In this document: piece by piece, positions 1-64,000 of the stretch
How positions within the stretch are numbered: position 1 is the stretch's first letter
Layout of the letters: each line of letters starts with the position of its first letter
Source of the DNA: Arthrobacter echini
Lineage (GTDB): Bacteria; Actinomycetota; Actinomycetes; Actinomycetales; Micrococcaceae
Assembly: GCF_008107445.1 (NCBI RefSeq)
Contig: NZ_VSLD01000001.1
Span: 1-64,000, forward strand
Length of the DNA: 64,000 nt
Direction: 5' to 3'
Translations under genes and position numbers: made by a program
The notes under the pieces: generated by a model
The model's database searches: none
The model's input: the letters and a program-made list of their open reading frames with translations, nothing else
Told to the model about the DNA's origin: nothing

Positions 1-125
1 ATGGGCGGCTTGAGCACCTCCGCGGATCAGCCCTCGGCTTCCGGAACCTCGCCAACTACATCGCCCGATCCCTGCTCGAATCAGGCGGATTCAGACCCGT
101 CCTACACCCTGGTTCGTGAAGAGCC
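1..125 (+). mobile_element. 3' end of an ISL3-family insertion sequence (cut by window edge)
   Basis: The last 38 codons of an ISL3 transposase run from base 3 to the TGA at 117-119. The end GAAGAGCC at 118-125 is the complement of GGCTCTTC, which opens the other ISL3 element at 11825, so 125 is taken as the right terminal base. As is common in this family, the right inverted repeat overlaps the transposase stop codon. Whether the copy is complete upstream cannot be seen. The 8 bp next to the end (126-133) do not match the 8 bp before 11825, so the two ends do not form one simple insertion. Confidence 0.75.
3..119 (+). CDS. ISL3-family transposase, C-terminal fragment (partial, runs off the left edge)
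   Basis: Frame 3 translates to a 38-residue tail containing LRGSALGFRN and NYIARSLLE, the strongly conserved C-terminus of actinobacterial ISL3 transposases, and ends GFRPVLHPGS. The N-terminal and DDE catalytic parts lie outside the window. It is on the same strand as the N-terminal ISL3 fragment at 11949. The two could be separate direct copies, or parts of one element separated by recombination; only the upstream sequence can decide. Confidence 0.75.
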   Translation, partial: GRLEHLRGSALGFRNLANYIARSLLESGGFRPVLHPGS

Positions 126-401
126 GCTAAATGTCTACGCTACCGGAAACGGCAGTCGCTAGTAGTTGGTGCGAATGATAACAACCAGCTTACAAATCTA
201 GCAACTCGGTCCTCCGGTGCACCAAAATCAAATTTCTATTACCAGCAGTTTTTGTTGCTCTGCGCTCACCCAAAATATAAAAAAGGACTGATAAACGACG
301 AAGAATGCCTAATCGAGGATTCGTTCAAGCGGGAGAACTCGCTGGAGACGGACAAGCTCCGGTGCAGTAACCAGGCAACCTGCAAGCTGTAGCTTTGTGG
401 C
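126..401. other. AT-rich gap between the IS end and the integrase gene
   Basis: I see no convincing gene. Bases 165-300 are much richer in A and T than anything in the backbone and include an A-rich run near 271-285. For large serine integrases attP normally lies next to the integrase gene, so an att site could lie here, but no repeat is available to prove it. A 21-codon open frame at 304-369 has no ribosome binding site and is not called. Confidence 0.4.
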
Positions 402-1928
402 ATGAGCTCCGAAGAACGCCGCGCGGCCATTTACCTGCGCATCTCCCAGGACCGCGAGAACACACGACTCGGCGTAGACCGGCACCGCGAAGACGCCGAA
501 GCGCTCATCGCAGCCCGAAGGTGGATCTCCGCGGGCATCTACGAAGACAATGACCTCTCCGGCAAGGGCCACAAGAAACGTCCCGCCTTCGAACGGCTCC
601 TCGAAGACATTGGGGCGGGCCTCATCGACGTCGTTGTCGCCCAGGAGTGGCCTCGTCTGGAACGCAACCGGATAGACGGCGTTCGAATCATCGAGGCGGC
701 ACAACGTGGCCATGTCCTGCTGACCTTCGCTAAGGGGTCGGACATTGACTGCACGACCGCGGCTGGCAGGCTGAGCGCCGACATGTTCTCGGCTATCGCC
801 CGCAACGAAATCGAAGTCAAGGCCGAACGGCAATCACGGGCACAACGCCAGCGCGCCGAGCAAGGAAGACCTCCGAAGGGTGTACGTCCGCTCGGCTACG
901 CCAGCAACGGTGACGTGATCAAAGATGAGGCGGAGGCTGTTGAGAGAATCTACATAGCGTTCTCCTCAGGGGCGTCGCTGCGGGCTATCGCCGCGGCACT
1001 GTCCGGCGGTGAAGGAAAGGACCTTCCCAAGATGCCCAATCTCCCGCGGCACAACCGAACCCTGATGATCGAGCGCAACGCACGCCGCTCCGAAGAAGAC
1101 CTCGAGCCACGCCTCGTCCCGACCGACAGTCCCTGGGTATCGTCGACCGTTCTGGGCATTCTAAGGAACCCGCGCTATGCCGGTTACAGTACATACACGC
1201 CGAAGGAGGTGCTCACCAATGGCGACCGGCGGCGATCGTGGCGGGCTCAGATCTTGCGTGACGAGCACGGCGAACCGGTCCTCGGCAGATGGGATCGGAT
1301 CGTAAGTCTCGACGTATGGGAGGCAGTACAGGACCGGCTCGACGACCCGGCGCGTATCACGAACCGGGCAGGGACCGACAGGAAGCACCTTGGCTCAGGC
1401 CTCTACCGGTGCGGGGTGTGTGACAAGCCCGTGAAGGCACAAGGGCTGCGGTACCGGTGTGAAGGCCATGTCTTGCGGTCACGGGCGCAGATCGATGATT
1501 TCGTTGTGGAGACTGTCCGGAGACGGCTCCAACTGCCGGATCTTTACGATCTTCTTCCTTCCGCAGATGAGCCGCGGATGCGAGAGATCAAAGGGGAGAT
1601 CGACGACCGCCGAGCCAGGCTTCACAGAGCGCAGCGCGATTACGATGACGAACTTATCGAGGGCCTCGACCTCAAGCGCATCCGGGACCGTGAGAACGCT
1701 GCAATCGATACCTTGGAAGTGGACCGCCTACGACTTTCGTTGGGGATGGCGCACAACAGCGTGCTGGAAGCTAGGGACCCACTGACTGCATTCGACGGAG
1801 GCGATCTAGCTATACGTCGGCAGACTATCGAGATCCTCTGTGAGGTGCATCTCTTGCCGCATCCACGGGGGATCAAAGTATTCAATCCCGATTCGCTAAC
1901 CGTCACCTGGCGACAACCGACGACCTAG
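402..1928 (+). CDS. Large serine recombinase (phage/ICE-type integrase)
   Basis: 508 aa. The N-terminal catalytic domain (about residues 7-150) has the nucleophile serine in AIYLRIS (Ser15) and the ERNRIDG helix region. A recombinase domain follows (about 157-320) with the NPRYAGY motif. A zinc ribbon comes next, with Cys337, Cys340, Cys353 and probably His356, then a coiled-coil stretch (about 395-440) typical of integrases that control direction through a directionality factor. By family it would cut attP and attB through a Ser-DNA bond. It stands at the left end of the module; the small HTH gene downstream is a candidate partner. The ATG at 402 has no clear Shine-Dalgarno, so a leaderless start is possible. 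Confidence 0.88.
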   Translation: MSSEERRAAIYLRISQDRENTRLGVDRHREDAEALIAARRWISAGIYEDNDLSGKGHKKRPAFERLLEDIGAGLIDVVVAQEWPRLERNRIDGVRIIEAAQRGHVLLTFAKGSDIDCTTAAGRLSADMFSAIARNEIEVKAERQSRAQRQRAEQGRPPKGVRPLGYASNGDVIKDEAEAVERIYIAFSSGASLRAIAAALSGGEGKDLPKMPNLPRHNRTLMIERNARRSEEDLEPRLVPTDSPWVSSTVLGILRNPRYAGYSTYTPKEVLTNGDRRRSWRAQILRDEHGEPVLGRWDRIVSLDVWEAVQDRLDDPARITNRAGTDRKHLGSGLYRCGVCDKPVKAQGLRYRCEGHVLRSRAQIDDFVVETVRRRLQLPDLYDLLPSADEPRMREIKGEIDDRRARLHRAQRDYDDELIEGLDLKRIRDRENAAIDTLEVDRLRLSLGMAHNSVLEARDPLTAFDGGDLAIRRQTIEILCEVHLLPHPRGIKVFNPDSLTVTWRQPTT

Positions 1929-2214
1929 TGCAAGACAAACCGACTTTCAGCAATTGATTTAATGTGTCGCCAACAAGCGCTTTAGTGTCACTTGTCTGAC
2001 CACCCGGTCAGATACACCCGACGGAACCACGGGGATGGGATCCCTCCGTCGAGATAGTTCCCACGCTCCAGGCGAGTGCGATCACCAGCGCATAATGAGC
2101 CTGCGAGTCAACTCTGGTGAGGTCGGATCGGCCGAAAGCGATCCTGGCAGGATAGAGCGCGGTAGCGTCCTGCGAGAGGTACAGGTGTTCACTCCTCATG
2201 AGAGGAGCGGGCCC
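1929..2214. promoter_or_regulatory. Intergenic stretch with a short inverted repeat
   Basis: The arms TCTGACC (1995-2001) and GGTCAGA (2006-2012) form a 7-bp hairpin with a 4-nt loop. It could be an operator or recombinase-related site before the HTH-polB operon. An open frame reaches up to 2035, but its first 60 codons lack a ribosome site and look noncoding. Confidence 0.35.
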
Positions 2215-2586
2215 GTGCCTGCCACCCCCCTTGCTCTCCCTCCTTGCCATTCCCTGCAACAAGCTATTGAACCGGACCGCGAAGGACGCTCACCCTCTAC
2301 TCCCCCAGTTCGTTTGTCCCTGAGCGACGCTGCTGAACGCGGATATGGCGGGTACTCAACCCTCCGCAAAAAGATCTCTTCCGGTGAGCTTCCCGCAGAG
2401 CGCGTCGGACGACGCTATCTGATCCTCGAGACCGATCTTGAGGCCCTGCTCGCGCCCGTTGTAGGCCGTCCCACCGAGCACGCCTCCGTCAGCGCGGCGA
2501 TCGACCGGATTGTTGCTTCTGCCCCGCGGCTCTCGAAGGAACAGCGTGAGCGCCTCGCTACTCTCCTCGGCGGAGGTGCAGCATGA
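2215..2586 (+). CDS. Small excisionase-like helix-turn-helix protein
   Basis: 123 aa from GTG 2215, chosen because AGAGGAGCGG lies just upstream at a good distance; the frame opens at 2035, but that part lacks a ribosome site. The middle (LSLSDAAERG to the LILETDLEALL region, about residues 33-76) resembles a MerR/excisionase-type HTH in which a short wing contains the GRRY motif. The C-terminal helix has the SKEQRERLATLL stretch. Its stop overlaps the polB start by 4 bp, so the two are probably translationally coupled. It may be the recombination directionality factor for the integrase or a regulator or initiator for the polymerase; the sequence does not separate these. Confidence 0.6.
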   Translation: MPATPLALPPCHSLQQAIEPDREGRSPSTPPVRLSLSDAAERGYGGYSTLRKKISSGELPAERVGRRYLILETDLEALLAPVVGRPTEHASVSAAIDRIVASAPRLSKEQRERLATLLGGGAA

Positions 2587-5582
2587 ACGCCCCAGTGCCT
2601 GCAGGTTGGTCGAGCCACGAGATCAAAGACGGCGGCGGCCGCTTCCAGGTACTCGTGCGGCGCACCCCACGCAGGGGCTCCTTCGCCGCACACCTGCCTC
2701 CGAAGATTGCAGCTCTTTCCGCTCAGAACCGCTCAATTGCTCCGGGTAGTTTGAAAGTGCCCGGAGCAATCGAGCGCACGGGAGCGGATGACTTCCGCAG
2801 AATTCCAGGATTTTCATCACGGGGTCATAAGCCCCCTATGGGCCCCCCGAGCTACGGTGCTCTGACCCCGTCGCCCCCTCAGCGTCTTGCAGGGGTTGTG
2901 CCGGGGACCCCGATCTCTTTTGGCGACCTGACATCGGTGCGTGCCATGGGCACCGAACGCGCCGGGATCGTCCTCGGGTTCGACACCGAGTTCACGACCA
3001 CCTCCTTCGGCACGCGCGTCATCGACTCGTACCAGTTTGCAGTGCCAGAGATCTTCAATCCCGCCCTCATGGTCGAGGTTGTAATCTTGCCTCTCGATGA
3101 ACACCGCATCAGCCTCCACACGGCTTTGTGGGAGGTCGTGGTTGCCGCCCGCCTCTGGCACTCCTCGCTCGTACCCGATGGTGTCGACGATCGCGGGGTG
3201 CGCCGCGACATGGTGCTCGATCAGCCTCCCACCAGAGCGGCCAGGGATGCCGCCATGGCCTGGTCTGCGGATACCCGTAACTGGGAAGCTCGTGCAGCGG
3301 CTCTGGCGCCGTGGCGGGTTCCGATCGTGCTCGCGACCCACTACGGCTCGGCCGACCTCACTGCCTTTCGCGGTGGCGCGTACGTTACAGACCATCTCAC
3401 CCGGCTGACCTCGGCTGCCGGAGGTCTGGTAACGCTCCTTCCATTCCGCCTCCAGCAGGGCGACGGCGAGGGCGACTGGTGGCGGGTGCTGTCCGTAACC
3501 GTCCGCGACACCATGGGCCAGACCCCTGCAGGGAAGAAGAGCCTGACAGTGATCGGTCCCGCATGCGACAACCCCAAGCTAGAGGTCCCAGACGGGTGGA
3601 TCTCCAACATGACTGGCTACCGAGCCGCCCACCTAGGTGATTTCCTCGAGTACGGCATTAACGACGCCGTCATCGTCGTCGAGTACCTTGCACGACTTTG
3701 GGGCGATGGTGTTATCCCTCCGATCACCTTAAGCGGTGGGGCCGCCGCTTCCCTCGTCTCGTCGGGGTTGGACTACTTCGGTGTTCGATCTCCTAAATAC
3801 TTCCGGCTAACTTTCGCCGGAATCGTTCAAGACGACGGCGTTGAGGTCGTTGATGAAGATGATCAGCTGAGCTTCTACGGCAAACGATTCCGTCGCCCGG
3901 TTGACGGTGCAGCCGACCAACTAATGTCTGCTTTCGCCAAGGCGTACCACGGCGGTCTCAATGCGTGCAGTGCGCCGGGCTACTACCCCCACCCGACCGT
4001 TGACATTGACGCACAGAATGCTTACCCAACCGCAATGGCGCTCGTCCATGACCTTGATTGGGAAGCCGGTGTCATCGACGCCGTCGTGAACAAGCGCCCG
4101 CTGACCCTCGCGGACGTGCCGGAGCCGATAACTCCGATCGTCGCTTTCGTGTCCTTCATCTTCCCCCCGGGTGTTGCTTTTCCAACCTTGCCGATCGTCG
4201 CCGACAACACGCTCATCTACCCGCAGACAAGCGAGGGAACCGCCGGCACGTGGGCATGCGGTCCCGAGCTGTGGCTCGCACTCACGCTCGGTGCCGAGGT
4301 CTTCTGCCAAATCGGGTACACCGCGGTGACTCTCACCCGGCCGGACGGAACTCCTTCCCGGGTCCTGCGGTACGGAGTGAAGCAGCTCATCGACGACCGC
4401 AACACCGCCAAGCACCTCTTCGGTGACAAGTCCATCGAAGAACAGACCCTTAAAACAGCGGCGAGCTCCGTCTACGGCAAGACCGCTCAAGACGTCGCTG
4501 AGCAGCGCGCATGGAACGCCCATGAACAACAGATGGACAGTGTCGGAGGGTCGGCGATTACCAGCCCTTACCACGCGGCCACGTCGACGAGTCTCGTCCG
4601 GGCGCAGTTGCTCGCGACGATGAACCAGATCACCGAGCGCAGTGGCCATGTCTACAGCGTGACAACCGACGGGTTCATTACGGGCATGCCCCTCGACGAC
4701 GTCAATGACCTCGACTTGTACGGGCTGGCTGAGCACCTTCGGGAAGCTCGTACAGCCCTGACCGGTAACCCGGCGGTCTGGGAAGCCAAGCACACCCAGG
4801 ACGACCTGGTGAACTTCACGACGCGCGGAAACGTCTCGCTCTCTCCTGGTGGGGTCTGCGCCCATAACGGAATCAAGCGGCCCGCGGGCATCGAGGAGGA
4901 CAGCCCCGAGGACCGGGAGCACCTGCTGACCCTGGTCATCACTCGTACCGGCCGGGTCGACAACGAGTACAAGCGGTTTCCCAGTTTCAGCGACCTTTCG
5001 CGTAAAGACAACCGGAAGGACTTCCTGCCGTCATGGGTCATCGCACCCCGCTCCATGGACTTCGACCTCAAACGTCGCCCTGTCATGAGTTCGATGACTG
5101 CCGAACTGGTCCCCCTGCCCGACGGTTCCCGTCACGAGATGGCCACGTTCACCACCGAGCCGTGGGACACCGTCGAAGAGAGCCTGCGTGCTCGTGAGAT
5201 AGCCCGTGAGATGTCGAAGGCCGGTGGATGCCTGCGAACCGTCGATGAATGGAGGGCGTGGCATCTCAAGTACACGCACGGCAAGGGCCGGCGGATCGTC
5301 ACACCTCAACGCGCCGTACTCCTGAGCATCGTCATGGCGCACCGCCAACGCATCGTCAGCATTCCCGCATTGACCGACCGATCGTCGACTATCGCCGACA
5401 AGATCGCTTGGTTGGCGACGTGGGGACTGGGGACGGTCTCGGAGGGTGACTGGAAGAACGCCCGCCGACCAGAACGCATCTCTCAGATGCTCCCCTTGGA
5501 CTCCCTCGATCCTTATCTCCACCGAATGCTCGCGATGCCCGTTGGAATCACCCCCGGCGATGCTGACCGCTTGCCTTACTAA
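2583..5582 (+). CDS. Family B DNA polymerase of mobile-element type
   Basis: 999 aa. A DnaQ-like 3'-5' exonuclease domain is visible, with Exo I as Asp134-Thr-Glu136, an Exo II-like HYGSADL (Asp258) and Exo III as YGIND (Tyr357, Asp361). The polymerase core has motif A DIDAQNAYP (Asp474), motif B KTAASSVYGK (Lys624, Tyr631, Gly632) and motif C YSVTTDG (Asp696), where Thr694 stands in for the first Asp of the usual DTDS. The first 125 residues are proline-rich and unassigned. The start has a GGAGG site and a 4-bp overlap with the HTH gene. By family it should copy the element's DNA. It could be protein-primed, primer-independent (piPolB-like) or a repair polymerase; no terminal protein is recognised with certainty. 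Confidence 0.8.
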   Translation: MNAPVPAGWSSHEIKDGGGRFQVLVRRTPRRGSFAAHLPPKIAALSAQNRSIAPGSLKVPGAIERTGADDFRRIPGFSSRGHKPPMGPPSYGALTPSPPQRLAGVVPGTPISFGDLTSVRAMGTERAGIVLGFDTEFTTTSFGTRVIDSYQFAVPEIFNPALMVEVVILPLDEHRISLHTALWEVVVAARLWHSSLVPDGVDDRGVRRDMVLDQPPTRAARDAAMAWSADTRNWEARAAALAPWRVPIVLATHYGSADLTAFRGGAYVTDHLTRLTSAAGGLVTLLPFRLQQGDGEGDWWRVLSVTVRDTMGQTPAGKKSLTVIGPACDNPKLEVPDGWISNMTGYRAAHLGDFLEYGINDAVIVVEYLARLWGDGVIPPITLSGGAAASLVSSGLDYFGVRSPKYFRLTFAGIVQDDGVEVVDEDDQLSFYGKRFRRPVDGAADQLMSAFAKAYHGGLNACSAPGYYPHPTVDIDAQNAYPTAMALVHDLDWEAGVIDAVVNKRPLTLADVPEPITPIVAFVSFIFPPGVAFPTLPIVADNTLIYPQTSEGTAGTWACGPELWLALTLGAEVFCQIGYTAVTLTRPDGTPSRVLRYGVKQLIDDRNTAKHLFGDKSIEEQTLKTAASSVYGKTAQDVAEQRAWNAHEQQMDSVGGSAITSPYHAATSTSLVRAQLLATMNQITERSGHVYSVTTDGFITGMPLDDVNDLDLYGLAEHLREARTALTGNPAVWEAKHTQDDLVNFTTRGNVSLSPGGVCAHNGIKRPAGIEEDSPEDREHLLTLVITRTGRVDNEYKRFPSFSDLSRKDNRKDFLPSWVIAPRSMDFDLKRRPVMSSMTAELVPLPDGSRHEMATFTTEPWDTVEESLRAREIAREMSKAGGCLRTVDEWRAWHLKYTHGKGRRIVTPQRAVLLSIVMAHRQRIVSIPALTDRSSTIADKIAWLATWGLGTVSEGDWKNARRPERISQMLPLDSLDPYLHRMLAMPVGITPGDADRLPY

Positions 5583-5663
5583 CAAAGACCCGGACCACCA
5601 CAGTGTGGTCGCCGTCATTGCGGGATCGGCTCCGCACACCATCTGCAACAAAGGATCATTACT

Positions 5664-5972
5664 ATGTCGAACACGATCATGGCCAGCCTCGATGCGGAGA
5701 TCGCGAAGGCCAAGAAGCAGGCCGCGGCCCGTATCGCCAAGCTGAAGCGGGATGCCGCTGCCGAACAGGAAAAGATCGATGCGAAGGTCATCGAGCTGCT
5801 CTGCGAGCAGGAGCCCGCCTTGTATGAAGGTCTTACTCGACAGGCGGTGGGCGCTCTGGCTGCTGGTAAGGCTGCGGGCTCGAAGAATGTCCGCCGCGCC
5901 GCCCCGCTAGAGTCGTCAGGGCCGACGAGCATCAACGACGCTCGTGGGGCGTTTGTGGAGGAAGCACGATGA
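5664..5972 (+). CDS. Small alpha-helical coiled-coil protein between polB and mobC
   Basis: 102 aa. Residues 8-60 are rich in Ala, Lys, Arg and Glu with heptad character (DAEIAKAKKQAAARIAKLKR), and the C-terminal 35 residues look disordered. It has no motif I recognise. Its stop overlaps the start of the MobC-like gene (ATGA), which places it in the mobilization operon, 81 bp after polB. Possible roles are a relaxosome accessory protein, a DNA-binding partner of the polymerase or, speculatively, a priming protein. No function is claimed. Confidence 0.6.
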   Translation: MSNTIMASLDAEIAKAKKQAAARIAKLKRDAAAEQEKIDAKVIELLCEQEPALYEGLTRQAVGALAAGKAAGSKNVRRAAPLESSGPTSINDARGAFVEEAR

Positions 5973-6553
5973 ACGCCCAGTTCGATGCTTCCTTCCGGGG
6001 GATCGAAGGGGGCGTCGCCCCCTCGCAAGCAGCACCGGAAGACACGAGCGCCAGCGAAGTGTCTGACGGGGCTACTGCTTGCCACTCTTACGTACAGATG
6101 GAACAGCACCCCGACACCCCAAGCAACGCTGGTCGGGGTGCTGTGGACGCTGTGCGTAAGAGTGACGTCGCGAAGCGGCGTACGGGTCGAGCGAAGCTTG
6201 ACGTGGACTTCGGCCACACTACTCTTCCGGCGGTGCGCGCCCGCGCGTACCGCCTCGGGCTTCAGCCCGGAGTGTGGGTGAAGGCCGTTGTCCGGGACGC
6301 GCTTCATGCATCGCGGGCGGACGAGCTGGATGCTGCCGTTGCTGCAGCCCTCATCAATGGCGAGCAGCGAGCTCAGGTATCAGCGGACGTTCGAGAACTG
6401 GCGACACAGATCCGTCCCCTGGCGATCAACGTCAATGATCTCGACCGTCGCGCTCGTGCGGGTGAGGCTGTGTCTCTCGACGCCGACCTGCCCGAGCTGC
6501 TTGCCCTTCTCCGCGATGTCCGCGGGCTGCTCGGTGATCGGAGGGCTACGTGA
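5969..6553 (+). CDS. mobC: MobC-like mobilization (relaxosome accessory) protein
   Basis: 194 aa from ATG 5969, preceded by GGAGGAAG and coupled to the upstream gene. Residues about 70-194 look like bacterial MobC: a basic stretch KRRTGR, a ribbon-helix-helix-like region (LPAVRARAYRLGL, VKAVVRDAL) and a C-terminal helical part with IRPLAINVNDLDRRAR. Residues 1-66 are low complexity and coincide with two inverted repeats, so that part may serve mainly as DNA or RNA structure; a shorter protein starting near 6141-6151 (GTG codons) is possible. In known systems MobC helps the relaxase open oriT. Its stop overlaps the relaxase start (GTGA). Confidence 0.7.
   Translation: MNAQFDASFRGIEGGVAPSQAAPEDTSASEVSDGATACHSYVQMEQHPDTPSNAGRGAVDAVRKSDVAKRRTGRAKLDVDFGHTTLPAVRARAYRLGLQPGVWVKAVVRDALHASRADELDAAVAAALINGEQRAQVSADVRELATQIRPLAINVNDLDRRARAGEAVSLDADLPELLALLRDVRGLLGDRRAT
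6008..6022. repeat. Short GC-rich hairpin at the 5' end of the mobC frame
   Basis: GGGGGC (6008-6013), loop GTC, GCCCCC (6017-6022). It lies about 60 bp upstream of the larger nested repeat and may belong to the same transfer-origin region or control translation of mobC. Confidence 0.5.
6083..6164. other. oriT: Nested inverted repeat, candidate origin of transfer (oriT)
   Basis: The outer arms CACTCTTACG (6083-6092) and CGTAAGAGTG (6155-6164) are perfect. The inner arms CAGCACCCCGAC (6104-6115) and GTCGGGGTGCTG (6132-6143) are also perfect, and exactly 11 nt separate outer from inner arm on each side. Such paired repeats next to mobC and a relaxase gene are typical of oriT regions, but the nick site is not known. 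It lies inside the mobC reading frame (codons 39-66), which is unusual. An RNA structure controlling mobC-mobA translation is the alternative. Confidence 0.55.
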
Positions 6554-7857
6554 GTACGACGCACTACAGCCCGAGCAACAGTGCTGCCGACACCGAGTGG
6601 TACGTCAGAGGGAAAGACAACGCACGAGGTGTGGCGATCACCTGTGACGTTCCTGGTCCACCAGGTGCCTTCGCGGCCCGGGCACGTGCTCTGACGCAGA
6701 ACACCCGTCGCGAGGTCGAGGTCCTGCACTACCGGCAGTCGTTCAGCGACGAGGAGTTCGACCCGAAGCATCCCGACCATGTGCAGCGCGTCAACGACCT
6801 CGGGTATCTGCTTGCCAAGAAGATGCACCCCAACTCGGACGTTCTCGTCGTCACGCACGTCGACGGCCGTGGTGGGAAGGCGCATAACCACATCATCGTG
6901 ATCAATCACGACAATGCCACCGGCAAGGCTCTGTCGCAGTACCGGACGTTCCATGACCGGAAGGCAGGCAACCAGCGCGGCGTGCAGTCCGTCAACGACG
7001 AGCTGATGCTCGAGCACGGACTCTCGGTGGTCAAGCGTGTCGAGCATCAGCCGAAGGACTGGGAACTCCGTCGGGAGGACTTCGATCAACGCTCGCTCGA
7101 CCGCCAGATGGGCGACCGGATGATGGCCGCGCTCGGAGATCCCCGCTCGACGAGCAAGGCGGCGCTCACCGCGGTACTCGACGAGCAGAATCACCTGCCC
7201 GGTGATGATGGGTTGCCGCTGCCAAGAATGCGGTTGCACACCTCGGTCGCCAGGAAGGGCAAGCGCGCCGGGCAAGAAACCTGGACGCTCTACATCGAAG
7301 ACCGACGCGGTGAGACCGGCCGAGCCGAGCGCCGCAAGCGTACATCGGTGCTCTCGGCCGACTTCACTCCGGAGGGCGCACAAGCGTTCTTCGACTACCA
7401 CCAGCAGAACCAGATCCAGAAGGAGCAGGACAATGAGCGCAGCGCTCGAACGGCTGAGGCAGCACGACGCGCAGCAGGTGCCGCCCGCGGAACAGACCGA
7501 GACGATCATGGAAGTGTTGACCTCGATCCTCGCCGCCGTCGAAGCGCAGACCAGGCGTCTCGCGGGACTGGCGGAGCGCCAGGAGAAACTCGCCTCGTAC
7601 GTGAAGACCATGGACGAGGAGTCGAGCGAGCAGATCGAGGGTCTGGAGCAGCGACTCCGGCAGTCGATCACGTCGGTATCCGTGCCTACGCGCAACGACT
7701 CCTCGATGAGCGAGAGCGTGAAGAGCGAGCTGCACGAGATCGGGCGGACGCTGAAGTCGCTCGCCAGCGTGATCGACGGAAAGCAGATCGCCGGCGCCGT
7801 CTCGTCGCTGATGTTCGCGAGGACGCAGATCGAGAGGACGACGGCCTGGAACTCTGA
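6550..7857 (+). CDS. mobA: MOBP-like relaxase / mobilization nuclease
   Basis: 435 aa from GTG 6550, with a GGAGGG site upstream and a 4-bp overlap with mobC. Tyr18 (EWYVRG) is the likely DNA-linking tyrosine, LHYRQSF (about 59-65) matches motif II, and HVDGRGGKAHNH supplies the three-histidine metal site (His103, His112, His114). The relaxase fold ends near residue 290. The remaining C-terminus is Arg/Asp/Glu-rich with a coiled-coil look, and its last 425 nt overlap the mobB-like gene in another frame. It would nick one strand at oriT and pilot it into a recipient, using a helper's conjugation machinery. A primase domain as in RSF1010 MobA is not visible. Confidence 0.85.
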   Translation: MSTTHYSPSNSAADTEWYVRGKDNARGVAITCDVPGPPGAFAARARALTQNTRREVEVLHYRQSFSDEEFDPKHPDHVQRVNDLGYLLAKKMHPNSDVLVVTHVDGRGGKAHNHIIVINHDNATGKALSQYRTFHDRKAGNQRGVQSVNDELMLEHGLSVVKRVEHQPKDWELRREDFDQRSLDRQMGDRMMAALGDPRSTSKAALTAVLDEQNHLPGDDGLPLPRMRLHTSVARKGKRAGQETWTLYIEDRRGETGRAERRKRTSVLSADFTPEGAQAFFDYHQQNQIQKEQDNERSARTAEAARRAAGAARGTDRDDHGSVDLDPRRRRSADQASRGTGGAPGETRLVREDHGRGVERADRGSGAATPAVDHVGIRAYAQRLLDEREREERAARDRADAEVARQRDRRKADRRRRLVADVREDADREDDGLEL

Positions 7858-8344
7858 CCAAGCGAACAACTTCGCCAGGAAGTACCAGCAGACGCTCAAC
7901 GCTGGGGGCAAAGCAATCCAAGCGATGGCCGACCAAGCTGTAATAGCCGTCAAGGAAGCATCCACGTCGGCGGCCAGCGCGGCCTCCCAGCAGATCGAGG
8001 CCACTACCCAACGCGTCGACGCCGCCGGTAAGAGCGCAGCACGGACCATCGAGACAGCCGAGCGCCTGCAGAAGTCCTTGGGGTGGGGCGCAGCGGCTCA
8101 CATGAGCCTTGTTCTGCTCCCCGTGGTCGTGGTGCTGCTCATGGGCGTGCAGACTGTCTGGGCTCTCGTGGTCGGCATCCAGTGGGCGCTGGCTCAGGAC
8201 TGGGAGCTCTGGATGGACATTACCGCCGGGATCGGTCTCGCGGGCCTCGTCACCGGTGCGGGATTCGCATTGTGGCGACTGTCTGTCTGGGTGAAGGCAG
8301 CGCTCGATCGAGCCGTGATGCGATCAGGGAGGAATCGGCGATGA
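7433..8344 (+). CDS. MobB-like coiled-coil membrane protein, overlapping the relaxase gene
   Basis: 303 aa from ATG 7433, which has AGGAG at 7421-7425. The first 142 codons lie in a different frame within the relaxase gene. Residues 20-220 are helical and rich in Ala, Glu and Gln, with coiled-coil segments. Two hydrophobic stretches follow (from MSLVLLPVVVVLLMG and from GIGLAGLVTGAG), so it should be an inner-membrane protein with a large cytoplasmic part. The layout recalls RSF1010, where mobB lies inside mobA and MobB is a membrane protein that stimulates transfer. The stop overlaps the resolvase start (ATGA). Assignment is by position and topology, not clear homology. Confidence 0.72.
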   Translation: MSAALERLRQHDAQQVPPAEQTETIMEVLTSILAAVEAQTRRLAGLAERQEKLASYVKTMDEESSEQIEGLEQRLRQSITSVSVPTRNDSSMSESVKSELHEIGRTLKSLASVIDGKQIAGAVSSLMFARTQIERTTAWNSDQANNFARKYQQTLNAGGKAIQAMADQAVIAVKEASTSAASAASQQIEATTQRVDAAGKSAARTIETAERLQKSLGWGAAAHMSLVLLPVVVVLLMGVQTVWALVVGIQWALAQDWELWMDITAGIGLAGLVTGAGFALWRLSVWVKAALDRAVMRSGRNRR

Positions 8345-8925
8345 AGTACGGCTACACGCGCACGAGCACGAAGGACAAGCAGGACGACGACCTCCAGCGC
8401 CGGGCCCTGGTCCACGCAGGGGTCGCCGAGGGCGCAATCTTCTCAGACCAGGTTTCCGGTTCCAGGGAAGCCAAGACTCGCTCGGGATGGTCGAACCTCG
8501 ATGATCGGCTCTGTGAGGGCGATGAGCTCGTCGTATGGCGCATCGACCGGATCGGGCGTTCCATGATCGCCGTCGTCACGACGGTGAAGGACCTCCTTCA
8601 CCGGGGAATCGAGGTGAGATCCCTATCCGATGGCATCGACCCGTCAACCCGTGAGGGCCGTCTGATGCTCAACCTCATGGCGACCTTCGCCGAGTACGAA
8701 CGAGAGCTCATCCAGGAGCGTGTCCAGGCCGGCGTCAATGCAGCCAGGGCCCGGGGCGTGAAGTTTGGACGCCCTACCCCGGATGCAGAGAAGGTCGCCC
8801 TGAACCTGCGGACGGTCAAGCATCTCATCGAGTCCGAGGGACTCGGGGTCGTCGATGCCACGAGAACCGTCGGATGGTCGAAGGCGACCTACTACCGGCA
8901 CCGGTCGGCCGCCGGAGTCTCTTAA
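8341..8925 (+). CDS. Small serine recombinase (resolvase/invertase family)
   Basis: 194 aa, the normal size for Tn3-type resolvases. The N-terminus GYTRTSTKDKQ carries the nucleophile Ser9; DRIGRSM, EGRLMLNLMATFAEYERELI and the GRPTP hinge follow, then a C-terminal HTH (about 150-190) with WSKATYYRH. ATG 8341 overlaps the previous stop, and (8341-8083) shows the longer open frame is noncoding upstream. It likely resolves multimers or cointegrates of the element or inverts DNA at a res site. The large hairpin just downstream is a possible site but is more like a terminator. It is the second serine recombinase of the element and differs in class from the one at 402. Confidence 0.88.
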   Translation: MKYGYTRTSTKDKQDDDLQRRALVHAGVAEGAIFSDQVSGSREAKTRSGWSNLDDRLCEGDELVVWRIDRIGRSMIAVVTTVKDLLHRGIEVRSLSDGIDPSTREGRLMLNLMATFAEYERELIQERVQAGVNAARARGVKFGRPTPDAEKVALNLRTVKHLIESEGLGVVDATRTVGWSKATYYRHRSAAGVS

Positions 8926-8963
8926 ATCCCACCCTGAGGTCGGGACTTCTGAGACAACATTCC

Positions 8964-9002
8964 GAGACCCGTTCATCGGCGCTACGCCGGTGAACGGGTC
9001 TC
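8964..9002. terminator. 18-bp stem-loop after the mobilization operon
   Basis: GAGACCCGTTCA plus TCGGCG (8964-8981) pairs with CGCCGG plus TGAACGGGTCTC (8985-9002) around a 3-nt loop, with a single G-U pair. There is no clear T run. It probably ends the operon from the HTH gene to the resolvase; a res-like recombination site is the alternative. Confidence 0.6.
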
Positions 9003-9451
9003 GTCTCGTTAAGGAGATGGTTGTTGCGCCTCCGCGCGCCGCGTTTCGAGCCAGACCGCTTAGGTTCACCGAGAACGACAACCTTAGATGGAAAGCGCTG
9101 ATACCGTCAGCGAACTGGCGCTCCCTGAGAGTCCTGGCACAAAGAACACGGGCAGGCACGCCGTAGTGTGAGTGCTCCCCCCCCCCCCTCGCCATGAGCA
9201 GAAAGCGTCACGTCAACGTGGCCGCGTCCCTCGATGCCCCCGAAAGCGAGTTACCTGCACCAGTGCTGTGTTCTACTCGCCGTTCTGGGTACCGCGCCTC
9301 GCGGCGTCCGAGTCCGTGCCCGATGTACCCGTCGTCCTGACGGTCCGTAGCGAAACTATGCCGTCGCACAGATCACCTAGCATCAGAACTGCCAAAATTT
9401 TATTGTGAGGGAGTTCAAGCCCCTGCCTGTCGTACTCGTTCCGACCGAGTC
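9003..9451. other. Gap with a 12-C homopolymer and no clear gene
   Basis: I see no supported gene. Open frames here lack ribosome sites and familiar composition. A run of 12 cytosines lies at 9177-9188, and the stretch from 9380 is AT-rich (AAAATTTTATT near 9394), which may be promoter DNA for the methyltransferase. Confidence 0.4.
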
Positions 9452-10651
9452 ATGCCCGCCTCCCTTCACACCGCCGACGCTGACCGGTCACCTCAAGTTG
9501 TTATGATTACCTCTCGCCAGTACCCCCTCACCGATACGGATGCGCCTTCCCCCATGAGCTCTCGCGCCGAGGATTTTCAGGCGATCACGGCGAGCATCGC
9601 CTCGCACGCCACCACCACGAGAGACCATGCGATCGTGGCCCTGGGAGACTCGCTTGCTCTGCTTGAGCGACTACCCGACGCGTCGGTATCGCTGATACTG
9701 ACTGACCCGCCGTACCACTCCACAAAGAAGGACAACATCTACGGCGACCGATCCTTCATTGAGGATGAGCACTTTCTTGAGTGGATGGAGAAATTTGCTG
9801 TTCAGTGGAAGCGCATCCTCAAGCCAAACGGGACCGCATACGTGTTTTGTTCTGCGCAAATGTCAGCGCGACTCGAAGTGATGATGTCGCAATACTTGCG
9901 TCCCCTGAACCACATCACGTGGACAAAACCGAACGCGCCCGGCTATGACGGGTGGAAGGGCAAGATGAATAAAGAGGCGCTTCGTCGGTGGTATCCCCAC
10001 TCCGAGCGAATCCTCGTATTCGAGCACGGAACGTACGGTGCGGCTACTGCCAGCCGGCGCTCTCCAATGGGGCAATACCTTATGGAAACTCGCAAGAGGG
10101 CCGGGATGTCGGGCCATCGCCTAACTGAGCTTACTGGCGCGTACGGAAAGGTCAACCATGGTGGTGCGGTCGCGAATTGGGAAGCGGGTAGGAATATCCC
10201 AAGTAGGAATCAGTACAAGAAGATGGTCGATGCGCTTGAGGCGACCGGAAAAATTGGGAAGATGCTCGCCTACGAGGACATCATCCGCCCGATGGACGTA
10301 CATGGAGGTGTCGAGTTCACTGACGTCTGGGACTTCATGAGCGTCCGACCGTTCAAGGGCAAGCACCCCGCGGAGAAACCATTAGACATGCTACGACACG
10401 TGGTCTCGGCGTCGAGCTACCCCGGTGACATCGTCCTGGATTGCTTCGCGGGGTCTGGATCCACTGGAGTAGCCGCCCTCCAATTGGGCCGCCGAGCGGT
10501 CTGCATCGACATTGAAGAGCAGTGGACCGATCGCATGAGTCGAGACCTGCGCCATATAGTCGAACTGGAGAGTAGCGGGGATCCTGCCCGTCCAGCAAAT
10601 AGTCGGGGCAGGAACGCCAACCAGTTACATTTCGACAGTCTTTTCGATTAA
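9452..10651 (+). CDS. DNA methyltransferase (N6-adenine or N4-cytosine, beta class) with inserted HTH
   Basis: 399 aa. DPPY (residues 85-88) is the catalytic motif and FAGSGST (332-338) the SAM-binding motif; this order defines the beta class. Between them, about 207-270, is an XRE-like helix-turn-helix segment (METRKRAGMSGHRLTELTG to GAVANWEAG), so the enzyme may also bind its own operator. The start is uncertain: ATG 9452, ATG 9503 and ATG 9554 are all open and none has a clear ribosome site. The gene converges on and overlaps the endonuclease gene by 27 bp, so it is taken as the protective half of a type II restriction-modification system. Confidence 0.85.
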   Translation: MPASLHTADADRSPQVVMITSRQYPLTDTDAPSPMSSRAEDFQAITASIASHATTTRDHAIVALGDSLALLERLPDASVSLILTDPPYHSTKKDNIYGDRSFIEDEHFLEWMEKFAVQWKRILKPNGTAYVFCSAQMSARLEVMMSQYLRPLNHITWTKPNAPGYDGWKGKMNKEALRRWYPHSERILVFEHGTYGAATASRRSPMGQYLMETRKRAGMSGHRLTELTGAYGKVNHGGAVANWEAGRNIPSRNQYKKMVDALEATGKIGKMLAYEDIIRPMDVHGGVEFTDVWDFMSVRPFKGKHPAEKPLDMLRHVVSASSYPGDIVLDCFAGSGSTGVAALQLGRRAVCIDIEEQWTDRMSRDLRHIVELESSGDPARPANSRGRNANQLHFDSLFD

Positions 10652-11680
10652 AGCCTTTCTCTTTTCAAGCTCCTTCCAACTGTGACCGTTATTGTCAACA
10701 ACGCGCTTCATCCACTCAAGGGTCGGAATGATTCCAGCGTCCTTAACAACGATGTTGCAGAAGTGGTGCCCCCAAGACAAGTTGTAAGGCCTGTGCTGTA
10801 GCTTCCCAATCCGTAACTCATCTATGTGGAACAAGCTGAGTTCGGTGACAGTCAAGTCGTAAACCGCTCGACCCTCGGCTTGTTCCTCGCGTTTCAAAAA
10901 TCCAGCAGCCGAGATCTTGTCGAGGCACAGCGGGCAAATAGTATTTCCGTTGTCGTCGATCATTCTAGCCTCGCGTAGCCTACTAAGGTCTAGGAGCCCA
11001 GCAGCCACCGCATTAGCCAATTGAACATTCCTACGGTGCGTTGCACCCGCCTCTGTCATTCCCTCACTTGACATGACTTTGACGGAGTCGTGGGACATCC
11101 AGATTAGGCACTCTAACTGAAGGCGGGCAGCGCCGATCATCTCACTCGACGCATACTCGTATACACGAATTCCGGCACCACGAATACTTGTCTCGTCGAA
11201 CCCATGCACAACGGCCCTGCCATTACTTAGGGCCGTGGTCGAATGAATGCGAGAAAATAACACTCCTCCTAACGGAGCGATTCTGCTGGTGGCTGCAGTG
11301 AACGTCATACCGTTCGGGAGCGTGCTATCTATGGCAGGGGCGAATCTCACTAAGTCGCTTCGTTTCAGGAAGAGTAGTAGAGCGTTCGTGCCGAGCCGGA
11401 GTCCTTGCTGATTTAGTAATTCGTCAGGGTCTGTGGCTGTGAAATACCAGGACGGCTCGACAAGAACAATGAAACCGTTCTCATAGGTCTGGCCCGGCCC
11501 ATATGGTGCCTTACATTGCTCCCAAAAGGCATGGGGGATCAAAACTGTGCTGTTGCGGGAGACTCTGTTTTGATAAATCTCTCGGACGCTAGCGCCGCGG
11601 GTCTGCCCAGTTTTATACAACTTCCTCTCGAGAAGTGGAGGTAATTTTTCTACCCTGTTTCGAGCTGTAATTTGAGACAC
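10625..11680 (-). CDS. Type II restriction endonuclease, HNH fold, BstXI-like
   Basis: 351 aa. The N-terminal 240 residues have no motif I can name. The C-terminus shows a zinc-supported HNH nuclease: CPLC (Cys249, Cys252), HIDELRIGKL (His285), Asn300 in YNLSW, then GHHFCN (His305/306, Cys308). The wording of this block and its pairing with a methyltransferase suggest the BstXI family, but from memory only. It would cut DNA not methylated by the neighbour. Codon use is less GC-biased than in the backbone (many A/T third positions), which suggests recent transfer. Transcription is convergent with the methyltransferase gene. Confidence 0.7.
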   Translation of the reverse strand: MSQITARNRVEKLPPLLERKLYKTGQTRGASVREIYQNRVSRNSTVLIPHAFWEQCKAPYGPGQTYENGFIVLVEPSWYFTATDPDELLNQQGLRLGTNALLLFLKRSDLVRFAPAIDSTLPNGMTFTAATSRIAPLGGVLFSRIHSTTALSNGRAVVHGFDETSIRGAGIRVYEYASSEMIGAARLQLECLIWMSHDSVKVMSSEGMTEAGATHRRNVQLANAVAAGLLDLSRLREARMIDDNGNTICPLCLDKISAAGFLKREEQAEGRAVYDLTVTELSLFHIDELRIGKLQHRPYNLSWGHHFCNIVVKDAGIIPTLEWMKRVVDNNGHSWKELEKRKALIEKTVEM

Positions 11681-11824
11681 GTGTCCAACCTACCGGACGG
11701 CTTGCGGTTAGGACTGACGACTCACGTTGCCAGGCGTGCACAGACTGAGCCTAACCTCCCCTCGGCCGGATTTCGCCCTTCTCGGCGGCGGCGTTCGAGA
11801 CGCGCCCTGGGCGCGCAATCAACC

Positions 11825-12410
11825 GGCTCTTCGGACATCCGGTGGGGGTGAAGGTGTGAGACTCGCCGGTTGAGGTGTGGCGTGAAGGGGTCGAGGTCCC
11901 CGAGGATCAGAAGCGCTAACCACCTGATCCGACCACGAGGACCTCGACGTGTCTCACCCTACTTCGGGGTGCGCTCCCGCGCGCTCTGCTACCTGTCTGT
12001 GCCCCCGCTGCGACCTGCTGGTCGGTCTCGACGGCGTCCACGTCGAGCAAGTCGAGCGTGATGACGGACTGCTGACGGTGATCGTCTCGACGCCGCCGCG
12101 GTTGATGGGCTGCCCGGGGTGCGGTGTCGTCGCTGTCGGTCGTGGCCGGCGCCGGCGGGCCCTGCATGACGTCCCCGGCGTGAGTCGGGTACGGGTGATC
12201 TGGAGGCAACGTATCTGGCGATGCGCCGATACCGACTGCGAGAAGGGGGCGTTCATCGAACAGCTCCCATCTCTGGTCCCGGCGCGCGGTTCGATCACCA
12301 CACGCGCGGTCACCTGGGCGATCGGACAACTCCGCCGGGAACATGCCACGATCGCCGGTCTCGCCCGACAGCTGGGGACCTCATGGAAGACGGTGTGGCG
12401 TGCGGTCGTG
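11825..12410 (+). mobile_element. 5' part of an ISL3-family insertion sequence (truncated)
   Basis: The left inverted repeat starts GGCTCTTCGGACATCCGG at 11825, matching in complement the IS end at 118-125. The transposase follows after a 120-bp leader. Recognisable sequence stops near 12410, after which unrelated repeats and scar DNA follow, so roughly the last two thirds of the element and its right end are missing. Confidence 0.75.
11949..12410 (+). pseudogene. ISL3-family transposase, N-terminal fragment
   Basis: About 153 codons from GTG 11949 are recognisable. The zinc-finger domain of ISL3 transposases is present, with CPRC near 18-21, CPGC (about 55-58) and CADTDC (about 92-97), followed by the HTH region ATIAGLARQLGTSWKTVWRAV. 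Homology ends there. The frame stays open to 12803 but the later codons cross unrelated DNA and the ychF 3' end antisense. With no DDE domain it cannot be an active transposase. It is in the same orientation as the C-terminal fragment at base 3. Confidence 0.75.
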
Positions 12411-12470
12411 CAGTGTCGATCTCGCGCGGTAGTAGAGCGGATAATTTTGGTAGTAGTCGGTATTGGGCTC

Positions 12471-12497
12471 CGTGTGCCCCGTGTGCCCCGTGTGCCC
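12471..12497. repeat. Three tandem copies of a 9-bp unit
   Basis: CGTGTGCCC is repeated three times without a mismatch, in scar DNA between the truncated IS and the tRNA fragment. Confidence 0.85.
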
Positions 12498-12606
12498 CGG
12501 GATCATAGGGAGACGGTGCCTCGGTCGGGCTCGGTGCGCCTAGGGTCCCCAATGAGACTGAGAAGTCCAATGCGCCGTCTTAAAACCCAGTCTGACATGG
12601 GAAGAC

Positions 12607-12640
12607 GAAGGAGCCAGGCGTCTAGACGCCTGGCTCCTTC
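12607..12640. terminator. Perfect 16-bp stem-loop next to the tRNA fragment
   Basis: GAAGGAGCCAGGCGTC (12607-12622), two-base loop TA, GACGCCTGGCTCCTTC (12625-12640). It sits directly downstream of the 3' end of the tRNA-Ala fragment on the minus strand, where a tRNA transcript terminator is expected, so it was probably kept with the tRNA end. Confidence 0.75.
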
Positions 12641-12652
12641 TACCTTTCCTTC

Positions 12653-12700
12653 GGTGGAGGCACGGGGACTCGAACCCCGAACCCCCTGCGTGCAAAGCAA
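12653..12700 (-). pseudogene. 3' fragment of a tRNA-Ala gene (integration or rearrangement scar)
   Basis: Read on the minus strand, it holds an anticodon loop TTTGCAC (anticodon TGC), a variable loop, the T arm CGGGG-TTCGAGT-CCCCG and the acceptor 3' half TGCCTCC followed by ACC. Upstream of the anticodon loop the sequence does not form the matching stem, D arm or 5' acceptor GGAGGCA, so the 5' half is missing. tRNA 3' ends are common attB sites, so this looks like an attachment-site copy left by an element. Confidence 0.7.
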
Positions 12701-12735
12701 TAGCGAACGAGCCTACGGCTCGCGGGCCGGCGCCC

Positions 12736-13845
12736 TCACTTCTTACCCTGGCTCGCAGACGTTATTCCATGACGGAACTCCACTACGTCGCCATCGGACA
12801 TGACGTACTCCTTGCCCTCGATTCGGACCTTGCCGCGGCTCTTCGCCTCGCCCATCGAGCCAGCGTCGATCAGGTCCTCGAAGGACACCACCTCGGCCTT
12901 GATGAAACCGCGCTGGAAGTCGGAGTGGATGACGCCGGCGGCCTCGGGCGCGGTCGCCCCCTTCTTCACCGTCCATGCACGGCTCTCCTTCGGGCCGGCC
13001 GTCAAATACGTCTGCAGACCGAGGGTGTGGAAACCCACGTGGGCCAGCTGGTCAAGACCCGACTGCTCCTGACCGCTCATCTCGAGCATCTCCCGGGCCT
13101 CGGCCTCGTCGAGCTCCACGAGATCCGCTTCGAGCTTGGCGTCGAGGAAGATGGCATCGGCCGGTGCCACGAGCGCGCGCAGCTCCTCCTGACGCTCCGG
13201 GTTGCCGAGCACGGCGTCGTCCACGTTGAACACGTAGATGAAGGGCTTGGCGGTCAGCAGACTGAGCTCGCGCAGGTGCTCCATCTCCAGCTTGTCGCTG
13301 GCCACCGAGGAGAAGATCGTGTCGCCGCGCTCCAGCACCGACTGGGCTGCCTGCATCGCGGCCAGCTGCGCGGCGTCACGCTTCTTGATCTTCACTTCCT
13401 TTTCCACGCGCGGGATGGCTTTCTCCAGCGTCTGCAGATCGGCGAGGATCAGCTCGGTGTTGATGGTCTCCATGTCGGAGCGCGGATCAACCTTGCCGTC
13501 CACGTGGATCACGTCGGGATCGTCGAATACGCGGATCACCTGGGCGATCGCCTCGGCTTCCCGGATGTTGGCGAGGAACTGGTTGCCAAGCCCTTCCCCC
13601 TCGGACGCGCCCTTGACGATGCCAGCGATGTCCACGAAGGACACGGTGGCCGGCAGGATCTGCTTGGACCCGAAGACCTCGGCGAGCTGCGCGAGGCGGG
13701 GATCGGGCAGATTGACCACGCCGACATTCGGCTCGATCGTGGCGAACGGATAGTTCGCCGCCAGCACGTTGTTGCGCGTCAGCGCGTTGAAAAGGGTTGA
13801 TTTGCCGACGTTGGGCAGTCCGACGATGCCGATAGTAAGAGCCAC
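12736..13845 (-). CDS. ychF: YchF/Ola1-type ribosome-binding ATPase
   Basis: 369 aa from GTG 13845; a TAGACT hexamer 8 nt upstream suggests a leaderless start, and TTG 13854 is an alternative. The G1 motif GLPNVGKST and [17 protein letters not shown] (G3) identify the Obg-family GTPase fold. A coiled-coil insertion (about 130-200) and a C-terminal TGS domain ([11 protein letters not shown] to DGDVVEF) complete YchF. The protein binds ribosomes and hydrolyses ATP. The C-terminus departs from the family after EFR: where homologs I recall end in about FNV, this one adds the tail [11 protein letters not shown] just before the accessory DNA, which suggests the 3' end was rewritten by a rearrangement. 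Confidence 0.93.
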
Positions 13846-13853
13846 GGGAGACA

Positions 13854-13859
13854 AGTCTA
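13854..13859 (-). promoter_or_regulatory. -10 element TAGACT for ychF (leaderless start)
   Basis: TAGACT on the minus strand, 8 nt before GTG 13845. There is no Shine-Dalgarno, so transcription probably starts at or next to the start codon. Confidence 0.5.
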
Positions 13860-13931
13860 CCGGGCACCCGCGAGGCCACCGGGAAGGTGTCGGTACCGCT
13901 GATTGTCGGCGGTTCCTGCGACAGTGTGGGC

Positions 13932-15278
13932 ATGAGCACCACGGCCGTCCTCCTCGTCATCCTCGCCTTCATTCTTGGCTGCGCCCTCGGGGCCGCGCTG
14001 GTGTGGCGCTCCCTCCGCACGCGCAGCACGGACCTACGCTCCGAGCTCGACGACGCCACGGCGTACCTGGGGCGGGCGACGACGGAACTGGCTGCAGCTG
14101 CCGCGCAGCGCGACCTGCTGCAGCAGCACAACCGCGAGCTGACCGGGAAGACCTCGACAGAGAACGACGTGCTGCGCGCCCTCGCGCCGGTGGCCGAGAA
14201 GCTCACCCAGGTGCAGCGGCAGGTGGGCCTGCTCGAGCGCGACCGCGTGGAGCAGTACGGGCAGCTGTCCCAGCAGCTCGACGAGGCCCGGCTGTCCGAC
14301 GCGCGACTGCTCTCCACCACGCACGCCCTCGCCGGTGCCCTGCGCAGCAACAGCGCACGCGGCCAGTGGGGCGAGGTACAGCTGCGGCGCGTGGTGGAAG
14401 CGGCCGGCATGCTCTCCCGCGTCGACTTCCTGGAGCAGGTCTCCTTCGCCGCGACGGACGACGCCGACAGCGCCCGGCCCGACATGGTGGTCCAGCTCCC
14501 GGGCGACAAGCAGCTCGTCATAGACGCGAAAGTCCCCCTGAGCGCGTTCCTCGCAGCCCAGGAACTGACGCGGACGGGGGACGGTGCGGACGCCCCGCAC
14601 GGGGCCACGTCCGATCAGGGCCTGGAGGCGCAGCGCGCGGAGCTGCTGAAGCAGCACGGCAAGGCCCTGCGCGCACACATCGACGCCCTGGCCCGCAAGA
14701 AGTACTGGGAGGGCGCCACCAACTCCCCCGAACTGGTTATCTGCTTCATCCCGGTCGAGTCCATCCTCTCGGAGGCACTGCGTGCCGATCCCGAACTGCT
14801 CGACTACGCCTTCTCCCGCAGCGTGGCACTGGCCTCGCCGGTCTCGCTGCTGGGCATCCTCAAGGGAGCCGCGTTCAGCTGGCGGCAGGCCGTCCTGACA
14901 GACAATGCACGCGAACTCTTCGATCTCTCCAAGCAGCTGTACGAGCGCCTGGGCACCATGGGCGGGCACGTGACCAAACTCGGATCGTCGCTGAAGACCT
15001 CCGTGGAGCGCTACAACTCCTTCGTCGGGGCCCTGGAATCGAGGGTGCTGCCGACAGCGCGGCGCATCGGGGCGTTCGACTCCGCATCCCTCGACGTGGT
15101 CGACGCCGCAGCCGACGGGGCGCTGCCGGGAACCGCGGGCGCCGACGTCAGCGCGATCGGCACGGCTCGCGCCCAGCGGGCCGGGGCTCCGGGCGCTGCC
15201 GCGGAGCCGTCGGGTTCGGTCGACGCGACGCCGCGCTCGCTCACCGCGCACGAGCTGCTCGACGGCACCGCGGGCTAG
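13932..15278 (+). CDS. rmuC: RmuC-family DNA recombination protein
   Basis: 448 aa from ATG 13932; the 15 codons before it are in frame but lack signals. An N-terminal membrane anchor (VLLVILAFILGCALGAALVW) is followed by a coiled-coil region (about 30-120) and the RmuC nuclease-like domain (about 140-360), with WGEVQLRRVVE, DMVVQLPG, VIDAKVPL, the ELVICFIP strand and a SLLGILKGAAFSWRQ helix. The C-terminal 60 residues are Ala/Gly-rich. Genetic work in E. coli links RmuC to limiting inversions at short repeats. It is divergent from ychF with 86 bp between the starts. Confidence 0.9.
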   Translation: MSTTAVLLVILAFILGCALGAALVWRSLRTRSTDLRSELDDATAYLGRATTELAAAAAQRDLLQQHNRELTGKTSTENDVLRALAPVAEKLTQVQRQVGLLERDRVEQYGQLSQQLDEARLSDARLLSTTHALAGALRSNSARGQWGEVQLRRVVEAAGMLSRVDFLEQVSFAATDDADSARPDMVVQLPGDKQLVIDAKVPLSAFLAAQELTRTGDGADAPHGATSDQGLEAQRAELLKQHGKALRAHIDALARKKYWEGATNSPELVICFIPVESILSEALRADPELLDYAFSRSVALASPVSLLGILKGAAFSWRQAVLTDNARELFDLSKQLYERLGTMGGHVTKLGSSLKTSVERYNSFVGALESRVLPTARRIGAFDSASLDVVDAAADGALPGTAGADVSAIGTARAQRAGAPGAAAEPSGSVDATPRSLTAHELLDGTAG

Positions 15279-15457
15279 CGCAGGGCGCCTCCGATAGTCC
15301 GTCTCCGATGGAAGGAGAGGGCATGGATCGACGGCGCGGGCAATGCCCGGTTACCGCCGAGCAGGAGACAGCAACTGCCTCCCGCCGACACCCCTGAGTT
15401 CGAGAAGCCGACATCAGGTGAAGCACGCATGATCCTCTGCGGACCACCTCGCGAGCC

Positions 15458-16555
15458 TCAGTTCAGCGAACCGCGGTCCTGCAGCTGCCCGCGGCCGCCG
15501 CGTCCCTGCGACGGATCTCCCATGGCCTTCAGCGCGGCGCGGATCTCCTTGGGCAGCGAGAAGATGATGTCCTCCTGCGCCGTCACCACTTCCTCGACAT
15601 CCCCGTAGCCGTACTCCGCGAGGAGCCGCAGGACGTCCTGCACCAGATTCTCCGGCACGGAGGCACCCGAGGAGATGCCGATCGTGGCGACGCCCTCGAA
15701 CCAGGACTCGTCCACCTCGTTCGCGAAGTCGACGCGGTGCGCGGCCTTCGCCCCGTACTCCAGGGCCACCTCGACGAGGCGCACGGAGTTGGAGGAGTTC
15801 GCCGACCCCACCACGATCACCAGGTCCGACTCGGGAGAGATCTTCTTGATCGCGGCCTGGCGATTGGACGTGGCGTAGCAGATGTCGTCGCTCGGCGGAT
15901 CCTGCAGTGTGGGGAACCGCTCCCTGAGCAGATTCACCGTCAGCATGGTCTCGTCGACGCTGAGTGTGGTCTGCGACAGCCAGATGAGCCGCTCGGGATC
16001 GCGCACCTGGACCTTGTCGACGTCCTCGGGGCCGTTGACGATCTGGATGTGCTCCGGGGCCTCACCCGCGGTTCCCTCGACCTCCTCGTGGCCCTCGTGG
16101 CCGATCAGAAGGATGTCGAAGTCGTCGCGCGCGAACCGCTGCGCCTCCTTGTGCACCTTGGTGACGAGGGGGCAGGTGGCGTCGATGGTGCGCAGACCGC
16201 GGTCCTCTGCGGACTGCACGACGGCGGGTGAGACACCGTGGGCGGAGAAGACCACGAGCGCGCCCGGGGGCACCTCGTCGGTCTCGTCGACGAAGATGGC
16301 GCCCTGGGCCTCGAGGGTGGAGACGACGTGGAGATTGTGCACGATCTGCTTGCGCACGTAGACCGGGGGCCCGTAGTGCTCCAGGGCCTTCTCGACGGCG
16401 ATCACAGCACGATCGACGCCGGCGCAGTAGCCGCGGGGTGCCGCCAGCAGGATCCGCTTGTTCCCGGTGACCGGCGCGGCTGACAGCACGTCCTCGGGAG
16501 TGCGGCGGCGGCGCGGAATGGTGGGCATGGGGACCTGAACGGTGGTACTGGTCAT
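15458..16555 (-). CDS. ispH: 4-hydroxy-3-methylbut-2-enyl diphosphate reductase
   Basis: 365 aa. It catalyses the last step of the non-mevalonate isoprenoid pathway, reducing HMBPP to IPP and DMAPP with a [4Fe-4S] cluster. The three cluster cysteines are visible in [17 protein letters not shown] and [10 protein letters not shown]. The EGTAGE loop and HEGHEEV histidines that bind substrate are present. About 35 N-terminal residues precede the core and 25 disordered residues follow it. A TAGGAT -10 element 7 nt before the ATG and no ribosome site point to a leaderless mRNA. Confidence 0.95.
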
Positions 16556-16562
16556 GAGACCG

Positions 16563-16568
16563 ATCCTA
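16563..16568 (-). promoter_or_regulatory. -10 element TAGGAT for ispH (leaderless start)
   Basis: TAGGAT lies 7 nt before the ispH ATG on the minus strand; no Shine-Dalgarno is present. Confidence 0.5.
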
Positions 16569-16689
16569 CCCGGTCGGCGTCGGCGGCCCCGTGGATCCGG
16601 GCGCTCCTGAAGCTCAGAGCCGAGCCCGGAGCCGGCCTTCGAGTGCCGGCCCGTGACCGAGCTTCAGGCGCCGAGCCCCTGGCCGGACC

Positions 16690-17538
16690 TCAGCGGAACC
16701 TCCTGCGGCGGCGCCCGAAGGCCAGTCGTGCGGCGACGCCGATCAGCAGCGCCATGAGTCCCGCGGCCATGACCGGCAGGCTGGCCTCGCCGATGCTCGC
16801 TCCGGCCCGTCCTGCGAGCCCGTGGACGAAGACATCGGCGACCGCACTCAGTCCCGGCGCGCCGCCCGCCCACTGCGGGATCAGCCGGCCCGCCAGCAGT
16901 GCGACGGCGCCGATCACCGCGACCCCGAGCCCGAGGAGGGCCAGGGTTGTGCCGCGCCGGCGGGCGATGAGCAGGGCGAGTACTGCCAGGCCCGCCGCGA
17001 TCGCGAGGTAGAGCGGCCACGCGGTGACGGCATCGGCCACCCGGCTCAGCATGCCGCCCCGTTCCAGCGATCCGACCTCGATGGTCGTGTCCTCCGGAGT
17101 GGGGATGTCCACACCGAGGCCACCACCCAGGCTCTCGGTCACGAGCCCGATGACGGGCGCGAGATCGAGGGTGATGATGGCGGGCGCGGGCTCGGCGGGG
17201 TCCGGGGCCTGCGCGAAGGTCATGGCATGCGAGATGCGCAGCGTCCGGTCCCAGGCCGCGGGATAGCCCGAGGTCTCGGTCACCGCGCTCACGGCGTCGC
17301 GGACCAGAGGTTCGATGAACGAGACCACCTGGTCCGGAAGACCCCCGGCGGTCGTCGCCTCCTCCACCAGCGAATCCGTCAGCACGGCCTGGAACTCGGC
17401 ATCCTCGGACAGCGGCGAGGCGAGTGCCACGAATCCGGACTCGTCCACGAGATTCCCGTCGATCCACGCCGAGGCAAGCCCTCCCGCGGTGGCGACGAGG
17501 GCGAGCAGGGCCAGGACGGCAGAGACGAGAGTCCGCAT
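16690..17538 (-). CDS. Conserved membrane protein, unknown function
   Basis: 282 aa. A signal-anchor at residues 3-25 is followed by an extracytoplasmic domain (about 26-165) rich in acidic and small residues. Three hydrophobic segments follow at about 172-190, 197-218 and 252-272, and the tail is Arg-rich (FGRRRRRFR), suggesting a cytoplasmic C-terminus. AAGGAA before the ATG supports the start. It is divergent from xseA and follows nothing that reveals its role. Confidence 0.75.
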   Translation of the reverse strand: MRTLVSAVLALLALVATAGGLASAWIDGNLVDESGFVALASPLSEDAEFQAVLTDSLVEEATTAGGLPDQVVSFIEPLVRDAVSAVTETSGYPAAWDRTLRISHAMTFAQAPDPAEPAPAIITLDLAPVIGLVTESLGGGLGVDIPTPEDTTIEVGSLERGGMLSRVADAVTAWPLYLAIAAGLAVLALLIARRRGTTLALLGLGVAVIGAVALLAGRLIPQWAGGAPGLSAVADVFVHGLAGRAGASIGEASLPVMAAGLMALLIGVAARLAFGRRRRRFR

Positions 17539-17726
17539 GGATTCCTTCGGTGGTGGGTACCCGGCCGATTATGCCCCGTGCCGCTGAGCGGTACCGTCCG
17601 GACCCGCCGGTGGCGGGCATGGCGCCCACATAGCAGCCGCCTGGAGGTCGCCGGGGGTAAGGGGTGGTACAGATGGACTGTCAGCTTCACGGACGGACAG
17701 CGGGGTAGCTCCCGGGACAGGACACC

Positions 17727-19100
17727 ATGACACGCGAGGGAACGGGGACGCCGTCGGGCGCTCCGCCCGGCCGGGGAACGGGAACGGGAACGACGACGGT
17801 GCCGGCGACGGCGGCCGAGACCTCACCCGATACGCCCTGGCCGCTGCGCCTGCTGTCCGAGAAGCTCAAGGCGCACATCGAGCGGGCTCCGGCCGCATGG
17901 GTGGAGGGTCAGGTGATCGAACTGACGCGCCGCGCCAGCATGTCCTACATCACGCTGCGCGACGTCGACTCGGAGGTCTCCCTCTCCCTGTCCGTCTACG
18001 GCTCGGTGATGGATCGCCTGGCCTCGCCGCCCGAGCGGGGCTCGCGCGTGGTCGCCCGCCTGCGCCCCGACTTCTGGGTGAAGACCGGACGCCTGTCCAT
18101 GCAGACCACCGACATCCGGCCCGTCGGCATCGGCGATCTGCTGGCGCGTATCGAACGGCTCCGCCAGGCCCTGGCGGCGGAGGGCCTCTTCGCGGCCGCG
18201 CGCAAGAAACCGCTGCCGCTGCTCCCCCACCGGATCGGCCTGATCACCGGCCGTGACTCCGATGCGATGAAGGACGTGATGCGCAACGCCGCCCTGCGGT
18301 GGCCGGCCGTGGAGTTCGAGGTCCGCGAGGTCGCCGTGCAGGGCGTGAACAGCGTGGCCCAGGTCCGCGCGGCGCTGGGCGAGCTCGACGCCGACGAACG
18401 GGTCGACGTCATCATCATCGCCCGGGGCGGCGGCGCCCTCGAGGACCTGCTGCCCTTCAGCGACGAAGCACTCGTGCGCGCCGTCGCCCTGGCCGTGACG
18501 CCGGTGGTCAGCGCCATCGGCCACGAGGCGGACCGCCCGCTGCTCGACGACGTCGCGGATGTGCGTGCCTCGACGCCCACGGATGCCGCGAAGCGCGTGG
18601 TCCCTGACGTGGCGGAGGAGCTCGGCAGGATAGGACAGGCGCGGGCCGCCCTCGAACGTGCCATCCGCAATCTGGTCCACCGGGAGGCGGAGAGCCTGGC
18701 GGTGCTGCGCTCACGCCCCTCCCTGGCGAAGCCGGAGGGGATGATCGAGGTCCGCGAGGCAGATCTGGAACGCCTGCGCTCCCGGGCGCGGCGAAGTACG
18801 ACGACGACGGTGGAGCGGGAGGCGGACGCGATCGGGCACCTGCGGGACCGGGTGCGCTCCCTCTCGCCGCAGAAGACACTGGATCGCGGGTACGCCGTGG
18901 TGCAGCAGACCGACGGGCACGTGGTGAGGAGCCCGACCGAGGTGGCTCCCGGGGAGACCCTTCGGATCCGCGTGGCCCATGGTCAATTCGACGCGGTCAC
19001 CGCCTCGGTGACAGACGAGGGCACCGGCTCGGTCACTACCTCGATCACCGGGCACCCGGCGCAGCAGACGACACAGGGAGAACAGCATGGCGGAGAGTAA
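17727..19100 (+). CDS. xseA: Exodeoxyribonuclease VII large subunit
   Basis: 457 aa. After about 38 disordered residues comes the OB-fold domain ([26 protein letters not shown]). The catalytic domain has [31 protein letters not shown] and [30 protein letters not shown] in pieces, which is typical of XseA. A long coiled coil for binding the small subunit follows. With XseB it degrades single-stranded DNA to oligonucleotides. The reading frame overlaps xseB by 14 bp. Confidence 0.95.
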
Positions 19101-19320
19101 CGACCAGCAGCAGCCCGTGGATGTGGGCGAGCTGTCCTACGAACGGGCGCGGGAGGAGCTCGTCCTCGTGGTCTCGCGGCTCGAGGCCGGAGGCGTGGGC
19201 CTGGAGGAGTCCCTGGCGCTCTGGGAGCGGGGCGAGGCCCTTGCCGACCGCTGCGAGGCCTGGCTCGAGGGCGCCAAGGTCAGACTGGCCGCCGCGCGCG
19301 AGAAGGCCGAGAACGCCTAG
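19087..19320 (+). CDS. xseB: Exodeoxyribonuclease VII small subunit
   Basis: 77 aa, the normal size for XseB. The helical hairpin [19 protein letters not shown] and [22 protein letters not shown] (in pieces) is the family signature. GGGAG precedes the ATG inside the end of xseA, so translation is coupled. It binds several-fold along the XseA coiled coil. The gene ends 9 bp from the convergent FNT gene. Confidence 0.95.
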
Positions 19321-19329
19321 CTCCGCCTG

Positions 19330-20169
19330 CTAATCCTCGTCACGTACGGCCTCGGCGTCCTCGGGTGCGTCGTCACGGCGCTCCTTGATGAGCTCCTTGG
19401 TCCGCACGAGCCTCAGGAGCGTCACGAGGACGAGCCCGCCGAGCATGTTGAAGAGCAGCGTGTAGCCGAACCACCCGAGCCACTGCCCGTACTCGACGTC
19501 GGCCCCGGACTGGATGGCCGCGAAGACGAGCAGCGAGTCCAGGATGGAGTGGAAGAGCTGCAGGCCGGCGAGCAGGAATCCGCCGATCATGGTGGCGATG
19601 ATCCTCGCGACGTCATTCTCCGTGCCCTGCTGCATGCGGCTCATGAGCGTGATGGTGCTGCCGCCCAGGACGGCCAGCGCCGCCGTCTGCAGGGAGAAGG
19701 GTGCATCGACGTAGTGATGCGCGCTCTCGCCCACCGTGGCCGACCACTGCGGGAACGCCTGCATGACGATCCAGACGAAGACCCAGCCTCCGGCCAGATT
19801 GGCCACGAGGGTGCCGATCCACAGCTTCGCCAGCTGCGCGAGACTGCCCTCCCTGGCGATGACGGCGGCCACCGGCATGAGGAAGTTCTCCGTGAACAGC
19901 TCGCTGTGGGCGAGCAGGAGCGCAACGAGTCCGACGCCGAAGGCCAGGCCCGCCAACAGTTCGTTCCCCGTCTCGTGCAGGACGGCGAGATAGGCCATGA
20001 TGCCGAGGCCTATCTCGAACCCGCCGAAGACGCCGGTCACGAGGATGGTGCGCGTGGTCCGGTGGAGACGCTCGGCCCCCTCGTCGACGGTCTTGTCGAA
20101 GGACTCCTTCAGTTCGTCCTCGACGGGCGCGTCGGAGTCTCCGAGCTGCCTCCTGCGTTCCTCGCTCAT
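19330..20169 (-). CDS. Formate/nitrite transporter (FNT) family channel
   Basis: 279 aa. About 40 hydrophilic N-terminal residues precede six predicted membrane helices. Family features include GGFEIGLGIMAY, the SELFTENF region with NFLMPV after helix 2, and the half-helix near GGSTITLMSRM. The long N-terminus and sequence resemble the YfdC branch more than FocA or NirC, so the transported anion is unknown. AAAGGA sits before the ATG. It follows PPK2 on the same strand with 47 bp between them and may share its transcript. Confidence 0.85.
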   Translation of the reverse strand: MSEERRRQLGDSDAPVEDELKESFDKTVDEGAERLHRTTRTILVTGVFGGFEIGLGIMAYLAVLHETGNELLAGLAFGVGLVALLLAHSELFTENFLMPVAAVIAREGSLAQLAKLWIGTLVANLAGGWVFVWIVMQAFPQWSATVGESAHHYVDAPFSLQTAALAVLGGSTITLMSRMQQGTENDVARIIATMIGGFLLAGLQLFHSILDSLLVFAAIQSGADVEYGQWLGWFGYTLLFNMLGGLVLVTLLRLVRTKELIKERRDDAPEDAEAVRDED

Positions 20170-20216
20170 CCTGTCCTTTCACAGCTCATGGCGCGTGGCG
20201 CGCACTCTGGGCAGCA

Positions 20217-21071
20217 TCAACCTGCCTGGAGTCGCTTCTTCTCGGCCTCGACGTCGAAGGACGCCTTCGGCCAGCTCAGGTCCATCTCCTCGAGGGTCGC
20301 CGTGAGCAGGTGCTGTACGGCGAGGCGGGCGTACCACTTGCGGTCCGCGGGAACCACGAACCAGGGTGCATCGGCCGTGCTCGTCCGCTGCACGGCTATC
20401 TGGTACGCCGCCTGGTACTCGTCCCAGTATGAGCGCTCGTCGACGTCGCCCGGGTTGTACTTCCAGTACTTGTCCTTGCGGTTCAGCCGCTCGACGAGCC
20501 GTTCCTCCTGCTCGTCCTTGCTGATGTGCAGCATCACCTTCAGCACTTTGGTCCCCGAGGACACCAGGCCGTCCTCGAACGCGAGGATCTCGCCGTAGCG
20601 CTTCTCCACGGCTTGGCCGGAGGACAGCCCCCGGACCCGATGGATGAGCACGTCCTCGTAGTGGGAGCGGTCGAACACGCCGATCATGCCGGGAGCGGGC
20701 AGCTCCCGCCGGATGCGCCACAGGAAGTTGTGCTTCTGCTCCTCGGGGGTCGGAGCCTTGAATGCATGATGCGAGACGCCCTGAGGCTCCACCGAGCCCA
20801 CCACGTGCCGCACGATCCCGCCCTTGCCGGAGGTGTCCATGCCCTGCAGGACGAGCAGGACGGCGGCCTCACCCCCGGCGCGACTCTCGGCGAAGAGCTT
20901 CTCCTGCAGCGACGACAGTCTCTCTGCTCCGGCGGCCAGCGCCGCCTTGCCCTTCTTCTTGCCGCCGTCGAAGCCCGGCGTGGAGTGGGGATCCATCGCC
21001 GCCAGGGAGAAGTCCGGTCCGGCCATGAGGAGCTGGCGCATGGCGGCGGTCTTGGCTGTGGATTTCTTCAC
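20217..21071 (-). CDS. ppk2: Polyphosphate kinase 2 family protein
   Basis: 284 aa from GTG 21071, which is preceded by AGGAGG. The PPK2 domain has Walker A GMDTSGKGG, Walker B DRSHYED and the lid region RLNRKDKYWKYN, followed by WFVVPADRKWYARL. It transfers phosphate between polyphosphate and nucleotides; length and sequence fit the single-domain class that phosphorylates nucleotides using polyP. The first 30 residues are basic and disordered. Confidence 0.93.
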   Translation of the reverse strand: MKKSTAKTAAMRQLLMAGPDFSLAAMDPHSTPGFDGGKKKGKAALAAGAERLSSLQEKLFAESRAGGEAAVLLVLQGMDTSGKGGIVRHVVGSVEPQGVSHHAFKAPTPEEQKHNFLWRIRRELPAPGMIGVFDRSHYEDVLIHRVRGLSSGQAVEKRYGEILAFEDGLVSSGTKVLKVMLHISKDEQEERLVERLNRKDKYWKYNPGDVDERSYWDEYQAAYQIAVQRTSTADAPWFVVPADRKWYARLAVQHLLTATLEEMDLSWPKASFDVEAEKKRLQAG

Positions 21072-21135
21072 GGGTCCTCCTGGAGTGGGCCGAGCGGGCT
21101 GGGACGAACAGGGCCGGACGGGAAGGCCGGGACGG

Positions 21136-22353
21136 TCAGGGCTTGTACGTGGAGAGGAAGTCGCCCAGCCGTCCGATGGCGTCCTCGATGACCTCGACGC
21201 TGGGGAGGGTCACCATGCGGAAGTGATCCGGTGCCACCCAGTTGAAGGCGGTGCCGTGCGAGATCAGGATCTTCTGCTGCTTGAGCAGATCGAGGGCGAA
21301 CTTCTCGTCATCGCGGATGGGATAGACCTCGGGGTCGAGTTTCGGGAACAGGTACAGCGCGCCCTGGGCCACCTCGCAGCTCACGCCATCGATGGCGTTG
21401 AGGAGCTCGGCCGCCCGGTTCCGCTGCTGCAGCAGGCGTCCTCCGGGCAGAATCAGGTCCTCGATGCTCTGGTGTCCACCGAGTGCCGTCTGGATGGCGT
21501 GCTGCGCCGGCACATTGGCGCAGAGCCGCATGTTCGCCAGCAGATTGATGCCCTCGAGATAGTTGGCGGCATCCTGCTTCGGTCCGGTGATCGCCATCCA
21601 GCCGCTGCGGAACCCGGCGATGCGATAGGCCTTCGACAGGCCGCTGAACGTCAGGCACAGGACGTCGTCACCGGCGACCGACGCTGCGTTGACGTGCACG
21701 GCGTCGTCGTAGAGGATCTTCTCGTAGATCTCGTCCGCGAACAGGATGAGCCCGTGCTCGCGGGCCAGACGGACGATCCCCTCGAGCACCGGGCGGGGGT
21801 AGACCGATCCCGTCGGGTTGTTCGGGTTGATCAGGACGATGCCCCTGGTGTTCGGGGTGATCTTCGCGGCCATGTCCTCGAGGTCCGGCCACCAGTGGTC
21901 GTCCTCGTCGCAGAGGTAGTGCACCGGGGTGCCTCCGGCGAGCGCCACGGATGCCGTCCAGAGCGGGTAGTCGGGCGTGGGGATCAGGATCTCGTCGCCG
22001 GCATCGAGGAGTGCCTGCATGGAGAGCGTGATCAGCTCGCTCACCCCGTTGCCGAGATAGACGTCGTCGACGTCCATCGACGTGATGCCCCGGCCCTGGT
22101 AGTACTGGACGACGGCGGTACGCGCCGAATAGATGCCCCGGGAATCGCTGTACCCCTGCGCTTTCGGCAGATGCCGGATCATGTCCACGAGGATCGCGTC
22201 GGGCGCCTCGAAACCGAACGGCGCGGGATTGCCGATGTTGAGCTTCAGGATCCGGTGACCCTGGGCCTCCATGGCCATCGCGTGTTCCAGTAGCGGGCCC
22301 CGGATGTCGTAGAGGACGTTGCGAAGCTTCTCCGACTGTTTGTACAAGACCAT
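21136..22353 (-). CDS. alaA: Class I/II aminotransferase, AlaA-like
   Basis: 405 aa, PLP-dependent fold type I. The pyridine-binding Asp is in FADEIYEKILYD, the substrate-loop motif is NPNNPTGS, and the Schiff-base lysine is in SGLSKAYR, followed by GFRSGW. The strong similarity in length and motif wording to glutamate-pyruvate aminotransferase AlaA (YfbQ) suggests alanine synthesis from pyruvate and glutamate. It lies alone between two unrelated transcription units. Confidence 0.88.
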   Translation of the reverse strand: MVLYKQSEKLRNVLYDIRGPLLEHAMAMEAQGHRILKLNIGNPAPFGFEAPDAILVDMIRHLPKAQGYSDSRGIYSARTAVVQYYQGRGITSMDVDDVYLGNGVSELITLSMQALLDAGDEILIPTPDYPLWTASVALAGGTPVHYLCDEDDHWWPDLEDMAAKITPNTRGIVLINPNNPTGSVYPRPVLEGIVRLAREHGLILFADEIYEKILYDDAVHVNAASVAGDDVLCLTFSGLSKAYRIAGFRSGWMAITGPKQDAANYLEGINLLANMRLCANVPAQHAIQTALGGHQSIEDLILPGGRLLQQRNRAAELLNAIDGVSCEVAQGALYLFPKLDPEVYPIRDDEKFALDLLKQQKILISHGTAFNWVAPDHFRMVTLPSVEVIEDAIGRLGDFLSTYKP

Positions 22354-22371
22354 TGGATCAGGATGTCACAG

Positions 22372-22423
22372 CTCGGGCCCGGTCCGCGGGAACCCGTCGG
22401 GGGTGCCGCGGACCGGGCCCGAG
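22372..22423. terminator. Perfect 18-bp stem-loop ending the osmoprotectant transporter operon
   Basis: CTCGGGCCCGGTCCGCGG (22372-22389), a 16-nt loop, then CCGCGGACCGGGCCCGAG (22406-22423). It lies 28 bp after the substrate-binding protein gene and has no T run. Confidence 0.8.
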
Positions 22424-22450
22424 GTGGTGGTGCAGGTGCTGCCGGGTGGA

Positions 22451-23407
22451 TCAGCCGGCGAGATCGTGCTCCTCGAGCCAGTCGGCTGCTGCCTCGGCCG
22501 GGTCGCGCTTCGCCTCGCCGCTGACCTCGCGGTTCAGCGACAGGAGATCCTCGGTGGTCAGCTCGTCCGAGACCCTGTTGAGGATCTCCCGGGCGTCGTC
22601 GCCCACCGTGTCCAGATTCACGAGCGGGAGGACCTGCTGCGCGATGAAGTTGTTCTTCGGGTCCTCGAGGACCACGAGGTCGTTGTCCTCGATCGAGGGC
22701 GTGGTGGTGTAGATGTCGGCCATCTGCACGGTGTCGTCGAGCAGCGCCTTGAGCGTGAGCTCCCCGCCGCCGTCGTTGATCGCCTCGACCGTGGGCTCAC
22801 AGTCGTAGTTCTTGATCAAGCCCTTCAGCCCCTGCGGGCGCTCCAGGTAGGTACTCGGCGCCCCCATGGTGAACTCCGAGCAGTAGGGGGTCAGATCCGC
22901 GATCGACTCGAGGTCGTACTCCTCCGCCGTTGCGGCGGTGACGACGACGGCGTCCTTGTCCTCGGCGTCGCTCGGCTCCAGCACGCCGAGATTCGCGTCC
23001 GGGGACTTCGCCTCCAGCGCGTCGGGCAGGGCGTCCATGATCTCCTCGGCGGAGGCCGCCGTGGCGGCAGGGTCCGCGAGCAGCAGCAGGTTGCCGCTGT
23101 ACTCGGGGATCAGGTCGATGGAGCCGTCCTCGATGGCCTGGTAGTAGATCTCACGCGACCCGATGTTGGGTTTCGTGGTGGCCTCGACACCTTCGGCGTT
23201 GAGGGCGCCCGCGTAGATCTCGGCGATGATCTGGCTCTCCGGGAAATCAGCTGAACCGACAACGACGGACCCTTCGGGGGCGTCGCTGTCCGCTTCCCCC
23301 TGGGGGTCGCTGTTAGCACCGCAGGCAGTCAACGCCAGGGCAGCCGTGAGACCGCCTGCCAGTCCCATCATGGCGCGTCGGGCGACGCGCGGGGCCAGGT
23401 TTGTCAT
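22451..23407 (-). CDS. Osmoprotectant (glycine betaine/choline-type) ABC transporter substrate-binding lipoprotein
   Basis: 318 aa from ATG 23407, overlapping the previous gene by 4 bp. The signal peptide has a lipobox (LTAC) with the lipid-carrying Cys at about residue 29. The mature OpuAC-type domain starts VVVGSADFPESQIIAEIYAG and contains DLIPEYSGNLL and QMADIYTTTPSI (in pieces), typical of OpuCC/ProX-like binding proteins for quaternary amines. The exact solute cannot be read from the sequence. It is the last gene of the four-gene operon. Confidence 0.92.
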   Translation of the reverse strand: MTNLAPRVARRAMMGLAGGLTAALALTACGANSDPQGEADSDAPEGSVVVGSADFPESQIIAEIYAGALNAEGVEATTKPNIGSREIYYQAIEDGSIDLIPEYSGNLLLLADPAATAASAEEIMDALPDALEAKSPDANLGVLEPSDAEDKDAVVVTAATAEEYDLESIADLTPYCSEFTMGAPSTYLERPQGLKGLIKNYDCEPTVEAINDGGGELTLKALLDDTVQMADIYTTTPSIEDNDLVVLEDPKNNFIAQQVLPLVNLDTVGDDAREILNRVSDELTTEDLLSLNREVSGEAKRDPAEAAADWLEEHDLAG

Positions 23408-24156
23408 GTTGTTCCTCCTTGTGCACTGGCAACGGCCTCTTGCCGGCCAGATTCCTGCTGGGATCTCGCGACCGGGCGCGTGGTGCGCAGACCGGGAGAG
23501 ATCGCAAATCTTTGGAGCAGCGCCATGACGCCGTCGACGGCGATGGCGACGGCGGCGATCACCACGGCGCCACCGAACAGTCGTCCGTTGTCGTTGATCT
23601 GGGTGCCCTCCACGAGGAAGACCCCCAGCCCGTCCGCCTTGGCGTAGGCGACGACGGTAGCTGTCGCCACCACCTGGAGGACCCCTGCGCGCACACCGCC
23701 GAGCATGACCTGCAGTCCGTTGGGGAGCTCCACGCGGGTGAGGATCTGCCATTCGGTCAGACCCATGCTGCGGGCGGCGTCCACCACGGTGCGGTTCACC
23801 GAGGAGACCCCCGCGTAGATACCGCTGAGGACCGGCGGGACCGCCAGCAGGACGAGGGCCCAGACGGCGGGCAGCACGCCCCTGGAGAAGAGCAGGGCGA
23901 ACAGGAAGACCATGCCGAGGGTGGGCAGCGCGCGCAGGATACCCACGCCCGAGACGATCAGGACGCGCCCCTTGCCGGTATGTCCCACGTAGAGGCCCAG
24001 CGGCACCGCGATGGCCAGGGCGAGGAGCATCGTCAGACCTACGTAGCCCAGGTGCTCCGCGATCCGCATGGGGATCCCGCGGGAGCCCGACCAGTTCTCC
24101 GGATCCGAGAGCCACTCCCCCATCTGGACGAACAGATTGCTGCTCGAGTAGTCCAT
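23404..24156 (-). CDS. Osmoprotectant ABC transporter permease 2
   Basis: 250 aa, five or six membrane segments. The permease EAA-type loop is in AARSMGLTEWQILTRVELP. It overlaps the neighbouring permease by 1 bp and the binding-protein gene by 4 bp, so all are co-translated. It forms the membrane channel with the other permease. Confidence 0.92.
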   Translation of the reverse strand: MDYSSSNLFVQMGEWLSDPENWSGSRGIPMRIAEHLGYVGLTMLLALAIAVPLGLYVGHTGKGRVLIVSGVGILRALPTLGMVFLFALLFSRGVLPAVWALVLLAVPPVLSGIYAGVSSVNRTVVDAARSMGLTEWQILTRVELPNGLQVMLGGVRAGVLQVVATATVVAYAKADGLGVFLVEGTQINDNGRLFGGAVVIAAVAIAVDGVMALLQRFAISPGLRTTRPVARSQQESGRQEAVASAQGGTT

Positions 24157-24863
24157 CAGGAAGCCACCGTCCGTGCATCGAGGGCCGCGGCCCGGGTCCG
24201 GCGCGTCGTCGAGGAACGGGCCCAGGGTGTGAGGACGCGCTCGAGGAGGACCAGGAGCAGATCCAGCAGCAGGGCCAGCAGGAGCGTGATGATGATGCCC
24301 ACGGCGATCTGCACCGGGTAGTTGCGTGTGAGCCCGTCCGTGAACAGTCGCCCGAGACTCGGCACCCCGATGAGCGCACCGACGCTCACCATCGAGATGT
24401 TCGTGACGGAGATGACCCGGACGCCCGCGATGAGGACGGGGATGGACAGCGGAAGATCCACCGTGAGGAAGCGCCGCAGCGGCGTGTAGCCCATGGCGAC
24501 GGCCGCCTGCCGGACGCCGTCGTCGATCGAGGTGAGCGCATCCACCGTGGAGCGCATGAGCAGGGCCACGGCGTAGATGGTCAGCGCCACGACGACATTG
24601 ACCATGCTGAGGATGCTGGTCCCGAGGACGAGGGGGAGGAAGACGAACATGGCCAGCGAGGGAATGGTGTAGAGCAGGGAGGAGCCGGTGAGCATGATCC
24701 CTGCGAGGGTGCGGTTCTGGCGTGCCAGCTGCGCGAGGGGCACGGCGATGAGAACGCCGAAGACGATCGGCAGGACCGACTGCAGGAGGTGGTTGCCGGT
24801 GAGCTGACGGAGCTGGCCGATGTTGGCCGGCACATAGTCGATGATGCCGCTGATCCAGTCCAC
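24156..24863 (-). CDS. Osmoprotectant ABC transporter permease 1
   Basis: 235 aa from GTG 24863, 2 bp after the ATPase stop; the open frame extends further up only inside the ATPase gene. Membrane segments start at about residue 25. The permease loop is in QAAVAMGYTPLRRFLTVDLP. Several consecutive helices near the C-terminus follow the OpuCB pattern. Confidence 0.9.
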   Translation of the reverse strand: MDWISGIIDYVPANIGQLRQLTGNHLLQSVLPIVFGVLIAVPLAQLARQNRTLAGIMLTGSSLLYTIPSLAMFVFLPLVLGTSILSMVNVVVALTIYAVALLMRSTVDALTSIDDGVRQAAVAMGYTPLRRFLTVDLPLSIPVLIAGVRVISVTNISMVSVGALIGVPSLGRLFTDGLTRNYPVQIAVGIIITLLLALLLDLLLVLLERVLTPWARSSTTRRTRAAALDARTVAS

Positions 24864-24865
24864 CC

Positions 24866-26020
24866 CTACACCGCCGTGTTGTAGTTGGCGCGTCCGCGAT
24901 CGAGGCGTCCGGCCTCGATGAGTTCGAAGACCTCCGCGGCCCGGACCACGCCGACCACCCGGCCGTCGTCGTCGACCGTCACGCCCAGGCCCGACGGCGA
25001 GGACAGCGAGGCGTCGAGGGCGCGCCGCAGCGAGTCCCCCCGCGTGTACAGGGAGCCGCCCGGCACCGCGTCGGCCTGCGAGGTGACGGACTCGCGGGTG
25101 GCCTCGGGCACCCAGCCGTGCGGACGGCCCTCCGCATCGACGAGGAGCGTCCACGGCGAGTTCACTGTCACCGAGGGATCGGCCAGCCGGCCGGTCTCGA
25201 TGGTCTCGATGGGATGGATGGTGACGTCCTCGCCCTCCTGGAAGGAGAGGTGGCGGAAGCCGCGGTCCCGGCCCACGAATCCGGCCACGAAGTCGTCGAC
25301 CGGTGCACGGAGGATCTCCTCGGGGTCCGCGAACTGCGCGAGCCGCCCGCCGACGGCGAACACCGCCACCCTGTCCCCCAGGATGGTCGCCTCGTCGATG
25401 TCGTGCGTGACGAACACGATGGTCTTGGCCAGGTCGCGCTGCAGGCGGATCAGTTCGCTCTGCAGCTCGGCCCGGACCACGGGGTCCACGGCGCTGAAGG
25501 GCTCGTCCATCAGGAGCACGGGCGGATCCGCAGCCAGCGCCCGGGCCACCCCCACGCGCTGCTGCTGGCCCCCGGAGAGCTGCCCGGGGTACCGGCGGCC
25601 CAGCTCCGGGGCAAGACCCACGACGTCGAGCAGTTCCTTCGCGCGGGCGCGGGCCGTTGACCTCGCCACGCCGTTGAGGCGGGGAACGGTGGCGATGTTG
25701 TCGAGCACCGTGCGATGCGGCATGAGGCCGGAGGACTGCATGACATAACCCATGGAGCGGCGCAGCTCGGCGGCTTTCTGCTCCGCCACGTCCTGCCCGT
25801 CGAGGAGGATCCGCCCGGAGGTGGGCTCCACCATCCGGTTGATCATGCGCAGCGACGTCGTCTTGCCGCAGCCCGAGGGACCCACGAACACGGTGATCTT
25901 CCCGCGCTCGATATCCATGGTGAGAGAGTCCACCGCCGGTTGGCCGCCGTCGTAGGTCTTGGTGACGTCGCGGAACTCGATCATGGGGCGGGTGGTGGAG
26001 GCCTGCTCGGTGGATGTCAT
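24866..26020 (-). CDS. Osmoprotectant ABC transporter ATP-binding protein with CBS domains
   Basis: 384 aa from ATG 26020. Walker [10 protein letters not shown], signature LSGGQQQRV and Walker [12 protein letters not shown] are intact. The C-terminal 120 residues look like a CBS pair ([19 protein letters not shown]), which in OpuA-type transporters senses ionic strength. It powers uptake through the two permeases. The 20 codons upstream in frame have no supporting signals. Confidence 0.93.
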
Positions 26021-26247
26021 CTCAGCTGTGCCTTTCGTGGCAGGAGCTACTCGGCCGGGCTGCGCCCACGGACCACACACGCGTGGTTCCGGCTTGCCGT
26101 CTGGAGGGTCTGCTGGGCGGAACGCGCAGCAGTCAGTTCAAGCTGTCGGAGAATCCGAGTGTAACCATGACTGCGGAACGGTGACGAACGAGGTGCGGTC
26201 CGATCGGCCTCGCGTCGCGGGGCGCCGCCGTGGTAGCGGCCCGCGTC

Positions 26248-27483
26248 CTAGCGGCGGATGCGGATGACCAGCGACGCCGCGGCGAGGACGGTACAGGCAA
26301 CGCAGATGGCGAGCGCGAACACCGTGACGGACGCGTCGAGGCCCCACCGGCCGGCGGCCGCCCCGAGTCCGAGCACCGGAACCGCACTGCCCAGATAGGT
26401 GATGACGTACACGGCGCTCACGGTCTGGGCGTGCAGCGCGGGATCGACCTTCACGGACACCTCGTTGAAGACCACCCGGAAGGCCATGCCCTGGCCGAAG
26501 CCGGCGACGACGCACGCCCCGACGAGCAGCACGGCACTGCCCGTGGCCGCCGCGACGGGAAGGAGCCCGGTTCCCAGCGCCATGGCAGCCAGTCCCACCG
26601 GCACCACGAAACGGCCGCGCGGTGACAGGAGCTGGCTGAGAGCGGACGAGGCCAGGACGAGGGCGGCGAGGACGCCGATGACAGGGCGGGAAGTGGTGCC
26701 GACGATCGAGGCGAACCAGGTGGGGGCGAGGCTGAGGGAGAAGCCGAACACCGCGAAGCTGAGGAAGCCCACGGAGGCTGCGGTCCAGAACGCGCGGCGG
26801 GCGTCCCTGGACACTCCGGGCCGACGGGGCCGCAGGGCGGCCAGCGGGCGGACGGCGTCCGCGGGCTTGATGGCGGGGCGGGCGTCGAGCAGGACCAGGG
26901 GCACCAGCAGGCTCACCAGCACCACGAGGTAGACGATGAACGGCGTCCTCGTGGGGGCGGGCAGGAGGGACAGCAGGCCGCCGATCACCGGACCGGCCGC
27001 CACGCCGCCGGCCGAGGCGAGCAGCGTGAACCGCGAGGCCCAGTCGGGGCGGGTGGGCAACAGATCGCGCAGCGCCGCCGCACTCGCACCCGTGGCAAGT
27101 GCTACCGCACCACCCTGCAGCACGCGGCCTGCAGCGAGCATCGGCAGCGTCGTGGCCGCGGCGAACAGGCAGGCACCGAGCAGACCGAGGACGACGGCGA
27201 GGACCAGTGCGGCGCGACGGCCCAGGTGGTCCGACCAGTGGCCCGCGAGGACGAGCCCGCCCACGAGGGCGAGGACGTAGGAGGAGAAGGCGACCGAGAC
27301 TGCGAAGGAGGTCAGGCCGAGATCGGCCTGGATGAGCGGGTAGAGCGGCGTGGCGAGATTGGCTCCGATGAGCAGGGTGGAGATCACCGTGATCGCCAGC
27401 GCCAGGCGCACGGCGAGGGAGGCGTCCCACGCGCGGCGCTGCACGGTGGCGGGTCTCATGCGCAATTCGTTGATGACGCTCAT
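26248..27483 (-). CDS. Major facilitator superfamily transporter
   Basis: 411 aa from ATG 27483, preceded by GGAGAGGTGG. Twelve membrane segments are predicted. The loop 2-3 motif GHWSDHLGRRAAL matches MFS motif A. The overall look is of a drug/metabolite:H+ antiporter, substrate unknown. It is divergent from the Lrp-type regulator (about 165 bp between starts), which may control it. Confidence 0.88.
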   Translation of the reverse strand: MSVINELRMRPATVQRRAWDASLAVRLALAITVISTLLIGANLATPLYPLIQADLGLTSFAVSVAFSSYVLALVGGLVLAGHWSDHLGRRAALVLAVVLGLLGACLFAAATTLPMLAAGRVLQGGAVALATGASAAALRDLLPTRPDWASRFTLLASAGGVAAGPVIGGLLSLLPAPTRTPFIVYLVVLVSLLVPLVLLDARPAIKPADAVRPLAALRPRRPGVSRDARRAFWTAASVGFLSFAVFGFSLSLAPTWFASIVGTTSRPVIGVLAALVLASSALSQLLSPRGRFVVPVGLAAMALGTGLLPVAAATGSAVLLVGACVVAGFGQGMAFRVVFNEVSVKVDPALHAQTVSAVYVITYLGSAVPVLGLGAAAGRWGLDASVTVFALAICVACTVLAAASLVIRIRR

Positions 27484-27648
27484 GTCCACCTCTCCCCTCG
27501 ATCTGACGTGCCCGTCGGAGCAGTCCCGACGCACTCGCGCACGGACCTCTATAGAATGAGCTCTCCTGCTCTCCGTGCAGTGTCCCAGCGCGGTGATTTG
27601 AGCGCCGTGTGCAACACGGGCGGAAGCGGCTGACGGAAAGTGAGCTTC

Positions 27649-28152
27649 ATGAGCAAGCTGGACAACCTCGACCTGCGCCTGCTGCTCGAACTGGTGCGCG
27701 ATCCCCGGGCGCAGGTCAGTGAGCTGAGCGACACCCTGGGCGTGGCCCGGAACACGGCGCAGAGCAGGATCCGCCGCCTGCTGCGCACCGGCGTCGTGCG
27801 CGGGAGCGGCCGCGAGATCGATCTCGAGGCGCTCGGCTACGATGTGATCGCCTTCATCACCATCGAGGTCTCCCACCGCGAACTCGACGGCGTGATCGCG
27901 GGCCTGCGTACCCTCAGTCAGGTCCTCGAGGTGCACGAGATCTCCGGCCGCGGAGATGTCTGGTGCCGGGTCACCGCGACCGACACGCACAATCTGCAGT
28001 CCGCGCTGCGCTCGGTGCTGAGGATCAAGGGCGTGATCCGGACGGAGACGGTCCTGGCCCTGCACGAACACATCCCCTACCGGACGGAACCGCTGCTCGA
28101 GCGCCTGGCGCAGCACCCCACCGACACCACGAGGAGCACCGACAAACCATGA
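27649..28152 (+). CDS. Lrp/AsnC-family transcription regulator
   Basis: 167 aa from ATG 27649 (GTG 27640 is an in-frame alternative). The N-terminal HTH has LDNLDLRLLLELVRDPR and VSELSDTLGVARNTAQSRIRRL (in pieces), and the C-terminal RAM-like ligand domain starts near ITIEVSHRELDG. These proteins usually respond to amino acids. The stop overlaps the AlaX-like gene by 4 bp, and the divergent MFS gene shares its upstream region, so both are likely targets. Confidence 0.9.
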   Translation: MSKLDNLDLRLLLELVRDPRAQVSELSDTLGVARNTAQSRIRRLLRTGVVRGSGREIDLEALGYDVIAFITIEVSHRELDGVIAGLRTLSQVLEVHEISGRGDVWCRVTATDTHNLQSALRSVLRIKGVIRTETVLALHEHIPYRTEPLLERLAQHPTDTTRSTDKP

Positions 28153-29051
28153 CCCTGCCGACCACCGACACCCGAGTCACGTATCCACGCGGGGACACCG
28201 AGGCCACAGCGCGCGTGCTCCATGCGGCACCCCGGCCGGACGGGCTCCTCGCCGTGGTCCTCGACACCACCGCCTTCCACCCGGTGGATCATGCCTGGCC
28301 CGATCAGGGTCCGGACCGCGGGTCCCTGCAGCGCGGTGTCGAAACCTGGCCGGTGCAGGACTGCGTGGTCGGAGCCACCGACGGCACCGCGCTGCATCTC
28401 GGCAGCGAGGCCCCCGTCCGGAAGGGTACCGAGGGCTGGGCGTTCGTCGTCGTACATCTCCTCGACCCTGGCAGCGCCGGTGGACCGGTGGAGGGGGACG
28501 ACGTCGTGGTGCGGGTGGACGCGTCCTACCGGGCTGCGGTCTCCGCCGGGCACACCGGCTGCCATCTGGCCTCGCTGGCGCTGAACCGGGCCCTGGCGGA
28601 CCGTTGGAAGAAGGTCGTCGCAGCGGATGCCCTCGGTGCCCCGAACTTCGATGCCCTCGCGATCGACACGACGACCATCGGGGAGGCCTCCTCCGTGGAC
28701 ACGTACCGCCTCGGCAAGTCCCTGCGCCGCAAGGGCTTCGCGGTGGAGGGCATCGACACCGCGGCCGTGGCGAACGCGGTCAACGCCACGCTCGCGGACT
28801 GGACCGCGACGGGAGCCGGGATCGGGGTGGACGCCGAGGGACCGGGTCTGACGGATCGGCGCCGCTGGGTCTGCGAGCTGCCTGGGGAACGCGCGGAGAT
28901 CCCCTGCGGCGGGACGCACCTCACGTCCCTGGCAGGCCTCGGCGTCACGGTGACCCTGGCTCTCTCCGACATGGAGGGCACACCGGTGCTCACCATGGAC
29001 ACCCGCGTGACCGGGGCCCCCGCCGTCCGAGGTGGCGCGGGCCCCGCCTAG
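28149..29051 (+). CDS. AlaX-type alanyl-tRNA editing hydrolase (AlaRS editing-domain homolog)
   Basis: 300 aa. The zinc site of the AlaRS/ThrRS editing domain is visible as HTGCH (two His) and PCGGTH (Cys and His). Stand-alone proteins of this family deacylate mis-charged Ser- or Gly-tRNA(Ala). The N-terminal 120 residues form the beta-barrel part. Pairing with an Lrp regulator and an exporter hints at amino-acid stress. Some members act on other small substrates, so editing is a family inference. Confidence 0.82.
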   Translation: MTLPTTDTRVTYPRGDTEATARVLHAAPRPDGLLAVVLDTTAFHPVDHAWPDQGPDRGSLQRGVETWPVQDCVVGATDGTALHLGSEAPVRKGTEGWAFVVVHLLDPGSAGGPVEGDDVVVRVDASYRAAVSAGHTGCHLASLALNRALADRWKKVVAADALGAPNFDALAIDTTTIGEASSVDTYRLGKSLRRKGFAVEGIDTAAVANAVNATLADWTATGAGIGVDAEGPGLTDRRRWVCELPGERAEIPCGGTHLTSLAGLGVTVTLALSDMEGTPVLTMDTRVTGAPAVRGGAGPA

Positions 29052-30319
29052 TCCCGGGTGCCACCGCGATGGTGGCCGGCGTCGATCGACAGCGCCTCGG
29101 ACAGCAACCGCTCGGCGACGGCCAGCCGGGAGAGTGCCTCCAGCTCTCCCCCTCCGACCCGACGTCGCGCACCGGCCACCAGGGTGAGCACCACGGCCGC
29201 GGCCCTGGCCCGGAGCGCCACGGGCTCGACGGACTCGTCGAAGACCCGCAGGAAGCGCTCCACCGTCTGCGGCACGTGGATGTAGCCTGCATCCAGGCCG
29301 GGCAGCACGGCCAGGTGCCCCACACAGCACGCGAGATCGTCCACGAGGTGGCCGGGACCGAGCGTGTCGAGATCCAGCAGTCCCGAGACCGTGGTGCCGC
29401 TGATGAACAGATTCCCCTCGTGGAAGTCCCCGTGGGTCGGCACGAGCGGGCCCGCCTCACTCGCCCGGACGACGTCATCGATCCTCCGGGCGAGCAGTCG
29501 GATCCGGTGAGCCTGCGCCGGGAGCGCCGCCACGGCAGCCTCACCGTAGTCGCGGACCCGATCCGACCAGGAGGGACGGACCGGCAACCCGAGCACCGAC
29601 GCCGGCAGCGCAGCAAGCGTCCGCACCAGGACCCGTGGGTCGATCTCCGCCGCTCCGTCCCGCAGCAGCAGCACGGCCAGGCGATGACCCGGAACGGGAT
29701 GCATGGCGACGACGTCGTGCTCCGGGTCGGCGGCGAGGACGGGCGCCGGGACGCCGGCCTCGTGCAGCAGTGCGTGGCGGTGCGCCAGGGGTGCGGCCCT
29801 CCCCGCCCGCAGCACCTTCAGGTAGCGGTGCTGGTCCCCGTTCCGGGCCAGCACCACGGCGCGGCGCAGGGGGCGATAGGCGCGTAGGCGGAGCACTGTC
29901 CCTGCGGGCAGTGCTCCGCCTCCGAAGGCGAACGCCGTGACGCGTCGGGGATCAAGGGCCGACGGCAACCCGGGGAGCAGCGGGTCGGCCGGGTGCAGCC
30001 AGAGCGCCAGAGGGCTCATCCCGACGGCGGCGAATCTGGTGACACCTGTCGAGCCACGCGGGAGGGGGCAGGAGGTGATGCAGGCCGTGGTCGGTGGCGG
30101 AGAGGGTGGATCGCCGAGCGCCGGCGAGGGTGTCACGGCGATCGAGAAGACCCGCGTGACCCCGGCACCGGGGCGGTGGTGGAGCGACCCCGGGGTCCAG
30201 GACGTGAGGTTCCAGCCCGCCGCGGCGAGGGCCGTCCGTAGCAGGCCCTCGGGAACCCGTGAGTCGAGGAGGCGGATGGTGTCCTGGTCGCGCTGGCTCC
30301 GCCCCCGCCCGGAACTCAG
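29048..30319 (-). CDS. APH-family phosphotransferase (kinase-like), start uncertain
   Basis: The catalytic loop THGDFHEGNL and the metal-binding GLLDLDTLGPG are clear signs of an aminoglycoside phosphotransferase-type fold, and AVVLARNGDQHRYLKV holds the ATP-binding lysine. The small-molecule substrate is unknown. The open frame reaches beyond 30390, but no ATG or GTG in frame precedes the coding-looking LRTALAAAGWNL region; CTG 30317-30319 is the best upstream candidate, GTG 30136 and ATG 30019 are shorter options. The start should be tested. The gene is convergent with the AlaX-like gene (4-bp overlap). Confidence 0.65.
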   Translation of the reverse strand: MSSGRGRSQRDQDTIRLLDSRVPEGLLRTALAAAGWNLTSWTPGSLHHRPGAGVTRVFSIAVTPSPALGDPPSPPPTTACITSCPLPRGSTGVTRFAAVGMSPLALWLHPADPLLPGLPSALDPRRVTAFAFGGGALPAGTVLRLRAYRPLRRAVVLARNGDQHRYLKVLRAGRAAPLAHRHALLHEAGVPAPVLAADPEHDVVAMHPVPGHRLAVLLLRDGAAEIDPRVLVRTLAALPASVLGLPVRPSWSDRVRDYGEAAVAALPAQAHRIRLLARRIDDVVRASEAGPLVPTHGDFHEGNLFISGTTVSGLLDLDTLGPGHLVDDLACCVGHLAVLPGLDAGYIHVPQTVERFLRVFDESVEPVALRARAAAVVLTLVAGARRRVGGGELEALSRLAVAERLLSEALSIDAGHHRGGTRD

Positions 30320-30389
30320 GGAATCCCGTTCTCGGGGAACCTCACGGAGGACGACCGGCGCCGGGGGCCTTGTGCCTGCAGAGGCCTGG

Positions 30390-31469
30390 TCAGGCGCGGC
30401 GGCGCTGGAGGACGCCGTCGAGGTCGAGCCCGCTGGGGCCGTGCTTCGCGGTCGCCTCCCCGGCGCTCCCGGCGGCAGGTGCAGACAGCTCCTCGTGGGC
30501 CGCGGACGACTCCTGCTCCACGTCCCCGGCCGACGCGGCGGCCCTGCGTACAGCGGCTTCGGCGGCCTTGATCGGCACGGTGGTGGACGCCTTCGGGGCC
30601 TCCGGGAGATCGAGTGGGAGCGGAGCCACCCGTTCGGCCTTGGCCGCATCGACATAGGTGGGGCGCGGGACCTCGACCGGCACCCACGCCGTGGCGCCCG
30701 CTCTGCCACCCGGGTGCGGCGTCGGGCGGACCGGGGAGGCGCCCTCCGGAGCCGGGTCCTCCGGGGCGGCGGCATCCGTCGCCTCCGGCAAAACGTCGAC
30801 GGCCGACGAGCCCTGTGCGAGGGCCGCGGTCCTCAGCTCCATGGGTGTCAGTGGTCGGACGTCCGCCTCCTCGGCGTCGAAGAGCGTGGTGGCCCGGACC
30901 GGCTCGGACCGGGTGATCGGGGCGGCGACCGGCTCGGAGTCCTCGGCGTAGGCCGGCCCCATGGCGTCCGCGAAGGCGCGATCGACACGGGCACGGCGGG
31001 CGCGGACGGCCAGGACCCTCAGGAGTGCGATCGATGCGACGCCCAGCGCGAGGCAGATCAGCGGCACGAGGAGGGAGACGATCCCGAAGACTCCGAGCAG
31101 GAGCGTGACGAGGGCGACGGTGAGCGCGACCAGGCCGACGACCGCAATCGCGAGGCGGCCCCGACGGAGGGCGAAGGAGGGCGTGCGCCGCGACGCTCCG
31201 TCCGGATCCGCGTGGCTCGTGCCGGACTCGGCGGGCGAGGTCGGCGCCCAGCCCTCGGCGGGCGGGCCTGCCCCGTCCGGTGTCGTCAGGTCCTGTGGTG
31301 TCGTCATCATCATGATCGCCGCCGAGCGATGTGTGCCGGGCCCCACTGCCGATTGTCCGGTGGTGGCCACATCAGGGAGGCCCCGGCGGAGCGCGGAGGG
31401 CGCCACCCAGACCAGCCAGAGGCCGACGACTGCCACGAGCACCAGGGAGCTATCCAGAGAGAAGACCAC
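30390..31469 (-). CDS. glpR: SepX/GlpR-type divisome membrane protein
   Basis: 359 aa. An N-terminal helix (LVLVAVVGLWLVWVAPS) starts the protein, a second hydrophobic block (about 105-150) holds two more helices, and a basic stretch RRARVDRAFADAM follows. The C-terminal 180 residues are Ala/Pro-rich. Topology, the PSALRRG motif after helix 1 and the rimJ-galU-fthC neighbourhood match SepX of Streptomyces and GlpR of Corynebacterium, which tie cell division to the gephyrin-like protein Glp. The partner gene glp is not next to it here. Confidence 0.75.
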   Translation of the reverse strand: MVFSLDSSLVLVAVVGLWLVWVAPSALRRGLPDVATTGQSAVGPGTHRSAAIMMMTTPQDLTTPDGAGPPAEGWAPTSPAESGTSHADPDGASRRTPSFALRRGRLAIAVVGLVALTVALVTLLLGVFGIVSLLVPLICLALGVASIALLRVLAVRARRARVDRAFADAMGPAYAEDSEPVAAPITRSEPVRATTLFDAEEADVRPLTPMELRTAALAQGSSAVDVLPEATDAAAPEDPAPEGASPVRPTPHPGGRAGATAWVPVEVPRPTYVDAAKAERVAPLPLDLPEAPKASTTVPIKAAEAAVRRAAASAGDVEQESSAAHEELSAPAAGSAGEATAKHGPSGLDLDGVLQRRRA

Positions 31470-31562
31470 ACCTAGAACGGTAGGAGTCCGGTGCTCCGGG
31501 AGGGCGTATTGCCGCCGGTGTGTCGGGCGCGGATGTACGTAGCGACCCGGAAACCGGCTTGA

Positions 31563-32189
31563 TCAGCCGCGTGGGGGCCGATTCTCCAGCCAGGACGCGA
31601 GCAGACCGTGCGGCACGTCCTCGGCGGTGAGCGCGAAACTCCGGTGATCCGCCCACTGCCCCGCGATGTGCAGGTACCGCGGTCGCAGCCCCTCGTCACG
31701 GAACCGGAGCTTCTCCACGACCCGCAGGCTCGGCCGGTTCTCCGGCCGGATGTTGATCTCCATGCGGTGCAGACCCAGCTCGTCGAAGCAGTAGTCCGTG
31801 GCGAGCGCGACGGCGGTGGGCGCGATACCCCGACCGGCGCGGTCGGCGTCTACCCAGTACCCCAGGGTGGCGCTGAGCGCCGACCCCCAGGTGATGCTCG
31901 AGACCGTCAGCTGCCCGACGAGTCGGGCATCCCGCGACCCGGGCTGCTGCTCCGTGATCAGGAAGGGCAGGGCCAGACCCGCACGCGCCTGGGCCGTGAG
32001 CGTCCGCACCATCTGGTGGTAGGTGGGCAGATAGCCGTCCGGGTCGGGATTGGACGCCTCCCAGGGAGCGAGCCACTCGATATTGCGGTTCCGCAGCGCC
32101 GTCCAGATCCCCTTGTCACGATGGCGGATGGGTCTCAGGACCACGGAGCCGGACCTGAGATTCACAGGCCAGCTTGCCGCCGACCACAC
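31563..32189 (-). CDS. rimJ: RimJ/RimL-type GNAT N-acetyltransferase
   Basis: 208 aa. The acetyl-CoA site region GYWVDADRAGRGIAPTAVAL and the ENRPSLRVVEKLRF motif (in pieces) mark the RimJ branch, which acetylates protein or small-molecule amines. The start is GTG 32189; GTG 32165 is an alternative closer to the conserved LRSGSVVLRP. It starts 6 bp after galU ends, so they form one operon. Confidence 0.88.
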   Translation of the reverse strand: MWSAASWPVNLRSGSVVLRPIRHRDKGIWTALRNRNIEWLAPWEASNPDPDGYLPTYHQMVRTLTAQARAGLALPFLITEQQPGSRDARLVGQLTVSSITWGSALSATLGYWVDADRAGRGIAPTAVALATDYCFDELGLHRMEINIRPENRPSLRVVEKLRFRDEGLRPRYLHIAGQWADHRSFALTAEDVPHGLLASWLENRPPRG

Positions 32190-32195
32190 GACGGG

Positions 32196-33092
32196 TCAGA
32201 GGTCCTTGCTGAAGTTCTTGATCCAGGCCCGCAGGTCCGGACCCAGATCCTCCCGCTCCGAGGCGAGCGTGACGACGGCCTTGAGATAGCTCAGCTTGTC
32301 GCCGGTGTCGTAGCGCCGTCCGCGGAAGACCACGCCGTACACCCCTGCGCCCTCCCCGTCGGCGGCGGCGAGGGTCTGCAGGGCGTCGGTCAGCTGGATC
32401 TCGTCGCCACGGCCGGGTTCGGTGGTCTCCAGCACCTCGAACACCCGCGGGTGGAGCACGTAGCGGCCGATCAGGGCCAGATTGGACGGCGCGTCCTCGA
32501 CGGAGGGCTTCTCCACGAGCTCATTGACACGGACGTGACTCTCGCCGTCGATCTCCGTGATGTCGGCGCAGCCGTAGGCACTGATCTGCTGGGGATCGAC
32601 CTCGATGAGGGCGATCACGGATCCGCCCGTCCTGGACTGCACCTCGATCATCGTCTCGAGCAGCGGGTCGCGCTCGTCGATGAGGTCGTCGCCGAGCAGG
32701 ACGGCGAACGGCTCGTCGCCGACGTGCAGCTTGGCCCGCAGCACCGCGTGGCCGAGGCCCTTCGGGTCACCCTGGCGCAGGTAGTGGATGTCGCCGAGCT
32801 CGGACGGACGGCGGACGGCTGCCAGCTTGTCGTGATCACCCTTGTCCTCGAGGGTCTGCTCGATGAAGGGGACGCGGTCGAAGTGGTCCTCGAGTGCGCG
32901 TTTGTTGCGACCGGTGATCATCAGGACGTCGGACAGCCCCGCATCCACCGCTTCCTGGACCACGTACTGGATGGCCGGCTTGTCCACCACCGGGAGCATC
33001 TCCTTCGGCATGGCCTTCGTGGCGGGGAGGAACCGGGTTCCCAGGCCGGCCGCGGGGATAACGGCCTTCGTCACGCGTGATCGCAAAGTCAT
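32196..33092 (-). CDS. galU: UTP--glucose-1-phosphate uridylyltransferase
   Basis: 298 aa from ATG 33092. The nucleotide-binding GLGTRFLPATKAMPKEMLP, PKGLGHAV, and the LLGDDLID and EKP motifs are those of GalU. It makes UDP-glucose for cell-wall and exopolysaccharide synthesis. TAGTGT 7 nt before the ATG suggests a leaderless transcript. It is divergent from fthC. Confidence 0.95.
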   Translation of the reverse strand: MTLRSRVTKAVIPAAGLGTRFLPATKAMPKEMLPVVDKPAIQYVVQEAVDAGLSDVLMITGRNKRALEDHFDRVPFIEQTLEDKGDHDKLAAVRRPSELGDIHYLRQGDPKGLGHAVLRAKLHVGDEPFAVLLGDDLIDERDPLLETMIEVQSRTGGSVIALIEVDPQQISAYGCADITEIDGESHVRVNELVEKPSVEDAPSNLALIGRYVLHPRVFEVLETTEPGRGDEIQLTDALQTLAAADGEGAGVYGVVFRGRRYDTGDKLSYLKAVVTLASEREDLGPDLRAWIKNFSKDL

Positions 33093-33099
33093 GGGGACC

Positions 33100-33105
33100 A
33101 CACTA
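33100..33105 (-). promoter_or_regulatory. -10 element TAGTGT for galU (leaderless start)
   Basis: TAGTGT on the minus strand, 7 nt before the galU ATG. Confidence 0.45.
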
Positions 33106-33148
33106 CATAAAGGGGACGGAATCGCCCGGGCATGGGCACAATGGGGTC

Positions 33149-33805
33149 ATGACACGCTCCGGGAGTGGGATCGACGGCCACGATGATAAAGTCCGGCTGC
33201 GCACGTGGCTCCGCGAGAGGCGCGAAGCGCTGGAGCCCGCGGACCGGGCCGCCCAGTCGAGGGATCTTGCACGCCAGGTCCTGGAGCATGTGGGCAGCAC
33301 GATCCTGCCTACCGGCGAGGGCGGTCGATCGACCATCGCCGCCTACCTCGGCGTGGCACCGGAACCCGACACCATCGCACTGCTCACCGCGTTGGCCCCT
33401 GACCACGACATCGTGGTTCCCATCTGCGAGCCGCGCTACCAGTTGTCGTGGGCGGCGTGGACGCCGGGAACACCCCTGGAACGATCGGTCCGGGCGCCGG
33501 TGGGAGAGCCCGGAGGTCGGAGGTTCGCCTTCACGGAGCTGACCGGGGTACGTCTCATCCTCGTACCCGCGCTGGGGATCGACCAGGACGGTCAGCGCGT
33601 CGGACAGGGCGGTGGGTACTACGACCGCTTCCTCGCCGACCACCCGCATGATGCCCCGAACGCCGTACCGCGCCTGGGGATCGTGTACCGGAGCGAGCTC
33701 CTGCCGGCGGGCCGGGTGCCCGCCCGGCCCTACGACCAGCCCCTCCACGGTGCGTTCACCGCCGACGGCCTCCGCCTCTTCGGAGCGCGCGCCACACCTG
33801 TGTAG
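33149..33805 (+). CDS. fthC: 5-formyltetrahydrofolate cyclo-ligase
   Basis: 218 aa from ATG 33149. The ATP-binding C-terminal motif GGGYYDRFL and the VPALGIDQDGQRVGQG stretch are typical of MTHFS; VRLRTWLRERREAL near the start is the usual N-terminal helix. It converts 5-formyl-THF to 5,10-methenyl-THF using ATP. The 24 codons upstream in frame overlap the galU promoter and are not used. CACAAT 6 nt before the ATG may be a -10. Confidence 0.92.
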   Translation: MTRSGSGIDGHDDKVRLRTWLRERREALEPADRAAQSRDLARQVLEHVGSTILPTGEGGRSTIAAYLGVAPEPDTIALLTALAPDHDIVVPICEPRYQLSWAAWTPGTPLERSVRAPVGEPGGRRFAFTELTGVRLILVPALGIDQDGQRVGQGGGYYDRFLADHPHDAPNAVPRLGIVYRSELLPAGRVPARPYDQPLHGAFTADGLRLFGARATPV

Positions 33806-33883
33806 ACTGGCACTCGACCCCGGAGAGTGCCAAGTGCAGTACCGAGTGCCCCGGGTCCTCGAAGCCCGTCCAGGAGGAACTCC

Positions 33884-34198
33884 ATGCCCATGTATGCCTA
33901 TGCCTGCAAGGATTGCGGCCACGCTTTCGACATCCAGCAGTCGTTCTCCGAGGACTCCCTCGCAGTGTGCCCGGAATGCAGCGGCGCTCTGCGCAAGAAG
34001 TTCAACAGCGTGGGCGTGGTCTTCAAGGGCTCCGGCTTCTACCGGAACGATTCCAGGTCCGGTCCGGTGAGCGCGGAGGCCGGCTCCTCGTCGGGTACAC
34101 CGGCCACGACTGGATCGGGCGGCAGCACGGAGGGCAAGACGGCCCCCACACCGAAGAGTTCGCCCTCGACCACCACGACGGCACCTGCGGCACCCTGA
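33884..34198 (+). CDS. FmdB-family zinc-ribbon protein
   Basis: 104 aa from ATG 33884, preceded by a perfect AGGAGG. The N-terminal ribbon MPMYAYACKDCG and VCPECSG (two Cys-x2-Cys pairs) is the FmdB regulator fold, followed by KFNSVGVVFKGSGFYRND. The last 45 residues are Ser/Thr/Gly-rich and disordered. Despite the name, the function in actinobacteria is not known. Confidence 0.9.
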   Translation: MPMYAYACKDCGHAFDIQQSFSEDSLAVCPECSGALRKKFNSVGVVFKGSGFYRNDSRSGPVSAEAGSSSGTPATTGSGGSTEGKTAPTPKSSPSTTTTAPAAP

Positions 34199-34358
34199 CG
34201 CACCGGGTCCTCCACGGACCCTCCGGCGTCCTGCGGCACCCTTCGCCACGGCGGACCCGAAGAGAGCAGACCCACCGAGCACAGGCTCACAGTGCCCCTG
34301 GTCCCGGTCAGCCTGTCCACATAGCATCGTCACTCCCCCGACGCCGACGGGCGGCGGC

Positions 34359-34364
34359 TAGATT
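34359..34364 (+). promoter_or_regulatory. -10 element TAGATT for the SAF-domain gene (leaderless start)
   Basis: TAGATT 6 nt before ATG 34371; no Shine-Dalgarno. Confidence 0.45.
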
Positions 34365-34370
34365 CCAGTC

Positions 34371-35039
34371 ATGGATCCGATGCGCCACCAGACCAGTACC
34401 CTCCGCCACCGTGCACGCCGTGTCCTGCACCGCCATCGACGCCTCCTGGCCAGCCTCCTCCTCTGTGTGGCCGCGGGCGTGGCCGTCGAAGCGGCTGTGG
34501 GGGACGGGCCGGCGTCCACCCCGGTGGTTAGCGCGGTCCGCGATCTCGCGGTGGGAACGGTGATCTCGGCGGACGACGTGTCCATCGTCGAGGTGCCCGG
34601 CGGAGCCGCCCTCGGCAGTGTCCTCACGGACGTCGGTCGGGTGACGGGCGAGCAACTGGCTACTCCCCTCGGCCGAGGCTCCCCCGTCTACACCACGTCG
34701 CTCGTGAGTGAGGGGCTCCTGACCGGCACCGCTCCGGGCACCGTCGCCGTCCCCCTGCGCCCGGCCGATCCGGCGACCGTGCAGCTCCTGGCTCCCGGGC
34801 ACCTCGTGGACGTGGTCCTCAGTACCGGAGACGGGTACGACGCAACCGCCGATTCCATCGTCCTGGCACGGTCGGTCGCCGTCCTCTGGACGGACCCGGG
34901 AGGATCGGGAGGCGGGTGGCCCGGCGCCGGCCCGGACGGTGGACTCGTCGTCGTCGCCGCCGGAGCCGACGAGGCCGCGGCCCTCGCAGGATCGTCGAGT
35001 TCGGGGGACGTGCACCTCGTGCTGACATCGGGCCCCTGA
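34371..35039 (+). CDS. SAF-domain membrane protein (CpaB/RcpC-like)
   Basis: 222 aa. A basic N-terminus and one membrane helix (LLASLLLCVAAGVAVEAAV) lead into an SAF domain (VVSAVRDLAVGTVISADDV, in pieces), as in CpaB/RcpC proteins that guide Flp/Tad pilin secretion. A second domain follows (VAVPLRPADPATVQLL, LVDVVLS). No tad genes are in the window, so the role is inferred from the fold. Confidence 0.8.
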   Translation: MDPMRHQTSTLRHRARRVLHRHRRLLASLLLCVAAGVAVEAAVGDGPASTPVVSAVRDLAVGTVISADDVSIVEVPGGAALGSVLTDVGRVTGEQLATPLGRGSPVYTTSLVSEGLLTGTAPGTVAVPLRPADPATVQLLAPGHLVDVVLSTGDGYDATADSIVLARSVAVLWTDPGGSGGGWPGAGPDGGLVVVAAGADEAAALAGSSSSGDVHLVLTSGP

Positions 35040-35067
35040 CGTGGGCCTGGTCCGGATCCCGCCGCGC

Positions 35068-38000
35068 CTAGCCCCAGTGCGGCGGGCGCTGCTCCCGGAG
35101 CCAGGCATCGTGGTCCCCCTCGGTGTCACCCCAGGACCTGGCGTCGTCCTCCGACGCCGTCACCGGCAGGGCGGGTGCGGCATCGATTGATCCCGCCGCG
35201 TCGGCCTGCCCCGGCTCGTCGTCCGGTCGTGAGGCCTCGTGCTGCACGTTGTCGGTGTCCTTGTCCTCGGGGCGGCCGTGGCCGCCGCTGCGTGGTGGAA
35301 GGCCGATGAGGGCCGATGCGTGCTCGGCGCATCCGTCGGGATCAGCGAACACCTCGATCGTCCACAGCGGCAGGTACAGCCATCCCATGCGCTCGAGCAC
35401 CTGGGGCCGGAGCCTGCTGCGTTCGCGGACGGACATCGCCCCGTACCTGCCGGTGCCGTCCGATTCGATGGCCACCGCCGCCGGACGCTCGTCCTGGACG
35501 GCCGCCGCGCTCCCGTCGGCGCGGAGATCGGCAGGGCGAACCGCGACGATGTCCAGGACACCGGCGTAGTGGTCCCTGACCTCGGCGCCCCGGAGCCGCA
35601 ACCGGTCCACGAGGTCCGCGACGAGCGGATCCTCGTTGCCGGCGGAGGCCGATGCCGGATCGACCGTGCCACCGAGCTCCCGTTGCAGGAGCCCGTAGAA
35701 GTCGAGGGCCCCGGCCGTCAACCGATCCGGGTCGAGATCCGAGGGCTGGAAGCAGGTCAGGACGTGCAGGTGTCGCCGCGCCCGCGTCATGGCCATGACG
35801 AAGTTCCGCCGGCCGTTCGGGCCGGACAGGGAGCCGAAGGAGTGCAGGGTACGGCCGTGCGGCGTCCTGCCATAGCCGAGGGAGAAGATGATGGCGTCGC
35901 GGATCAGTCCTCCCGCGCGCTCCACGGGCACCACGCGGAACGCCTCCCTGCCCGGGAGGAAGAAATCGGCGGCCCACGGGAAGTCGACCAGCTGGCGGCG
36001 CACGGCCTCGCCCACGCGCACGGCATGCCGCGCACTCGCCGTGACGACCGCCAATGACGAGTCCGAGCGATGGCGGACATGATCGAAGACGAGCTCGAGC
36101 ACGCGGTCGACCTCGACGTCCACGCTCTCCACGCCGTCGTGCTCCGAGCTCGGCATCCCCGTCCCGTGGGGCAGGTACTCCACGGCCAGGCCGCGGGGCT
36201 CCCCCGTGACCTCCGAGGCCTGCGGCAGGCGCGAGAGCTTGCCGTCGTAGAAGGACTCGCTCAGCAACGCGGTGAGCGAGCGATCCACCCCGCGGTACAC
36301 CTCCGTGAGTCCGCGCACCGGCAGCACTTCCCGCAGCGCCTCGAAGGCACTGGGGAGCGGCTCGAACACCGGTGCCTGATCGGCGCCCTGCGCCTCGACA
36401 CCGAAGCGCGTGGGCCCCGCGAGGCGATCATCGCCGAAGACCACAACCTGCCCGGAGCGTGCCACGCAGGGCACCGCACTCTGCACGGACATCGACTCAC
36501 CGTCGAGGAGGACGGCGGTGTCGAACGAGAAACCCTCCGGCACCGCTCCCCTGACACTCAGGGGACTCGCGGTCCACACGGGGAGCAGGGCCGTGACCAG
36601 ATCGCGGTGCAGGGACACCAGGACCTCGAGGGTCAGGGTTCCGTCCTTGAGCTCCTGGCGCAGCCGCCCTGCGTCCTGGGCATGATCCTGGACGGCGGTC
36701 CGCCAGCGTTCGGCGAGCACCCACCGGAGCCGGGCCGGGCCGGAGGCGATATGGGCGTTGTCCGCCGCACGGTACTCCGCCTCGAGCCGTCGCAGGCTGT
36801 CGCCGTCGGACATGGCGAGGTAGTCGTCGCCGCTGATCATCGCCTCGAGGGCCGACTGCCACCAGGCGAGTTCCAGTTCCGCTCCCACCTGCTCGGCAGG
36901 CACCTCCCGGGAGGCGAGATCGGCGATCAGCTCGCCGAGGCCCTGCTCGCGCATCTCGTCGAGCAGCAGGGTCCGTTCGGGCAGCGTCTCCAGGGCGGGC
37001 CGGTCCGCCGCGAGATCCCGGAGCAGTGCCTCCAGCTCGTCCAGGTCCAGTGCTGCCAGATCGGGGTGCTTCTCGGTGGGCCGGAGGATCGCGGTGAGCT
37101 CCTCCAGCCGTTCCTCGATGGCGCGGTACCGGGCGTGGAGCTCGGTGAGTCCACCGGGCACCGAGGGCTGGCGTTCGGACAGGGCGTGGCGCGTCCAGAG
37201 CGTGCGCTGCTGCTGTACCTCGAGCAGTGCCGCATGGAGGTCCGCGATGTGCACCCCGGGCCGGATGTACTCCTTGGCCACCCGACGCAGCCGCGACCTC
37301 GTCATGGAACTCATCTCGATCTCGCGTTCCTTCCGCCACGACGTCGGGGCGGTGGCCGAGATGAGGTCGGTGACCGGCCGATCGAAGAGATCGGGGGTGA
37401 ACCTTTCCAGGCTCTGCTGCACGGCGACGACGAGGTCGAGCTGATCGCCCCACTCACGGACGTTCCCGCCCAGGAGGAGTTGCGCGTGCTCGGCGACGCG
37501 GCGCACGGCGGCGCGGAGTTCCGGAACCTCGTCGCTGAGCTGCTCCGCGAGTGCGTGCGCGTGCTCCGTCTCCTTGCGGTTCAGCAGGGGCGCACCGTAC
37601 CAGGGGCTCTCCGTGGACGCCCTGCTGAAGCTGCCCAGCTCCGCGGCGCGCTCGAGGCGCTCGGTGAGCTCCCCGCGGTCGGCGATCGCGTCGAGCACGC
37701 TGCGCTTGAGACGCACGGTGGTGGACGGCGCGGGATCGAGCGCGGTCAGCCGGGCGAGGGACTGCATCGCCTGGTACGGGGAGCACGCCCACCGGCTCCG
37801 GACGTCGTGCAGGCTGCTCACATGCTCGATGAGCTGGTGGCGGTGCCCGGTCAGCGTTGTGTGGAGCACCTCCAGTTCGGGTTCCACGGCTTTCTCGTTG
37901 CGGACGACGGCGCGGATGACGGCATCCCGGAGCTGCTCCGGCCCCGTGCGAGCGCCCAGCTGGAGCACCAGGGATCCGAGGGCGAACCCCTCGAGGTCCT

Positions 38001-39126
38001 GGACGAACTCGTTGAGCGTGCCCCGGCGCTCGGCGGCCACGAGCAGCATCGACCCGGCCTCCACCGAGCGCGCTGCAATGTTGAGGGCGGTCTGGGTCTG
38101 CCCCGTGCCCGGAGGGGAAGCCACCGCCAGGCTGATCCCGGAGGCCACCAGATCCAGCACGTCCTGCTGCGCGGGGTCGGCGTCCAGGACGAGCAGCTCG
38201 TCCTCGGGGTCCCGCGCGTCCGACGGCGGGAAGTGCAGACCGTCGGCAGCACCGAGGAGGTCCGGGGCCGCCTGCGTATCCGCCCCGGCAGAGCGCACGA
38301 GCGCCGAGAGGACCGGGTGGTCCGAGCGCAGTGCAGGATCACCCTTGATCCCGGTCAGATCCGCGAACGTGGAGACGAGGAGCCGGTGCTCCACCGATAT
38401 CCCGCGGACGTCCGCGGTCAGGACCCGCATGTGTTCGAGTACGGGGTGGGGATCGAAGCGGGCGGTGCCGTAGGCGAGCCGCGCCACCCGCGTCGGGTCC
38501 AGGCGCAGCCCCTGCTTGGTCCTCAGGTGGCGCACGAGCGCTGGATTCATCCGGGCCTGCTCGGTGAGCTGCAGCTCGTAGTCGTCCTGCGAGGCATGCA
38601 CGGTCAGCGAGACCGCTGTCAGGAGGACCGGGGCATTCAGGGTCTCGGAGCGTCCCGCGTCGTCGGTGGCCCGCCAGGACGCCGTCCCGGCGGCCAGATG
38701 GCCGACGTCGATCCCGCGCTCCGTTCCGAGCTCGAAGATCTTCGCCCGCAGGGCGTGAGCGGCACTCTTCGCCTCGCCGTACTGCGCGGGGTCCCGCAGG
38801 AGGGTGGACAGACGGGTGCGGCGACCGGCGAGCAGCTGCGCAAGGCCCGACGGATGGGCGTGCGTCAGATCGATGCTCGTGCCGGCCGAGGGCCTGAAAT
38901 GCAGCAGGGTGTCTCCTGCCGACTGCGCGCCGAGGCCGTCGAGCCAGGGCTGCAGCGAGCCGTGCTCCGAGGGGTCCTCACCGCGCCGGTGCTGGTCGGC
39001 GGAAGCCGGCGTCCCGGTTCCCTGGACTGCGTCGGTGGGACGCGCTGCCGCGTCGCTCTGGTCCTGCTCCGGCACGACCGCCTTCTTTCCTGCATTGTCA
39101 CGGGCTGATCTCGACCAGATGGGCAT
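35068..39126 (-). CDS. SF1 helicase-like protein with fused nuclease-like domain, Walker motifs degenerate
   Basis: 1,352 aa from ATG 39126 (GGAGA and TAGTTT upstream; the frame opens at 39213). The N-terminal 300 residues resemble a DUF4011-type region. The P-loop reads PPGTGQTQ, with Gln343 in place of the essential lysine; the Walker B region reads LLDGES (near 873) rather than DEA. The C-terminal helicase motifs look normal (SLGYGRTPHG, NVAMTRAR-like MAMTRARRHL). The last 130 residues resemble a Vsr/PD-(D/E)xK-like nuclease domain (DIVAVRP, AIESDGTGRY). Such proteins are often linked to defence or DNA repair; this one may bind rather than unwind nucleic acid. Confidence 0.8.
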   Translation of the reverse strand: MPIWSRSARDNAGKKAVVPEQDQSDAAARPTDAVQGTGTPASADQHRRGEDPSEHGSLQPWLDGLGAQSAGDTLLHFRPSAGTSIDLTHAHPSGLAQLLAGRRTRLSTLLRDPAQYGEAKSAAHALRAKIFELGTERGIDVGHLAAGTASWRATDDAGRSETLNAPVLLTAVSLTVHASQDDYELQLTEQARMNPALVRHLRTKQGLRLDPTRVARLAYGTARFDPHPVLEHMRVLTADVRGISVEHRLLVSTFADLTGIKGDPALRSDHPVLSALVRSAGADTQAAPDLLGAADGLHFPPSDARDPEDELLVLDADPAQQDVLDLVASGISLAVASPPGTGQTQTALNIAARSVEAGSMLLVAAERRGTLNEFVQDLEGFALGSLVLQLGARTGPEQLRDAVIRAVVRNEKAVEPELEVLHTTLTGHRHQLIEHVSSLHDVRSRWACSPYQAMQSLARLTALDPAPSTTVRLKRSVLDAIADRGELTERLERAAELGSFSRASTESPWYGAPLLNRKETEHAHALAEQLSDEVPELRAAVRRVAEHAQLLLGGNVREWGDQLDLVVAVQQSLERFTPDLFDRPVTDLISATAPTSWRKEREIEMSSMTRSRLRRVAKEYIRPGVHIADLHAALLEVQQQRTLWTRHALSERQPSVPGGLTELHARYRAIEERLEELTAILRPTEKHPDLAALDLDELEALLRDLAADRPALETLPERTLLLDEMREQGLGELIADLASREVPAEQVGAELELAWWQSALEAMISGDDYLAMSDGDSLRRLEAEYRAADNAHIASGPARLRWVLAERWRTAVQDHAQDAGRLRQELKDGTLTLEVLVSLHRDLVTALLPVWTASPLSVRGAVPEGFSFDTAVLLDGESMSVQSAVPCVARSGQVVVFGDDRLAGPTRFGVEAQGADQAPVFEPLPSAFEALREVLPVRGLTEVYRGVDRSLTALLSESFYDGKLSRLPQASEVTGEPRGLAVEYLPHGTGMPSSEHDGVESVDVEVDRVLELVFDHVRHRSDSSLAVVTASARHAVRVGEAVRRQLVDFPWAADFFLPGREAFRVVPVERAGGLIRDAIIFSLGYGRTPHGRTLHSFGSLSGPNGRRNFVMAMTRARRHLHVLTCFQPSDLDPDRLTAGALDFYGLLQRELGGTVDPASASAGNEDPLVADLVDRLRLRGAEVRDHYAGVLDIVAVRPADLRADGSAAAVQDERPAAVAIESDGTGRYGAMSVRERSRLRPQVLERMGWLYLPLWTIEVFADPDGCAEHASALIGLPPRSGGHGRPEDKDTDNVQHEASRPDDEPGQADAAGSIDAAPALPVTASEDDARSWGDTEGDHDAWLREQRPPHWG

Positions 39127-39219
39127 GGTCTCCAAACTATCCGAAAAGCGTCGTGGTCCCGCGGATAGCAACGCGACCGCAGCGGCGCGGAGCCCATTCG
39201 TCCCCGCGCGCACCCACGC

Positions 39220-40806
39220 CTACTCCCACTCGATGGTTCCCGGCGGCTTGCTCGTCACGTCGAGCACCACGCGGTTCACGCCGTCCACCTCGTTCGTGAT
39301 GCGGTTCGAGATCCGCGCCAGCAGATCGTAGGGCAGGCGCGACCAGTCGGCGGTCATCGCGTCCTCGCTCGACACCGGACGGAGCACGATCGGGTGCCCG
39401 TAGGTCCGCCCGTCGCCCTGCACGCCGACGCTGCGCACATCGGCCAGGAGCACCACCGGCATCTGCCAGACGTCGTTGTCCAGGCCGGCCGCGGTGAGTT
39501 CGGCGCGGGCGATCGCATCGGCCCTGCGCAGGAGCTCGAGTCGGTCCCGGGTGACCTCGCCGACGATCCTGATGCCCAGCCCCGGACCGGGGAACGGCTG
39601 GCGGCCCACGATCTCCGCGGGGAGACCCAGCTGGGCACCCACGGCACGGACCTCGTCCTTGAAGAGGGTCCGCAGGGGCTCCACGAGCTCGAATCGCAGA
39701 TCCTCGGGCAGACCACCCACGTTGTGGTGGCTCTTGATGTTCGCCGCCCCCTCACCGCCGCCGGATTCGACGACGTCGGGGTACAGGGTGCCCTGGACGA
39801 GGAAGCGGATGGGTTCGCCCTCGGCCTCCGCCTCCTTCATGATGGCGCGCTCGGCCTCCTCGAAGGCCCGGATGAACTCGCGGCCGATGATCTTGCGCTT
39901 GTCCTCCGGATCGGAGACCCCCGCGAGCGCGTCGAGGAAACGCGCCTGCTCCTCCGCCACGTGGAGCCTGACCCCGGTGGCGGCGACGAAGTCCCGTTCC
40001 ACCTGCTCGGCCTCGCCCTCACGGAGCAGGCCGTGGTCCACGAAGACGCACGTCAGCTGGTCGCCGACAGCGCGCTGCACGAGGGCGGCGGCGACGGCGG
40101 AATCGACCCCGCCCGAGAGCCCGCAGATCACCCGGGCGTCCCCGATCTGCTCGCGGATCCGCTGCACCTGCTCCTCGAGGATGTTCCCCGTGGTCCAGTT
40201 CGGCGTCAGCCGGGCACCGCGGAGCAGGAAGTTCTCGAGCACCGTCTGACCGTGCTGGGAATGCTTGACCTCCGGGTGCCACTGCACGCCGTAGAGGCCC
40301 TTCTCCTCGTCGGCGAACGCGGCGACGGGCGCGCCGGCGCTCCGCGCGAGGACGTCGAAGCCCTCGGGCGCGGCCTGGACGCTGTCGCCGTGGCTCATCC
40401 AGCTGTCCTGGCGCTCCGGCGTGCCGCTGAGGATCGAGCGGGAGCCGCCCTCCGAGCGGATCTCCGTGGAGCCGTACTCCCGCAGACCGGTGTTGGCCAC
40501 CGTCCCCCCGAGCGCCTGGGCCATGGCCTGGAAGCCGTAGCAGATGCCGAGGACGGGGATCCCGGCGTCGAAGAGGTCGGCGTCGACCGAGGGGGCTCCC
40601 TCGGCATAGACGCTGGAGGGACCACCGGAGAGGATGATGGCCGCCGGGTTCCTCGCCAGGATCTCCTGCGTGCTCAGGGTGTGCGGGACGATCTCGGAGT
40701 AGATGTCCGCCTCACGGACGCGGCGGGCGATCAGCTGCGCATACTGCGCGCCGTAGTCCACGACGAGGACAGGGCGGTGTTCGGAGCCGTTCTCGGGGGT
40801 AGTCAC
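39220..40806 (-). CDS. guaA: GMP synthase (glutamine-hydrolysing)
   Basis: 528 aa. The N-terminal class I amidotransferase has the catalytic Cys in GICYGFQ and His/Glu in WHPEVKHS. The ATP-pyrophosphatase domain has [10 protein letters not shown], and the C-terminal dimerisation domain ends in KPPGTIEWE. It converts XMP to GMP. GTG 40806 has TATTAT 6 nt upstream and no ribosome site, so it is probably leaderless. It is followed after 6 bp by the non-coding 5' part of the helicase-like frame. Confidence 0.96.
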
Positions 40807-40812
40807 GCGTCA

Positions 40813-40818
40813 ATAATA
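40813..40818 (-). promoter_or_regulatory. -10 element TATTAT for guaA (leaderless start)
   Basis: TATTAT on the minus strand, 6 nt before GTG 40806. Confidence 0.5.
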
Positions 40819-40885
40819 GTCGCAGCCCGGAAAGGCACCCCGCCCGACGTCGGGCCTCGGGCGACCGTGGGCCCGGGCGGGCGGC

Positions 40886-41371
40886 TCAGTAGCGTTGCAG
40901 CGCCTCCGGGTGCGCCCGCAGATCCTCCTCCGCCTGGCGGTGGATGCGCCGCTCCACTACGAAGGACAGCAGGGGGACCACCCCACCGAGAGCAATGAGG
41001 ACGAACCGGCTGAAGGGCCAGCGCATGAACTGCCAGAGGCGGAAGTCCGCGATGAGGTACAGCACGTAGAGCCAGCCGTGGACGATCAGCACGGCCGTCG
41101 AGAGGTTGAAGCCGCCGGCGGTGTCCGCGACCACTTCCGGCAGGAACTGGATGAACGCGCCGCCTCCGGCCACGATCTCGGAATCGAAGCCGTACTTGGC
41201 CACCATCTCGACGACGACGAGCAGCAGCATGACCCCGGTGAGATACGCCAGGACACGGTAGAAGGAGAGGGCGGAGCGGATCTGTGCGTGCGTGCCGCCG
41301 AACCGCCGCTTGGGCGTACCGGCGTCCGGTGTGCGGCGCCGACCGGCTGGATCGAGTGCTGGCTCTGTCAC
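40886..41371 (-). CDS. DUF3817 membrane protein
   Basis: 161 aa with three membrane helices (YLTGVMLLLVVVEM, VLIVHGWLYVLYLIAD, FVLIALGGVVPLLSFVVE). The central HGWLYVLY and a short tail match DUF3817 proteins, which lie beside guaA/guaB and SURF1 genes in many actinobacteria; no function is known. Its start overlaps the SURF1 stop by 4 bp. Confidence 0.88.
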   Translation of the reverse strand: MTEPALDPAGRRRTPDAGTPKRRFGGTHAQIRSALSFYRVLAYLTGVMLLLVVVEMVAKYGFDSEIVAGGGAFIQFLPEVVADTAGGFNLSTAVLIVHGWLYVLYLIADFRLWQFMRWPFSRFVLIALGGVVPLLSFVVERRIHRQAEEDLRAHPEALQRY

Positions 41372-42339
41372 GGGAGGGTACCGCTTTCGGTGTCATTGGG
41401 CCCGGGAGCGGGAGCGCCGGCGGGCCCGGTGGTTCGCGTGGTCGTGGTGCGCGAGGTGGCGGTGCTCGAGGTGGCGGTGGTCGAGGTGAGCTCGGGGCCG
41501 GAGGTCGCGGCGACCGGCGCTGTGGCGTGGGATCCGCCGCCGCCTACGCGGGCCTCCTCGGCGTCGGCCGCATCCTCGAGGGACCGGCGGTGGTCGTCGG
41601 CGACGAGGCGCCACCAGAGGAAGAACGCGAAGCCTGCGAACACCACCCACTCGATGGCGTAGAAGATGTTCAGCCAGTTGACGGGCGTCTCCTGGGGCTG
41701 GGGTCCCACGATCACGTCCTCGAGGCCGGCGGCGAAGGGCACGGGCACGCCGTCCCGGGTCATCTCCGCGGCCACCACGAAGGCTGCGTAGACGGGCTGG
41801 TCCCAGACGTTCGACAGCGCTGCCGTGGACAGGGTGGGGAGCTGTCCCTCGACGGGTCGCGCGACCTCGGGGGCCTCGGGGGGCAGGAGGCGTCCGACGA
41901 CGGTCGCCGCGCCGGTCTGCTCGGGTACCGACGCCGCGCCCTCCACCGAGGGAACCCACCCCAGCACCACCGGGATCACCGCCGCCTCAGCGTCGGTGGC
42001 TGTGGCTTCGTCTCCCGTCGGACCCTCGACGGCGAAGCCCTCGACGACCCACAGTCCATCGTCGCCGTCCAGCAGCCTGTCCTGGACCAGGATGCGGGCC
42101 CCGGGCACGAAGGCGCCTTCGAAGGAGACCATCTGGTCCGCGCCCGTCGCATACAGCGGCGAGAGCGGATCGAGCACGTCGGTGAGGGGGCGGACGGCCT
42201 CGGTGGTGGTAGGGGCGGGCGGGGCGGTCTCGCTCGACGAGCTGAACTGCCACCGGCTCAGGAGGACGAAGACGGAGGCGATCGCCATCGCGAGGATCAG
42301 CATGAGGATCCATCGGGGCTTGATCGCGGTCTTCAGCAC
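41368..42339 (-). CDS. SURF1-family protein
   Basis: 323 aa. One membrane helix lies near the N-terminus (ILMLILAMAIASVFVLL) and one near residue 230 (WVVFAGFAFFLWWR), with an outward-facing beta domain between them, the SURF1 plan. The family helps cytochrome c oxidase assembly. GGAGGGG precedes the GTG start. The C-terminal 60 residues are Thr/Ser-rich. It is co-transcribed with DUF3817. Confidence 0.88.
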   Translation of the reverse strand: MLKTAIKPRWILMLILAMAIASVFVLLSRWQFSSSSETAPPAPTTTEAVRPLTDVLDPLSPLYATGADQMVSFEGAFVPGARILVQDRLLDGDDGLWVVEGFAVEGPTGDEATATDAEAAVIPVVLGWVPSVEGAASVPEQTGAATVVGRLLPPEAPEVARPVEGQLPTLSTAALSNVWDQPVYAAFVVAAEMTRDGVPVPFAAGLEDVIVGPQPQETPVNWLNIFYAIEWVVFAGFAFFLWWRLVADDHRRSLEDAADAEEARVGGGGSHATAPVAATSGPELTSTTATSSTATSRTTTTRTTGPAGAPAPGPNDTESGTLP

Positions 42340-42468
42340 CCCTCCACGGTACTTCGTGCGGCTGTAGAACAGCGAATGCCGCGGGCGGCCGGACCCGGCC
42401 CGGGAAGGGCCGGTGCGGCGACCGGCACAGTGATTGGTTTGTCCCTATCACTTCGGTGCACCGCGGTC

Positions 42469-42474
42469 TAGGAT
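42469..42474 (+). promoter_or_regulatory. -10 element TAGGAT for the ABC exporter pair
   Basis: TAGGAT 8 nt before GTG 42483. It argues for that start over GTG 42456, whose first codons would contain the promoter. Confidence 0.45.
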
Positions 42475-42482
42475 TGTCCCTC

Positions 42483-44201
42483 GTGCGCTCCTTTCCCTAT
42501 CCCCTGGCCGGCTCGCCGGACCTGCGCTCGCCCGCGCGCTATCTCCTCTGGCTGGGAGCCAGGCAGAAGGCCACCCTCGCCGCCGGGATAGCGCTCGGCT
42601 CCGTCTGGATGGCCTCGCAGGCCGTCATGCCCTTCGTGCTGGGCCGGGCCATCGACGACGGTGTGATCGGCCAGGACAGCCGGGCCCTCCTGGCCTGGAC
42701 CCTCGCCCTGCTCGGGCTCATGGTGGTGCAGGCCGCCTCCGACACCGCCACGCACCGGGCAGGGGTCAGCAGCTGGATGCAGGCCGCATTCAGTTCTGTC
42801 CGGCTCGTGGGGCACAAGATCAGCAGGACCGGGGACGCGTTGCCCACGGCACTGTCCACGGGCGAGGTCGTCTCGACGGCGGCGTCGGATGCCTTCCGGC
42901 TCGGGGAGGTGTACGAGGTCCTGACGCGCCTCGCCGGAGCGGCTGCCGCGTGGGTCGTGGTGACGGTCCTCATCTGGCAGACCTCGCCCGTCCTCGGCGT
43001 CGTGGTCCTGATCGGCGTGCCCGTCAGCTGCGCGCTGCTGCTCTTCGTGGTGCGCCCCATGCAGGCACGCCAGCGCGAGCAGCGCGAGGCTGCGGGGAAG
43101 ATGACGGCGGTGGGCGCGGACACCGTGGCGGGCCTGCGCGTGCTCCGCGGGATCGGCGGCGAGCACATCTTCGTGGATCGCTATCGCACCAAGTCGACCG
43201 CCACGCGCGACTCCGGGATCCGCGTAGCCCGTTCCCTGGCGGATCTCGAGGCCTCCCAGGTGTTCATCGCGGGAACCTTCAGCGTGGTCTTCACGTGGGT
43301 GGGTGCCTCGCTGGTCCTCGAGGGCGCTATCGCGCCCGGAGAGCTCGTGGCCCTGTACGGCTTCTCCATCTTCCTCGTGACGCCCATCCGGGCCGCCGCT
43401 GATTCCGTGGCCCGTTTCATCCGCGCCCACGTCGGCGCCCGGAAGATCATCGCCGTCCTCGAGGTCGACGCGAACGTATCCGAGAGCGCCACCCCGGTCC
43501 CTGCGCCGCGCGCCGGTTCGGTCCTGGTGGACGAGCGCTCCGGCGTCGTCGTCGAACCCGGACTCCTCACCGCCGTCGTCTCCCGGGAACCCGCGGACTC
43601 CACGGAGGTCCTCACGCGCCTGGGCCGCTTCGACGACGGACCCGGGGCGCCGACGGTGCGCTGGGGATCCGCGGACCTGCGCCGGGTGCCGCTCGCGGAC
43701 ATCCGCGCGCGCATCGTGGTCAGCGAGGCCGCTCCCCAGCTCTTCAGCGGTCCCCTGCGCCGCCAACTCGATCCGCACGGCCGGCACGACGACGCCGCCG
43801 TCCTGGCCGCGCTCGAGGCGGCCAGCGCCCTGGACATCCTCGACGGCCTCGAGGGCGGCCTCGCCCACGAGGTGACCGAACGCGGCAGGGGTTTCTCCGG
43901 CGGGCAACGCCAGCGCCTGGTCCTGGCCCGCGCCTATCTGACGGAGGCGGAGACCCTGGTCCTGGTGGAGCCGACGAGCGCCGTGGACGCGCACACCGAG
44001 CAACGCATCGCCGCCCGCCTGGCGGGCGTGCGAGCGCGGGACGGGCTGACCACGGTCATCGTCACGGCGAGTCCCCTCATGCTCCGGACCATGGACCGCG
44101 TGGTGTTCCTCGAGGACGGCCGGATCAGTGCCCAGGGCAGCCACCGGGACCTCATGGCCGACAGCTCGGCGTACCGGGACGTGGTGATCCGCAGTGAGTA
44201 G
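42483..44201 (+). CDS. ABC exporter half-transporter A, degenerate nucleotide-binding domain
   Basis: 572 aa from GTG 42483. Six membrane helices (about 25-300) form an ABC type IV exporter domain. In the nucleotide-binding domain, no Walker A motif is found where it is expected (TAVVSREPADSTE); the signature FSGGQRQRL and the Walker B glutamate (LVLVEPTSAVD) remain. Together with the next gene, whose Walker A is intact, it would form a heterodimer with one working ATP site. The two genes overlap by 8 bp. Cargo is unknown. Confidence 0.88.
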   Translation: MRSFPYPLAGSPDLRSPARYLLWLGARQKATLAAGIALGSVWMASQAVMPFVLGRAIDDGVIGQDSRALLAWTLALLGLMVVQAASDTATHRAGVSSWMQAAFSSVRLVGHKISRTGDALPTALSTGEVVSTAASDAFRLGEVYEVLTRLAGAAAAWVVVTVLIWQTSPVLGVVVLIGVPVSCALLLFVVRPMQARQREQREAAGKMTAVGADTVAGLRVLRGIGGEHIFVDRYRTKSTATRDSGIRVARSLADLEASQVFIAGTFSVVFTWVGASLVLEGAIAPGELVALYGFSIFLVTPIRAAADSVARFIRAHVGARKIIAVLEVDANVSESATPVPAPRAGSVLVDERSGVVVEPGLLTAVVSREPADSTEVLTRLGRFDDGPGAPTVRWGSADLRRVPLADIRARIVVSEAAPQLFSGPLRRQLDPHGRHDDAAVLAALEAASALDILDGLEGGLAHEVTERGRGFSGGQRQRLVLARAYLTEAETLVLVEPTSAVDAHTEQRIAARLAGVRARDGLTTVIVTASPLMLRTMDRVVFLEDGRISAQGSHRDLMADSSAYRDVVIRSE

Positions 44202-45939
44202 CACCACCAAGCTCCCCGTCGCGGGGGCCCTCGCAGTGCGCGATGAAGCGTCGAGGCTGATCCGCCACCACCGGCGCGGGCTCGGGCTGGTCATCGCCCT
44301 GTACATCGGATCCGCCGTGGCCGGTCTCGCCGGCCCGCTGCTGCTCGGCGAGCTCGTCGACGCACTGTCCGCGGGCACCACCCGGGGCTTCGTGGCACTC
44401 GTGTCGCTGGCCATGCTCGGGTTCCTGATCGTGCAGTCGGTGCTCCGCCGGTACGCGGTCCGCTCGGGCATGGTCTTCGGCGAGCGTGTCTTCGCCGAAC
44501 TGCGCGAGGACTTCATGCGTGACATGACGGCGCTCCCGCTCTCCACGGTGGAGAAGGCCGGGACGGGCGATCTCGTGGCGCGCACCACGAACGACATCGA
44601 GGCGGTGTCCCACACCGTGCGCTTCGGCGTCCCCCAGGTCGTCGTGTCGGTCGTGACCATCGTCCTCACCCTCGGCGTCGCGGTCCTCACCTCCCCCGTC
44701 CTGTCCCTCGCCCTGCTCGTGGGTCTTCCCCTGCTGTGGGCCGTGACCCGCTGGTACCTCGGGCGCAGCGCCCGGGGTTACATGCGGGAGCGCGAGACCT
44801 ACGCCGTCGTGAACGGGACCATCACCGAGACCATCGAGGGCGCCCGGACGGTGGACGCCCTCGGTCTCGGCGCACTGCGGCGCGAGGAGCTCGACCGCGC
44901 CCTCACCGGGAGCTTCCGGGCTGAGCGCTACACGCTGTGGCTGCGCTCGGTCCTCTTCCCGGCCGCGGACATCGCCTTCTGGCTCCCGGCGGCCGCGGTG
45001 CTGCTCTGGGGAGGCTGGCTCGCCGGGCAGGGCATCGTCACACCGGGCGCTGTGGCCACGGTGGCCCTGTTCGCCGTCCGGCTGATCGACCCGGTGGACC
45101 TCCTCATCATGTGGACCGACGAGATCCAGGTGGGCGCGGCGTCGCTGGCGCGGATCGTCGGCATCAAGGACGTGGAGCCCGACCGCACGGCGACGACGGC
45201 GGAGCCCGTGAACGAGGACATCGTGGTGGCCGGCGCCAGCTACGCCTACCGGGAAGGGCACAACGTCCTCCACGGTGTGGATCTCACCCTCGTGCGCGGC
45301 GAACGCCTCGCCGTCGTCGGACCCTCCGGTGCCGGGAAGTCCACCCTGGGCCGACTGATCGCCGGGATCCATCCGCCGACGTCAGGCTCCGTCACGGTGG
45401 GTGGCGTGCCCCTCGTGGACCGCCCGCTCGATGAGCTGCGACGCGAGGTGGCCCTCGTGACGCAGGAGCACCACGTGTTCGTGGGATCCGTCTCGGACAA
45501 TGTGCGCCTGGGGCGCGCGGATGCGCCCGACGCCGAGATCGAGGACGCGCTGCGCAGCGTCGGTGCCCTGGACTGGGTGGAGCAGCTTCCCGAGGGCGCG
45601 GGAACAGAAGTCGGCTCCGGCGCCCACGAGCTGACCCCGGCGCAGGCGCAGGAGCTCGCCCTGGCACGGCTGATCCTCGCGGACCCGCACACCCTGGTGC
45701 TCGACGAGGCCACGTCCCTCATCGATCCGCAGGCCGCCCGGGACCTCGAGCGCTCGCTGAACGCCGTGCTGGAGGGCCGGACCGTCATCGCGATCGCGCA
45801 CCGCCTGCATACCGCGCACGACGCCGACCGCGTGGCAGTCGTGGAGGAGGGGCGCATCGTCGAACTCGGTTCGCACGAGGAGCTCATCATCCTGGACGGG
45901 GCCTACGCCTCGCTGTGGAACTCGTGGCGGAGCGAGTGA
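44194..45939 (+). CDS. ABC exporter half-transporter B
   Basis: 581 aa. The exporter membrane domain is followed by an ATPase domain with an intact Walker A (GPSGAGKST) and Walker B (LVLDEATSLID), H-loop AHRLHT, but a degenerate signature, LTPAQAQEL instead of LSGGQ. It complements protein A, which has lost Walker A but kept the signature. It ends 28 bp from the convergent EIIA gene. Confidence 0.9.
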   Translation: MSSTTKLPVAGALAVRDEASRLIRHHRRGLGLVIALYIGSAVAGLAGPLLLGELVDALSAGTTRGFVALVSLAMLGFLIVQSVLRRYAVRSGMVFGERVFAELREDFMRDMTALPLSTVEKAGTGDLVARTTNDIEAVSHTVRFGVPQVVVSVVTIVLTLGVAVLTSPVLSLALLVGLPLLWAVTRWYLGRSARGYMRERETYAVVNGTITETIEGARTVDALGLGALRREELDRALTGSFRAERYTLWLRSVLFPAADIAFWLPAAAVLLWGGWLAGQGIVTPGAVATVALFAVRLIDPVDLLIMWTDEIQVGAASLARIVGIKDVEPDRTATTAEPVNEDIVVAGASYAYREGHNVLHGVDLTLVRGERLAVVGPSGAGKSTLGRLIAGIHPPTSGSVTVGGVPLVDRPLDELRREVALVTQEHHVFVGSVSDNVRLGRADAPDAEIEDALRSVGALDWVEQLPEGAGTEVGSGAHELTPAQAQELALARLILADPHTLVLDEATSLIDPQAARDLERSLNAVLEGRTVIAIAHRLHTAHDADRVAVVEEGRIVELGSHEELIILDGAYASLWNSWRSE

Positions 45940-45967
45940 ACCTCCCCTGACCCCGGGGGCCGCAGGA

Positions 45968-46459
45968 CTAGTGGTCGAAGAACACCAGCGAGGAATTGAT
46001 CAGTTCGGCGATCACCTCGGCGTCGTGCGCCCGGCGCAGCGACTCGCGGAAGTTCTCCTTGAACAGGCTCCGGGCCGTGGTGGCCAGCACCTCCAGATGC
46101 TCCGAGAAGGACTGCGCCGGCGTGGCCATGAGCAGCACGAGGGTGGCCGGTCCGTCCACGGCGCCGAAATCGATGCTGTAGCCGAAGCGGGTCACGCCGA
46201 CGGCGATCGAGGTCTGCGTCACGTACTCGCTGCGGGCGTGCGGCAGGCCCACTCCGCCGGGCAGTCCTGTGGCCAGCTGGTGCTCGCGGGCGTTGACCTG
46301 CCGGAGGAAACCGTCGAGATCGGAGATGCGCCCCGCACGGTGCAGGCGACCCGCCAGCTGTGTGGCGGCGTCCTCCTTCGAGGACGCCTCCATCTCCAGG
46401 ATCACGAGATCGGCGGTGGTGAGCTCGGCGTCGTACAGATCGGGGAACAGCTCATTCAC
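45968..46459 (-). CDS. PTS EIIA (fructose/mannitol-type) protein
   Basis: 163 aa from GTG 46459, with AAAGG upstream; GTG 46480 is an alternative that would put the ribosome site inside the gene. The phosphoryl-accepting His is in GVGLPHARSEYV, and LVLLMATP plus SEHLEVLATTARSLF match the EIIA type 2 fold. There is no EIIB or EIIC gene beside it, so it could serve a distant permease or regulate. Confidence 0.88.
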   Translation of the reverse strand: MNELFPDLYDAELTTADLVILEMEASSKEDAATQLAGRLHRAGRISDLDGFLRQVNAREHQLATGLPGGVGLPHARSEYVTQTSIAVGVTRFGYSIDFGAVDGPATLVLLMATPAQSFSEHLEVLATTARSLFKENFRESLRRAHDAEVIAELINSSLVFFDH

Positions 46460-46532
46460 GGTGTGCCTTTCGATGATCACGACGGCTACAGTGTCACCAC
46501 CCTAGCGGGGGTACCCGCAAGCCTCCGCGGGC

Positions 46533-47672
46533 TCAGTCGACCGAGGCATAGGGCGAGAGGACCACTTCCACCCGCTGGAACTCCTTGAGGTCGGAGTATC
46601 CGGTGGTCGCCATGGCGCGCCGGAGGGCACCGATCAGGTTGGACGTGCCGTCGGTGTGGTGGGACGGACCCCACAGGACCTCCTGGAGCGGCCCCACGGT
46701 GCCGATGTCCACGCGGTCCCCGCGCGGGAGTTCGCCGTGGTGTGCCTCCTGGCCCCAGTGCCAGCCCCTGCCGGGCGCCTCATCGGCGCGTGCCAGCGCA
46801 GAACCGAGCATGACGGCGTCGGCGCCCATCGCGATGGCCTTGACGATGTCGCCGCTCACGCCCATCCCGCCGTCGGCGATGACGTGGACGTACCGACCGC
46901 CGGACTCGTCCATGTAGTCCCGGCGTGCACCGGCGACGTCGGCGATGGCGGAGGCGAGCGGTGAGTGGATGCCCAGCGCACGGCGGGTCGTCGTCGTCGC
47001 GCCTCCCCCGAACCCGACGAGCACACCGGCGGCGCCGGTGCGCATCAGATGCAGTGCGGGCGTGTAGCCCGCGGCTCCCCCGACGATCACGGGGACGTCG
47101 AGTTCGTAGATGAACTTCTTCAGGTCCAGCGGCTCCTCGTTCTTGGACACGTGCTCCGCGGAGACCGTGGTGCCGCGGATCACGAAGATGTCCACGCCGG
47201 CGGCGAGGACCGTCCTGTAGAACTGCTGGGTGCGCTGCGGGGTGAGTGAGCCCGCCACCGTCACTCCGGCCTCGCGGATCTCGGCGAGCCGGCTGGTGAT
47301 GAGATCTGCCCGGATGGGGGCCTCGTAGATCTCCTGCAGGCGCCGCGTGGCGGCGGGGCTGAAGTTCTCGGTGCTCAGCCCGGCGATCTCGTCGAGCACG
47401 GACTGCGGATCGTCGTAGCGCGTCCACAGGCCCTCGAGATTCAGCACGCCCAGACCCCCGAGCCTGCCCATGGCGATCGCGGTGGCGGGTGACATCACCG
47501 AGTCCATGGGCGCCGCGATCACGGGCATCTCGAACTGGTAGGCGTCGATCTGCCAGGACACGGACACGTCGAGCGGATCACGGGTCCGCCGGGACGGGAC
47601 CACCGCCACGTCGTCCAGCGAATATGCCCTGCGTCCACGCTTGGCCCGGCCGATCTCGATCTCGTAAGTCAC
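46533..47672 (-). CDS. guaB3: GuaB3-family IMP dehydrogenase-related protein
   Basis: 379 aa, TIM-barrel without CBS domains. GTG 47672 has CTGGAG upstream. DDVAVVPSRRTRDP near the start, VIAAPMDSVMSP and ADGGMGVSGDIVKAIAMGAD (in pieces) match GuaB3. The loop that carries the catalytic Cys in true IMPDH instead reads VIRGTTVSAEHVS. The family in actinobacteria is linked to guanine nucleotide metabolism, with uncertain activity. Confidence 0.92.
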   Translation of the reverse strand: MTYEIEIGRAKRGRRAYSLDDVAVVPSRRTRDPLDVSVSWQIDAYQFEMPVIAAPMDSVMSPATAIAMGRLGGLGVLNLEGLWTRYDDPQSVLDEIAGLSTENFSPAATRRLQEIYEAPIRADLITSRLAEIREAGVTVAGSLTPQRTQQFYRTVLAAGVDIFVIRGTTVSAEHVSKNEEPLDLKKFIYELDVPVIVGGAAGYTPALHLMRTGAAGVLVGFGGGATTTTRRALGIHSPLASAIADVAGARRDYMDESGGRYVHVIADGGMGVSGDIVKAIAMGADAVMLGSALARADEAPGRGWHWGQEAHHGELPRGDRVDIGTVGPLQEVLWGPSHHTDGTSNLIGALRRAMATTGYSDLKEFQRVEVVLSPYASVD

Positions 47673-47718
47673 TGCTCCAGATTAGCCCAGCGCGGGTCGC
47701 CGGACGGGCGGAGCGGGT

Positions 47719-49548
47719 TCAGGCCTCCGGCAGCTGGCTCTCGAACATGCGGTAGTACCGGCCCCGCAGCGCCACGAGCTTGCGGTGGGTACCGGACTCG
47801 ACGATCCGGCCGTCCTCCAGCATGTACACGACGTCGGCCTTCTCGATGGTGGCGAGCCGGTGGCTGATGGCGATGATGGTCCGGGAACGGTCGGCGAAGA
47901 GCTGCGAGAAGATGCGGTGCTCGGCGAGTGCGTCGATCGCCGAGGTGGGCTCGTCCATGACGATGAAGGGCGCGTCCCGGTAGAAGTTGCGTGCCATCGC
48001 GAGCCGTTGCCACTGCCCGCCGGACAGGCCGCTGCCCTTCCGCCCGCGCGGATCCTCCATCCAGTTGCTGACGTAGTTCTCGAACCCGTTGGGCAGCTTC
48101 CCGATGAAATCGGCTGCCTCGGCGTCCTCGGCGGCGCGGCGGACGCGCTCGTCGTCGCGCGGGCCGTGCACGTCCCCGAAGTAGATGTTGTTCGCCGCGG
48201 TGGCGAACTCGTAGCGCAGGAAGTCCTGCGACATCACGGCGAGATGCTCGTGCCAGTCGTCGATGCGGATCCCGCGCAGATCGCGCCCGTCGAGCAGGAC
48301 CGCCCCCTCGCTCGGCTGGTAGAGACCGGCGAGAACCCGGACGAGCGTCGACTTGCCCGCGCCGTTCTCGCCCACGATCGCCACGTGCGTGCCCCGCTCG
48401 AACGACATGGAGATGCCCTTGAGGACCTCCGCCTCCGAGCCGGTGTAGGTGAAGTGGATGTCGCGGAGTTCGACGGCGGACGGCGGACCGTCCAGCCGTC
48501 CCGTGGCTGTGGTGGACAGCGGGAACTCCATGAACTGCTCGTAGTCCTTCAGGTTCGCCAGATCCTCGTCGATGGAGCTCAGCGACGAGACGAGGCTGTT
48601 GGCCGTGGTCAGCGCCCGGCTGACGATCTGCTGGACGTAGAGGAACTGGCCCACGGGTTGTGCCCGTGCGATGATCTGGACCACCACCCAGACGAGGGCC
48701 AGCAGCTGGGCGCCGTACTGCAGGGCATCGGCCAGGAGCTGCCGGGGGATGTAGCGCTTCTGGAAGTCGAGCCGGCGCTTCTCGTCCACGTCGCGCAGGG
48801 TGGAGCGCAGGCCCATGAGGTAGCGAATGATCCCGTAGAGGCGCATTTCCGCGATGTTCTGCGGCTTCATGAGATTCGTCTCGATCATGCGCCGCTGCCT
48901 CCTGGAGTCGATCTGTGTGTTCCAGTGCGCGATCTGCTCACGCGAGAGCCGGAACTGCAGGTAGACGCTCGGGATGATCGCCACGAGGACGATCAGCGCG
49001 ATCCACCAGCTGACCAGGAGCAGCGCGCCGATCGCGAGGACCACGGACACCAACTGCGTGAAGATCGCGGCGATCCGGTCCAGGACGCGGGCGTAGGAGT
49101 CGGAGAAGCGCCGCGCTCGGTCGTAGAGATCCACCGTCTCCTTGTCGTCGTAGCGCCAGAACTCCAGCGCGAGGAAACGCTCGTACATGCGGTCACCCAC
49201 GATCGCCCCGACGCGGAAGCTCAGGACCTGCTGGATGTAGCGGTCCACGCTCGTGAAGGCTCCCCACAGGAGCCCGAGGACCACCGTGATGACCACGTAG
49301 ACGAGGGCCGACCGACCGGCGTCGGCCGCACCCGCGTAGGCGTCGGCGAGCGCCGTCGTCGTGAGGGCCGCGAAGTAGGTGGTCACGAGCGGCAGCACCG
49401 CGGAGATGAGGGAGCCGCCGATCTTCATGGCGACGGCGCCCGGCGACGCCTTGGCGCTCACGGCCAGGACCTGCCCGACGGCGTGTGCGTACGGGCGCAG
49501 GCGGATCCTGCGGCGCGCGGTCGCCTCGGGTTGCGGCAGACCGGTCAT
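47719..49548 (-). CDS. ABC transporter, fused membrane and ATP-binding domains
   Basis: 609 aa. Membrane segments occupy about 20-300, with a long cytoplasmic helical region. The nucleotide-binding domain is complete: Walker A GENGAGKST, signature LSGGQWQRL, Walker B IVMDEPTSAID and H-loop SHRLATI. It looks like an exporter homodimer. GGGAGG precedes the ATG. Cargo is unknown. Confidence 0.9.
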   Translation of the reverse strand: MTGLPQPEATARRRIRLRPYAHAVGQVLAVSAKASPGAVAMKIGGSLISAVLPLVTTYFAALTTTALADAYAGAADAGRSALVYVVITVVLGLLWGAFTSVDRYIQQVLSFRVGAIVGDRMYERFLALEFWRYDDKETVDLYDRARRFSDSYARVLDRIAAIFTQLVSVVLAIGALLLVSWWIALIVLVAIIPSVYLQFRLSREQIAHWNTQIDSRRQRRMIETNLMKPQNIAEMRLYGIIRYLMGLRSTLRDVDEKRRLDFQKRYIPRQLLADALQYGAQLLALVWVVVQIIARAQPVGQFLYVQQIVSRALTTANSLVSSLSSIDEDLANLKDYEQFMEFPLSTTATGRLDGPPSAVELRDIHFTYTGSEAEVLKGISMSFERGTHVAIVGENGAGKSTLVRVLAGLYQPSEGAVLLDGRDLRGIRIDDWHEHLAVMSQDFLRYEFATAANNIYFGDVHGPRDDERVRRAAEDAEAADFIGKLPNGFENYVSNWMEDPRGRKGSGLSGGQWQRLAMARNFYRDAPFIVMDEPTSAIDALAEHRIFSQLFADRSRTIIAISHRLATIEKADVVYMLEDGRIVESGTHRKLVALRGRYYRMFESQLPEA

Positions 49549-49587
49549 GACGCACCTCCCTTGTCGGGGAGGGCGGACCGGGAGTGC

Positions 49588-51189
<1,602 letters not shown>

Positions 51190-51394
51190 CTAGAACGCTC
51201 TGCGAAGCCACCCTATTTCCGGCCGGTTCCTGCCCTGGGCCGTCGCCCCTCCGGCCCGGCCCGTTCCCGCCGCGGGCCGCCGATCCGGCGGTTCCCGGCG
51301 GAAGCACGTACTCTTGAGAGGAGTATCTCCCGGCGGATACCCGGGACCATCTGAGTCCGATCGCCGGGTCTGCCGGCCTCGACGACACAACGTC

Positions 51395-51424
51395 GATGAG
51401 CCCCCTGACCCGCTTCGGCTCATC
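51395..51424 (+). promoter_or_regulatory. Stem-loop in the 5' leader of rnj
   Basis: GATGAGCC (51395-51402) pairs with GGCTCATC (51417-51424), ending 19 nt before the RNase J start. A leader hairpin just before an RNase gene could control its own mRNA level, as RNases often do. Confidence 0.4.
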
Positions 51425-51443
51425 AACGAGGGAATGCTGATCT

Positions 51444-53132
51444 GTGAATAAACGACCTGCTGCACTGAAAGCACCACGGGAACTGGCCAAGGGAGCCATG
51501 CGCATCGTCGCACTCGGTGGGATCGGTGAGATCGGCAGAAACATGACCGTCTTCGAGTTCGACGGCAAGCTGCTGATCGTCGACTGCGGTGTCCTGTTCC
51601 CCGAGGACCACCAGCCGGGGATCAATGTCATCCTTCCCGACTTCTCCTACATCCGCGAGCGTCTCGACGACGTCGTCGCGGTGGTCCTTACCCACGGGCA
51701 CGAGGACCACATCGGAGGTATCCCCTACCTGCTGAAGGAACGCGCCGACATCCCCCTGATCGGATCGCGACTCACACTCGCGTTCATCGAGGCGAAGCTC
51801 AAGGAACACCGCATCACTCCGAAGACCATCCAGGTCAAGGAGGGCGACCGCCGCACCATCGAGGGCTTCGACCTGGAGTTCGTCGCCGTCAACCACTCCA
51901 TCCCCGACAGCCTCGCCGTCGCCATCCGCACCGCGGCCGGCATGGTGCTGCACACGGGCGACTTCAAGATGGACCAGTTCCCGCTCGACCGCCGCATCAC
52001 GGACCTCGGGGCCTTCGCCCGCCTGGGTGCTGAGGGCGTGGACCTGTTCCTCACGGACTCCACCAACGCCGATGTGCCGGGCTTCACCACCTCCGAGAAG
52101 GACCTGGCGCCCGCCATCGACGCCGTGTTCCGTACGGCCCCGCGCCGCATCATCGTCTCCAGCTTCGCGAGCCACATCCACCGCATCCAGCAGATCATCG
52201 ACACCGCGCACCGGCACAAGCGCAAGGTGGCCTTCGTGGGCCGCTCGATGGTGCGCAACATGACCATCGCGGCAGACCTCGGGTACCTGAACATCCCGCA
52301 GGGGCTGCTCGTCGATTTCAGGAAGCTCGAGCGCAGCGACGACCACAAGGTGGTCCTGATCTGCACCGGCTCGCAGGGTGAGCCGATGGCGGCCCTGTCC
52401 CGCATGGCGAACAAGGACCACGCCATCCGCATCAGCGAGGGCGACACGGTGCTGCTGGCCAGCTCGCTGATCCCAGGCAACGAGAACGCCATCTACGGGA
52501 TCATCAACGCGCTCACCGAGATCGGCGCGAACGTGGTGCACAAGGGCAACGCGAAGGTGCATGTCTCCGGGCACGCCAGCGCGGGCGAACTCGCCTACTG
52601 CTACAACATCGTCAAGCCGCGCAACGTCATGCCCGTGCACGGCGAGTGGCGTCACCTGCGCGCCAATTCGGAGATCGCCGTCTCCACCGGCGTCGATCCC
52701 CGCAACGTGGTCATCGCCCAGGACGGCGTGACCGTGGATCTCGCCCGCGGGCGTGCCACGCTCTCGGGCAAGGTGGACGCCGGCCTCGTGTTCGTGGACG
52801 GCGACAGCGTGGGTGGCATCACGGAGGAGGACCTGCGCGAGCGCCGCCGCCTGGCGGAGGAGGGTGTGGTCACCGTCCTGGCGATCATCGATCCCGACAA
52901 CGGGGACATGGTCGAGGCCCCCGAGTTCTTCACGAAGGGCTTCTCCTGCTCCAACGAGGATCTGGACAAGGCCGGCGCCGCCGTCGAGAAGGCGCTGCGC
53001 GACGCCGCGTCGAACCGTCAGGGTGGCCGCAAGCAGGATCCGGAGGAGATCATCGAGCGGGCCACGTCCAACTGGATGCGCCGCTTCTACAACCGGCAGC
53101 CCGTGGTGACGGCGATCGTCGTCGACGCCTGA
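51444..53132 (+). CDS. rnj: Ribonuclease J
   Basis: 562 aa from GTG 51444. The metallo-beta-lactamase motif THGHEDH (His84, His86, Asp88, His89) binds the two metal ions; HTGDFKMDQ and SGHAS (beta-CASP motif) follow. The C-terminal domain ends around RRFYNRQP. RNase J has 5'-3' exo- and endonuclease activity in mRNA decay and rRNA maturation. A terminator follows closely. Confidence 0.94.
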   Translation: MNKRPAALKAPRELAKGAMRIVALGGIGEIGRNMTVFEFDGKLLIVDCGVLFPEDHQPGINVILPDFSYIRERLDDVVAVVLTHGHEDHIGGIPYLLKERADIPLIGSRLTLAFIEAKLKEHRITPKTIQVKEGDRRTIEGFDLEFVAVNHSIPDSLAVAIRTAAGMVLHTGDFKMDQFPLDRRITDLGAFARLGAEGVDLFLTDSTNADVPGFTTSEKDLAPAIDAVFRTAPRRIIVSSFASHIHRIQQIIDTAHRHKRKVAFVGRSMVRNMTIAADLGYLNIPQGLLVDFRKLERSDDHKVVLICTGSQGEPMAALSRMANKDHAIRISEGDTVLLASSLIPGNENAIYGIINALTEIGANVVHKGNAKVHVSGHASAGELAYCYNIVKPRNVMPVHGEWRHLRANSEIAVSTGVDPRNVVIAQDGVTVDLARGRATLSGKVDAGLVFVDGDSVGGITEEDLRERRRLAEEGVVTVLAIIDPDNGDMVEAPEFFTKGFSCSNEDLDKAGAAVEKALRDAASNRQGGRKQDPEEIIERATSNWMRRFYNRQPVVTAIVVDA

Positions 53133-53154
53133 TTCCCCAGCGTTTCCGCGTAAC

Positions 53155-53192
53155 ACGAAGCTCCGGCACCCGTGAGGTTGCCGGAGCTTCGT
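53155..53192. terminator. Stem-loop terminator after rnj
   Basis: ACGAAGCTCCGGCA (53155-53168), 10-nt loop, TGCCGGAGCTTCGT (53179-53192): a perfect 14-bp stem 22 bp after the stop. Confidence 0.85.
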
Positions 53193-53525
53193 CGTGCGGG
53201 TCCTGCTGTCCGGATCCGTCCTGCGAGCGCTGCTGTCGGGCCGGGTCATCGATCCCACTCTTCGGGGAGCTCCCGTGGGAGCGAGTCCCCTTTCCCACAT
53301 CCCATTGTCCGCAGGTGGGATCCAAGGGTCCGCCCACTTCAATCAGCGCCTCCATCCCCCTGGTCAGGCACCATGAGGGGGATCGAACGGATCTCCGGCC
53401 CCGAGTCTCCTCCTGGCATACAAGGAGCTCGACATCGCATGCTCTGCGCCCGAGCGTGAGCACGCTCGGCGGCCAGAACGCTTGATCCCACTGACCGGGC
53501 CCCTGCAGAGGGGATGATTCGTCCT
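53193..53525. other. Noncoding stretch with degenerate copies of the repeat family
   Basis: No gene is supported. Several CCCACTG or CCCAC plus GTGGG words and short hairpins occur, which look like decayed members of the array that follows. Confidence 0.5.
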
Positions 53526-53960
53526 GCCCACTGGTCAGCGCCGAACAACGGGAACGACCGGCGAAACCCCACCGTGCACGCGCTCCCTCCCCACCATCCA
53601 CCCGCGACCAGCGGGAACGACGGCGAGCCCCTGCCTTGGACGCGTTACCGCCCCACTGTCGACCTGCGAGCAGTGGGAACGACGGCGAGCCCCTGCCTTG
53701 AGCGCGCTCCTTCCCGACATTCAGCTGCGACCAGTGGGAACGACCACCGCTTCCCACTGGTCAGCGCCGAACAACGGGAACGACCGGCGAAACCCCACCC
53801 TGAGCGGGCTCCCTCCCCACGATCCGCCCGCGACCAGCGGGAACGACGACGAACCCCTGCCTTGGACGCGCAACCTCCCCACTATCCACCTGCGACCAGT
53901 GGGGACGACCGGCGCTGCCCACTGGTCAGCTCCGACCAGCGGGAACGACCGCAAACGTCC
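53526..53960. repeat. Irregular tandem array of hairpin-forming repeats between rnj and groEL
   Basis: The core GGGAACGAC (once GGGGACGAC) starts at 53550, 53613, 53675, 53736, 53776, 53839, 53901 and 53941, giving spacings 63, 62, 61, 40, 63, 62, 40. Most copies read GACCAGYGGGAACGAC. Complementary words CCCACTGGTC lie between some copies, so stems form, for example GACCAGTGGGAA (53729-53740) with TTCCCACTGGTC (53751-53762). A block of 47 bp is repeated at 53528 and 53755 with almost no change. Unit lengths not divisible by three argue against a protein. Function is unknown. Confidence 0.8.
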
Positions 53961-54010
53961 AGCGCGCACGCACCCCCTACCCTGCACGCTCCTCCCCACA
54001 CCCCCGAACA

Positions 54011-54048
54011 CAGCAGCACCCCGGCTCCAGAGAACCGGGGTGCTGCTG
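54011..54048. terminator. Stem-loop terminator after groEL
   Basis: CAGCAGCACCCCGG (54011-54024), 10-nt loop, CCGGGGTGCTGCTG (54035-54048), perfect 14 bp, 32 bp beyond the groEL stop on the minus strand. Confidence 0.8.
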
Positions 54049-54079
54049 CATTCAGTTACGCGGGACGAGCCCTGGCGTC

Positions 54080-55705
<1,626 letters not shown>

Positions 55706-55723
55706 TCAGGCTTGTGCAGCAAG

Positions 55724-55750
55724 AAAAACCCCGGCCAGTGCGACCGGGGC
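55724..55750 (-). terminator. Rho-independent terminator between groES and groEL
   Basis: On the minus strand CCCCGG, a 9-nt loop and CCGGGG are followed by TTTTT (55724-55728). It sits in the 72-bp gap after the groES stop and could reduce read-through into groEL or act as a processing site. Confidence 0.7.
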
Positions 55751-55765
55751 TCTTCTCAGGGGCTA

Positions 55766-56062
55766 CTACTTGACGACGATGGCGAGGACGTCGCGGGCGG
55801 AGAGCACGAGGTACTCCTGGCCGCCGTTCTTGACCTCGGTTCCGCCGTACTTCGAGTAGATGACGACGTCGCCCTCGGACACGTCGATGGGAACGCGGTT
55901 GCCGTTGTCGTCGATACGACCCGGTCCGACGGCTACGACCTCGCCCTCCTGGGGCTTCTCCTTGGCCGTGTCCGGGATGACGAGGCCGGAAGCAGTGGTC
56001 TGCTCGGCTTCGAGGGGGCGGACCACAATGCGATCCTCAAGGGGCTTGATAGAGACCGACAC
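55766..56062 (-). CDS. groES: 10 kDa co-chaperonin GroES
   Basis: 98 aa from GTG 56062, preceded by AGGAGAG; the frame stays open upstream without meaning. [13 protein letters not shown], the mobile loop [17 protein letters not shown] and [10 protein letters not shown] are conserved GroES features. It caps GroEL. Control is by the two CIRCE sites upstream. Confidence 0.96.
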
Positions 56063-56157
56063 TCGGGCTCTCCTTTGCGTTCGATTCCAATGGAGTAAAG
56101 GCCTTCGGGCTGGGCGTGTACCGTCGTCGCGGTGCCGGTGAACGCTGCCCTCGCAGG

Positions 56158-56184
56158 CTGGCACCCACAAGGAGCGAGTGCCAA
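56158..56184. promoter_or_regulatory. CIRCE operator (HrcA site) 2, downstream of the groES promoter
   Basis: CTGGCACCC-N9-GAGTGCCAA, one mismatch between arms. It matches the CIRCE plan (TTAGCACTC-N9-GAGTGCTAA) and overlaps the transcribed leader of groES. Confidence 0.8.
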
Positions 56185-56189
56185 CTCCG

Positions 56190-56218
56190 ACTGTATGCAA
56201 CGGCTGGCACTCGGTCAA
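56190..56218 (-). promoter_or_regulatory. groES promoter
   Basis: On the minus strand TTGACC (-35, 56213-56218), 17 nt, TACAGT (-10, 56190-56195). This is close to the SigA consensus, and the promoter sits between the two CIRCE repeats, with the -35 box inside one of them. Confidence 0.75.
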
Positions 56219-56230
56219 GGTGAGTGCCAG
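56204..56230. promoter_or_regulatory. CIRCE operator (HrcA site) 1, overlapping the groES -35 box
   Basis: CTGGCACTC-N9-GAGTGCCAG, perfect arms. HrcA bound here would block the -35 box; release on heat shock would raise groES and groEL expression. Confidence 0.88.
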
Positions 56231-56311
56231 CCAGTAGACGACGACGCCGGCGGGCGGCCGATGACAGCGGCCGGTCGGCGGGCGGACGCCGGGAGCAACA
56301 GCTGCGTCCCC

Positions 56312-56317
56312 TAGGCT
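56312..56317 (+). promoter_or_regulatory. -10 element TAGGCT (leaderless start)
   Basis: TAGGCT, 6 nt before ATG 56324 with no Shine-Dalgarno. Confidence 0.5.
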
Positions 56318-56323
56318 GACCGG

Positions 56324-57538
56324 ATGGCAACGGAGAACATCGCGGACATCCTCACCCCCGAGGGCTGGGAGCTGCTGAATTCGCTCGGGCCGTACGACGA
56401 GGCGGACAGCATGAGGCTCACCGCCCAGCTCCGCAAGGCCGGCCACGCGCCGCTGGCCGTGGCCGCAGCCCTCACCCAGTCGCGGCTACGGGCGCGGGCC
56501 ACGGCCAAGTTCGGGCCGTTCGCGGAGCGGATGGTGTTCACGGAGGCAGGCCTGGAGCAGGCCACTCGCCTCGTCGTCACCGCCCGCCACGCGCGCCGCT
56601 TCGTCGACGCCGGCCTTCTGCGGATCGCGGATCTGGGGTGCGGCCTCGGCGCGGACAGCATGGCCCTGGCCACGCTCGACCGTGAGGTCACCGCCGTCGA
56701 ACTGGATGAGACGACCGCCGCCGCCGCGACCATGAATCTGCTGCCCTTCCCCAACGCGCGCGTGGTCAACGCCGACGCCGCCGCGGTGGACACCGCGGAG
56801 TACGACGGCGTGTGGCTGGATCCGGCGCGGCGGACCACGACGACGTCGGGCACCTCCCGGCTCTTCGATCCGGAGGCCTTCTCGCCGCCCCTGTCCTTCG
56901 TGCAGGACCTCGCCGCGACGGGCAAGCCCGTGGGCGTGAAGATGGGCCCGGGAATGCCGCACGACGCGATCCCCGCGGACTGCGAGGCACAGTGGGTCTC
57001 GGTGGATGGCGCCGTCACCGAGGTGGCCCTGTGGTTCAACGCCCTCCGGCGGGACGGCGTCCGCCGGGCAGCCCTGGTCCTGGGGGCGCGGAACGCTGCG
57101 GAGCTGACATCGGCCGCGGACTTCGGAGCCGGTCCGACGGCGGCGATCGGGGCGCCGGAGGACTATCTCTACGAACCCGACGGCGCCGTCATCCGTGCCG
57201 AACTCGTTGCCGACCTCGCGGCGCAGCTCGGAGGGCATCTGCTCGATCCGATGATCGCGTACATCTGCGCGCCCTCGCACATCGACACCCCGTTCGCCCG
57301 CGCCTACAAGATCCTCGAGGTACGCCCCTTCAATATGAAGGCCCTGAAGGCGTGGGTCCGCGCGGAGGGGATCGGGGTCCTCGACATCAAGAAGCGCGGG
57401 ATCGCCGTCACTCCGGAGGAGGTACGAGAGAAGCTACTCGCGGGGTCGGGCAAGGGCCGCAGGAAGGCGACGCTCGTGCTGACCCGGGCGGGCGACGAAC
57501 GCCTCGCGATCGTGGTCGAGCCCGTTCCTTCCGGATGA
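56324..57538 (+). CDS. Class I SAM-dependent methyltransferase with THUMP-like domain
   Basis: 404 aa. The helical N-terminus (1-90) is followed by a Rossmann methyltransferase with [14 protein letters not shown] and VELDETTA, and a catalytic-region WLDPARR in place of the usual NPPF. The C-terminal part matches the THUMP-like domain found in this family. Substrate is probably RNA, by analogy, but unknown. It starts opposite groES with a leaderless promoter. Confidence 0.82.
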
Positions 57539-57643
57539 GCGGGCCACACGGCCGCCGAACCCGCAACCCGGGCGGCGCGTGTGCGCCCGGTGCGTAAGGT
57601 TTCCTAGACTGGGAGGTCATCCCACCCGACGGAAGGCAGGTCC

Positions 57644-58354
57644 ATGGCGGACGACACGAGAAGCAGTGAGGTGCGCCGCGGCGTCCTCTTCGACGTCGAC
57701 GGCACGCTCGTCGATTCCAACTACCTGCACACCATCGCGTGGTGGCAGGCCTTCCGCCGCTTCGGACACGACGTCCCCATGTCCGGGATCCACCGGGCCA
57801 TCGGCATGGGCGGGGACAAGCTCGTCGCCCATCTGCTCGGCGAGGGTCGCGATGCCGACCAGGACATCGAGATCGACTCCACCCACGGCGCCATCTTCTC
57901 CTCGTTCTGGCCCTCCCTGCGCGCCTTCGACGGAGCTGCCGAGCTGGTGCGCCGCTGCGCGGACGACGGCCTGGTGGTCGTCCTCGCCTCCTCGGCCTCG
58001 CAGGACGACGTCGATGCGAACCGCGCCGTCATCGACGCGGACGACGCCATCACCGCGGCGACCACCACCGACGACGCCGGGAACAGCAAACCCTCCCCCG
58101 ATATCCTGCAGGCAGCGCTCGACGCCGGCGGCCTGGAGGCCGCGAATGTCGTCTTCGTCGGAGATGCGGTCTGGGACGTCATCGCCGCCTCCGAGCTGGG
58201 GATCCCCACGATCGCCCTCGCCTCCGGCGGAACCGGCGAGGCCGAACTCCGGGACGCCGGCGCCACCCTGGTGTACAGGGACATCCGGGCACTGCTGGAT
58301 GCGTTCGACGACGGCCCCCTCCACGCCCTGATGGCGTCGGGCGGAGCGTCGTGA
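57644..58354 (+). CDS. HAD-superfamily phosphatase
   Basis: 236 aa. The nucleophile motif DVDGTLVDSN, the LASSAS motif II, Lys in NSKPSPDI and VFVGDAVWDVIAA (motif IV) are present, with a helical cap domain of the phosphoglycolate phosphatase/beta-PGM type. Substrate unknown. GGAAGG precedes the ATG. Confidence 0.9.
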   Translation: MADDTRSSEVRRGVLFDVDGTLVDSNYLHTIAWWQAFRRFGHDVPMSGIHRAIGMGGDKLVAHLLGEGRDADQDIEIDSTHGAIFSSFWPSLRAFDGAAELVRRCADDGLVVVLASSASQDDVDANRAVIDADDAITAATTTDDAGNSKPSPDILQAALDAGGLEAANVVFVGDAVWDVIAASELGIPTIALASGGTGEAELRDAGATLVYRDIRALLDAFDDGPLHALMASGGAS

Positions 58355-58388
58355 CCTTCCGCCACCTCGGCTGAGACCGGAGGACGGG

Positions 58389-58883
58389 ATGGGCGGGAAG
58401 CAGCCGGGACCGGGCGGCACGCCGGCTCTCACCGCGCTGACGGCAGCGCGGATCCCGTTCACCGTTCGGCCGTACACGCACGAGGACGGGGCGCCGTCGT
58501 ACGGGCTCGAGGCCGCCGCGGCGCTCGGCGTCGAACCCGCCCGTGTCTTCAAGACCCTGATGACGAGCGTTGACGGCGCGCTCGTATGCGCCGTCGTGCC
58601 CGTCAGCGGGTCGCTCGAGCTGAAGGCGCTCGCCGCCGCGCTCGGCGGGCGGAAGGCGTCGATGGCAGACCCGGAGACAGCACGGCGTCGGACCGGGTAC
58701 GTGCTCGGTGGGATCTCACCGATCGGACAACGGCAGCACTCCCCCGTCGTCGTCGACGCATCCGTTCTCGATCACGCGACGGTCTTCGTCTCGGGCGGGC
58801 GGCGCGGCCTGGACATCGAGCTCGCGCCGACGGATCTGGTCGCCGTCACCGGTGCGCGGGTCGCGGCGATCGCCGGACCGTAG
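58389..58883 (+). CDS. ybaK: YbaK/EbsC-type Cys-tRNA(Pro) deacylase
   Basis: 164 aa. VFKTLMTSVDG (with the catalytic lysine), VPVSGSLELKALA and GYVLGGISPIGQ are the YbaK signature. It hydrolyses Cys wrongly attached to tRNA(Pro). GGAGG precedes the ATG. Confidence 0.92.
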   Translation: MGGKQPGPGGTPALTALTAARIPFTVRPYTHEDGAPSYGLEAAAALGVEPARVFKTLMTSVDGALVCAVVPVSGSLELKALAAALGGRKASMADPETARRRTGYVLGGISPIGQRQHSPVVVDASVLDHATVFVSGGRRGLDIELAPTDLVAVTGARVAAIAGP

Positions 58884-58898
58884 CGCGTGCTCCCGCGA

Positions 58899-58904
58899 TA
58901 GGGT
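58899..58904 (+). promoter_or_regulatory. -10 element TAGGGT (leaderless start)
   Basis: TAGGGT, 7 nt before GTG 58912; it supports that start over GTG 58903. Confidence 0.4.
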
Positions 58905-58911
58905 GACGTGC

Positions 58912-59334
58912 GTGGAACTCACCGAAGGCGCCCTCCCACGGCAGGCCGAAGCGCTCGCGCTCTACGACGCGGTCGGCTGGACCGTCTACACACGCGACCC
59001 GGACCGCCTGCAGCGCAGCCTGGCCGGATCGCACCTGGTACTGACGGTGCGCGACGACGACGGCTCGCTGCTCGGACTGGCCCGGACCGTCTCAGACGAC
59101 GAGTCCATCTGCTATCTCCAGGACATCCTCGTGCACCCCGACGCACGGCGGCGCGGTGTGGGCCGGGCGCTGGTGCTCCACGTGCAGCAGCGCTACCGCC
59201 ACTGCATGTTCATCGCCCTGAGCACCGATGCCGGGACCACGCCCGACGCCGCCCTGTCCCACCCGTTCTACCGGTCGCTGGGTTTCAGTGCACACCCGGA
59301 GCTGGGACTGGCAGCCTTCGGCTACCGACCCTGA
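58912..59334 (+). CDS. GNAT-family N-acetyltransferase
   Basis: 140 aa. The acetyl-CoA motif QDILVHPDARRRGVGRALV and the C-terminal HPFYRSLGF fit small GNAT enzymes. Substrate unknown. It follows ybaK by 28 bp but probably has its own leaderless promoter. Confidence 0.85.
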   Translation: MELTEGALPRQAEALALYDAVGWTVYTRDPDRLQRSLAGSHLVLTVRDDDGSLLGLARTVSDDESICYLQDILVHPDARRRGVGRALVLHVQQRYRHCMFIALSTDAGTTPDAALSHPFYRSLGFSAHPELGLAAFGYRP

Positions 59335-59403
59335 CCGTCCCCGCGGATGCCGCGCGCCAACCGCCCAGGGACATCCAGGACCCAGGGGCACCCGAAGAAC
59401 GGG

Positions 59404-60240
59404 TCAGGCGTCCATCCGCACGGCCCCGCCCGAGACGGTGAGCCCACCGGCTCCGGGGATCGCCACGGTGATCACGGAGGGGCGACCGACGTCGAACCCC
59501 TGGTGCACCGTCAGCACGGCGGGCGGTGCGAGCTCACCGCGTTCCCGGAGATACGCTCCGAGCGCCGCCGCAGCGGATCCGGTTGCCGGGTCCTCGCGCA
59601 CGCCTCCGGGCGGGAACGGATTGCGGGCCTCGAAGACGTCGGGCGCGAGCCGGTGGACGACGGCGACCGTGGCGCCCCAGCCGTGGGTGGCCATGAAAGA
59701 CTTCAGCCCGGCGTAGTCGTAGTCGAGGGCATGGAGCACGGCGGCGCTGCGCACGGGCACGATGGGGTGGATGTTGCCGGCGAAGGCGAGCATCACCGGC
59801 AGGTCGGCGCAGAGATCGGCCTCGTCCAGTCGCAACTGCCGGAGGAGATCGGTCCGGACGGCGTCGTCGATCACCCCGACCCACGGTTCCACCGTGACGA
59901 GAGAGGCGACGAGACCCTGACCGGTCTGCTCCGTCCTGAGTTCCAGCTGCCCCACGGGTGTGGACAGGATCAGGTCTCCCGGCCCCTCCCGCTCGGCGAG
60001 CGCGACGCCGGTCGCGATGGTCGCGTGCCCGCAGAACGGGATCTCGGCCTCGGGCGCGAAGTAGCGGACCGTGGCGTGGCCGGGACTCCGCGCCGTGATG
60101 AACGCGCTCTCCGCATAGCCCAGATCGGCGGCGATGACCTGCATCCGCTCCGACGTGAGCGCTCCGGCATCGAGGACGATCCCGGCGGGGTTGCCGCCGT
60201 CGGGCCTGTCGGTGAACGCGGCGTAGCGGAGGATCTCCAT
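59404..60240 (-). CDS. PhzF-family isomerase-like protein
   Basis: 278 aa of duplicated hot-dog-like half-domains. GGNPAGIVLDA, ESAFI (with the catalytic glutamate), CGHATIATG and EDPATGSAAAALGAYL are conserved PhzF motifs. Outside phenazine producers the substrates of this family are mostly unknown, and no phz genes are near. It is probably leaderless. Confidence 0.9.
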   Translation of the reverse strand: MEILRYAAFTDRPDGGNPAGIVLDAGALTSERMQVIAADLGYAESAFITARSPGHATVRYFAPEAEIPFCGHATIATGVALAEREGPGDLILSTPVGQLELRTEQTGQGLVASLVTVEPWVGVIDDAVRTDLLRQLRLDEADLCADLPVMLAFAGNIHPIVPVRSAAVLHALDYDYAGLKSFMATHGWGATVAVVHRLAPDVFEARNPFPPGGVREDPATGSAAAALGAYLRERGELAPPAVLTVHQGFDVGRPSVITVAIPGAGGLTVSGGAVRMDA

Positions 60241-60246
60241 GCGGTG

Positions 60247-60252
60247 ATGCTA
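60247..60252 (-). promoter_or_regulatory. -10 element TAGCAT for the PhzF gene (leaderless start)
   Basis: TAGCAT on the minus strand, 6 nt before the ATG. Confidence 0.45.
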
Positions 60253-60258
60253 CCGGCG

Positions 60259-61728
60259 TCAGTCGTCCGGCCCGGAGCTCTCCACCAGCGCCGGGTCTCC
60301 GGGCCGGGTGCTGGTGCTCCGGTTGATGAGCCAGGTGATGGCCCAGAGCACCACGCCGATGACCATGAGTCCACCGGCTATCTGGTACTGGATGACGTCG
60401 CGTCCCACCCAGGGCCCGGCGAGGAAAGCACACAGGACCGCGGCGACGATCGGCATGGGTCCGGGGGAGGTGAAGAACACCTTCCTGTTCGGGTCACGCT
60501 TTCCCCGCAGCACCACGCAGGCGATGTTCACCACCGTGAAGACGCACAGCAGGAGGAAGGCTGTGGTGCCCGAGAGATTGGCCACGATATTGCTCTCCGG
60601 GTCGCTCGTGACGTAGACGATCAGGGCGAGGGCGAGGACGGTGGAGAAGGCGATGCCGGCCCAGGGCGTCAGCCGCACCGGCAGGACCTTGCCGAGCGGA
60701 CGGGGCAGGATGCCCTGGCGCGCCATCCCGTAGATCAGCCGGCTCGCCATGAGCATGTTGATCAGGGCGGTGTTGGCCACGGCGAAGACCGCCAGGAACG
60801 GGAAGATCTTCTCGATCGGGAAACCCGGGGAGCCCTTCTGCACCACCTCGAGCAGGGCGGCGCCCTCGGAGGCACGGATCCCCTCCAGCTCGGTGGGGCT
60901 CAGCACCGTGACCACGGAGATGGCGACCAGCATGTAGAACACGACGGCGATCCCGAGGCCTGTCAGCATGGTGCGCGGGAAGATCCGCTCGGGGTTCTTG
61001 GTCTCCTCCACCATGTTCACGGAGTCCTCGAACCCGACCATCGCGAAGAAGGCGATGGAGGTCGCCGCGGTCACCGCGAGGAACAGTCCCTTGTCCTGCA
61101 GATCCGAGAACACGAAGACTTCGCCGACGTTCCCGTTGCCCTGCGCCATCGCGTAGAAGCCGACGCCGATCACGATGCACAGCGCCGTCATCTCCACCAG
61201 GGTCAGCACCACGTTGAACTTGACGCTCTCCCCGACGCCGCGCAGATTGACGACGGCGAGCAGCAGCATGAAGCCCAGCGCCACGAGGGTGATCACGCCC
61301 TGCCCGGGCACCTCCATCCAGCCGTTCACCTCGAGCCCACCGAAGAAGTTCTGGGCAAGGACGTTCGCCGACGTGGACGCACTGGTGATCCCCGAGCAGA
61401 CCACGGCGAAGGCCACGAGGAACGTGACGAAGTGGATGCCGAAGGCCTTGTGCGTGTACAGCGCCGCGCCGGCGGCCTGCGGGTACTGCGTGACGAGTTC
61501 CAGATAGGACAGGGCGGTCATGGTCGCCACGATGAACGCGAGCAGGAACGGGAGCCAGACGATCCCCCCGACCGTTCCGGCCATGGTCCCGGTCACCGCG
61601 TACACCCCGGCACCGAGGATGTCTCCCACGATGAACAGCAGCAGCAGCTTCGGTCCGAGGACCCGTTTCAGCTCCGGTTCACCGGTGGCGGCCGGTGATT
61701 CGGATGCCCGGTCGGCAGAAGTACTCAT
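60259..61728 (-). CDS. APC-family amino acid permease
   Basis: 489 aa from ATG 61728, preceded by GGGAGGGG; the longer open frame upstream is noncoding. About twelve membrane segments start with LLLLFIVGDILGAGVYAVTG, the usual first helix of APC permeases with the GxG substrate loop. Substrate cannot be read; the pattern resembles cationic-type members. Confidence 0.9.
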   Translation of the reverse strand: MSTSADRASESPAATGEPELKRVLGPKLLLLFIVGDILGAGVYAVTGTMAGTVGGIVWLPFLLAFIVATMTALSYLELVTQYPQAAGAALYTHKAFGIHFVTFLVAFAVVCSGITSASTSANVLAQNFFGGLEVNGWMEVPGQGVITLVALGFMLLLAVVNLRGVGESVKFNVVLTLVEMTALCIVIGVGFYAMAQGNGNVGEVFVFSDLQDKGLFLAVTAATSIAFFAMVGFEDSVNMVEETKNPERIFPRTMLTGLGIAVVFYMLVAISVVTVLSPTELEGIRASEGAALLEVVQKGSPGFPIEKIFPFLAVFAVANTALINMLMASRLIYGMARQGILPRPLGKVLPVRLTPWAGIAFSTVLALALIVYVTSDPESNIVANLSGTTAFLLLCVFTVVNIACVVLRGKRDPNRKVFFTSPGPMPIVAAVLCAFLAGPWVGRDVIQYQIAGGLMVIGVVLWAITWLINRSTSTRPGDPALVESSGPDD

Positions 61729-61863
61729 GCTCGCCCCTCCCCTACGTTTTCCACCACACTGTGGACCTGTTCCGCGCCCATGGCAAGGTTCCGCGCATGG
61801 CCTGCCCGGCCACCGCACGCCGTCGGGCGCTATCGGCCGCCCCCGCCCGGTGATCCGCTGCCC

Positions 61864-61869
61864 TAGGCT
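61864..61869 (+). promoter_or_regulatory. -10 element TAGGCT for the amylosucrase-like gene (leaderless start)
   Basis: TAGGCT, 6 nt before ATG 61876; identical layout to the promoter at 56312. Confidence 0.5.
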
Positions 61870-61875
61870 TGCCGG

Positions 61876-63786
61876 ATGAGTCCCACACCCCAGGCCGGCG
61901 ATCAGCTCCGATCGGAGCTGGGCTCCGCACGGCGGGCGGCCACGTCGGATCAGGACTGGCAGTCCTTCGAGGTACGCGTCGAGGCGGAGTTCCCACGCCT
62001 GCAGCGGCTCTTCCACACCCTGTACGGCCCGGAGGCCGACGGCGAGCTCCTGCGGGTGGTCCTCGACGCGGCGGCCTCCTGGCAGGAGAGGCCCGCGGAC
62101 CTCAAACACCTCGACACACTGCGGGCCATGGCTCCGGACTGGTTCCAGTCGAACCGGATGCTCGGCGGCGTCTGCTACGTGGACCTGTTCGCCGGGGATC
62201 TGGCAGGTCTGCGTGAGCGTATCCCCTACTTCCGCGAGCTCGGCCTGACCTATCTGCACCTGATGCCGCTGTTCCTGGCACCCGAGGAGAACTCCGACGG
62301 CGGGTACGCGGTCTCCAGCTACCGCGCCGTGGACCCACGGCTCGGCACCATGGACGATCTAGCGGACGTCGCGCGTGAACTCCGCGGGAACGGGATAGCC
62401 CTGGTGGTCGACTTCGTCTTCAACCACACCTCGGACGAGCACGAGTGGGCACGGCGTGCTCTGGCGCAGGACCCGGAGTACGCGGACTTCTACTGGATCT
62501 ACCCGGACCGCTCCAAGCCCGATGCGTTCGAGCGGACGGTGCGGGAGATCTTCCCCGACGACCACCCCGGCTCCTTCGTGCCCTTGGAGGACGGCCGCTG
62601 GGTCTGGGCCACCTTCCACTCGTTCCAGTGGGACCTCGACTACCGTAATCCCCGGGTCTTCCGCGCCATGGCCGGCGAACTGCTGTTCCTCGCGAATCTC
62701 GGCGTAGACGTGGTGCGCATGGACGCCGTCGCCTTCATCTGGAAGCAGCTCGGCACCAGCTGTGAGTCCCTTCCGGAGGCCCATCTCCTGCTGCAGGCCT
62801 TCAACGCCGTGTGCCGGCTCGCGGCACCGTCCCTCCTGTTCAAGTCCGAGGCCATCGTCCACCCGGACGAGGTGGTGCAGTACATCGACCCCGACGAATG
62901 CCGGCTCAGCTACAACCCCCTGCAGATGGCCCTGATCTGGAACTCGCTCGCCACCCGGGACGTCTCCCTGCTCAGCCAGGCCCTCGAACGCCGGCACGGG
63001 ATCCCCGAGGGTACGGCGTGGGTCAACTACGTGCGCAGCCACGACGACATCGGATGGACCTTCTCCGACGAGGACGCCGCCGACCTCGGGATCGACGGCC
63101 ACGACCACCGCCGGTTCCTCAACGCCTTCTACGTGGACCGCTTCCCCGGCAGCTTCGCCCGCGGCATCCCGTTCCAGGACAACCCGCGCACCGGCGACGC
63201 GCGCATCTCGGGCACGACGGCGTCCCTGGCCGGGCTGGAATCCGTTCCCGACGCCGGAGCCGACGGCGCCGGGGTGGCCAGGGTGCTCCTGGCCCACGCG
63301 ATCATCCTCAGCACCGGCGGCATCCCGCTGCTCTATCTCGGCGACGAAGTGGGCCAGCTCAACGACCACACCTACCTCGCGTATCCCGCCAAGGCAGCGG
63401 ACAGCCGCTGGGTGGGCCGTCCCGCCTACCCGGAGGACCGCTACGCGGAAAGGACGGACCCCACCACGGAGGCGGGTGCCATCTTCCGCGGGCTCATGCA
63501 CCTCATCGACGTCCGCACGCAGACTCCCGAGTTCGCCGGAGGACGCCTCCTGCCGTTCCATACGAACAACCCGCACGTCCTCGGCTACCAGCGACCCGGG
63601 CTGCTCGACGGCGAGGACTCCACTGTGGTGGCCTTCGCCAATGTCGCGGACACCGCACAGCACCTCAGCGCCGAGACCCTCTCCGGCCTGCCGGAGACGG
63701 CGTGGGAACTCATCGGCGGCGAGCGGGTGTTCCTGCGGACGGGCCTGAGGCTCGAGCCGTTGGGTGTCCGCTGGCTCAGGATCTGA
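61876..63786 (+). CDS. GH13 enzyme, amylosucrase type
   Basis: 636 aa, amylosucrase length. A helical N-domain (1-90) precedes the barrel. GH13 motifs are DFVFNHTS (I), VVRMDAVAF with the nucleophile Asp (II), FKSEAIV with the acid/base Glu (III) and RSHDDIGW (IV). The domain order fits GH13 subfamily 4 (amylosucrase or sucrose hydrolase). It would use sucrose to build alpha-glucan or split it. It stands alone, opposite the permease. Confidence 0.87.
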
Positions 63787-63810
63787 CCCCGGTGCAGGGA
63801 AGGCACCCGG

Positions 63811-64000
63811 TCACTGCCTGCGTGAGAACTCCCCCGCGGCCCGGACCTGCTCCGGGGTGGGTCGGTGACCCGTGTAGAGCACGAACTGCTCCTCGGCCTG
63901 CAGGGCCACCACCTCCGCACCCGTGATGACCGGTGTCCCCCTGTGCCGTGCGGCGAGGACGAGCGGGGTCTCCGACGGGGAGGCGACGACGTCGAACACC
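63811..64000 (-). CDS. aroE: Shikimate dehydrogenase-like protein, C-terminal part (partial, runs off the right edge)
   Basis: Only the last 63 codons are inside the window. FDVVASPSETPL, GTPVITGAEVVALQAEEQF and FVLYTGHRPTPEQV match the C-terminus of shikimate 5-dehydrogenase-like proteins of Micrococcaceae. The catalytic Lys/Asp part is outside. Confidence 0.7.
   Translation of the reverse strand, partial: VFDVVASPSETPLVLAARHRGTPVITGAEVVALQAEEQFVLYTGHRPTPEQVRAAGEFSRRQ

Follow-up and report, generated by a model that had tools for sequence, protein, structure and literature searches.

A probable integrative and mobilizable pipolin at the end of ychF in Arthrobacter echini

Introduction

Pipolins are known both as plasmids and as integrated elements. 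The plasmidic ones carry relaxases and resolvases, according to the sections of PMC9710591 cited here, so the pairing of a family B DNA polymerase (PolB) with a relaxase has precedents. Integrated pipolins of the E. coli type combine PolB with att sites, and the cited parts of PMC7385651 and PMC9710591 give an excisionase and restriction-modification (R-M) genes as common features, tyrosine recombinases as the integrases and a tRNA as the site in E. coli. Two further kinds of element invite comparison. Casposons are likewise integrated with a family B polymerase, and integrative and mobilizable elements (IMEs) with Rep proteins pair an integrase with a relaxase and show no secretion gene; PMC5704250, in the part consulted, describes putative IME relaxases of the PF01719 kind that also have a helicase domain.

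Here we describe an element in Arthrobacter echini, found in a window of 64,000 nucleotides (contig NZ_VSLD01000001.1, positions 1 to 64,000), to which all coordinates refer. Like the plasmidic pipolins, for which pSE-12228-03 and pLME300 are taken here as examples, it has a piPolB-type PolB (18-26% identity), a relaxase and a recombinase, and it shares the presence of R-M genes with pLME300. Those pipolins are circular plasmids with no integrase annotated, whereas the present element is inserted at ychF and encodes a large serine integrase. It differs from the integrated pipolins by its serine integrase, its protein-coding site and its additional mob operon, and from the Rep-bearing IMEs by having piPolB in the Rep slot. 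A sequence-only reading had proposed an integrated element that encodes its own PolB and a relaxase operon, which our analysis confirms. It had also regarded PolB joined to a mob operon as unknown and the element as possibly a new type; the published plasmidic pipolins contradict the former, and the element is a pipolin variant.

Results

A same-strand core joins an integrase, a polymerase and a mob operon

The core (402-8925) has all its genes on the plus strand: those for a large serine integrase, for an HTH protein of the excisionase type and for the family B polymerase, followed by a relaxase operon and a resolvase gene. Its G+C content is 0.627 (384-8950), compared with 0.696 at 13000-64000. 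The integrase (402-1928) matches PF00239 (E 3.6e-24), PF07508 (E 7.5e-13) and the phrog_95 integrases (E 5e-82), and is 30-31% identical to annotated phage integrases over 97-100% in the 10 matches listed. A single PF07508 match was found in each of G000, G080, G185 and G243, always within the element, and the integrase is the sole PF07508 recombinase found in the host's own genome. Tyrosine recombinases (PF00589) matched in six genomes never lay inside the islands read, in agreement with the earlier claim that no tyrosine integrase is present.

The HTH gene (approximately 2260-2586, plus strand) belongs to the excisionase family (TIGR01764, 33.4 bits against a cut-off of 28.8; HTH_17), and its product may be a recombination directionality factor and/or a regulator. 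Its reading frame opens at 2035, and the first ~75 codons overlie a conserved noncoding block on the plus strand (2003..2240; 84-89% identity to three relatives in an alignment); a start near 2260, itself approximate, is more likely than one at 2035. The block lies upstream of HTH-polB and is a putative leader or origin. A structured RNA at this place was considered and rejected: plus-strand fold z-scores for 14 elements ranged from 0.71 to -3.72, not clearly beyond 48 coding-sequence controls (mean -0.87, sd 1.73, lowest -9.45), and among four sequences two-sided changes affected only 2 of 77 pairs. Rfam gave nothing at gathering score in six loci, and over window 1-13000 returned only a weak microRNA-family match located elsewhere. 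The conserved block itself stands regardless of this rejection.

Downstream of polB follow, all on the plus strand, a gene for a small charged, coiled-coil-like protein (cc; 5664-5972; recognized by eye, conserved between polB and mobC), a putative MobC-like relaxosome gene (5969-6553), a relaxase with a MobA/VirD2 nuclease domain (6550-7857; PF03432, E 7e-13), a putative MobB-like gene (7433-8344) and a small serine resolvase (8341-8925; PF00239, E 3e-36). The MobC-like and MobB-like genes are named by position. The former matched no Pfam or NCBIfam family, and an annotated MobC precedes the relaxase in L018, with which it may be compared; the latter gave weak matches below the cut-offs and is 65-67% identical in the relatives L001, L002 and L015. 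A near-perfect, terminator-like hairpin seen by eye after the resolvase (8963..9003, plus strand) is common to L015. The start/stop overlaps of the earlier reading hold for HTH-polB, cc-mobC and mobB-resolvase (ATGA) and for mobC-relaxase (GTGA); the one claimed for relaxase-mobB does not, as the two genes overlap by 425 nt, with the 5' part of mobB lying within the relaxase gene in a different frame.

Between the core and ychF lie a type II R-M N6/N4 DNA methyltransferase (9452-10651, plus strand; PF01555, E 4e-42; MTase_II, E 3.5e-139) and a BstXI-type restriction endonuclease (10625-11680, minus strand; PF09552, E 4e-122). Restriction-modification or anti-phage genes occupy this position in five of the six islands read.

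The mob operon accompanies polB and also other replication genes

The relaxase follows polB in 14 of the 15 polB genomes found, so the joining that the earlier reading allowed might be an accident of recombination recurs elsewhere. The order hth-polB-cc-mobC-relaxase was kept in all seven relatives compared, although polB is truncated in L015, and in L012 a resolvase precedes cc and mobB has no match. The relaxase family is present in 28 of 295 genomes of the host's family, only 8 of which have polB, and an HUH Rep-helicase gene occupies the polB slot in 9 of the 13 polB-less relaxase loci read. The mob operon thus travels with other replication genes too, and the Rep-helicase in the polB slot suggests that piPolB may be an exchangeable replication gene.

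Staphylococcus circles of 7.8-8.8 kb combine polB with a recombinase gene and with a gene for a relaxase or for mobilization; p3GD01 has an annotated MobC. No rep is annotated in three small Staphylococcus plasmids that have polB, namely p3GD01, pHD104-2_2 (polB seen by tblastn only) and pSE-12228-03, although such gene tables are incomplete. A 9605-base contig of the relative G174, read as a circle, showed no terminal overlap of 15-299 bases.

The strongest alternative is that the element is an ordinary IME replicated by its relaxase or by host proteins, with piPolB as cargo, for example a repair or defence polymerase, whose proximity to the mob genes is accidental. Two observations speak for it: polB is absent from 20 of the 28 genomes with the relaxase family and therefore is not needed for mobilization, and in pLME300 and pSB006B a PolB of this sort stands next to an annotated replication initiation protein. 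Against it stand the Rep gene filling the same slot in related loci, the recurrence of the relaxase after polB, and the three plasmids that have polB and no annotated rep, with the reservation about their tables. On balance, we consider this explanation unlikely.

The polymerase has the motif C of primer-independent enzymes

The polymerase gene (2583-5582, plus strand) encodes 999 amino acids with the PolB motifs: Exo I (D134/E136), motif A (D474/D476), motif B (K624-G632) and a motif C, T695-D696-G697, in which the first Asp is absent. The same absence is seen in all 21 PolBs aligned, whereas phi29 and PRD1 have DTD; the proofreading Exo I D-x-E is kept in 21 of 21. In the part of PMC7544198 consulted, a motif C missing its first Asp is a piPolB trait, and archaeal B2 and bacterial G2 (PolB_SITDG) enzymes likewise do without it. 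By its motif C, we provisionally assign the enzyme to the primer-independent type (piPolB). A tree does not set these PolBs apart from protein-primed ones: phi29 and PRD1 fall inside it with support 48, E. coli piPolB not being among the sequences.

The protein matched no Pfam or NCBIfam family and, by phmmer, nothing in the PDB, where profile matches were weak, DNA polymerase alpha being the best at E 0.009; the phrog_11768 DNA polymerases were matched at E 4e-5. No relatives were found among viral contigs and phages, and an AlphaFold model built from an input of three close sequences was not usable (pLDDT 30.5). The window PolB did reach the S. epidermidis plasmid pSE-12228-03 by tblastn (E 5e-30), and the PolB of that plasmid in turn reached L. 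fermentum pLME300 (E 6e-22). The part of PMC9710591 cited here names S. epidermidis and L. fermentum as plasmidic pipolin hosts, and does not name these plasmids.

A protein-primed, self-replicating element of the casposon or linear-plasmid kind would fit the profile similarity to the PRD1 and phi29 polymerases (probability 96 and 89) and the lack of separation in the tree. The lack of the first Asp in motif C argues against it, as do the plasmid relatives, which are recorded as circular, and the 10 window proteins scanned, among which Cas1 was not found, as the sequence-only reading had stated. The missing Cas1 and the altered motif C also set the element apart from casposons, and we regard a protein-primed element as highly improbable.

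The element ends inside ychF

The right end of the element is an att core at 12773-12788, inside the 3' end of ychF (12736..13854, minus strand); with its arm (12752-12772) it forms an att site at 12752..12788. The last codons of ychF are replaced, and the product ends in [11 protein letters not shown] instead of FNV. Such a replaced tail was found in all eight polB genomes of the host's family. The displaced ychF end, of the VEFRFNV kind, adjoins the element in G080, G243, G185, G174 and G251; none was seen in the regions read of G197 and G151. In the host's own genome it lies on another contig, C40. The att arm there differs from the one at 12752-12772, and hence the interval may hold a second ychF element. 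Both att sites were seen on a single contig in relatives only, not for the window element, and there they bound islands of ~23.3 kb (G080), ~16.8 kb (G243) and ~17.7 kb (G185). In G080 the two cores have 16 identical bases in common; a comparison of the arms by eye shows inverted repeats that agree at 16 of 18 positions. The serine integrase probably inserts the element at the end of ychF.

The left end lies beyond the contig, which itself begins at window base 1, and a search for direct repeats near the integrase found no ends because the true ends are kilobases away. Bases 1..125 are the 3' end of an ISL3-family insertion sequence (plus strand), with the left part of the element missing; bases 3-108 match L046 4990-5095 at 87%, within a reading frame for DDE_Tnp_ISL3 (E 3e-49). 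A truncated 5' part of a second ISL3-family copy follows at 11826..12430 (plus strand; HTH_Tnp_ISL3, E 5e-11; ends by eye), and then a tRNA-Ala(TGC) 3' fragment (12642..12699, minus strand), a 93% match to G000:C15:769547-769604, where ARAGORN calls tRNA-Ala(tgc). The limits 126 and 11824 proposed in the earlier reading are the borders of these two ISL3 copies, not the ends of the element; its list of contents (serine integrase, HTH, polB, relaxase operon, resolvase and R-M pair) was correct. That the two ISL3 ends, which flank 126-11825 in the same orientation, moved the region as a composite transposon with no unit of its own is the least credible explanation and is largely refuted by L001 and L002, which carry the core (384-8938) with the IS parts unmatched, and by the ychF junction, which lies outside the right IS copy.

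Discussion

An integrative and mobilizable pipolin is, with good confidence, the best reading of this locus. It differs from the published integrated pipolins by a serine integrase instead of a tyrosine recombinase and by ychF as the site, and from the plasmid pipolins with relaxases by being integrated. The parts are known; what seems new, and makes the element a variant, is how they are combined and that its copying gene looks interchangeable.

Primer-independent PolB primes in vitro. In our model, the serine integrase and the excisionase-type protein would excise the element as a circle, and the relaxase, with its MobC- and MobB-like partners, would nick an oriT. The helper secretion system of another element would then carry one strand to a recipient. 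None of the 10 proteins scanned in the window matched a coupling or secretion protein, and the left part of the element lies off the contig. The piPolB, an enzyme of a self-starting kind, would make the complementary strand and/or copy the circle, replacing a Rep protein. The resolvase would resolve multimers, and the integrase would re-insert the circle at ychF, the att arm giving that gene a new short tail. Excision, transfer, replication and priming are all inferred here.

We tentatively propose, as an idea that is plausible while falling short of probable, that actinobacterial IMEs combine one mob operon with interchangeable piPolB, HUH Rep-helicase and perhaps PrimPol genes, and that piPolB would be a true initiator, priming the transferred strand and the circle without Rep or host primase. 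The G080, G243 and G185 islands give precise sequences with which excision at ychF and the dependence on polB could be tested, and related mob operons with different replication genes in one slot amount to a natural swap experiment. If the proposal is true, it would mean plasmid replication without an origin-nicking initiator.

Organization of the element

The window begins at base 1 of contig C15 (963,665 bases, in a genome of 3.16 Mb). Between 402 and 8925 its plus strand encodes, in order, a large serine integrase, an excisionase-type HTH protein, PolB (999 aa), a small charged protein, a protein in the MobC position, a PF03432 relaxase, a protein in the MobB position and a small resolvase, and a BstXI-type restriction-modification (R-M) pair comes after this core. 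From the HTH gene through the resolvase gene, the usual joint is a four-base overlap; the exceptions are the relaxase and mobB, which overlap by 425 nt, and polB and the gene for the small charged protein, which are 81 bases apart.

Directly 5' of HTH-polB we observed a noncoding block (2003-2240 in the window) with counterparts at three related loci (L001, 9470-9720; L002, 9470-9715; L015, 8190-8440). Pairwise identity across these four genera is 81-89%, and a -10-like box was seen by eye ahead of the block, which could be a leader RNA or an origin. Other elements have unrelated blocks at the same position, some behind sigma70-like promoters.

To date the census gives 15 genomes with polB, including G151, where the gene is reduced to its last 96 residues. 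It was present in 8 of the 295 Micrococcaceae genomes, in 9 of 396 from the order (two of these already among the earlier counts) and in 1 of 396 from the phylum, which was the genome of A. echini itself; genus searches (4/27 and 3/38) gained no additional genomes. The relaxase comes after polB in 14 of the 15, and in the remaining one, G545, none was found within the 20 kb read. The PolB-mob element is real and conserved.

Two layouts occur in the family. In type I (the window, L001, L002 and L015), the integrase gene lies ahead of the HTH gene, while in type II (L011-L014) it is at the far side on the opposite strand, accompanied by ardA (identified by Pfam for L011 and by eye at the other loci). 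L015, from contig C2 of G151, is a decayed type I element with fragmented integrase and resolvase genes and near-complete mob genes. Genes with repeated RxILAARLKxxLDxxxGRxTxPxV-like motifs, recognized by eye (L075, 5639-7355; L001, 5665-7153; L015, 4826-5667), lie close to the integrase in three type I relatives; the one scanned had no Pfam match.

PolB and the known pipolins

PolB matched none of the Pfam or NCBIfam models. Close homologues were found within the family in Sinomonas humi (G197) and Arthrobacter gandavensis (G080). Searches with tblastn returned 46 plasmid records: 30 of Pseudosulfitobacter, 10 of Staphylococcus, 5 of Fusobacterium and 1 of Helicobacter. No single place in any of them covers 80% of PolB, and there was no match among phage records. 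In our alignment, of 14 sequences at first and 21 later, Exo I, motif A and motif B are present, and motif C reads TDG, without the first Asp, in all 21; phi29 and PRD1 have DTD. PMC7544198 describes the absence of this Asp as a trait of primer-independent PolBs (piPolBs) and reports further polymerase groups that also lack it. Profile comparison ties the PolB set to the PRD1 and phi29 polymerases. A tree placed these two among the plasmid PolBs with support of 48, so it does not set the group apart from protein-primed polymerases.

Circular-plasmid pipolins are described in PMC9710591 from Staphylococcus epidermidis, Lactobacillus fermentum and others, with relaxases and resolvases and often with the integrase lost. 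In line with this account, the records of p3GD01, pHD104-2_2 (its polB known by tblastn only) and pSE-12228-03 combine polB with a recombinase and a relaxase or mobilization gene, and have no annotated rep. An annotated replication initiation protein also stands beside polB on pLME300 and on the Fusobacterium plasmid pSB006B, which counts against piPolB always being the sole replication gene. The integrated pipolins described in PMC7385651 have tyrosine recombinases, whereas the element in the window has a serine integrase. Its best classification is that of an integrative, mobilizable pipolin equipped with this serine integrase.

Insertion into ychF

Sequence comparison demonstrated an exchange of the ychF tail. 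In close relatives (L045-L047) YchF ends in GDVVEFRFNV, and in the window ychF ends in a different, replaced tail. All eight of the family's polB genomes carry this type of tail, as does G545; ychF of G439, G469 and G591 is without it (G648, G632 and G365 lay outside the comparison). As a control, we aligned ychF from 36 other same-genus genomes with a match: the alignment halts at the junction in 34 and enters the tail in two, G203 and G145. No polB was found in these two, the polB search having covered only part of the other 34, and their tails are possibly other elements or scars of the same att specificity.

Allowing up to four mismatches, we found the displaced VEFRFNV-type end adjoining the element in G080, G243, G185, G174, G251 and G545, with ychF on a different contig from the element in the last three. 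It was not found in the regions read of G197 and G151. In A. echini it lies, with up to two mismatches allowed, on contig C40 (164793-164812), and C40 DNA 4.5-7.4 kb from it is 91-93% identical to DNA 3' of ychF in the relative G057; thus C40 bears the other flank. In G080, whose island is about 23.3 kb, ACGTGGTGGAGTTCCG is common to both att cores, and the outer att arms, compared by eye, agree as inverted repeats in 16 of 18 positions. Inverted-repeat arms around a core are the appearance of a serine-integrase attP.

PF07508 occurs once each in A. echini, G080, G185 and G243, always within the element, and six times in G174 and four times in G197; none of the PF00589 matches of these six genomes falls within the islands read. 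Thus no candidate other than the serine integrase is evident for the ychF insertion, and we infer that it performs this step.

The C40 att arm is unlike that of the window's att site, and a second att-like site, resembling the ychF end, lies on the minus strand at L090:5746 (L090 being C40 156000-171551), 3 kb from the displaced end. More than one element may therefore be stacked at the ychF site of A. echini. As for the element in the window, its left end lies off contig C15. Beside the att site, the window also holds a 3' fragment of tRNA-Ala(TGC) (12642-12699), although the matching tRNA gene is elsewhere on this contig, at a distance of about 757 kb.

Cargo and proposed model

Six islands were read for cargo (G251 and G151 were left out), and in five of them R-M or anti-phage genes lie between the core and ychF: the BstXI-type pair in the window, separated from ychF by ISL3 and tRNA remnants; GajA/GajB with a type IIG R-M in G080; a type III R-M and a DrmD-like helicase in G185; a Bpu10I-type enzyme in G243; and a type I R-M operon in G174. 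In G197, a DUF3644 protein adjoins ychF. Pipolins have reportedly been published as defence islands.

Judging from the protein families and the att sites, the integrase and the HTH protein would excise the element. A helper would mobilize it, as the relaxase and the absence of secretion genes from the part of the element seen suggest. PiPolB, by its motif and its slot, would prime and copy the DNA, and the resolvase would carry out resolution.

Proposed exchange of replication genes

The relaxase was present in 28 of 295 family genomes, eight of which have polB. We fetched 13 loci without an adjoining polB, from 12 of the 20 polB-less genomes plus a second locus of G251. Nine have a Rep gene immediately 5' of mobC. 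The three Rep genes scanned encode PF01719 Rep_OBD and PF00910 helicase domains, and by tblastn each of the remaining six shows 87-99.8% identity to one of the three; all nine loci also carry a serine integrase, which shares about 25-33% identity with the integrases of the window and of type II. PMC5704250 describes putative IME relaxases of this PF01719-helicase kind. L121-L125 and L127-L130, elements of the same family, form a sister group in which a related mob operon is joined by a Rep-helicase gene and a serine integrase, without polB. No replication gene was found in the portions scanned of L126, L131 and L132. G104 has a relaxase that shares 83% identity with that of the window, and in the slot it has one gene without a Pfam match and one weakly PrimPol-like gene (E 0.0078, below the cut-off). 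On the simplest reading, several replication genes are exchangeable in this slot, and piPolB is one of them.
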